Origin: Desulfuromonadaceae bacterium
Lineage (GTDB): Bacteria > Desulfobacterota > Desulfuromonadia > Geobacterales > Pseudopelobacteraceae
DNA: 36,116 bases
Reading direction: 5' to 3'
Assembly (NCBI GenBank): GCA_028686145.1
Contig: JAQUCQ010000002.1
Coordinates: forward strand, 1 to 36,116
A program made the position numbers and the translations under genes. Positions 1 through 36,116 of this stretch are shown here, piece after piece. Positions within the stretch are counted from its first letter, which is position 1; each line of letters opens with the position of its first letter. The notes under the pieces were generated by a model, which was not told the DNA's origin, made no database searches, and saw nothing but the letters and a program-made list of their open reading frames with translations.

Positions 1-656
1 TGATACCCGTGTTGCGAAAAATGCCGCACCTCAAGAGGATCAAAACCGCCTTCCGGGCCAATTGCAATAATAACTGAAGAAGGTTTCACTCCAACCGAAA
101 GTGCATCTTTCAGCGAATGCTCACGCTCTCCCTCCCAAAGTATCAGACGGAGTTCCTGACTCGTGTCATTTGCCGCTTCGACAGCGCTCGGCCTCCAGTC
201 CACCTCGGGGATATCAGGGCGTCCGCACTGCCTCGCAGCCTCCGTCACGATCCGCTTCCAGCGTTCAAGCTTATTGTTCTGCTGATCTTCTCGTATCTTA
301 GCCACTGAGCGGCGCCCCCCAAATATCCAGAAATTGTGAGCACCGAGTTCGGTTCCTTTCTGCAAAATCAAATCGATCTTATCCCCTTTTGGAAGCGCTT
401 GACAGATTGTAATACGTGGAGTAGCCGAATCTCTTTCACCAGCAAGACAGGAAGATATGATTTTTACAGCCACCCACTCCTTGGCTACCTGATTGATTGT
501 GCCAAAATATACTATCCCCTTCTCATCGGCCAATTGGACAGCATCACCCGTTCCCAACCGCAAAACACGAACCATATGATTATAAATGTCTCCATCAAAG
601 GAGGCATAGCCATCACGAATGGTTCTCGAATGTATCATAAAACGGCGCGTGCTCAT
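1..656 (-). CDS. rsmE: 16S rRNA m3U1498 methyltransferase RsmE, 3' end truncated by window edge
   Basis: Reverse-strand reading from ATG at 656 gives MSTRRFMIHSRTIRDGYASFDGDIYNHMVRVLRLGTGD...ALPKGDKIDLILQKGTELGA...VIIAIGPEGGFDPLEV, with the RsmE KGDKxDxIxQKxTELG and GPEGGF motifs. It overlaps the prmA stop by 4 bp (ATGA). It is absent from the ORF track because its stop lies outside the window. Confidence 0.93.
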   Translation of the reverse strand, partial: MSTRRFMIHSRTIRDGYASFDGDIYNHMVRVLRLGTGDAVQLADEKGIVYFGTINQVAKEWVAVKIISSCLAGERDSATPRITICQALPKGDKIDLILQKGTELGAHNFWIFGGRRSVAKIREDQQNNKLERWKRIVTEAARQCGRPDIPEVDWRPSAVEAANDTSQELRLILWEGEREHSLKDALSVGVKPSSVIIAIGPEGGFDPLEVRHFSQHGY

Positions 657-1582
657 GAACCGGCTTCGTTCCTGTACTGCATTGCTACCCATTCGCCTGA
701 ACAAACAGTCTGGCAGTAGTTCAACGGCTGGGAAGCAAATCCCTGACGAACTAATTGCTCTTTTTCCGCCAGAATTCCAGAGAGAATCAAGTACCCTCCT
801 GGAGACAACCGAGCAGTCAGGTACGGTGCCAGTCGCACTAACTCCTCTGCAAGAATATTCGCCAAAATAATATCAAAATTTTCAACAAGCGATTCAAGTG
901 GTGCGGTGCCGCATTCTATACGCTCTGAAAGTCCATTGAGCTCGAGGTTCTCATGTGCAACAGTAACCGCGTCAGGGTCAATATCAAGCGCAAGTATCCG
1001 TCCTGCGCCCAACAAGCTCGCTGCCATCGCAAGAATCCCCGAACCGGTACCAAGATCAAGCAATGACGGCTGCGATGTCTGATCGCATTGATCCATGGTC
1101 TGTTCTAATAACTCCAGACAGAGCCGCGTAGTTTCGTGTCCACCAGTACCAAATGCCATTCCCGGATCAATGCGCAAAACCAAATCACCTGGTAATTGCA
1201 TCGCTTCCTCCCATGTCGGGACAATCAGGAGACGTTTGCCAATCCGAAGCGGCTTGAAATGAACCTTCCAGCTACTACTCCAATCCTCCGAGTTAACAAC
1301 AGTTAGCGCAGGAGCACCAAAACAGGCAACTGGATGCCGCTTTGAAAGTTCTGATATGAACGCTTCAAGTTCCTGCATCTGCGGTTCAGGGTCATTATCA
1401 GCAGACAGATAGGCTTTAATCACAACGCGTACTGAATGAGGTATTTCGCTTATAGAAAATGCATCCACACACTTGTTATCAATACAGACACCGTTACCGG
1501 TTAAGCGTGTCATAAATTCAGCAACAACGTCAGCATACTCTTCAGGAACATCGCACGCAATTTCAAGCCATAAATCGATCAT
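653..1582 (-). CDS. prmA: Ribosomal protein L11 methyltransferase
   Basis: Contains LRIDPGMAFGTGGHETTRLCLELLE, LDLGTGSGILAMAA and ILANILAEELVRLAP. Start is more likely MIDLWLEIACD at 1582 than the longer ORF start at 1780. Confidence 0.95.
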   Translation of the reverse strand: MIDLWLEIACDVPEEYADVVAEFMTRLTGNGVCIDNKCVDAFSISEIPHSVRVVIKAYLSADNDPEPQMQELEAFISELSKRHPVACFGAPALTVVNSEDWSSSWKVHFKPLRIGKRLLIVPTWEEAMQLPGDLVLRIDPGMAFGTGGHETTRLCLELLEQTMDQCDQTSQPSLLDLGTGSGILAMAASLLGAGRILALDIDPDAVTVAHENLELNGLSERIECGTAPLESLVENFDIILANILAEELVRLAPYLTARLSPGGYLILSGILAEKEQLVRQGFASQPLNYCQTVCSGEWVAMQYRNEAGS

Positions 1583-1760
1583 GTAAAATCCTGCAGAGAA
1601 AATGGAGTAACTACCGAGGAAAAGTAGCAGAAGCACCCACCCCTGACAATAAAAAAACATCTCTACTTTTGGCTTCAACAACACAAACGCCGTAGAGGAG
1701 ATGATATGACGAGGTACTTTCTCTTTATTTCCGTCTGAATCCTTCCGGGTGTACACAAAT

Positions 1761-1794
1761 AAAAAGCCGCCCGATAACAATCGGACGGCTTTTT
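1761..1794 (-). terminator. Intrinsic terminator downstream of the octaheme cytochrome gene
   Basis: Stem AAAAAGCCGcCCGAT / ATCGGaCGGCTTTTT with AACA loop and flanking A/T tract, 22 bp past the stop of the cytochrome CDS. Confidence 0.85.
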
Positions 1795-1815
1795 ATTACG
1801 TAAGGATACTACGTG

Positions 1816-3300
1816 TTATTTCTTCTTTTTTGCAGACTTCTTAGGAGCTACTGCTGCGCGACCACCATATTGCATTGGATCGCCTTTATAGCCAAGTGCA
1901 GTCCAGTTCATTCGTGTACCACCCATATGGCATTCGCCACATTGCAGGGCATCTTCCTTCGGAGAAACCTCATGTTGAGCGCTTATATAGGAAACCGTAT
2001 TAACAAACTGGTATTTACCGCTGTATGGAAGACCTTCCGGGCTCTTGGCACCGTTTACAAGAGCTTTTTCCCAGTCGTAGTTAACCCACAACTCCTTGTA
2101 CTGCTGGAAGGTGCTCAGGTATTTGAACTTGCTGTCCATTGGCTGGGTACCGGTAAAACGCTTATACGGATAGATTTTAGCGGTCTTATCCTTGATGTCG
2201 CCAAGTGGTCTCGTCATTATGACCGGCTTGGAGGGATCCTTAATCTTGTCGCCCAACATGTATCGGTCGATTTTGCCGTTATACCATTCATAGTCCGGCA
2301 CAACATTCATGCCCCACTTGAAGGTACCCTTTTTCTTGGCAAATGTTTCTTTGTCGAATTCTTCTTGTGGTTCAATATCTTTACCGACATCGGACCATTT
2401 CCACATCATCTTGGTGGCCTGGCCTTTTGCAAAAACAGGGATGTGGCAGGTCTGACAGGCCACGGAGGTCAGGTGATTATTCAGGATATTCTTGTTTTTA
2501 GACTTCTGGTGAGGAGCCTTGGCACCACTATGGCAATCTTCACAGGTCACTCGGGCATCGTAATGCGCCATCTGACTGGAAGCCCCTGCAATCCGGTGCT
2601 CTTTGGTTTTGTGGCAGTCCTGACACATCATTTCTTGGCCACCTTTTACCTTCTTGGCCATATGGACATCCTGCTTCTTATCAGCAAACAACAGGGTGGA
2701 ATCCAGCCCGGCATGCTTGACCGCATCACCACCACCACCGTAGAAGTGGCAATAGCCACAGTTTACCAAGTTTGGCCTGCCCACGCTCTGAGCAGCAAGT
2801 TCGAGATTCATAGAACCTTTAAGAATGGCCTGCATGTTAACGTCACACCCAACTGCAGCGCGATCATAGTTCCCTTTAAGTGCATGACAAACGAGACAAT
2901 CAATACGGGTCTTGTCAGTAAAATCAAAATTATTGGAGCGGGTCCAGCCATAACCGGCATGGCATTTGTTGCAGGATTCATGTACTACGCCATCAGGCCC
3001 ATTAAAAGGTGTTGTACAGAAGCTATTGATCATGTTCTTCTTGCCATATGTTTTAGTGCTATTTTCCAGTCGTTTGACATGGTTTGGCGTACCAGCCCAC
3101 GTCCAGTGGGTTGTCTTCATGACCTCTTCTGCCTGTTTCTCGTGGCATTCAAGACAGACCTTCGTAACCGATTGACCATCCTTGAACGGACCCTTGACAA
3201 ATTCCGTGTGATCCGTAGCGGCAAACGCCTGCAACGAGACCAAAACCAGAGCAGCGGCCATCACTGCCACCATTCCTTTAACACCCCTCATACCCCTCAT
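1816..3300 (-). CDS. Octaheme c-type cytochrome, tetrathionate reductase (OTR) family, secreted
   Basis: Eight CXXCH motifs (CLECH, CNKCH, CLVCH, CGYCH, CQDCH, CEDCH, CQTCH, CGECH), signal peptide MRGMRGVKGMVAVMAAALVLVSLQAFA, and OTR-like segments GKKNMINSFC, IDCLVCHALKGNYDR and CGYCHFYGGGGDAVKHAGLD. AAGGAG RBS lies upstream of the ATG at 3300. Confidence 0.88.
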   Translation of the reverse strand: MRGMRGVKGMVAVMAAALVLVSLQAFAATDHTEFVKGPFKDGQSVTKVCLECHEKQAEEVMKTTHWTWAGTPNHVKRLENSTKTYGKKNMINSFCTTPFNGPDGVVHESCNKCHAGYGWTRSNNFDFTDKTRIDCLVCHALKGNYDRAAVGCDVNMQAILKGSMNLELAAQSVGRPNLVNCGYCHFYGGGGDAVKHAGLDSTLLFADKKQDVHMAKKVKGGQEMMCQDCHKTKEHRIAGASSQMAHYDARVTCEDCHSGAKAPHQKSKNKNILNNHLTSVACQTCHIPVFAKGQATKMMWKWSDVGKDIEPQEEFDKETFAKKKGTFKWGMNVVPDYEWYNGKIDRYMLGDKIKDPSKPVIMTRPLGDIKDKTAKIYPYKRFTGTQPMDSKFKYLSTFQQYKELWVNYDWEKALVNGAKSPEGLPYSGKYQFVNTVSYISAQHEVSPKEDALQCGECHMGGTRMNWTALGYKGDPMQYGGRAAVAPKKSAKKKK

Positions 3301-3361
3301 ACCCTTTTCTCCTTTTTGATGTCTTGCGTATTGTGAGCCCAATAACTGTTGCCAAACGCCA

Positions 3362-3410
3362 CTAGATATGGACAACGCTATATAAGAACATATCTAGATC
3401 TTAATGTCAA
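3362..3410 (-). promoter_or_regulatory. Putative sigma70-type promoter with inverted-repeat operator upstream of the octaheme cytochrome
   Basis: Minus-strand TTGACA (3405-3410) followed by perfect 9-bp inverted arms CTAGATATG (3362-3370) and CATATCTAG (3389-3397) spaced by 18 bp across the expected -10 region. Confidence 0.5.
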
Positions 3411-3580
3411 CAATCTGCATCAAGCACATAAGACCGTTAGAGTCCGTTTTAACTGACATTTTTGGGCTGACCTGAGGATAGATTTCCCACTGCCTGGCAA
3501 TCAATCAGCAACCAGAGTTGCAACAGTCAAAAGTCATCACACTTTCTTGCCAATACCCTGCACCAGCCAAACTTAAAAAA

Positions 3581-3799
3581 TCAGGAAAATCGTCCAATAA
3601 AATCTTTGGCTAGTTTGTAGACCAGCAGAGCAAACGGCCACGCATGCCAAAACAGGTCAAAGATGTCGATGGGACGCTTAAGTGTACCATTTGCCAGCAT
3701 CCTGATTTTTTCAACTATATGCGGCTGAGGGAAAAATGGGGCAAAACCGAGAAGCAATGCAAGCGGAATGAGAAACCGGTATTCCAGCAGATCCTTCAT
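3581..3799 (-). CDS. Small conserved membrane protein (72 aa), function unknown
   Basis: Two hydrophobic segments (FLIPLALLLGFAPFF; LFWHAWPFALLVYKL) joined by a polar linker with IVEKIRMLANGTLKRPIDIFD. It resembles small proteins often auto-labelled 'RND transporter' in Geobacter-type genomes. Confidence 0.7.
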   Translation of the reverse strand: MKDLLEYRFLIPLALLLGFAPFFPQPHIVEKIRMLANGTLKRPIDIFDLFWHAWPFALLVYKLAKDFIGRFS

Positions 3800-4052
3800 A
3801 TATCCAACTCCAGAAACATTGGGATTCCAGTAAATTATTTTCAGATATGTGTATATACATCTAATCTAGCGAAGGCAACGTATAGAACACGAAGAAGGGG
3901 ACAAGCGGTGTGTCACTTGCCATTGTGCATCATTCCACGGCATTAATAATTCAAATGACGGGCGAAGCATTCTGGCCCCGCTGCAACAGAGACATGAAGC
4001 ATAAAAACCATGGGCGAAAAAATTTACACATAATCAAGCTGTTATACAATAA

Positions 4053-4082
4053 ATGGGTGGGTCTGCAAGCAGCCCCACCCAT
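4053..4082 (-). terminator. Stem-loop terminator downstream of the 102-aa secreted protein gene
   Basis: Minus strand ATGGGTGGG-g-CTG-CTTG-CAG-a-CCCACCCAT followed by TTTATTGTAT. Perfect 9-bp outer stem. Confidence 0.65.
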
Positions 4083-4104
4083 AACATCACAGGCCTTGAA
4101 CCAA

Positions 4105-4401
4105 TCAGCAGCCTGCTGTCTTTTGAACTCTGATAATAACCTTGCTTGCATCGTCGAAGCGAATACGCAGCTCATCGCCAACACGAATTTTCTTGTCTTT
4201 CAGTTTCTCCATTGTGGAATCGTCACGCACCTGCAACACGACAATGGCATCTGTCTTACGATCCTTTAAGGTCATTTCAGCACTGCTGCCATGCATTTTA
4301 AGCGCAGATATCGTGCCGATCATCTTGCCTTGACCAGCAAATGCCACAGTAGCCCAGACAGACACCACAACCATTACAACCAGAACAACCAGTCTTTTCA
4401 T
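4105..4401 (-). CDS. Small secreted or periplasmic protein, function unknown
   Basis: MKRLVVLVVMVVVSVWATVAFAGQG signal peptide. GGAGG RBS 5 nt before the ATG at 4401. Mature part is a short beta-rich sequence (GTISALKMHGSSAEMTLKDRKTDAIVVLQVRDDST). Confidence 0.75.
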   Translation of the reverse strand: MKRLVVLVVMVVVSVWATVAFAGQGKMIGTISALKMHGSSAEMTLKDRKTDAIVVLQVRDDSTMEKLKDKKIRVGDELRIRFDDASKVIIRVQKTAGC

Positions 4402-4547
4402 GTTTTCCTCCATGTGTACCGACTAAGGATAGGAATTTACTTTTGGGACAGTACACCCCTGAACAAACCATCGTCAAGGCGTTTTTTGCTGATTTTAAAG
4501 CGAATCACAAGGTTGCCAGAAAAACTAGTAACACAGCCTGGCTGCAA

Positions 4548-5822
4548 TCAGCATTCTGCGGAAACCATGTTGAAGCGCCACTTGTATGCATCAAGCTGTG
4601 CATCAAGAAGACTGCCCAAAGGGATATTCGTTGCTTCCACAAGTGATTGGACTTCACCAAAGTTAACATGTTCAAGTGTCTCGGCAAGCGCCAGCAGTTC
4701 GCCTATTTCGCCTCCACGATTAAGGAGCGCCTCCGTTACAGCATCGCTCATATTTAATTCCTGTAAGATTTGTTCCATGGATGTCTCAAAAAGGACATCC
4801 ATAAGTGACATGATGCCGGCCAGAAAAGATTCTTCAACCGCTTCGTTGTCTCGGGAGGTGCCATGACGCAACATAGTAAGATACTCCATGAAACGTCCTC
4901 GGACAGCTGCCATCTCAAGAAGCGGGTTATTTATACCCCCGCTCGCAGAGCAGGCGTATATCGCGAGTTGCGTCCAACGACGGAGTTTATCCAACCCAAG
5001 GATCATAATTGCGTGACGGAGATTTCTAATCTTCTCCCGCAAACCAACATTGACAGAGTTTACAAGTTTAATCAGGTTGTAGGACAAGTCAGGATAGGTG
5101 CGAAATACCGTTTCGATATCATCGAGATCCATATTTCCGCGCAGAGATTCAAGCAGTTTGAGCATGCCGATCTTTGAGGTGTCAGGAGCTTTCCTCTTGA
5201 GCACTATTGGACGGGCAAAAAAATAGCCTTGAAAGAGTTCAAAACCCAACTCTCGGCATTCCTCAAACTGTTCCATTGTTTCTACGCATTCTGCAAGGAG
5301 TATGACGGGGAATTGCTTCAGTTTCTGTACCATCTCGCGGCAACCTTCACTGGTCGTCTCAAGCAAATTTATTTTTATTATATCGATAAATTGGTAAAAT
5401 GCGGCATTTGTAGAGGAATACGTATGATCATCAAGGGCCAGTCGAAAGCCTTGAGCTTTAAGAGTGCGTGCCCGGGCCTCATTTATTTCGTTAAAGGGCA
5501 TCGTTTCAAGAAGTTCCAGCACAATATGTTCCCGGGGGAGAAGTTCTATCGTTTCCGACAGCAGCACGTCTTCGGTTATATTTATAAAACCAAGCGTATT
5601 CCCCAACACCTCATGCAGCCCAAAATTAGTAAGGGCACTTGAAATGACACTGGCACTGGCAAAGTTCTGGCTATCATAGGTACTTCTATTGCACTCAGAA
5701 GAACGGAAAAGGAGTTCATAACCCACAATTTCCTGCCTGACATCCAGTATCGGTTGCCTGCCAAGAAAAATTTCCTGCCTGCCTATTTTCTGATTCTGGG
5801 GTTCATTCAACTGTTCATCCAA
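4548..5822 (-). CDS. EAL-HDOD (YuxH-like) signalling protein with degenerate EAL domain; apparent TTG start
   Basis: GRQPILDVRQEIVGYELLFRS, LALDDHTYSS, IIKIN and LLAECVETMEQFEECRELGFELFQGYFFARP (EAL-like), then an HDOD-like region (LIKLVNSVNVGLREKIRNLRHAIMILGLDKLRRW). Confidence 0.88.
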   Translation of the reverse strand: MDEQLNEPQNQKIGRQEIFLGRQPILDVRQEIVGYELLFRSSECNRSTYDSQNFASASVISSALTNFGLHEVLGNTLGFINITEDVLLSETIELLPREHIVLELLETMPFNEINEARARTLKAQGFRLALDDHTYSSTNAAFYQFIDIIKINLLETTSEGCREMVQKLKQFPVILLAECVETMEQFEECRELGFELFQGYFFARPIVLKRKAPDTSKIGMLKLLESLRGNMDLDDIETVFRTYPDLSYNLIKLVNSVNVGLREKIRNLRHAIMILGLDKLRRWTQLAIYACSASGGINNPLLEMAAVRGRFMEYLTMLRHGTSRDNEAVEESFLAGIMSLMDVLFETSMEQILQELNMSDAVTEALLNRGGEIGELLALAETLEHVNFGEVQSLVEATNIPLGSLLDAQLDAYKWRFNMVSAEC

Positions 5823-5882
5823 CTTTAATATTTTTATTTACGTCCTTTTTTTCAGAAACGGTAGAGTAACCTGCCGACTCTT

Positions 5883-6959
5883 CTATGTATAGTTGTATGC
5901 ACTCGTAGTACGAATTTGCTTAAAATTCGATTCAAGTTCGAGAAAAGCTGCTACGATTTCTGTATCAAACTGTTTTCCGCTTTCTTGGGCTATCATTTCT
6001 TTTACATGTTCATGGTCCAGAGCCTTCCGGTAACAACGATCAGAGCAGAGTGCATCATATACGTCAGCCAGAGCCATTATTCTGGCTGACAGTGGTATAT
6101 TCGTACCCGAAAGCCCATCCGGATACCCTTTTCCATCCCACCGTTCATGATGATAGAGAGCAATCTCGATCCCCATGCCAATAAATGAGTTGTCAGGATA
6201 GCGGTTATACACCGTCTGCATATTACTCCCGCCGATTACGGTGTGGGTTTTCATGATTTCAAACTCTGCTTCGGTAAGTTTACCAGGCTTAAGCAGAACT
6301 GAATCAGGGATTGCCACTTTGCCAATATCGTGCAGAGTCGAGGCATGATAGAGGCAATCAATATAATCAGGAGTGAGTTGCCCGGAATAGGAGCTGTTGG
6401 AGTTAAGATATTCTGCCAACTGACGACAATATTCCTGAACACGCTCAAGATGGGAACCGGTGTCTTCGTCCCGGTTTTCGGCAAGTTTTGCCATGGCAAA
6501 TATTGTCGCGTGCTGGGCTTTTGAAATTTCTAAGATCTTTTTTTCTACAACTTTTTGCAGTTCAATTGTTTCGGCCATTGAACGGAGATTAAGATGCACG
6601 TCAATTCTTGCAAGGACTTCCTGATAATGAAAGGGTTTGGTGATGTAATCAACGCCTCCTGCCTGAAAACCGCGAATGATATCTTCCTTCTGTGCCATGC
6701 CACTTAAGAAGACCACCGGCGCCTTAAGACCTCTTCGCTTTACCTCTCTACAGAGTTCATATCCGTTCATTTTTGGCATTGATATGTCGAGCAGAATCAA
6801 ATCCGGAGGATTTTCTTCCATAAAATTAAGGGCTTGAGTACCATCCTGAAAAGTTTTCGTTTCCCAATTTCTGGCATTAAAAATATTACTTAAGAGTTCA
6901 AGTATTACAGGTTCATCATCAATAATAATAATTTTCTGTTTGGTGATGAGTGCATCCAT
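5883..6959 (-). CDS. Response regulator with REC receiver and HD-GYP c-di-GMP phosphodiesterase domains
   Basis: REC: IIIDDEPVILELLSNIF...DLILLDISMPKMNGYELC...PVVFLSG...DYITKPF. HD-GYP: STLHDIGKVAIPD...ALYHHERWDGKGYPDGLSGTNIPLSARIMALADVYDAL. Start MDALITKQK at 6959 with AGAGG RBS. Confidence 0.95.
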   Translation of the reverse strand: MDALITKQKIIIIDDEPVILELLSNIFNARNWETKTFQDGTQALNFMEENPPDLILLDISMPKMNGYELCREVKRRGLKAPVVFLSGMAQKEDIIRGFQAGGVDYITKPFHYQEVLARIDVHLNLRSMAETIELQKVVEKKILEISKAQHATIFAMAKLAENRDEDTGSHLERVQEYCRQLAEYLNSNSSYSGQLTPDYIDCLYHASTLHDIGKVAIPDSVLLKPGKLTEAEFEIMKTHTVIGGSNMQTVYNRYPDNSFIGMGIEIALYHHERWDGKGYPDGLSGTNIPLSARIMALADVYDALCSDRCYRKALDHEHVKEMIAQESGKQFDTEIVAAFLELESNFKQIRTTSAYNYT

Positions 6960-6986
6960 TTGTTTGGACCTCTGTAGCTCATAAGT

Positions 6987-7028
6987 TAAAAAACAAAAAA
7001 CCTGCATTTTTTGTGAAATGGCAGGTTT
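6987..7028 (-). terminator. Intrinsic terminator in the leader of the HD-GYP gene (riboswitch expression platform)
   Basis: Minus strand AAACCTGCcATTT-CACAAA-AAATGCAGGTTT followed by TTTGTTTTTT, located between the GEMM-like aptamer and the HD-GYP start codon. Confidence 0.85.
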
Positions 7029-7061
7029 ATCGGATATTTTATGTAGTTAATATCCAGTGCA

Positions 7062-7140
7062 TCTGTTCGACAACCCCTCTTCCCGTTCTGGGCAGGTAGC
7101 TTTGCGTCATCCGGTTCCCCGAATTTTGCCATTTCGTGAT
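7062..7140 (-). ncRNA. GEMM-I type (c-di-GMP-I) riboswitch aptamer
   Basis: Minus strand: CACGAAATGGCAAAATTCGG-GGAA-CCGGATGACGCAAAGCTACCTGCCCAGAACGGGAAGAGGGGTTGTCGAAC. Has the GGCAAA block, a stem closed by a GNRA (GGAA) tetraloop, the hallmark GACGCAAAGC, a second stem, and GGGGTTGTCG matching the conserved GGUUaCCG end. Upstream of a c-di-GMP turnover gene. Confidence 0.85.
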
Positions 7141-7156
7141 ATATTTAATTCTGTTA

Positions 7157-7185
7157 TTTATGAACCTCTTGTTTTCTTGTGTCAA
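7157..7185 (-). promoter_or_regulatory. Sigma70-type promoter of the riboswitch/HD-GYP transcript
   Basis: Minus strand TTGACA (7180-7185), 17-bp spacer, CATAAA (7157-7162). Predicted start lies just upstream of the aptamer. Confidence 0.6.
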
Positions 7186-7312
7186 TATCATTATCACATT
7201 GCAATTGTGCAAATTAACTCTGGTGTTTTTTGATGATTCGCGATGAATCACAGCCTTCCGATTATTCTTCATTTTTCAACAGGCACCGTAACTGGTACAC
7301 GTATGAATATAC

Positions 7313-8128
7313 CTACATGTGCATAAATGTACCCAGAATAGCCCACCCCAGCGTACCAAGTGTAACCGAACCGAGCAGCAGAGCCAGGGCCTGATCGAAG
7401 TTGTTTTCGCGTCTCCGTTCATTGTAACCGAGAAGTGCACCAATAATAATTCCGCCGACAATCCCCCCCCCATGGGCCCAGTTATTGATCCCTGGAAAGA
7501 TCAGGCCAAAGATAAAAAGACCAATCACCCAGCCACTTACCTCTCGATACACCGAATTACCATATGCGCCACCCCTGCTCTTTCCGTAGTAGAGCATGGC
7601 TCCAATCAAACTGCATATTGCCGCCGAAGCGCCTATGGTGAACGGAACTCCGGCAAAGTATGAAACTACATATCCAAACACGCCGCCTATAGTGTAAATA
7701 CTGAACATGCGGCTTGGTCCGTACTCGTTAGAGACCATTGGTGCAATCTGCTTAAGTGCCAACAGATTAAAAGCAATATGCAAAATTCCGCCGTGAAGAT
7801 AATTAGCGCTGATCAAAGTCCAGTATCGTCCGAAATTATCAATCGGATACGTGCCGGTTGCTCCTAACAGTAGGAGGCTCGTCTGCCCGGGAGAGAAAAA
7901 ACCACTAGTACCACCTATTTTGATACTCAGAAGGAGAGATATGGCAAAATACAGCATGTTTACAGTAATAAGTGTTTTTAGCAGCCAGTCTCCATCCACA
8001 GTCCCCCGAGACCAGTTAATAATTTTCCACCATGGCGCTGAACGCGAAGTGCCACACCAAGAACAAGTTGTTTCTTCACTGCCAATTAAACGCCTGCACC
8101 GTGGACAGAGAATTGCCCGTTGTTTCAT
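7313..8128 (-). CDS. Rhomboid-family intramembrane serine protease with N-terminal zinc ribbon
   Basis: CPRC...CSWCG at the N-terminus, several TM segments, GASAAICSLIGAMLYY (GxSxx catalytic Ser) and NNWAHGGGIVGGIIIGALLGY (catalytic His). Confidence 0.9.
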   Translation of the reverse strand: MKQRAILCPRCRRLIGSEETTCSWCGTSRSAPWWKIINWSRGTVDGDWLLKTLITVNMLYFAISLLLSIKIGGTSGFFSPGQTSLLLLGATGTYPIDNFGRYWTLISANYLHGGILHIAFNLLALKQIAPMVSNEYGPSRMFSIYTIGGVFGYVVSYFAGVPFTIGASAAICSLIGAMLYYGKSRGGAYGNSVYREVSGWVIGLFIFGLIFPGINNWAHGGGIVGGIIIGALLGYNERRRENNFDQALALLLGSVTLGTLGWAILGTFMHM

Positions 8129-8266
8129 CAAACACCACCCTCAGGATTATCCGCGTAATGACTCCGGATTCGATCCCCATAAATATTTTCAGCTCCAACA
8201 CAGCCTGTTAGGCAAGTATAGTATACCTACTGAATCCGGATTCCTCTACGTTACCGGGCTGTATTG

Positions 8267-9568
8267 TTACATTTTTGGCAGAAATATAAACAGCGACATT
8301 GAAAGCAGCGCCAGAACCCACATACCCGCTTTGATTTCGCTGTTCCTCCCTGTGCAGACTTTTAGCAATACATATGTAATCATGCCTGATGTCATACCCA
8401 CGCCAATATTGAACGTAAAAATCATCAATACGACGGTAAGAAAAGCAGGAATAAGCTCTGTTAAATCATCAAAATCAATCTGCGTGATAGGCTTTATCAT
8501 AAATGATCCAATCACTACCAAGGAGATACCATAGGCATGAGGCGGCACAATTGTAAATAGTGGAGCGAAAAACAGCGACAATGCGAACAGTGCAGCCACT
8601 ACAAGAGCCGAAAAGCCGGTCCGCCCTCCTTCTTCAATCCCGGCCGCCGATTCTATATACGCGCCGGTGGTACTGGTTCCGAGTATCGGAGCAATCATTG
8701 TAGCCAAAGCATCGGCAAGCATCGGGCGCTCTATTTCCGGTAGATTACCATTTTCATCCAGCAGGTCTGCCCGCATGGAGAGACCGATTAGAGTGCCGAT
8801 GGTATCAAGAAAAGCCATTATAAATATTACCATCACCACTGAAAAGAATTTGGGGTTCAAAGCACCTGAAATATCAAGTTTAAACATGATTGGCGAGAGA
8901 GAGGGTGGCAGGCTGACTATACTGGTCGGCAGTGGCGTAATGCCTAATGCAATAGATCCTATTGTTGTTGCTATTATGCCTATTACAAGAGCACCGCGTA
9001 TTCGGCGAGCCAACAGGACGACAACCAAGACAAAGCCGGCAACTGCCAATAAAACGGAAGGCTGGGAAATGTTTCCGAGACGAACCGGGGCACCTTGCAC
9101 ACCGAGAACAACGACTCCAGTCTCATTCAGTCCGATAAAAGTCAGAAACAATCCAATCCCCACCGCAAAACTGGCCTTGAGTGACATGGGTATCGATTCA
9201 GCCAGCCACCCGCGAATTTTGAATACCGTCAAAACAGTAAAGAGCACTCCTGCGATAAACACGGCTCCTAGTGCTACCTGCCAAGTGTACCCCATCACCT
9301 TGACAACAACGAAGGCTATAAAAGCATTTTCGCTCATATACGGAGCAATTGCAAACGGACGTCGTGCCCAAAACGCCATGATGGTCGTACCGATAACGGC
9401 TGCCAAGATTGTTGCCGTTGTTGATGGGCCACGAGGAATGCCGGCGTTTTCCAGAATTGCTGGGTTAACAATAATGATATATGCCATGGTTAGAAACGTT
9501 GTCAGCCCGGCAAGAGTTTCCTGACGATAGCCGGTCTTATACCGTGTAAAGTCAAAAAAAGTATGCAT
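8267..9568 (-). CDS. NCS2-family (AzgA-like) purine permease
   Basis: GYRQETLAGLTTFLTMAYIIIVNPAIL, GENAFIAFVV-like region, MAFLDTIGTLIGLSMRADLLDENGNLPEIERPMLADALATMIAPILGTSTTGAYIESAAGIEEGGRTG. Adjacent to hpt. Confidence 0.93.
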   Translation of the reverse strand: MHTFFDFTRYKTGYRQETLAGLTTFLTMAYIIIVNPAILENAGIPRGPSTTATILAAVIGTTIMAFWARRPFAIAPYMSENAFIAFVVVKVMGYTWQVALGAVFIAGVLFTVLTVFKIRGWLAESIPMSLKASFAVGIGLFLTFIGLNETGVVVLGVQGAPVRLGNISQPSVLLAVAGFVLVVVLLARRIRGALVIGIIATTIGSIALGITPLPTSIVSLPPSLSPIMFKLDISGALNPKFFSVVMVIFIMAFLDTIGTLIGLSMRADLLDENGNLPEIERPMLADALATMIAPILGTSTTGAYIESAAGIEEGGRTGFSALVVAALFALSLFFAPLFTIVPPHAYGISLVVIGSFMIKPITQIDFDDLTELIPAFLTVVLMIFTFNIGVGMTSGMITYVLLKVCTGRNSEIKAGMWVLALLSMSLFIFLPKM

Positions 9569-9571
9569 GCG

Positions 9572-10123
9572 CTATAATCCTTTTACCGCAAATATACCCG
9601 GCGCATTGCGCCAATAGCCCCTGTAATCCAATCCGTATCCAAACAGGAAGCGATCACCAACTTCAATACCGGTAAAGTCTGCCCTCATACCTACCGTGAC
9701 CTTTCGTTGATGCAGCTTTTCAACCAATACCGCCATATAAACGTGAGCAGCCCCCTGTTGACGACAGTACTCAGCTATTGCTGCAAGAGTCACACCTTCA
9801 TCAAGAATATCATCTACAAGAAGCACAGTCCTGCCCTTCAGATCGAGCTGAGGACGAACAATCCAGTGCAGGTCTGCTCCGCTTATTTCATGACCGTAGC
9901 GAGTGGCATGGACATAATCCACCTCGAGCGGGAACACAAGCTGGGTCAGAAGCTGGCCGGTAAAGATAAGTCCACCATTCATGACGCACAGCACAGCTGG
10001 GCATGACTCTGCGAGTTGTACAGAAATTTCCTGTGCCATGCGTTTAATAATGGCGACAATCTCCGTTTCCGTAACCAACTGGTCTGCTTCTTTAATTATG
10101 TTTTTAATTTCTACACTATTCAT
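9572..10123 (-). CDS. hpt: Hypoxanthine-guanine phosphoribosyltransferase
   Basis: PRPP-binding motif VLLVDDILDEGVTL, VMNGGLIFTGQL, EVGDRFLFGYGLDYRGYWRN. 4-bp overlap with the prmC stop. Confidence 0.92.
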   Translation of the reverse strand: MNSVEIKNIIKEADQLVTETEIVAIIKRMAQEISVQLAESCPAVLCVMNGGLIFTGQLLTQLVFPLEVDYVHATRYGHEISGADLHWIVRPQLDLKGRTVLLVDDILDEGVTLAAIAEYCRQQGAAHVYMAVLVEKLHQRKVTVGMRADFTGIEVGDRFLFGYGLDYRGYWRNAPGIFAVKGL

Positions 10124-10983
10124 GATATTTCCTTTCGTTGTGCTCCGACAACTCTTTCAATGCAACCTGAGTCACAAGAAATAAACGGTTCTTCGAAAGC
10201 ACCGCTTTTCTTAAACAACTGTTCAACCTCTTTTGCCTGACCGATTCCAATCTCTACCATAAGCCATCCCCCCGGATTCAAATGTTCAACCGCCGACGGA
10301 ATGAGCATTCGATAGATATTTAGACCATCGTTACCGCCATCAAGGGCAATGCTGGGATCATAATCACGCACTTCCGGGCTAAGGGTTTCGATATCACCGG
10401 TCGGAATATATGGCGGATTAGAAACAATGAGGTCGAAACAACGTCCAAAAACCGGAAGGAACAGAGAACCTAGCAAAAATTCGATTGGAGCGCCATGCTT
10501 ATCAGCATTGCGTTGTGCAACAACCAATGCCTCGGCAGATATATCAGTAGCTGTAACAGCAGCATGTAAAAGATGCTTCTCTAAAGTAACAGCAATACAA
10601 CCGCTTCCTGTTCCGATATCAAGCACAGAATGGGCTCCGGGATGCCGTATAATTGCCTCTGAGATCAACACCTCAGTATCATGCCGCGGTATCAGTACAT
10701 CTGCAGAGACCTCATAGTCTCGTCCATAGAACTCCTGGCTTCCGAGAATATGCTGGATCGGTTCACGCCGAGCTCTGCGAGCAATCATTTCCCGATAGGC
10801 AGCCAGTTCACGCTCATTTAACGGCTTATCGTGCTGAAGATATAACCCAACACGATCAAGACCTGTAGCGGCGCAAAGTAGCCATTCTGCTTCGAGACGG
10901 GCGTTGGGAATGCCTTTAGAGAGAAGATAGTCCTTGCTCCAAGATACCAGTTTCAGTGTAGTCCAGATTTCTTGCGCTGCCAT
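10120..10983 (-). CDS. prmC: Peptide chain release factor N5-glutamine methyltransferase
   Basis: VLDIGTGSGCIAVTLEKH, LIVSNPPYIPTGDIETLSPEVRDYDPSIALDGGNDGLNIYR (NPPY motif). Confidence 0.95.
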   Translation of the reverse strand: MAAQEIWTTLKLVSWSKDYLLSKGIPNARLEAEWLLCAATGLDRVGLYLQHDKPLNERELAAYREMIARRARREPIQHILGSQEFYGRDYEVSADVLIPRHDTEVLISEAIIRHPGAHSVLDIGTGSGCIAVTLEKHLLHAAVTATDISAEALVVAQRNADKHGAPIEFLLGSLFLPVFGRCFDLIVSNPPYIPTGDIETLSPEVRDYDPSIALDGGNDGLNIYRMLIPSAVEHLNPGGWLMVEIGIGQAKEVEQLFKKSGAFEEPFISCDSGCIERVVGAQRKEIS

Positions 10984-11030
10984 GGTGCTCCTGACACATT
11001 CAAGTTAACGAGTCTATGCAGTAATAACAA

Positions 11031-11057
11031 AAGGCGGTCTCATCTGGAGGCCGCCTT
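11031..11057 (-). terminator. Intrinsic terminator at the end of the nuo operon
   Basis: Stem AAGGCGG / CCGCCTT (11031-11037 / 11051-11057) with minus-strand TTTTGTTATT tail after nuoN. Confidence 0.8.
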
Positions 11058-11084
11058 CGTTGTTGTACATATTTTTAGAAAATA

Positions 11085-12542
11085 TTACAGCAGTTTTACT
11101 GCCATCTGTGCGTACTCGAGAATTACTGACGGCACAATTCCAGGAATCAGAGTGCCAGCGACTGCAATGATGAGTGCCAGTGCAACCGGAGGAGTAACGT
11201 GTACCCACTCGAAATCTTCTGTAGATTCTTTGAAATACATGAAAACCATAATGCGAAGATAATAGTACACTGATGCGGCACTGTTAAGAACACCGATAAC
11301 TGCCAGCCAGATATAACCTTTCTGAATTGCACCGGAGAACAGATAAAATTTACCGATAAAGCCTGCTGCGGGAGGAACACCAGCGAGTGAAAAAAGGAAG
11401 ATTGTCATTGCAAGAGCCAGAACCGGCCGCTTGAAACCGAGGCCAGCAAAGTCAGACACATTGCCATTGGATTCACCCTTTTTGGCAACCAAAATAATAA
11501 TCGCAAAAGCTCCAATGTTCATAAAGGAGTATGAGAGCATATAGAACAGGATACCAGCAGTACCCGTCCCATTACCGGCAGCAAAACCGACAAGAGCATA
11601 TCCTGCGTGAGCAATGGATGAATAAGCAAGGACTCGTTTGATGTTGTCCTGACGAAGGGCTGTTATATTACCTACCGTCATGGTCAATACTGCCAGTACC
11701 CAGAGGACCTGACTCCATTCAACCTGAAGCGCCGGAAGAGCAACAAGGAAAAGACGGAGTAGTGCTGCAAAACCGGCAGCTTTAGGACCAGCTGACATAA
11801 ATGCGGTCATCGGAGTCGGAGCGCCCTCGTATACATCAGGTGTCCACATGTGAAACGGTGCGGCTGCAATTTTAAAGGCAAATCCAGTCATCATGAGCAA
11901 CATTCCTGCTACGAGCATGATGTTTGTAGACGGAAGTGTCATCTGCCCGACAACTTCAGCTATCTTGTAGAGGCGGGTAGTTCCGGTTGCGCCATAGATA
12001 AGGGCCATACCGTAAAGCATAAATCCGGTGGAGAACGCACCCAGCAGAAAGTATTTTAGACCGGCTTCATTGGACTTCTTATTGGCCCTGTTAAATCCAG
12101 CAAGTACATAAAGAGTTACTGACATTACTTCGAGCCCGAGGAATATCGTCATCAGGTCCGTACCGGAAGCCATCAGCATCATACCGACAACGGCAAAGAG
12201 AATCAGGGAATATAACTCGCCATGGTTACACTCTTCTCGCTCCATGTACTTGTCTGCAATCAGTACAGTTAACCCGGCGCCAACCAGAAAGGTCATCTTG
12301 AAGAACGTAGCAAAATTATCAAGAACGACTGACCCACCAAAGCTCTCAACGTGACTGCCCCAACCAGCTCCTACCAGCACCGCTGCCGCAACAATACCGA
12401 TAAAACTGATGTATGCAAGGTATGACTTCTGCTTACCAGGTACAAATACATTGATCAGCAGAAGAGCCATAGCCAGCACGGAGAGAAATATCTCCGGTAG
12501 AATCGGCGTCATGTTGACGACTGGAATTAAAATCATGTCCAT
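11085..12542 (-). CDS. nuoN: NADH-quinone oxidoreductase subunit N
   Basis: Antiporter-like subunit: FKIAAAPFHMWTPDVYEGAPTPMTAFMSAGPKAAGF, RVLAYSSIAHAGYALVG. Last gene of the nuo operon. Confidence 0.96.
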   Translation of the reverse strand: MDMILIPVVNMTPILPEIFLSVLAMALLLINVFVPGKQKSYLAYISFIGIVAAAVLVGAGWGSHVESFGGSVVLDNFATFFKMTFLVGAGLTVLIADKYMEREECNHGELYSLILFAVVGMMLMASGTDLMTIFLGLEVMSVTLYVLAGFNRANKKSNEAGLKYFLLGAFSTGFMLYGMALIYGATGTTRLYKIAEVVGQMTLPSTNIMLVAGMLLMMTGFAFKIAAAPFHMWTPDVYEGAPTPMTAFMSAGPKAAGFAALLRLFLVALPALQVEWSQVLWVLAVLTMTVGNITALRQDNIKRVLAYSSIAHAGYALVGFAAGNGTGTAGILFYMLSYSFMNIGAFAIIILVAKKGESNGNVSDFAGLGFKRPVLALAMTIFLFSLAGVPPAAGFIGKFYLFSGAIQKGYIWLAVIGVLNSAASVYYYLRIMVFMYFKESTEDFEWVHVTPPVALALIIAVAGTLIPGIVPSVILEYAQMAVKLL

Positions 12543-12579
12543 CTAAAATATCCTCCGGTCGGATTGACTCGTTATTTGT

Positions 12580-14235
12580 TTATTTTGCTTCGTGCGGATT
12601 AACAACAGGTTCTGCATGTGGTGTAGAAGGAACGTCAACAGCAGGATGTCCGGCTGGCAACTGATCCATACCGGGATGTCCGACAGGCATTTGCTCCATT
12701 CCCGGATGACCAGCGGGCATCTCGGCATCAGGAATCACCTGGGCATTGACAGATGAAACATGAACCTGTGCTACAAGCTTGTTGATTGCAGGCTCCATCT
12801 TATCAATGAAGGGCTTCGGGTAAAGACCTATGAAGAAAATCAAAACTACAAGAGGAACCATAATCACTACTTCACGAACATTTAGATCAGATAATTTCTG
12901 GTTTTTAGGATTATCAAGTTCGCCAAACATGACACGCTGAAAGACCCACAACATGTAAACTGCGGAGAGAATAACACCGCTCGTAGCAACAATCGTCCAC
13001 CAACGCAGCTGACTTTCAAATGCGCCGAGTAAGATAAGGAATTCGCCGACAAAACCATTCGTTCCGGGTAAACCGACCGAGGAAAAAGTGACAATCATAA
13101 ATATTGTCGCAAATACCGGCATCTGTTTCGATAAGCCGCCAAAATCTGTAATAAGGCGGGTATGGCGACGTTCATATATAAAACCAACTATAAGGAACAG
13201 TGCACCTGTCGAAACACCATGGTTAATCATCTGGAGCATCCCGCCGGTAATACCCTCAGTATTGAAGGCAAAAATTCCGAGCATTACAAACCCCAGGTGG
13301 GCTACAGATGAGTAGGCAACAAGTTTTTTAACATCTTCCTGTACCATGGCAACAAGTGCTGCGTATATAATTCCGATAACCGCGAGGGTTGCGATCAGTG
13401 GTGCAAACTTCTGAGCCGCATCAGGAAAAAGCGGGATAGCAAAGCGCACATACCCGTAGGTACCCATTTTCAACAAGACTGCAGCAAGTATAACTGAACC
13501 GGCTGTTGGAGCTTCAGTATGGGCATCGGGTAACCACGTATGTAGTGGAAACATCGGAACCTTGATTGCAAAGGCGAAGGCAAATGCCAGGAACAACCAG
13601 ATTTGCGTTGCCATATCGAGCTTGAGACTGAAGAAGTTCAACAGACCAAAATCAGTAATGCCGGCTTCCATTCCTTTAAAGTAGAGGAAAATCAATGCTA
13701 CCAGCATCAGGAGAGACCCGACCATGGTGTAGATAAAGAACTTCACAGCTGCATATAGTTTATTTTTACCACCCCAGATGCCGATCATGAAATACATCGG
13801 AATCAGCATGACTTCCCAGAAAATGTAGAAGAGAAACAGATCCAACGAGATAAATGCGCCCAACATACCTGTTTCAAGCAACAGGAGACAGATCATGTAC
13901 TCCTTAACTTTCTCTTCAACTGCAGTGTAAGTTGAAAGAACAGCTATCGGCATAATAAAGGTGGTCAGGATAACGAGCCAGAGGCTGATTCCGTCAATAC
14001 CAATGTTATAGCGCATGATGAAAGGCCCAGCAGCAATCCAGGGTACATTTTCTGTAAATTGAAACTCAGCATTGGACTGGAATCCTGTCAGGATGATCAG
14101 CGACACCAGGAAAGTCACAATTGTTACCCCAAGGGTGACATTCCGGAGCACTCCTTTGCTGTCTTTAGGGATAAACAGCAGCAGCAGGACACCCAGTATC
14201 GGCAGGAATGTCGTCAGGCTCAGTACGTTACTCAT
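12580..14235 (-). CDS. nuoM: NADH-quinone oxidoreductase subunit M with repeat-containing C-terminal extension
   Basis: FAIKVPMFPLHTWLPDAHTEAPTAGSVILAAVLLKMGTYGYVRF, KKLVAYSSVAHLGFVMLG. C-terminal MPAGHPGMEQ MPVGHPGMDQ LPAGHPAVDV repeats. Confidence 0.96.
   Translation of the reverse strand: MSNVLSLTTFLPILGVLLLLFIPKDSKGVLRNVTLGVTIVTFLVSLIILTGFQSNAEFQFTENVPWIAAGPFIMRYNIGIDGISLWLVILTTFIMPIAVLSTYTAVEEKVKEYMICLLLLETGMLGAFISLDLFLFYIFWEVMLIPMYFMIGIWGGKNKLYAAVKFFIYTMVGSLLMLVALIFLYFKGMEAGITDFGLLNFFSLKLDMATQIWLFLAFAFAFAIKVPMFPLHTWLPDAHTEAPTAGSVILAAVLLKMGTYGYVRFAIPLFPDAAQKFAPLIATLAVIGIIYAALVAMVQEDVKKLVAYSSVAHLGFVMLGIFAFNTEGITGGMLQMINHGVSTGALFLIVGFIYERRHTRLITDFGGLSKQMPVFATIFMIVTFSSVGLPGTNGFVGEFLILLGAFESQLRWWTIVATSGVILSAVYMLWVFQRVMFGELDNPKNQKLSDLNVREVVIMVPLVVLIFFIGLYPKPFIDKMEPAINKLVAQVHVSSVNAQVIPDAEMPAGHPGMEQMPVGHPGMDQLPAGHPAVDVPSTPHAEPVVNPHEAK
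12631..12720 (-). repeat. Three 30-nt in-frame tandem units encoding (M/L)P(A/V)GHP(G/A)(M/V)(E/D)(Q/V)
   Basis: Read directly in the nuoM 3' end: ATGCCCGCTGGTCATCCGGGAATGGAGCAA / ATGCCTGTCGGACATCCCGGTATGGATCAG / TTGCCAGCCGGACATCCTGCTGTTGACGTT. Confidence 0.9.
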
Positions 14236-14273
14236 GAATTCGTGCTCCTTTATACAAAGTGCTTAAGAATTAG

Positions 14274-16268
14274 TTATTTAAAAATGAAGTAGCCAAGCAT
14301 TACAACAACACCCAACGCCATGGAAAATGCGTAATTATAGATGTAGCCTGACTGTAGATAGCGGAAGATGCCGCTGAAACCCATTACAGTATTGGCGACG
14401 CCATTGACAACACCGTCAACAATCAAGACATCAAAACCTTTCCAGAGAAACTGGCCAAAAGCCTTACATGGGTTCACAAAGAGATAATCATAGAGTTCAT
14501 CAACATACCATTTGTTGTACACTGCTCTGTGCAGAGCCGGGAAGGTGGCTACAAACTTACCCGGAAGTTTGGTATTCTGTACATACATGGTAAATGCGAT
14601 GCCAATGCCGATGATTGCGATAAGTACAGACAGACCCATCAGACCCCATTCAAGCCCATGACTTAAATGTTCACCATGCTGAGCATATGTGCTACCGTAT
14701 TCAGTTGACAGTTCAAAGACTGGATCCAACCAGTGTTCAAAATAGTTTGGCAACAATCCCATGAGCTTCGGCATACCAAGATACCCGCCGAATGCTGCAA
14801 GTGCACCAAGAACCATTAAAGGTATCGTGATAACGAGAGGGGACTCATGAAGATGATTCTTGGCTCCCGGATTAATTCGGCATTCACCGAAAAAGGTCAT
14901 GAAGACAAGTCGGAACATGTAGAAGGCGGTAAGACAAGCGGCAGCAGCTCCAATGCCCCACAGTACAATATTCAAATTACCGTGATAGGGGTTGGAAAAA
15001 GATTGCCAGAGGATTTCATCCTTGGAAAAGAATCCGGAAAAACCTGGGATACCTGAAATAGCAATTGTAGAAACCAAAAAGGTAATGAATGTAATCGGCA
15101 TCGCCTTACGAAGACCACCCATGTTGCGCATATCCTGTGCGTCATCATGAGAATGGATTTTATGCAGTGCATGATGCATAGAGTGAATAACAGATCCGGA
15201 ACCAAGGAACAGGCAAGCTTTAAAGAAGGCATGCGTCATCAGATGGAAGATACCGGCACTGAATGCTCCAACTCCCATTGCCAAGAACATGTAACCGAGT
15301 TGCGATACTGTGGAGTAGGCAAGAACCCGCTTGATATCGTTTTGTGCAGTGCCGATAGTCGCGGCAAAGATGGCCGTAGCGGCACCGACAACTGCGATGA
15401 CCATCATGGTATCAGGCGACTTTATAAAGACGAAACTCATCCTGCCAATCATATAAACACCAGCTGTAACCATGGTAGCAGCATGAATGAGAGCAGAGAC
15501 AGGTGTCGGGCCTTCCATAGCGTCGGGTAGCCAGGTAAAAAGTGGAATCTGAGCAGATTTACCGGTAGCACCAAGGAAAAAGCAGAGCGTAGCAACCGTC
15601 ACAACACCACCGTAGGGTAACAGATGCGATGCTGCTTTGATTTCCATGAAGTTGACTGTCCAGATGTTATGATTGCTGCCAAGCCACCAATAGAGCGTAA
15701 ACAGACCGATCAGAAACCCAAAGTCGCCGACGCGGTTCATTACAAAAGCTTTTTTAGCAGCATCACCGGCTGATTTTTTATGGAAATAATAACCAATCAG
15801 AAGGTAAGAACAAAGACCGACACCTTCCCAGCCAATAAACATGACCAGCATATTGCTGCCAAGCACCAGCAGGAGCATCGACATACAGAACAGATTCAGA
15901 TAGGCAAAGAATCGGTAAAAACCCTCTTCACCATGCATATAACCAATTGAATAGAGGTGGATCAGTGAACCTACTCCGGTTACCACCATGATCATGACCA
16001 CTGAGAGCGGATCAACAAGGAAAGCCATATCGGCTTTGAAGTGACCCGAGTGGATCCACGGGAAAACGACCTTTTCAAATACTCTTTGCTCCGGTGGTAG
16101 ACCGATCATCTGCATGAGTATTCCGCACGACACTAAAAATGAAAGGAAGATCATCAGCGTTCCTATCCCGCCGATTATTGCCTCATTTTTAATCTTTTTC
16201 CCGAAGAGTCCGTTAATCAAGAACCCGATGAGTGGGAAGAGCGGTATTAGCCATACGTTGTCAAACAT
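14274..16268 (-). CDS. nuoL: NADH-quinone oxidoreductase subunit L
   Basis: GATGKSAQIPLFTWLPDAMEGPTPVSALIHAATMVTAGVYMI, RVLAYSTVSQLGYMFLAMG, IPGFSGFFSKDEIL. Confidence 0.97.
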   Translation of the reverse strand: MFDNVWLIPLFPLIGFLINGLFGKKIKNEAIIGGIGTLMIFLSFLVSCGILMQMIGLPPEQRVFEKVVFPWIHSGHFKADMAFLVDPLSVVMIMVVTGVGSLIHLYSIGYMHGEEGFYRFFAYLNLFCMSMLLLVLGSNMLVMFIGWEGVGLCSYLLIGYYFHKKSAGDAAKKAFVMNRVGDFGFLIGLFTLYWWLGSNHNIWTVNFMEIKAASHLLPYGGVVTVATLCFFLGATGKSAQIPLFTWLPDAMEGPTPVSALIHAATMVTAGVYMIGRMSFVFIKSPDTMMVIAVVGAATAIFAATIGTAQNDIKRVLAYSTVSQLGYMFLAMGVGAFSAGIFHLMTHAFFKACLFLGSGSVIHSMHHALHKIHSHDDAQDMRNMGGLRKAMPITFITFLVSTIAISGIPGFSGFFSKDEILWQSFSNPYHGNLNIVLWGIGAAAACLTAFYMFRLVFMTFFGECRINPGAKNHLHESPLVITIPLMVLGALAAFGGYLGMPKLMGLLPNYFEHWLDPVFELSTEYGSTYAQHGEHLSHGLEWGLMGLSVLIAIIGIGIAFTMYVQNTKLPGKFVATFPALHRAVYNKWYVDELYDYLFVNPCKAFGQFLWKGFDVLIVDGVVNGVANTVMGFSGIFRYLQSGYIYNYAFSMALGVVVMLGYFIFK

Positions 16269-16323
16269 GTAAGACTCCTTTTATGCAATCATTAAACGTT
16301 GTCGTAAAAGTTGGACTGCTGTT

Positions 16324-16626
16324 CTACCACTTCATCAAGTTAGCGTCGGTGACATCAATCGAATCTTTATTATTGAAGAAAGCAATGAAAAGCGCGAGAC
16401 CAACAGCAGCTTCAGCAGCAGCCACGGTCATGATGAAGAAAACAAATACCTGGCCATCAAAATTACCGAGATAGCGAGAAAAAGCCACAAATGTGAGGTT
16501 GACCGCATTGAGCATCAACTCGATACACATAAAAATTACAATTGCATTCTTGCGGGTCAGGACGCCAATTGTGCCGATAGAAAAGAGTACGGCGCTTACG
16601 ATGAGATAGCTGTTCAGGTTTTCCAT
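16324..16626 (-). CDS. nuoK: NADH-quinone oxidoreductase subunit K
   Basis: [54 protein letters not shown]. Confidence 0.96.
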
Positions 16627-16640
16627 GAAATAGATCCCTC

Positions 16641-17144
16641 TTATATTTTTTTCTTAGCCAGTATGACCGCGCCGACGATTGCAACTAACAGGAGTATTGA
16701 AGTGATTTCAAACGGCAGGAGAAAGTTCGTGAACATTTCTTTACCGATTAGTTCAGTATGACCAACTTGTTTGATCATATCTGCACTGTAAGGACCTGTT
16801 GCGACAGCAACACGACTTTTGAACAATACATATGCAAGATTGACAAATGTGAAGAAACCGATAATTAAGCTAAACACAACCTTATGCGAATGCTTTTTTG
16901 AAGCATCAACCCTGATATTCAGCAACATGATAGTGAATACCATCAATACCATGATCGCTCCGGCATATACCATTACCTGAACCGCAGCCATAAACGGCGC
17001 ATCAAGCATGACATAGTAGGTAGCCAGGCAGAAAAAAGTCATTATCAGCGAAAGGGCGCTATTAATCGGGTTCTTGCAAGTGACCACCAGTATAGCCGAA
17101 ATTATAGCTACAAATGTAATGATCAGGAAAAAGAGGGTTTCCAT
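16641..17144 (-). CDS. nuoJ: NADH-quinone oxidoreductase subunit J
   Basis: [52 protein letters not shown]. Confidence 0.96.
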
Positions 17145-17158
17145 GCACTGCTCCTTTA

Positions 17159-17560
17159 TTACTTTTCTAAAAGACGTTCTTTGGAGTAGATAAAGTCCTG
17201 ACGGTGATAATTTGCCAGCTCGAATTCACCGGTCATCTTGAGAGCGTCAACCGGACAGGCCTCAACGCAGTAACCGCAGAAAATACAGCGCAGCATATCT
17301 ATTTCATATACTGATGCGTATTTGTCGTGATTAGCGTCTTCAGCAGCCTCAACAGTAATACATTTTGCCGGGCAGACAGTCGGGCACAGGTAACAAGCAA
17401 CGCATTTTGCTTTGCTGTGTGATACTTTAAGGCCATGCAGGCCACGAAAGCGTTGTGATACCTTGGGTCTCTCAGTCGGATACTGTAGCGTAACCGGCTT
17501 CAGGAACATGTGCTTAAACGTAATTTTCATGCCGTTTATAATCGGTGTAATCGGATTCAT
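17159..17560 (-). CDS. nuoI: NADH-quinone oxidoreductase subunit I
   Basis: Two [4Fe-4S] motifs: CVACYLCPTVCPAKCI and CIFCGYCVEACPVDAL. Confidence 0.96.
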   Translation of the reverse strand: MNPITPIINGMKITFKHMFLKPVTLQYPTERPKVSQRFRGLHGLKVSHSKAKCVACYLCPTVCPAKCITVEAAEDANHDKYASVYEIDMLRCIFCGYCVEACPVDALKMTGEFELANYHRQDFIYSKERLLEK

Positions 17561-17605
17561 ATATTCATCCTCGTCTCTGGAATAACGTTATTCATTCAGC
17601 GGATA

Positions 17606-18670
17606 TCAAACAAAATAGCCGATGATTCCTGTAACTACTATGTTTACAAGTGCTACTGGAATAAAGACCTTCCAGCCAAGATGCATTAATTGATCATACC
17701 GGTAACGTGGAAGTGTTGCGCGGATCCACATGCAGACAAACATCAGAAAGTATACTTTTGCAATGAAGTAAACCGGTCCAAGCAGTGGGAAGGCGGCGGT
17801 AAGCGGTCCGTTCCAGCCACCGAGAAACAGCGTAGTTGTCAGAGCACATACGGTTACCATATTTGCATATTCAGCCATGAAGAACATTGCGTATTTCATT
17901 GATGAGTATTCTGTGCAGAACCCGGATACAAGTTCAGTTTCCGCCTCAGGTAAATCAAACGGTGTGCGATTGATCTCGGCAAGAGAACAGATAAAAAACA
18001 TGAAAGCTGCAAGAGGTTGTTTAAAGAGATACCACTCAAAACCACCAAAACCAGACTGAAGTGCAACAATTTTGTTGAGTGAAAGTGTACCGGAAAGCAT
18101 AAACACAGAAATAATTGCCAGGCCTGCCGCCAGTTCATACGAAATCATTTGAGCGGAGGCACGCAAACCACCCATCAGAGAGTATTTGCTATTTGACGCC
18201 CACCCAGCGAGCACAATTCCATAGACGCCGAGTGATGACATTGCCAAAATATAAAGTACTCCGACATTAATATCATATACTTGGCCTGCAGCCGTATCAT
18301 AGTATGCGGCGATCTGTAATGGGATCTTATAACCGGCTACCTCAATGACGCCCCCGAATGGGATTACGGCAAAGGTAATAAAAGCTGGAATAAGAGCAAT
18401 AAGCGGTGCTACCAAAAACGCAAATGTACTGGCCTGAGAGGGTATGATCTCCTCTTTAAAGAAGAGCTTTACGCCATCGGCGATCGGTTGTAGTAGTCCG
18501 TGCCAGCCAGTGCGCATGGGTCCCAATCGTACCTGCATATGGCCGATAATTTTGCGCTCGGCGTACGTAGCGTAGGCCACGGTCAGCAGCACAAAGACAA
18601 AAGCCACCAGGACCTTGGCAACCATGGCGATGTAATACATCATCGGCAGTCCTAATATCTCGATTCCCAT
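17606..18670 (-). CDS. nuoH: NADH-quinone oxidoreductase subunit H
   Basis: AERKIIGHMQVRLGPMRTGWHGLLQPIADGVKLFFKE, NRTPFDLPEAETELVSGFCTEYSSMKYAMFFMAEY. Confidence 0.97.
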   Translation of the reverse strand: MGIEILGLPMMYYIAMVAKVLVAFVFVLLTVAYATYAERKIIGHMQVRLGPMRTGWHGLLQPIADGVKLFFKEEIIPSQASTFAFLVAPLIALIPAFITFAVIPFGGVIEVAGYKIPLQIAAYYDTAAGQVYDINVGVLYILAMSSLGVYGIVLAGWASNSKYSLMGGLRASAQMISYELAAGLAIISVFMLSGTLSLNKIVALQSGFGGFEWYLFKQPLAAFMFFICSLAEINRTPFDLPEAETELVSGFCTEYSSMKYAMFFMAEYANMVTVCALTTTLFLGGWNGPLTAAFPLLGPVYFIAKVYFLMFVCMWIRATLPRYRYDQLMHLGWKVFIPVALVNIVVTGIIGYFV

Positions 18671-18731
18671 CTGTCCCTCTTTCCTTGCTAGTATAAATTA
18701 GTTACTACAGCTAATTAGTTTAAATAACCCT

Positions 18732-21206
18732 TTACTTTGCCACCGTAACCATTGTTACGGGAGACCCGGTCCAGATTGTATTAATCGGAGCAGAGCTGAA
18801 ATGATATGGTGCAAAGACGACACCAGCAGGCATACGTGAAGAAACTTTAGCTTTTAGCTGCATACTCCCGGCTGCTGAGGCAACTGTTATAAGATCGTTA
18901 TCTGCGATTTTATACGCAGAAGCATCCGTACGTGACAGTTCAAGATAGCCTTCCGGACAAACATGCATCGGTCCTTCACCGTACTGTGACAGCGTACCGT
19001 TGTGATACAACACGCTACCAGTAACAAGAGCAAACTTACCATTCTCAGTGGCTGGCGAAGGTGTTGCTTTTGGAACAACGAAGGCAGGTTTTGTTGCAGC
19101 TGTTGCAAAGGCACCGTCCTTACGGAGTATTATATGACTTAATCCAGTATATCCCGGCGCGTGTTCGGCAATTTCTGAAAACTTTTCAGCTGGTGTCACC
19201 GCAGCCTGACCACCAAGACAGGTAATCAAGTCCGAGAATATTTCATAATCAGTTTTTGTCTGGGCATTTTTGCGGATTGCCGGTTTTATGTACTGAACTC
19301 GACGATCGGTGCTGGTAAAGGTACCTTCCTTCTCGGCAAACGAGCAGGCAGGAAGAACAACATCAGCCATAGCAGCGGTTTCCGTAAGAAACAGTTCTGA
19401 TACAACCAGGAATTCAACCGCATCAAGAGCTGCTTTGACTTTGGTACGATCCGGGTAGGATGTAAGTGGATCTTCTCCGGCAATAAAAAGTGTCTTGACA
19501 GTTCCACTCACACAGGCATCCAGAATCTGCAAGCCATTCAAGCCACCATCTTGAGCATAAAAGCCCATGTCTACCGCACCCTGACTGTTGCTTTTCTCGG
19601 AAAGACAGAGGACTCCGCACCCTTCTTTACCGTATTTACCGGTCAGTATAGCCAGGTTTGCAGTTGCGCTTGCTAAATCAGCATTGTGTCCGGCATACCC
19701 CTGACCAACCGGAAAAACGATCAGGGCCTTCTCGGCAGTAGCATATTCGGAAGCCAGTTTTTTAATATCAGCAGCAGCTAAGCCACTCTGAGCAGCAACG
19801 GACTCAGCGCTGAACTCAGACAACGCCTTTACAATCTCGGCGTAACCCGGAACTGTCGAAGCAGTGTCGACAAAAAGTTTCTCGTCGATAATTGTCTTAG
19901 CAATGGCATTCAGTATGGCAACTTCACATCCGGGGCGATGAACAAGCGTTGTCGCATCAGGAAGTTTTGAAAGTTTGCCACGTTTGTCAGAAATAATTGC
20001 GAGCTTTACTCCTTTGTTTTTAACGGCCATATTTACTTCAAAGCCAACAACCGGATGTGTTTCATAGGAGTCCGTTTTGATAACGAGAAGCATATCACTT
20101 TTTTGAATATCAAGAATACTGGCTGATGAAGCACTCTCACCAAAACTGCGCACAAAACCTTCTGTCAATGCAGAATGAGCAAAACCGGCAGAATGGTCAA
20201 AGTTTTTTGTTCCAACATTTTCTAACAGCAATGTTTTAAAAAGGGCAAGCTCTTCGTTTGTGAGACGAGGCGTAGCGAGAGCAGCAACAGATGTGCCGTT
20301 TTTAAGACGCCCAGCAACAAGTTCCAGAGCCTCATCCCAGCTTGTTTCCATTAATTTGCCGTTTTTCCTCACTAAAGGAGAGGTCAACCGCTGGGAACTA
20401 TTGATAAACTGGTAGCCAAAGCGACCACGGACACACAATTGACCTTTGTGAAAGCCCTGATTCTCATCATAAATTGTTGTCAGAACCTTGTTGTCTTTGA
20501 CTCCAAGTGTCAGGTTACAACCAGTTCCGCAGTAACCACAGACAGATGTATGCTTGGTTAAAGCCCAGAAACGAGCCTTATGCTTGAAAGGTCGTGCCAG
20601 CAGCGAACCTACAGGACACACTGAAATACAAGAGCCACAGAATTCGCAATTCAGGGCATCATCAAATTCACACCCTATTTTTGTTTCAATACCACGATCA
20701 ATAAATGTCAAGGCACCAAAGCTTACAATCTCATCACAGATTCGAGCACACTTGCCGCACAATACGCAACGGTTCATGTCTCGTTCAATAAGAGGATTGT
20801 TATAGTCTATTGAATGGTGAAATTTCTCATCCTTGAAGCGGTTAGTGTTAACTTTATATTCATAGGTGAGGTTTTGCAGGTCACAATCACCTGATTTATC
20901 GCATACCGGGCAATCAAGAGGGTGATTGAGCAGCAGCAGCTCAAGAACCATTTTGCGTGCTTTGATAATATCCGGAGTGGATGTACGGATAATCATCCCC
21001 TCCGTTACCGGTGTTGTACACGCTGGAATCTGACGCCCTTTCATCTGCTCAACCTCAACCAGACACATACGACAGGCACCGAATGGTTTCAGTTTTTTAT
21101 CGTGGCACAGAATCGGGATTTTAATTCCGTTCAGCTTGGCTGCTTCATAAATAGTCGCAGTCTTGGGCGCAGTAACCTGCTTATCATCTATCGTAACATT
21201 TACCAT
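18732..21206 (-). CDS. nuoG: NADH-quinone oxidoreductase subunit G (2Fe-2S, ferredoxin-like and molybdopterin-oxidoreductase-like domains)
   Basis: CHDKKLKPFGACRMCLVEVEQ, HPLDCPVCDKSGDCDLQ, CVLCGKCARICDE, CEFCGSCISVCPVGSL, CGYCGTGCNLTLGV. Confidence 0.95.
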   Translation of the reverse strand: MVNVTIDDKQVTAPKTATIYEAAKLNGIKIPILCHDKKLKPFGACRMCLVEVEQMKGRQIPACTTPVTEGMIIRTSTPDIIKARKMVLELLLLNHPLDCPVCDKSGDCDLQNLTYEYKVNTNRFKDEKFHHSIDYNNPLIERDMNRCVLCGKCARICDEIVSFGALTFIDRGIETKIGCEFDDALNCEFCGSCISVCPVGSLLARPFKHKARFWALTKHTSVCGYCGTGCNLTLGVKDNKVLTTIYDENQGFHKGQLCVRGRFGYQFINSSQRLTSPLVRKNGKLMETSWDEALELVAGRLKNGTSVAALATPRLTNEELALFKTLLLENVGTKNFDHSAGFAHSALTEGFVRSFGESASSASILDIQKSDMLLVIKTDSYETHPVVGFEVNMAVKNKGVKLAIISDKRGKLSKLPDATTLVHRPGCEVAILNAIAKTIIDEKLFVDTASTVPGYAEIVKALSEFSAESVAAQSGLAAADIKKLASEYATAEKALIVFPVGQGYAGHNADLASATANLAILTGKYGKEGCGVLCLSEKSNSQGAVDMGFYAQDGGLNGLQILDACVSGTVKTLFIAGEDPLTSYPDRTKVKAALDAVEFLVVSELFLTETAAMADVVLPACSFAEKEGTFTSTDRRVQYIKPAIRKNAQTKTDYEIFSDLITCLGGQAAVTPAEKFSEIAEHAPGYTGLSHIILRKDGAFATAATKPAFVVPKATPSPATENGKFALVTGSVLYHNGTLSQYGEGPMHVCPEGYLELSRTDASAYKIADNDLITVASAAGSMQLKAKVSSRMPAGVVFAPYHFSSAPINTIWTGSPVTMVTVAK

Positions 21207-21249
21207 CTCAACCTCTGTTCAGTGAGTTTGACCGTGTGCGTAAGGAACT

Positions 21250-23031
21250 CTATTCAATGGCCATAAAGCGGCAGGCATCGTAGCAGGATTTACACTTGGT
21301 GCATTTTTCCTTGTCAAGGTACGCAATTTGACCTTTTTCCCAGACAATTGCGTCAACAGGACAGGCTTTCTTGCAGGCACCGCACTTAACACATTTATCT
21401 TCAACAACCTGCCACAGTAATAAATCCTTACAGCAGTTGGAGGGGCAGCGTTTTTCTATAATATGTGCTTCATATTCATGGCGGAAATAGTTAATGGTTG
21501 ACAGAATCGGATTCGGTGCTGTTTGTCCAAGACCACACAGAGATGCTTTCTTAATTGCAACACCCAGATCCTGAAGTGTTTCAATATCAGACAGTTCGCC
21601 ACGGCCTTCAGTTATACGCTCAAGAATATCAAGCATGACCTTCAGACCAATACGACATGGGACACATTTACCGCATGACTCCATCCTTGTGAAATTAAGG
21701 AAAAAACGGGACACGTCGACCATGCAGGTTGTTTCATCCATGACAACCAGACCACCGGAGCCCATCATTGCGCCCGCTTTGATCAGAGAGTCATAGTCAA
21801 CCGGTGTATCGAGAATCTCTGCCGGAATACATCCTCCGGACGGCCCTCCGGCCTGAACTGCTTTAAACTTGCGGTTATTAGCAATACCACCGCAAACATC
21901 ATAAATAACTTCACGTACTTTCATCCCTGCTGGAACTTCTACAAGACCGGTATGCTTAACTTTTCCTGTTACTGCAAAGATCTTCGTTCCCTTGGTTGTT
22001 TCTGTACCAAGCGAAGCGTACCAGTCACCGCCCTTGTTAATGATATGGCGGACATTACCGAAAGTCTCAACGTTGTTAATATTGGTTGGCTTGCCCCACA
22101 GACCACGAACAGCAGGAAACGGTGGCCTTGGACGGCTCATACCGCGATGCCCTTCAATGGAAGCCATTAAAGCTGTTTCCTCGCCACAGACGAAAGCACC
22201 AGCGCCCATCTTTATACGCATATCAAAATCTATGCCCCACCCCTGGATATTCTTCCCGAGGTAACCTTTTTCATAGCAGACATCAATTGCGTGCTGAAGA
22301 CGCTGAACAGCAAGTGGATATTCGGCACGAACATATACATAACCAAAGTCGCATCCAATGGCGTATGCAGCGATCATCATTCCTTCGATAATACAGAAAG
22401 GGTCGCCTTCGAGCAGTGAACGGTCCATAAAAGCGCCTGGATCGCCTTCGTCTGCATTACAGATCAGATATTTATGGTCACCAGGGGAAGCTTTACAAAA
22501 GGACCATTTCATTCCGGTAGGGAAACCGCCGCCGCCACGACCGCGAAGGCCAGATTTCTTAACCTCGTCGATAACTTCTTCCGGCTTCATGGTCTTTACA
22601 CACTTCTCGATTGCTTTGAAACCGTCTTCTTCTTTATAGGCATCGATGCTATCAGGGTCTATTTGCCCGCAACCGGTCATAACGACACGCATTTGGGCAT
22701 CAACAAACTGATTGTAGTACGGCTTTGCTTTGCGCTTTTCTATAATTTCTTTCTTGACGATATGCTCGTCAATAATTTTTTCAACCTCTTCAGGTTTAAC
22801 GAAATCATAGGTAACGCGCCCCAATTCAGGAGTTATAACGTCAACAAGTACGTCATTGGCACAAAGACCACGACAACCGGTTTTAATAACGTCGCATCGC
22901 TTGCCGACTACTGCATCAACGCCCTTTTCAGCGAGTAGCTTTATAAAAGCAGCCTCGACATCTTTGGCACCCATTGAAATACCGCCGGTTCCCTGGCAGA
23001 TAAGAATCTGTATTCCTGCGTTTTCGCTCAT
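21250..23031 (-). CDS. nuoF: NADH-quinone oxidoreductase subunit F with N-terminal 2Fe-2S-like and C-terminal 2x[4Fe-4S] domains
   Basis: GLRGRGGGGFPTGMKWSFC, CNADEGDPGAFMDRSLLEGDP, ESCGKCVPCRIG, and C-terminal CVKCGACKKACPVDAI...CTKCKSCYDACRF. Confidence 0.95.
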   Translation of the reverse strand: MSENAGIQILICQGTGGISMGAKDVEAAFIKLLAEKGVDAVVGKRCDVIKTGCRGLCANDVLVDVITPELGRVTYDFVKPEEVEKIIDEHIVKKEIIEKRKAKPYYNQFVDAQMRVVMTGCGQIDPDSIDAYKEEDGFKAIEKCVKTMKPEEVIDEVKKSGLRGRGGGGFPTGMKWSFCKASPGDHKYLICNADEGDPGAFMDRSLLEGDPFCIIEGMMIAAYAIGCDFGYVYVRAEYPLAVQRLQHAIDVCYEKGYLGKNIQGWGIDFDMRIKMGAGAFVCGEETALMASIEGHRGMSRPRPPFPAVRGLWGKPTNINNVETFGNVRHIINKGGDWYASLGTETTKGTKIFAVTGKVKHTGLVEVPAGMKVREVIYDVCGGIANNRKFKAVQAGGPSGGCIPAEILDTPVDYDSLIKAGAMMGSGGLVVMDETTCMVDVSRFFLNFTRMESCGKCVPCRIGLKVMLDILERITEGRGELSDIETLQDLGVAIKKASLCGLGQTAPNPILSTINYFRHEYEAHIIEKRCPSNCCKDLLLWQVVEDKCVKCGACKKACPVDAIVWEKGQIAYLDKEKCTKCKSCYDACRFMAIE

Positions 23032-23070
23032 GACTCAATTGTCCCCTGCTGGATAGTTTCGAGCTACGTG

Positions 23071-23583
23071 CTACTTCAATGGTCTCTGATTATAATCAGC
23101 CACAATTTCATCGACTTTTTGTACTGTCATACCGCCGTATGTAGAATCATTGACCATCGCCAACGGCGCCATTCCACAAGCTCCAAGACACGCAACTTTT
23201 TCAAAAGTATATCGAAGATCCGGCGTAGTCTCTGCGTGGCCGATGTGCAATTTATCAAAGAAGGTCTCGACTATTCGGGTTGCACCTTGAACATGACAGG
23301 CTGTGCCAACACAAACTCGGATGATAAATTTACCACGCGGCTTAAGATGAAACTGAGCATAAAATGTGAGTACACCGTAAATCTGGCTCGGATACACATT
23401 GAGTCGCTCGGCCACATGATCAGCCACAACACGCGGGACATAGCCATATTCATCCTGAACACCCTGTAATACCGGCATCAGATTTCCAGGAATATCTATA
23501 TATTTATCAATGACCGCATCGGCTATGGATAGGTCAACTTCTGGTTCCTGCTCTGTGCCCTGCTGCGCTACTACGTCACTCAT
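23071..23583 (-). CDS. nuoE: NADH-quinone oxidoreductase subunit E
   Basis: Thioredoxin-like 2Fe-2S: IRVCVGTACHVQGATRIVE...CLGACGMAPLAMVND. RBS AAGGAG favours the ATG at 23583. Confidence 0.95.
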   Translation of the reverse strand: MSDVVAQQGTEQEPEVDLSIADAVIDKYIDIPGNLMPVLQGVQDEYGYVPRVVADHVAERLNVYPSQIYGVLTFYAQFHLKPRGKFIIRVCVGTACHVQGATRIVETFFDKLHIGHAETTPDLRYTFEKVACLGACGMAPLAMVNDSTYGGMTVQKVDEIVADYNQRPLK

Positions 23584-23612
23584 GCGCCCCATCTCCTTTG
23601 AATCGTGCGGAG

Positions 23613-24785
23613 TTATCTGTCAATTTCACCAAGAACAATATCCAGAGTACCGATTACGGCTACCAAGTCGGCTATCATGGAACCAACACTCATCTTCTCG
23701 ATGGCTTGTAGATTCACAAATGATGGCGGGCGAATCCTCATACGCTCAGGCTTGTTGCCGCCATCGCTAACAAGATAAAATCCAAGCTCACCCTTAGGTG
23801 CCTCTACGCCCTGATACACTTCACCTTCCGGAGCATAGAAACCTTCAGAAGCAATTTTGAAGTGGTGAATAAGTCCCTCAATACTGTTGTAAACATTTTC
23901 CTTAGGCGGATAACAAACCTGAGGACAATCAGCCAATACTGGGCCAGGCTTAAGTTTATCAAGAGCTTGGCGGACAATTTTACATGCTTCGCGCATTTCA
24001 ACCAGGCGTACTTTATAGCGATCGAAAGTATCGCAGTTTTCACCAACAGGAACCTTGAACTGGTACTTGTCGTAGCCACTGTACGAATTATCTCTCCGTA
24101 AATCCCAATCAACCCCGGAACCTCTCAAGGCAGGACCGGTAATACCGTAATCAATTGCATCATCAGCTGAAATAACGCCATTGCCAATGGTACGCTTGAG
24201 CCAGATCGGGTTAGTTGTCAAAAGGCCTTCATACTGGTCAAGATAGCCAGGCATTGAATCAATGAAATCGCTGACCTTTTTAACAAACTCTTCCGGGACG
24301 TCCTGCGAAAGTCCTCCAACACGGAAAAAGTTTGAAGTCATACGGGCGCCGGAGATCAGTTCATAGGTCTCCATAACAGTTTCACGCTCACGGAATGCGT
24401 AAATAAAAACCGTCATAGCACCAATGTCAAGAGCGTGACAGGCCAGCCAGACCAGATGAGATTCAAGTCTTGTCAACTCGGCCATAATAATTCTGATCGT
24501 TTCAGCGCGTTCCGGCACCTCGACAGCCATCAGCTTTTCAACAGCCAATATATAACCAAGATTGTTGCTCATTGGCGCCAGATAATCGAGGCGGTCAGTC
24601 AACGGAAGAATCTGGTGATAGGTGCGATGCTCAGCAAGCTTCTCGACGCCACGGTGCAAAAAGCCGATGTGAGGAGTAACCTTGACGATCACCTCGCCGT
24701 CAAGCTCGAGAACGAGCCGCAGAACCCCGTGCGTACTGGGGTGTTGTGGACCCATATTTAGTGTCATTGTTTCAGTAGTAGCCAT
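23613..24785 (-). CDS. nuoD: NADH-quinone oxidoreductase subunit D
   Basis: MGPQHPSTHGVLRLVLELDGEVI, IGFLHRGVEKLAEHRTYHQ, C-terminal LGEIDR. Confidence 0.97.
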   Translation of the reverse strand: MATTETMTLNMGPQHPSTHGVLRLVLELDGEVIVKVTPHIGFLHRGVEKLAEHRTYHQILPLTDRLDYLAPMSNNLGYILAVEKLMAVEVPERAETIRIIMAELTRLESHLVWLACHALDIGAMTVFIYAFRERETVMETYELISGARMTSNFFRVGGLSQDVPEEFVKKVSDFIDSMPGYLDQYEGLLTTNPIWLKRTIGNGVISADDAIDYGITGPALRGSGVDWDLRRDNSYSGYDKYQFKVPVGENCDTFDRYKVRLVEMREACKIVRQALDKLKPGPVLADCPQVCYPPKENVYNSIEGLIHHFKIASEGFYAPEGEVYQGVEAPKGELGFYLVSDGGNKPERMRIRPPSFVNLQAIEKMSVGSMIADLVAVIGTLDIVLGEIDR

Positions 24786-24829
24786 GTATCGCCTCTTCTA
24801 TGATCGGATTACAGAACGATGTAGTAAAA

Positions 24830-25318
24830 CTATGACAAACGCCCTTTATAGGGTTCGCGGTCCGGTCCTTGTAGCGGATAGTCCTTGCGGAGAGGGTGTC
24901 CTACCCAGTCATCAGTCATAAGAATACGCCGGAGGTCGGGATGCCCGTCGAATGTAATTCCAAACAGGTCATAAACTTCACGCTCAAGCCAGTTTGCTGT
25001 TCTCCACACCGTGGATGCAGTCGGAATGCGACAATCAGCTTCTGCTACCGGCGTTTTAATGCGCAAGCGATCCTTGTTGGGAATAGAATAGAGCAGATAT
25101 ACCATCATGAAGCGCTCTTCTTTTTTTCCCAAATAATCGACTGCAGTAAGGTCAGTAAGCAGGTTGTACTGAAGTGACTGTTTAAGGAACGAAAGGATTT
25201 CAATAATGGCATCCTTCGCTACGGTTACCGTCACTTCTCCTCTGAATTCGACGACATCAATGATTGAAGTGGTGAATTTTTCCTTCAGCTTCAGTACTGC
25301 ACGATTGTTTTCTGCCAT
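24830..25318 (-). CDS. nuoC: NADH-quinone oxidoreductase subunit C
   Basis: TANWLEREVYDLFGITFDGHPDLRRILMTDDWVGHPLRKDYPL. Confidence 0.96.
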   Translation of the reverse strand: MAENNRAVLKLKEKFTTSIIDVVEFRGEVTVTVAKDAIIEILSFLKQSLQYNLLTDLTAVDYLGKKEERFMMVYLLYSIPNKDRLRIKTPVAEADCRIPTASTVWRTANWLEREVYDLFGITFDGHPDLRRILMTDDWVGHPLRKDYPLQGPDREPYKGRLS

Positions 25319-25376
25319 GATATCCAACCCTTTTGTGGGATTTTTTGTGTATATTCTCGCTACTACTTCCTGGAGA

Positions 25377-25892
25377 TCAAGCAGCCTCAGAAATGTAACG
25401 CTGCCCCAAACCGATAGCAGAGCCGAATGAGTTCCGCTCTTTCATAATCTTGTCCTGCAGCTTCATCAGACCGAACAGCAGCGCCTCAGGGCGGGGAGGA
25501 CACCCGGGGATATAGACATCAACCGGCAAAGCCTCATCGATCCCCTGCACAACACTATAGGTATCAAAAATTCCGCCGGAGCAGGCGCATGCACCCATTG
25601 CAATAACCCATTTTGGCTCAGGCATCTGCTCATAAACCGTCTTAATGACCGGCAGCATTTTTTTGGTTACCGTTCCTGCAATAATAATACAGTCGGCCTG
25701 GCGGGGTGAGGCTCGAAAAATAATCCCGAAACGGTCCAGGTCATTGTGAGAAGCTCCGGTAGCCATCATCTCAATGGCACAACATGCCAAACCAAAGGTC
25801 ATCGGCCAGATGGACGACTTCCGTGACCAGTTCACAAGTGCATCAAGTGATGTGGTGATAACGTTATCGCCAAGCGGATTATCTACTCCCAT
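25377..25892 (-). CDS. nuoB: NADH-quinone oxidoreductase subunit B
   Basis: [55 protein letters not shown]. Confidence 0.97.
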
Positions 25893-26239
25893 TCCAGCGC
25901 TCCTTTTTTCCAGACATAAATATAACCGACAAAAAGAATGACAATGAATACACCCATTTCAGCTAACCCAAACACACCCAGCTTTTTGTAAAGGATTGCC
26001 CATGGGTACAGAAACACAGCCTCGATATCGAACAAGATAAACAGTACGGCGATCATATAAAACTTGATCGAATAACGTTCTCGAGCCGTTCCTACCGGAT
26101 CACAACCACTTTCGTACGGCTGTAGTTTTAGTTTCGACGGGTTTTTCTGCCCAATCAATGATGACAAGACAAGAGAAACAAGCCCGAATCCTACTGCCAC
26201 GAGCACCAAAAGTAATATTGGTAAATATGCACCGAGCAT
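25883..26239 (-). CDS. nuoA: NADH-quinone oxidoreductase subunit A
   Basis: [48 protein letters not shown]; 10-bp overlap with nuoB. Confidence 0.97.
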
Positions 26240-26287
26240 TGATAGCCCTCCTTACTGCGTACTGTATACTGTATACAAACGCTGCTT

Positions 26288-26316
26288 GTAATAGGTTATT
26301 TGAATTTCTTTGTCAA
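26288..26316 (-). promoter_or_regulatory. Sigma70-type promoter of the nuo operon
   Basis: Minus strand TTGACA (26311-26316), 17-bp spacer, TATTAC (26288-26293), about 50 bp upstream of nuoA. Confidence 0.65.
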
Positions 26317-26392
26317 CAGTTTTTTTACTCATGCAAAAATAGACACAACGTAGTCAATTTTATAAATTACAAATAAAATTAAACCTTTACCA

Positions 26393-26421
26393 TTGACATT
26401 GAGAGCTCCAGTATGATAAAT
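26393..26421 (+). promoter_or_regulatory. Candidate sigma70-type promoter for hemL
   Basis: TTGACA (26393-26398), 17-bp spacer, ATAAAT (26416-26421), in the divergent nuoA/hemL intergenic region. Confidence 0.5.
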
Positions 26422-26474
26422 ACGCCACTTTGTCAGACTTATTTACCGATCAAATTCCCCTCGGAGGTGCCCCC

Positions 26475-27761
26475 ATGAATCATGAACGCTCCAGTTTTCT
26501 TTTTCAGCAGGCGAAAACGTCTATTCCCGGCGGAGTCAATAGCCCCGTACGTGCTTTCAAATCTGTTGGCGCCGACCCGCTGTTTATTAAGAAGGCCAAC
26601 GGCAGCCATATATATGATGAGGATGGTAATACTTTTATTGACTATGTCGGCTCATGGGGTCCGATGATTGTCGGCCATTGCCATCCCGACATCATTGCTG
26701 CCGTGCAGGACACTATGATTAGTGGCGCAAGCTTTGGAGCTCCGACAGAACGGGAGACTATTCTTGCTAATCTTGTCATTGACGCAGTGCCTTCCATTGA
26801 AATGGTCCGAATGGTGAGCTCTGGCACCGAAGCAACCATGAGCGCCATACGGCTTGCTCGCGGCTATACCGCACGAGACAAGATAATAAAGTTCTCCGGC
26901 TGCTATCACGGCCACGCAGATTCCCTTCTGGTTAAGGCCGGATCAGGTGCTGCCACTTTTGGGGTTCCCGACTCTCCCGGCGTTCCGGCCGATGTTGCCA
27001 GACTCACACTCACCGCCGAATACAATTCGCTTGATTCAGTCAGAAGCCTGGTGGCCGCAAACAAGAATTCCATTGCCTGTATCATTGTTGAACCAGTGGC
27101 GGGTAATATGGGGACAGTACCTCCACGTGCAGGTTTTTTGGAAGGGCTTCGCGAAATTTGTACCAATGAAGGGATCGTATTGATTTTCGATGAAGTCATG
27201 TCCGGCTTTCGTGTCGCTTACGGTGGCGCTCAGGCACTCTTTGGCGTCACACCCGACATGACAACACTTGGCAAGATCATTGGCGGTGGTTTACCGGTTG
27301 GCGCATTTGGCGGCAAACGTGACATCATGGAACAACTCTCCCCATCAGGCGGTATCTATCAGGCAGGCACCCTGTCCGGCAATCCTCTTGCCATGTCGGC
27401 AGGGATAGCAACACTGAACATACTCAAACAGCCGGGATTTTATAAAGCCTTGGAGGAAAAAAGCCGGACTGTTGCTGAGGGTATCAGCAAGGCAGCCAGA
27501 GATGCCGGATATCCGATCTACTCTACCCGTGTCGGAAGCATGTTTTGTGCATTTTTTAGTAGTGGCGAAGTTTTTGACTGGTCAACCGCTTCCAGATGCG
27601 ACACCAAGGCTTTTGCAAAATATTTCCTTGCCATGCTGGATCAGGGAGTTTATCTGGCTCCTTCTCAATTCGAAACTGCATTCGTTTCCGCTGCGCACAC
27701 CGAGTCCGATATCGATAAAACTATTGAAGCAGCTGCTAAATGTTTCAAACAGATCGCGTAA
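26475..27761 (+). CDS. hemL: Glutamate-1-semialdehyde 2,1-aminomutase
   Basis: [88 protein letters not shown] precedes ATG 26475 ([10 protein letters not shown]). Confidence 0.97.
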
Positions 27762-27846
27762 CGTTTGCTTTCGTTTCTGTTTGACATATCAACCAGACCT
27801 ATGGTATTGAGTACCGGTTTTATGCCGCTTTACCTAGTGAGTTTTT

Positions 27847-28083
27847 ATGGTCGGTAACAATCGTCAGCTTTTTCGAAGTCTTGCCATGGTTTCCAGCATG
27901 GGCATTTCCGTTGTACTGGCGATAGCTATCGGCGTCTGGTTCGGATTGACCCTTGACCGCTGGCTTGATACGAAGCCGTGGTTCTTTTATATCTTTTTAT
28001 TCATAGGAATTGCCGCCGGTTTTAAAAATGTGTACGTTATCGCCGGCAGGGAGATCCGTAAAAGTGATGATAACGATCAATGA
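27847..28083 (+). CDS. AtpZ/AtpI-family small membrane protein of the F0 operon
   Basis: Two TM segments: GISVVLAIAIGVWFGLTLDRWLDTKPWFFYIFLFIGIAAGFKNVYVI. Precedes the atpI-like and atpB genes. Confidence 0.85.
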   Translation: MVGNNRQLFRSLAMVSSMGISVVLAIAIGVWFGLTLDRWLDTKPWFFYIFLFIGIAAGFKNVYVIAGREIRKSDDNDQ

Positions 28084-28447
28084 GGACAACCTCTTTGCCG
28101 TCATCATCAAGGGTAGTTTGGGGTTGCTGGCTTTTCTGACCTTGTTCGGATGGGTTTTCTTTTCTATACAAGTCGGTTTGGGCGCTCTGGCTGGCGGATG
28201 CATTGCGATAGCTAATTTTTTCTGGATTCGTAATGTTCTGCAGCGTATTCTCGGGCAGCTGCCTGCGAAGGCAACTACGTATGTTCAGCTCAGATTTATT
28301 GCCCGTTTGAGCCTGACCGGATTTCTTTTGTATTTCATTATAACTTCTGGCTGGTTTTCACTCGCCGGGCTTTTTATCGGTCTCTCAGTAATTGTAATCA
28401 ACATAATTGCACTTTCACTATACAGCGCCCTGCGCGCAGGAGGTTAG
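28067..28447 (+). CDS. atpI: ATP synthase subunit I
   Basis: Four hydrophobic segments, position immediately upstream of atpB, 17-bp overlap with the atpZ-like gene. Start ATG 28067 ([10 protein letters not shown]). Confidence 0.75.
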
Positions 28448-28451
28448 CTCC

Positions 28452-29141
28452 ATGGTTCACCCGTTACTTTTTCTTGAGTTTTTCCGTAATTTGCTTGCTC
28501 CTCTCCACATAAGCGAAGCAAGTGTTGATGCAATCAGTTACACATGGCTGATCATCGTGCTGCTTCTCGTTCTTTCGCTTTTGACCACTGCAGCGCTCAA
28601 GACAGTTCCAAGTGGACTGCAGAACTTTATGGAAACAGTCGTCGGCGGCATTGAAACCATGATTGTCGACACAATGGGCGAACATGGCCGGCCTTTTTTC
28701 CCGTTGATTGCCACTATCGCACTTTTTGTTCTCGTATCAAACCTTATCGGTCTGATCCCCGGATTTTTCCCGCCGACTGCCAACATCAACACAACGGCTG
28801 CGTGCGCGGTAATCGTCTTTGTTTCCACTCACGTGGTAGGAATCAAGCACCATGGCCTGCACTATCTGAAACATTTCTGCGGACCTATCGCCTGGCTTGC
28901 TCCAATCATGTTCTTCATTGAAGTCATCGGCCACCTGAGCCGGCCTGTTTCACTGACACTTCGTCTTTTCGGCAATATGAACGGCCACGAACTCGTGCTG
29001 ATGATCTTTTTCGGACTGGCTCCTTTCCTTGTTCCGTTGCCGATGATGCTGATGGGTGTATTGGTTTCGTTCATTCAGGCCTTTGTATTCATGCTCTTGT
29101 CAATGATCTACATCCAGGGATCGCTGGAAGAAGCACACTAA
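28452..29141 (+). CDS. atpB: F0F1 ATP synthase subunit a
   Basis: [47 protein letters not shown] (conserved Arg region). Confidence 0.96.
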
Positions 29142-29201
29142 CAATTAGACATACTTACTCCTATACTGTTTAGGAGACAAAACCATACGGAGGTAGTAGA
29201 G

Positions 29202-29477
29202 ATGAGTTTTTTCACGATGTGCGTTCTGGCAGCAGGTATTGGTATGGCACTGGGCACAATTGGCACCGGCATTGGCCAGGGTCTTGCCGTTAAAAGTGCT
29301 GTTGAAGGTGTTTCCCGCAACCCCGGCGCATCCGGCAAGATCCTGACCACCATGATGATCGGTCTGGCTATGATCGAGTCCCTGGCGATCTATGCACTTG
29401 TTGTCTGCCTGATCATCCTGTTTGCTAACCCTTACAAAGATATCGCTCTTAAACTGGCTGAAACCGTTGCCAAGTAA
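29202..29477 (+). CDS. atpE: F0F1 ATP synthase subunit c
   Basis: AAGIGMALGTIGTGIGQGLAVKSAVEGVSRNPGASGKILTTMMIGLAMIESLAIYALVVCLIILFANP. RBS GGAGG. Confidence 0.97.
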   Translation: MSFFTMCVLAAGIGMALGTIGTGIGQGLAVKSAVEGVSRNPGASGKILTTMMIGLAMIESLAIYALVVCLIILFANPYKDIALKLAETVAK

Positions 29478-29499
29478 TTTTTGAGTCAGGTAACGATCG

Positions 29500-29539
29500 A
29501 ACAAGAAAGGGCATCCATATCTGGGTGCCCTTTCTTGTT
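29500..29539. terminator. Bidirectional intrinsic terminator between convergent atpE and lipoprotein genes
   Basis: Perfect 14-bp stem AACAAGAAAGGGCA / TGCCCTTTCTTGTT. Confidence 0.92.
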
Positions 29540-29566
29540 TATATATATCGACATTCATTTCAATGC

Positions 29567-30337
29567 TTATTCATCGTCTTTTAACATTCCCTGAACTTCA
29601 TTTGAAGCAGCACTTTCTGCAACAGTTCCCGATTTCAGCTTGATCAGCGCCCTTGCTGAATAGCGATACGTCACCCCCCGATCAAGGCCACTGTCAACAT
29701 ATTCGCTGTTTTCCACCGGTTCCCTGTTAAGAGGTTGATACGATTGGGTACCTGCAACGGTTGACCGATACAGATTGTAGCCAAGCAGAGTGCCCCTTAT
29801 CTGGGACGGTGAGGATATTTGAAGCTTCAGCTCTGTCGGAAGCGCTTCAAGCTTCAAGAGGGGAGCTGGTAGCGCCGCTACAACGCTCACGGCGGCTGTT
29901 TGAGTCGAAGCTCCATCTATATTACCGGTAGTAAAGGGAAGAACGTTGTATGAATAGGTATTTCCTGCACTCACATCACCGTCAATAACCACAACGAGAT
30001 TTCCATAACGCTGGGCATTAGCAGGCAGGTGTTCAATATAGAGTGTTTGAAACAATCTGTAATCGTTCATACAGGATGGGCAGACATCTGTTTGGTCAGC
30101 TTCTGTCGCCCGCCTACTGAGTTTCACACCCGCAACATCCTTCACCGGACGTCCTGCACGATTTTTGTCAGGGATCATAAACTGAAGCTTTATGGCAGAA
30201 CCGCTCTGTTGGGCGGTAACAGCAGCAGGAGCTGCAGGCACCAGCATGTCGGGATAAATCAGCGGCCCTTTCCTGCCACAGCCTGATGCAACTATAGACA
30301 ATCCAACAACCAGAGCCGTTCGCTCAACTCCATTCAT
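29567..30337 (-). CDS. LptM-like/fibronectin-type-III-like lipoprotein
   Basis: Lipobox-like VASGC followed by CGRKGPLIYPD (LptM/YifL-type signature), then a beta-rich region with CPSC. 4-bp overlap with the gspB-like stop. Confidence 0.65.
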   Translation of the reverse strand: MNGVERTALVVGLSIVASGCGRKGPLIYPDMLVPAAPAAVTAQQSGSAIKLQFMIPDKNRAGRPVKDVAGVKLSRRATEADQTDVCPSCMNDYRLFQTLYIEHLPANAQRYGNLVVVIDGDVSAGNTYSYNVLPFTTGNIDGASTQTAAVSVVAALPAPLLKLEALPTELKLQISSPSQIRGTLLGYNLYRSTVAGTQSYQPLNREPVENSEYVDSGLDRGVTYRYSARALIKLKSGTVAESAASNEVQGMLKDDE

Positions 30338-31035
30338 CGTTTTACCTCTGCCGGCACTAGCGCGCCAAGCTTTATCTCAAAGGTCCCGGCAGCGGACGAG
30401 AATCGAACCACATTTTCCTGAATAGCAGTAATTTTGGCACCCGAAACGATATCACCTTCTTTAAGCAGAAAACCGTTGATAACGGCTCTTCGTGCGGCAC
30501 GCGCCTCCTGCCAGGCAATTCCGGACAATTTGATATCGGCAGGCGCCGGTACCAATGCAACCGTTTGTTGTGGCGGCGGGGTTGATTCCACGTTTACTTG
30601 TCTTTTTGATCGTCGCTCTTGCCGGACAAAAGTGTCATCATCCGAAATTGTTTCTGTGCTTTTTTTCACCGTACGAACAGGAGCCGGAACAGGTGGGGTT
30701 GCGTGAGATGCGGAAACCGAGGATGATTGAGCCTGAGCCGGCACCTGAATGACCGGGACTTTCGCAGGTTTCACGACAGCAACAAGCGGAGGAGTGGCAG
30801 GTCGAGTAGCCGCAGTATTTTTTTTACTGTCCCCCCGTAGAAGAAACCAGGTTCCTGCACATGTTAGCAACGACGCCACAACAACAAGAACAACAATCTT
30901 CCAGATTCCGGATCGAGGTGGTGATTGTTTCAGCTCTTTAAAGAGATCACCAGTAATATTGATTTTCCCTCCCGGAAGAACTTTTTTATTCTTTTCATGT
31001 TCAACTTTTTTTAAAGCATCGAGAATATAACTCAT
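30334..31035 (-). CDS. gspB: GspB-like general secretion pathway protein
   Basis: MSYILDALKKVEHEK N-terminus, single TM, Pro/Ala/Thr-rich linker, C-terminal LSGIAWQEARAARRAVINGFLLKEGDIVSGAKITAIQENVVRF (GspB C-terminal domain). Confidence 0.85.
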   Translation of the reverse strand: MSYILDALKKVEHEKNKKVLPGGKINITGDLFKELKQSPPRSGIWKIVVLVVVASLLTCAGTWFLLRGDSKKNTAATRPATPPLVAVVKPAKVPVIQVPAQAQSSSVSASHATPPVPAPVRTVKKSTETISDDDTFVRQERRSKRQVNVESTPPPQQTVALVPAPADIKLSGIAWQEARAARRAVINGFLLKEGDIVSGAKITAIQENVVRFSSAAGTFEIKLGALVPAEVKR

Positions 31036-31044
31036 ACAGTCAGA

Positions 31045-31908
31045 TCACTTTCCGGCAAACAGCCTATGGGAAATACGGGACCAGAGCCCTTTACGCTCTT
31101 CCGCCGGTTGAAGCTCCGCGATAACCTCCGCAGCAATTGCAGGAGAAACTGACAACATCTCACAGGTCCACGCCATAACCAGCGCCTGTTCACACGCAAC
31201 ATTTATCAACCGGGGGATGCCGCGTGAAAAACGATAGATACGCGTGACAGCCCCCCGCGAGAAAATCTCAGGAATGCGGCTGCCGGACATCTTAAGACGG
31301 TGGTTGATGTATTGAAACGTATCTTCAAGCTTCATCGACGTAAGCCTGCAGCGTACAGTGATGCGCTGGTTGAGCTGACGCAAATCATGGCGCTGGAGGA
31401 CATCATTCAACTCTGGTTGTCCGGCAAGTATAATCTGGATCAACTTGTCCCGCTCTGTTTCCAGATTAGAGATCATGCGCACCTGTTCCAACACGTCCGG
31501 TTCAAGATTCTGCGCTTCATCGATCACAAGAACAACCGTCCGTCCGGCATGATTTTGTTCAATCAGAAAATTGTTGAGTGCATCAAGATACCCAAATCGA
31601 TTTTTTTCTCCGGCTTCAATACCAAACTCCCGGCAAATGCCAGCCAAAAGCTGTTCTCCTGACATACAAGGATTAAAAATAAGTGCGCATGTATACCTGT
31701 TTGGGTCGAGTTGAGTTAACAGAGTGCGGAGCATCGTGGTCTTACCGGTTCCAACTTCGCCGGTCAAGGAGATAAAGCCGGCATGACTATCAACGCCATA
31801 CAGTAAGCGGGCAAAAGCTTCGCGATGAATGCTGCTCAAAAACACAAAATGTGGATTTGGTGTAATTGTGAATGGTTTTTCTGAAAAACCGAAAAAATCA
31901 CAATACAT
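31045..31908 (-). CDS. gspA: GspA/ExeA-family AAA ATPase
   Basis: MYCDFFGFSEKPFTITPNPHFVFLSSIHREAFARLLYG, Walker A GEVGTGKTT, Walker B VVLVIDEAQNL, LAGQPEL. Confidence 0.9.
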   Translation of the reverse strand: MYCDFFGFSEKPFTITPNPHFVFLSSIHREAFARLLYGVDSHAGFISLTGEVGTGKTTMLRTLLTQLDPNRYTCALIFNPCMSGEQLLAGICREFGIEAGEKNRFGYLDALNNFLIEQNHAGRTVVLVIDEAQNLEPDVLEQVRMISNLETERDKLIQIILAGQPELNDVLQRHDLRQLNQRITVRCRLTSMKLEDTFQYINHRLKMSGSRIPEIFSRGAVTRIYRFSRGIPRLINVACEQALVMAWTCEMLSVSPAIAAEVIAELQPAEERKGLWSRISHRLFAGK

Positions 31909-31914
31909 GGTGAA

Positions 31915-33291
31915 TCAGTTTCCCGCTCGCACGTTCTGGATTTCACTCCATACACGCTCACGAGCCGTTCCACCCGGAACATTACGGGCATTGACACTTG
32001 CTTCGACGGTACAGCATTCAAATATATCGGTATCGATTTTTCCTGAAAAAAGCTGCCACTCAGCCAACGAAAGGTCGACAATATCCATCTGGTTTTCGAC
32101 ACAGTATGCTACCGCTCTGCCGACCGCCTCATGGGCGTCGCGAAAGGCAAGCCCCTTGCGCACAAGATAGTCGGCAACGTCCGTTGCAGTAGAGAACCCC
32201 TGCCCAGCGGCCTTACGCATATTTTCAGTGTTGACGCGCATCTCACGGATCATATCTGCAAAAATTTTGAGGCTCCCCTTCAGTGTGTCAATCGTATCAA
32301 AGAGCGGCTCCTTATCTTCCTGCATATCCTTGTTGTAAGCAAGCGGCAGAGCCTTCATGGTTGTCAACAACGCCATCAGATTTCCATACACCCGGCCGGT
32401 TTTCCCCCTAACCAGTTCCGGCACATCCGGATTCTTTTTCTGAGGCATGATAGACGAACCGGTGCAGAAGCCATCTGATAACTCAATAAATTGAAACGCA
32501 CTTGTAGACCAGATAATCAACTCTTCAGAAAACCGGGACAGATGCATCATTACAATGGAAGCATCCGCCAAGAACTCAATAGCAAAATCCCGGTCGGAGA
32601 CAGCATCCAGCGAATTGTGGGTAATCGCTTGAAAACCAAGCTGTTCGGCAACATAGTCCCGATCGATCGGGAATGTTGTGCCGGCCAGCGCTCCAGCACC
32701 TAACGGCAGGACATTCACCCGTTTCAGGCAATCATCAAGACGCCCCTTATCACGCTTGAACATCTCGACATACGCCATCAGATGGTGCGCGAACAGGATC
32801 GGCTGGGCGGTCTGCATATGGGTGAACCCGGGCATAAGCGTATCCAGATTAGCTTCGGCCTGGTTCAACAAGGCATCGATCAGCAGGTCGAGGTAGCTTG
32901 TAATCTCAACAATTTCATCCCGCAGATAGAGCCGAATATCCAGCGCCACCTGATCATTTCGTGACCGCCCGGTGTGCAAACGTTTCCCCGCTTCACCGAT
33001 GGCACCAGAGAGACGGGCTTCGATATTCATATGAATATCTTCTAAACCAATGGAAAAATCAAACTCACCCGCTTCAATCTGCGCCAGGATTTTCTGCAAT
33101 CCATGGACAATCTGTTCCACATCTTCCAGCGGGATGATCTCCTGTTTGCCCAACATCCGGGCATGAGCGATGGAGCCGCGTATATCCTGATGATAGAGGC
33201 GTTTGTCGAAGTCGATGGACGCGGTGAACTCCTCCACAAATTTATCAGTGGGCTGGGTGAAACGCCCGCCCCAGAGTTTATCTTTTGACAT
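31915..33291 (-). CDS. argH: Argininosuccinate lyase
   Basis: [69 protein letters not shown]. Start at 33291. Confidence 0.97.
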
Positions 33292-33421
33292 ACTTATCTC
33301 CTGACGTTGAAAAACGGGATACGTGCTTAATGGCATTAATTTACTGCCGGAATAGGTATAAATTCCTTCAACTCACTATACAGTTGGTGCGAAACATCTG
33401 GGATTTTATCGCCATGCTGCC

Positions 33422-34591
33422 TTAGGTGTCTGTAATTCGTTCTATTTCGTACTCTGCCACTGGTTCATCAACTGTGATCTTGCGCCACGCACCGGACTCA
33501 TCAACTGCCATGATGGCATGAACCTTGAGCGGAACACGCGTAGTACGCGGGTCAATCTCGTGCTGCGGAGGCAAGTTGAAATAGAGTAGTCTCGTTCCCT
33601 TGCTGAAACGCAATCGGCAGACTGGCGCACCACCAAAATCATCAGTAGCAAACTCCGAGAAGCTGACCTGCGCCAAACGATGATTATGATTGATCACCAC
33701 ATATGAATTGCCAAAAGCATGCTCCGCAGGAGAATTTTCGATCCTGCTCTCCTCCGACGCGTTGCCGAAGACGGTTACCGTCTCTCGTACCCCCGGAGTA
33801 TCCTCCAGATATTCACCGTAAAAGCCATTGATCACGTCTCGATATGCACGATGTTCCGGTTTGGGATTGCACTGGATCACAAACAGGGCATCCAAACCCT
33901 GTCGGGTTGTAAAAAAGAGCTTGTTGGCATGGTCGATAATCTGCCGTATATTCGATGTATAAAGGTCACGATACAGGTAATCAAGACAGATGATGGCCAT
34001 GAAATTGAAGCACGACGGACGACAGCGCAACAAGTAAAAATGCCTGCCCCGGTACAGGTCATGAAATGTGTCAATGTACTCCTCGCCGTGGAAGGGGTGG
34101 CTCTTTGCCTCAAGAAAAACCCGCAACCGGCCGTCAGCTTCCTTTACGGCGACACAGCACCAATTCACCGGCATATTCAACACATCGCCCGAATCGATAT
34201 CGTGATCAACCAATTCGATCGCCTCGGCATTATCCGCGCGGAAACGTTCCAGCAGGGCACGGTATTCACACAGTCGAATATGTTCAAGGCCAAAGACCGT
34301 TACCGTATTCGGGTGAAATCGCTGTTCAATTGCTGCCAGTATATCGTCAAAGCGGGAAGCCGGTAGGCTTGATTCCGGAAACAGCAGAAAATGTAGCTTC
34401 TTCAGGTTTCCTTCCCCGGAAGCTACCAGATCCAGGACCGAACTGACCAGACGCCACTTCTCTTCAGGGTCGACCAGACAGAAACCGATATCCGATCGCT
34501 TGAGATGATTAGGAATCTGGGCAACCATACAGTGGAGGTGATGTCCCAGGGGGAATGCAAGATTTACTTTTTTATCAATGATTTCAGGCAT
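33422..34591 (-). CDS. Nitrilase/carbon-nitrogen-hydrolase-like protein, function unknown; 3' end possibly frameshifted
   Basis: Ordered motifs resembling the nitrilase Glu-Lys-Cys triad: LHFLLFPESSLP, FLEAKSHPF, FMAIICLDYLYRDLY. 8-nt overlap with the NUDIX gene. Confidence 0.6.
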   Translation of the reverse strand: MPEIIDKKVNLAFPLGHHLHCMVAQIPNHLKRSDIGFCLVDPEEKWRLVSSVLDLVASGEGNLKKLHFLLFPESSLPASRFDDILAAIEQRFHPNTVTVFGLEHIRLCEYRALLERFRADNAEAIELVDHDIDSGDVLNMPVNWCCVAVKEADGRLRVFLEAKSHPFHGEEYIDTFHDLYRGRHFYLLRCRPSCFNFMAIICLDYLYRDLYTSNIRQIIDHANKLFFTTRQGLDALFVIQCNPKPEHRAYRDVINGFYGEYLEDTPGVRETVTVFGNASEESRIENSPAEHAFGNSYVVINHNHRLAQVSFSEFATDDFGGAPVCRLRFSKGTRLLYFNLPPQHEIDPRTTRVPLKVHAIMAVDESGAWRKITVDEPVAEYEIERITDT

Positions 34592-35045
34592 CAACGTCGT
34601 TCAATATATTGTGTGAAGAAAGTTCCGGAAACACCTTCCCCAGAATATACCGTGCACCGGCGGGCATGGCATAGCCGTCCAGTTCCTGCCGGGGAACCCA
34701 TACAGCCTCGGCAACTTCATCCTCATTGTGGACGACATCGCAATAGAGGGGACGACAGCGGTAATAGAGGATCACAAAGTGACAATTTTCCTCCCCCGGG
34801 GTAAGGTGTTCGAAAACGTCAATCAAACCTTTGATATCTATTTCCAGCCCCACCTCTTCATGCACTTCCCGCTTCAGAGCCTCAAGAATCGGTTCACCAA
34901 GATCAATCTTGCCGCCCGGCATAACCCACAGATCCAAGAAAGGTGGGATGCTCCGCCTGGTCAGGAGCACCCGCCCGTCGTCATCCACGATCACCGCCAC
35001 AACCGAGGTGACGATGTGTTCTTTTTTGTAGCGCTTCTTCGTCAA
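34584..35045 (-). CDS. NUDIX hydrolase (apparent TTG start)
   Basis: Perfect NUDIX box GKIDLGEPILEALKREVHEEVGL (GX5EX7REUXEEXGU). Confidence 0.92.
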   Translation of the reverse strand: MTKKRYKKEHIVTSVVAVIVDDDGRVLLTRRSIPPFLDLWVMPGGKIDLGEPILEALKREVHEEVGLEIDIKGLIDVFEHLTPGEENCHFVILYYRCRPLYCDVVHNEDEVAEAVWVPRQELDGYAMPAGARYILGKVFPELSSHNILNDVDA

Positions 35046-35048
35046 TCC

Positions 35049-36116
35049 TTATTTCTTCCTGTTGGCATGCATCAGCGAGCGGATGCGCAGGCGCAGTGAA
35101 TTGATCTTGATAAAGCCTTCGGCGTCGGCCTGGTTGAAAACCTGATCTTTTTCAAAAGTGGCAAAATCCAGATTAAAGAGCGAATCGCTCTCCGACTTGC
35201 GCCCAACAGTGCGGCAGAGCCCTTTGTAGAGCTTGACTCGGGCCACGCCATTGACGCATTTCTGGGAATCATCAATCAACGTCTGCAGCATCTGGCGCTC
35301 GGGAGAAAACCAATATCCGGCATATATCTGCTTGGCATATTCGGGAATCAGCCCGTCTCGGATACGCAGGACTTCCCGGTCCATGGTAATCTGCTCAACC
35401 GCCGAATGGGCCTCACGCAGGATGGTGCCGCCGGGAGTCTCGTAGACGCCACGCGACTTCATGCCGACCGAACGGTTTTCCAGCAGGTCAACCCGGCCAA
35501 CGCCGTGCTGTCCGCCGATGTAGTTCAGGTGCGCCAGCAGCTGGGCAGGTGTCATTTTCTCGCCATCCACCGCAACGGCGTTGCCGTTTTTGAACTCGAC
35601 CTCCACATACTGCGGCTTGTCGGGGGCTTCCTCCGGCGATTTGGTCAGTACGTACATTTCCTCGGGCGCTTCAGCCCAGGTGTCTTCCAGAATGCCACCC
35701 TCGAAGGAAATATGCAGCATGTTACGGTCCGATGACCAGGGACGTTTCTGGATAGTCGGAATCGGAATATCATTTTTTTGAGCATACTCAATCAGCGCCT
35801 GGCGACTGTTCAGATCCCACTCGCGCCAAGGCGCCACGACCTTGATGGCCGGATCAAAATGATAATAGGCCAGCTCAAAACGCACCTGATCGTTGCCTTT
35901 CCCGGTGGCACCATGGGAGACGGCATCGCAATTTTCCATAGCGGCAATTTCCATCTGACGCTTGGCGATCAGCGGACGGGCAATGGAAGTACCCAACAGA
36001 TAGTGCCCTTCGTAAATGGCATTGGCGCGGAACATCGGATAGACGAAATCGCGCACGAACTCTTCTTTCAGGTCGTCGATATAGACTTTATCGGCGCCGG
36101 TGGCCAAGGCTTTCTC
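35049..36116 (-). CDS. argG: Argininosuccinate synthase, 5' end truncated by window edge
   Basis: [76 protein letters not shown]. The frame stays open through the window edge ([15 protein letters not shown]). Confidence 0.96.

Follow-up and report, generated by a model that had tools for sequence, protein, structure and literature searches.

A short-P3 GEMM-I leader with a natural U92 pocket, probably a c-di-GMP OFF switch, ahead of a REC-HD-GYP operon in a Desulfuromonadaceae bacterium

The leader and the genes behind it

The window analysed here, a whole stretch of 36,116 nucleotides from a Desulfuromonadaceae bacterium, carries on its minus strand a promoter, a GEMM-I aptamer, a small hairpin, an intrinsic terminator and a ribosome binding site, followed by a REC-HD-GYP gene and an EAL-HDOD gene, probably the second gene of the operon (Table 1). 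The Rfam covariance model RF01051 matched positions 7140–7066 over model positions 1–87 with 53.7 bits (E 6e-8), compared to a gathering score of 35 bits; this was the sole Rfam match in the window, and well-known control genomes gave no RF01051 match above the cut-off. The original prediction had placed a GEMM-I riboswitch at 7062–7140; its family assignment is confirmed, with all conserved blocks that it named found on the minus strand, while the aptamer proper spans only 7066–7140. The invariant A47 and the GACGCAAA block are both present, and the P2 tetraloop is GGAA, of the GNRA type. The locus holds a genuine c-di-GMP-I (GEMM-I) RNA sensor, which belongs to an established type of switch but has an unusual pocket.

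The second stem, which had been flagged as unusually short, is common to at least 29 leaders in related genomes, here called the short-P3 subfamily (P3 = CCTGCCC-5 nt-GGGAAGAGG). The GACGCAAA block is identical in 29/29 of these leaders, and the receptor side of P3, GGGAAGAGG, departs from the consensus yet is near-constant across the subfamily. The short stem is a subfamily hallmark and not a mark of decay. Leaders L168–L202 (alignment A1), with P3 of the form CCTGCCC-N5-GGGAAGAGG, combine a near-invariant aptamer with a common 5′-strand antiterminator platform that is reused on many different genes, suggesting that the short-P3 leader may have been copied as a whole unit. A family of 111-aa proteins (LIDVPK...YPRQYES) with no Pfam match lies behind the short-P3 GEMM-I leaders L169, L177, L180, L189 and L197, making it a candidate for a new c-di-GMP-linked protein.

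Table 1 Features of the locus, in window coordinates
Feature	Positions	Strand	Evidence
Promoter, TTGACA (7185–7180), 17 nt, CATAAA (7162–7157)	7157–7185	−	Sequence; conserved in orthologs
c-di-GMP-I (GEMM-I) aptamer, 75 nt, short-P3 subfamily	7066–7140	−	RF01051, 53.7 bits
Predicted antiterminator 5′ strand GAAATGGCA (aptamer 5′ strand, holds position 20)	7127–7135	−	Pairs with 7023–7015
Equivalent of Vc2 G20 / pilM A14 / Bc1 G11: G	7130	−	Rfam alignment and published equivalences (PMC9262584, PMC7288161, PMC11218506)
Equivalent of Vc2 A47 (intercalates between ligand bases): A	7103	−	Rfam alignment
Equivalent of Vc2 C92 / pilM C75 / Cd1 C87: U (natural C92U)	7070	−	Rfam alignment, ortholog comparison
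Spacer hairpin GGATATT...AATATCC	7032–7055	−	Sequence and fold
Intrinsic terminator AAACCTGC ... GCAGGTTT and T tract	6995–7028	−	Sequence; conserved stem over 29 leaders
Predicted antiterminator 3′ strand TGCCATTTC, overlapping terminator 5′ arm	7015–7023	−	Leader comparison
Ribosome binding site AGAGG, 9 nt before ATG 6959	6969–6973	−	Sequence
REC-HD-GYP gene, intact phospho-acceptor region (LLDISMP), HD...HHERWDGKGYP signature	5883–6959	−	Pfam, translation
EAL-HDOD gene, probable second operon gene, EAL site degenerate-looking (ELL/DDHT)	4548–5822	−	Pfam, translation, gene order

The remaining layout is also as had been proposed: both promoter hexamers are present with their 17-nt spacer, as are the small hairpin, the ribosome binding site and the intrinsic terminator, supporting a transcription-terminator platform. 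The TTGACA and CATAA elements are kept in the diverged orthologous leaders L017, L018 and L019, in which the flanks differ. A generic consensus scan does not list the promoter pair, whose second hexamer falls outside the scan's rule, and a simple terminator scan misses 7028–6995 owing to the long loop. The coding sequence most likely begins at ATG 6959; a mechanical open reading frame start at 7007 was rejected, as it falls inside the terminator.

The first gene encodes a response regulator receiver joined to an HD-GYP domain (Pfam Response_reg, 5.9e-31; HD_5, 1.6e-29) with the phosphodiesterase motifs TLHDIGK and HHERWDGKGYP (HHExxDGxGYP). Among proteins of solved structure, the closest are PA4781 (4r8z), which bears the name of a cyclic di-GMP phosphodiesterase, and PmGH (4mcw); the cGAMP-specific V-cGAP3 (5z7c) is further off. 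The REC and HD-GYP signatures are intact, and the proposal that the leader controls a gene predicted to degrade a cyclic dinucleotide is supported; the autoregulatory loop that had been suggested would stand only if the HD-GYP protein degrades the ligand of its own leader. Elsewhere in the window, at 11085–14235, two adjoining NADH:quinone oxidoreductase/Mrp-type membrane subunits, possibly part of a complex I operon, are unrelated to the riboswitch.

The order of leader, REC-HD-GYP and EAL-HDOD is kept in four species: the organism itself (assembly G000), G029, G020 and G006, the last with an HD-GYP protein 72% identical to that of the window. In a fifth species, G018, the HD-GYP gene is absent and the leader, of the same short-P3 subfamily, stands directly before the EAL-HDOD gene (79% identical).

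The ligand pocket and its distribution

When GEMM-I RNAs are divided into c-di-GMP and cGAMP sensors, the base relied on most is that at position 20. The pocket was registered on published equivalences: A14 and C75 are the ligand contacts of the pilM cGAMP aptamer (PMC7288161, PMC9262584), C87 and not C88 is used in Cd1 (PMC9262584), and G11, A38 and C81 of Bc1 correspond to G20, A47 and C92 of Vc2 (PMC11218506). In an A20 aptamer from the same genome (L004), the equivalents of A14, A41, A42 and C75 all fall at one constant offset from the pilM numbering. As predicted, position 20 is G, so the leader lacks the A20 of GEMM-Ib. The second ligand base has its Watson-Crick partner at position 92, where the leader carries U in place of the C of GEMM-Ia, and c-di-GMP can therefore not be read off the pocket; the specificity claimed originally, which was based on position 20 only, does not hold as argued. 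Since U92 is a recurrent natural variant, this lowers the claim to specificity and leaves family membership untouched. The commonest natural variants at positions 20 and 92 are said, in a 2010 abstract by Smith, still to pair with both guanines.

The U92 base can be set beside earlier work on both positions. Replacing A20 by G in a Geobacter cGAMP aptamer shifts its ligand to c-di-GMP (PMC6456294), and engineered C92U in the pocket of class I reportedly permits 3′,3′-cGAMP binding (review, PMC12032345); crystal structures of the Vc2 C92U mutant exist (3MUR, 3UD3, 3UD4). A role of U92 in stabilising the ligand-free fold through a helix with the GAC of GACGC was considered and rejected: helix probability was 0 for GUC, ACC, GCC and AUC at 7071–7069, and these swaps shifted the folding ensemble only slightly.

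The organism's own assembly (437 contigs) contains 12 RF01051 matches above the cut-off, eight of them A20/C92, the cGAMP or GEMM-Ib type, and one each of four other types: G20/C92 (L001), G20/G92 (L002), C20/C92 (L012) and the G20/U92 of the window. With A20/C92 and G20 aptamers in one genome, the organism appears to employ GEMM-I RNAs of both kinds. Its genes include one for a REC-GGDEF protein bearing an NDxxGHLVGS (GHLVGS) signature, which we take to be GacA-like, a Hypr-type GGDEF. Those A20 aptamers that were checked have different target genes, several of which encode cytochromes or lipoproteins.

Other natural pockets were also seen. L002:1501-1595 (contig C24) combines G20 and G92 with a GU:AC pair adjoining the pocket, and L012:1501-1647 (contig C276) has C20 and a very long P3, with a match to a group II intron domain about 1.3 kb away. 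On contig C176, two identical A20/C92 aptamers, L010:548-624 and L011:747-823, lie 199 nt apart as a tandem pair. The combination C20/C92 is also found in L061 (G032) and L066 (G014).

To place U92 among related bacteria, a strict G20 motif pattern was run on 141 genomes of the order, with chance matches removed and strings curated by hand. This gave 33 U92 and 99 C92 sites, compared to about 10 U92 and 117 C92 (hand-counted) in the class of Desulfosporosinus, so that U92 is commoner in the order (p = 2e-4); the pattern being strict, all these counts are lower bounds. Matches L163, L168 (really C92), G113, G114 and G019 were excluded as chance hits or as being out of register, and L171 was excluded for its ambiguity. 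Of the 132 canonical-motif G20 aptamers counted in the order, 33 (about a quarter) have U92, so that for these the ligand is unreadable from position 20.

This enrichment suits a reading in which the window holds a natural cGAMP or dual c-di-GMP/cGAMP sensor, its G20 holding the G and its U92 making a Watson-Crick pair with the A, a mirror image of the A20/C92 solution of GEMM-Ib. Such a reading draws further on the gain of 3′,3′-cGAMP binding by engineered C92U (PMC12032345), on the at least eight A20/C92 aptamers and the GHLVGS cyclase of the same genome, and on the HD-GYP enzymes (V-cGAPs) that hydrolyse 3′,3′-cGAMP only (PMC12032345). The distribution of U92, however, argues against it. 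Per genome, U92 showed no association with A20 aptamers (present in 24/111 genomes with them vs 6/30 without, p = 1), and it occurs in Firmicutes and in genomes with no detected cGAMP parts, G004 and G014, in which neither an A20 pattern match nor a GHxxGS cyclase pattern match was found and a GHFAGT cyclase pattern match is present. In addition, the G20 and A20 regulons of the organism itself differ, and the same gene families stand behind U92 and C92 aptamers, namely REC-HD-GYP, a second HD-GYP, PilZ, EAL-HDOD and the 111-aa protein. Within the short-P3 subfamily, U92 is found in 16/29 leaders, and the second HD-GYP gene follows a C92 leader in G015 (L187) and U92 leaders in G119 and G122; its homolog in the organism's own genome (L001) lies behind a related C92 leader with a different P3.

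The shared targets, the lack of association with A20 and the occurrence of U92 without cGAMP parts favour one ligand, c-di-GMP, for C92 and U92 aptamers, as opposed to a separate cGAMP class, and on these comparative grounds c-di-GMP is the likelier ligand in the window; we regard cGAMP or dual sensing here as unlikely. Quite unlikely, too, is the broader proposal that natural G20/U92 GEMM-I RNAs form a second, mirror-image subclass of cGAMP or dual-ligand sensors in the order, which would have escaped notice through the focus of annotation on position 20, and which, if true, would put an HD-GYP phosphodiesterase under cGAMP control. With the same genes standing behind both U92 and C92 aptamers, in organisms that use cGAMP as well, the question of the ligand becomes directly testable.

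The expression platform and the direction of control

The terminator at 7028–6995 and the aptamer share no nucleotides. Within the terminator 5′ arm and loop lies TGCCATTTC, whose 9 nt are complementary to GAAATGGCA of the aptamer 5′ strand, a stretch that takes in position 20 and the pocket-adjacent GC; the GAAATGGCA/TGCCATTTC helix is part of the leader's minimum free energy fold. Over the 29 leaders, the antiterminator pairing holds in 95.8% of cells, with 5/9 of its pairs invariant, compared to 36–55% when the partner is slid by 1–3 columns and 93.0% in column shuffles, 0/500 of which were as high. At column 12, 18 leaders have A-U and 5 have U-A, a covariation in which the double change belongs mostly to one locus lineage. 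RNAalifold, unaided, chooses the antiterminator helix as the consensus. The terminator stem is paired in 97.1% of cells with two covarying pairs, and the sequence that links the aptamer to the terminator varies among the leaders. Part of the antiterminator conservation is explained by the need of the terminator 5′ arm to pair with its own 3′ arm.

The antiterminator and terminator helices are mutually exclusive. At the level of sequence, aptamer and terminator are compatible and the antiterminator excludes both, so that the platform looks like an OFF switch, in which ligand would lead to termination. Equilibrium folding favours the antiterminator in a minority of leaders that includes that of the window, and the terminator in most others, which does not settle the direction between ON and OFF.

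We consider it probable, with some reserve, that this G20/A47/U92 short-P3 GEMM-I RNA senses a cyclic dinucleotide, probably c-di-GMP, and turns its operon OFF. In the proposed mechanism, c-di-GMP would be held by G20 and, at position 92, by a G-U wobble. Without ligand, the aptamer 5′ strand would pair with the terminator 5′ arm once this is transcribed, and since the antiterminator strand is complete before the terminator 3′ arm has been transcribed, RNA polymerase would continue into REC-HD-GYP and EAL-HDOD. Ligand would lock the 5′ strand in the aptamer, the terminator would form and the phosphodiesterase would not be made.

The opposite arrangement, a c-di-GMP ON switch by which the substrate induces its own phosphodiesterase, has the appeal of intuitive homeostatic logic through negative feedback, and the Geobacter A20 leaders pilM and pgcA are ON switches (PMC9262584, PMC6456294). 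The pilM terminator, however, includes the aptamer 3′ strand (PMC9262584), unlike that of the window, where the aptamer 5′ strand competes for the terminator arm, as expected for OFF control; we judge an ON switch improbable here.

A pocket-damaged aptamer that has lost switching, leaving the leader constitutive, would agree with a ligand-contacting base changed from what was probably C and with a score of 53.7 bits, below the 63 bits of the paralog L001. U92 is found in G000, G029 and G020, and C92 in the more distant orthologs G006 and G018, so C92 is probably ancestral at this locus and U92 derived. The derived base nonetheless appears to be under constraint: compared to the window, the aptamer differs at 0/75 positions in G029 and 1/75 in G020, whereas 21 and 26 sites, respectively, are changed in the 142 nt upstream, and 58/360 and 56/360 among third codon positions. 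U92 also recurs in many aptamers of different subfamilies and the antiterminator is retained, and loss of function is to our minds very improbable. Bypass of U92 by a one-base slip, with the ligand pairing the neighbouring C93 as if it were C92, could appeal to the tolerant P1 side of the Cd1 pocket, where P1 is dispensable (PMC9262584), but C93 (7069) can form P1 with the G of CACG and there is no direct evidence for a slip, which we hold to be very improbable as well.

Under the preferred reading of c-di-GMP OFF control, the conserved antiterminator pairing implies positive and not negative feedback: high signal would suppress the gene that removes the signal, a double-negative loop. The original prediction was right about the family but treated the pocket incompletely, and it gave its autoregulatory loop no direction. 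The predicted logic would be self-reinforcing, not self-limiting or a substrate-induced degradation, and OFF control of the phosphodiesterase by its own substrate would sharpen the switch between high and low signal states, so that RNA-based bistability in c-di-GMP signalling could be tested on this operon.

Comparison with known systems

Vc2 of V. cholerae (RF01051) shares with the window aptamer the conserved blocks, the GNRA P2 loop, G20, A47 and a short 5′ side of P1; it differs in having C92 where the window has U92, and in its P3, which is much shorter in the window (5-nt loop). The Vc2 C92U mutant (3MUR, 3UD3, 3UD4) has the same pocket bases, G20/A47/U92, engineered in Vc2 but natural in the window and conserved in at least three species. 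The cGAMP riboswitches of Geobacter (GEMM-Ib; pilM, pgcA) are alike in fold and, by inference, in organism group; they are A20/C92 with CU:GG adjoining the pocket, where the window has GC:GC, they control other genes, and pilM is an ON switch. The c-di-GMP OFF switch Cd1 of C. difficile resembles the mechanism proposed for the window leader in that aptamer and terminator can coexist, ligand favours termination and the antiterminator disrupts the aptamer (OFF logic, PMC9262584). Its antiterminator, however, uses the aptamer 3′ strand (A with T), as opposed to the 5′ strand in the window (P with T), and its targets are flagellar genes, compared to REC-HD-GYP and EAL-HDOD here.
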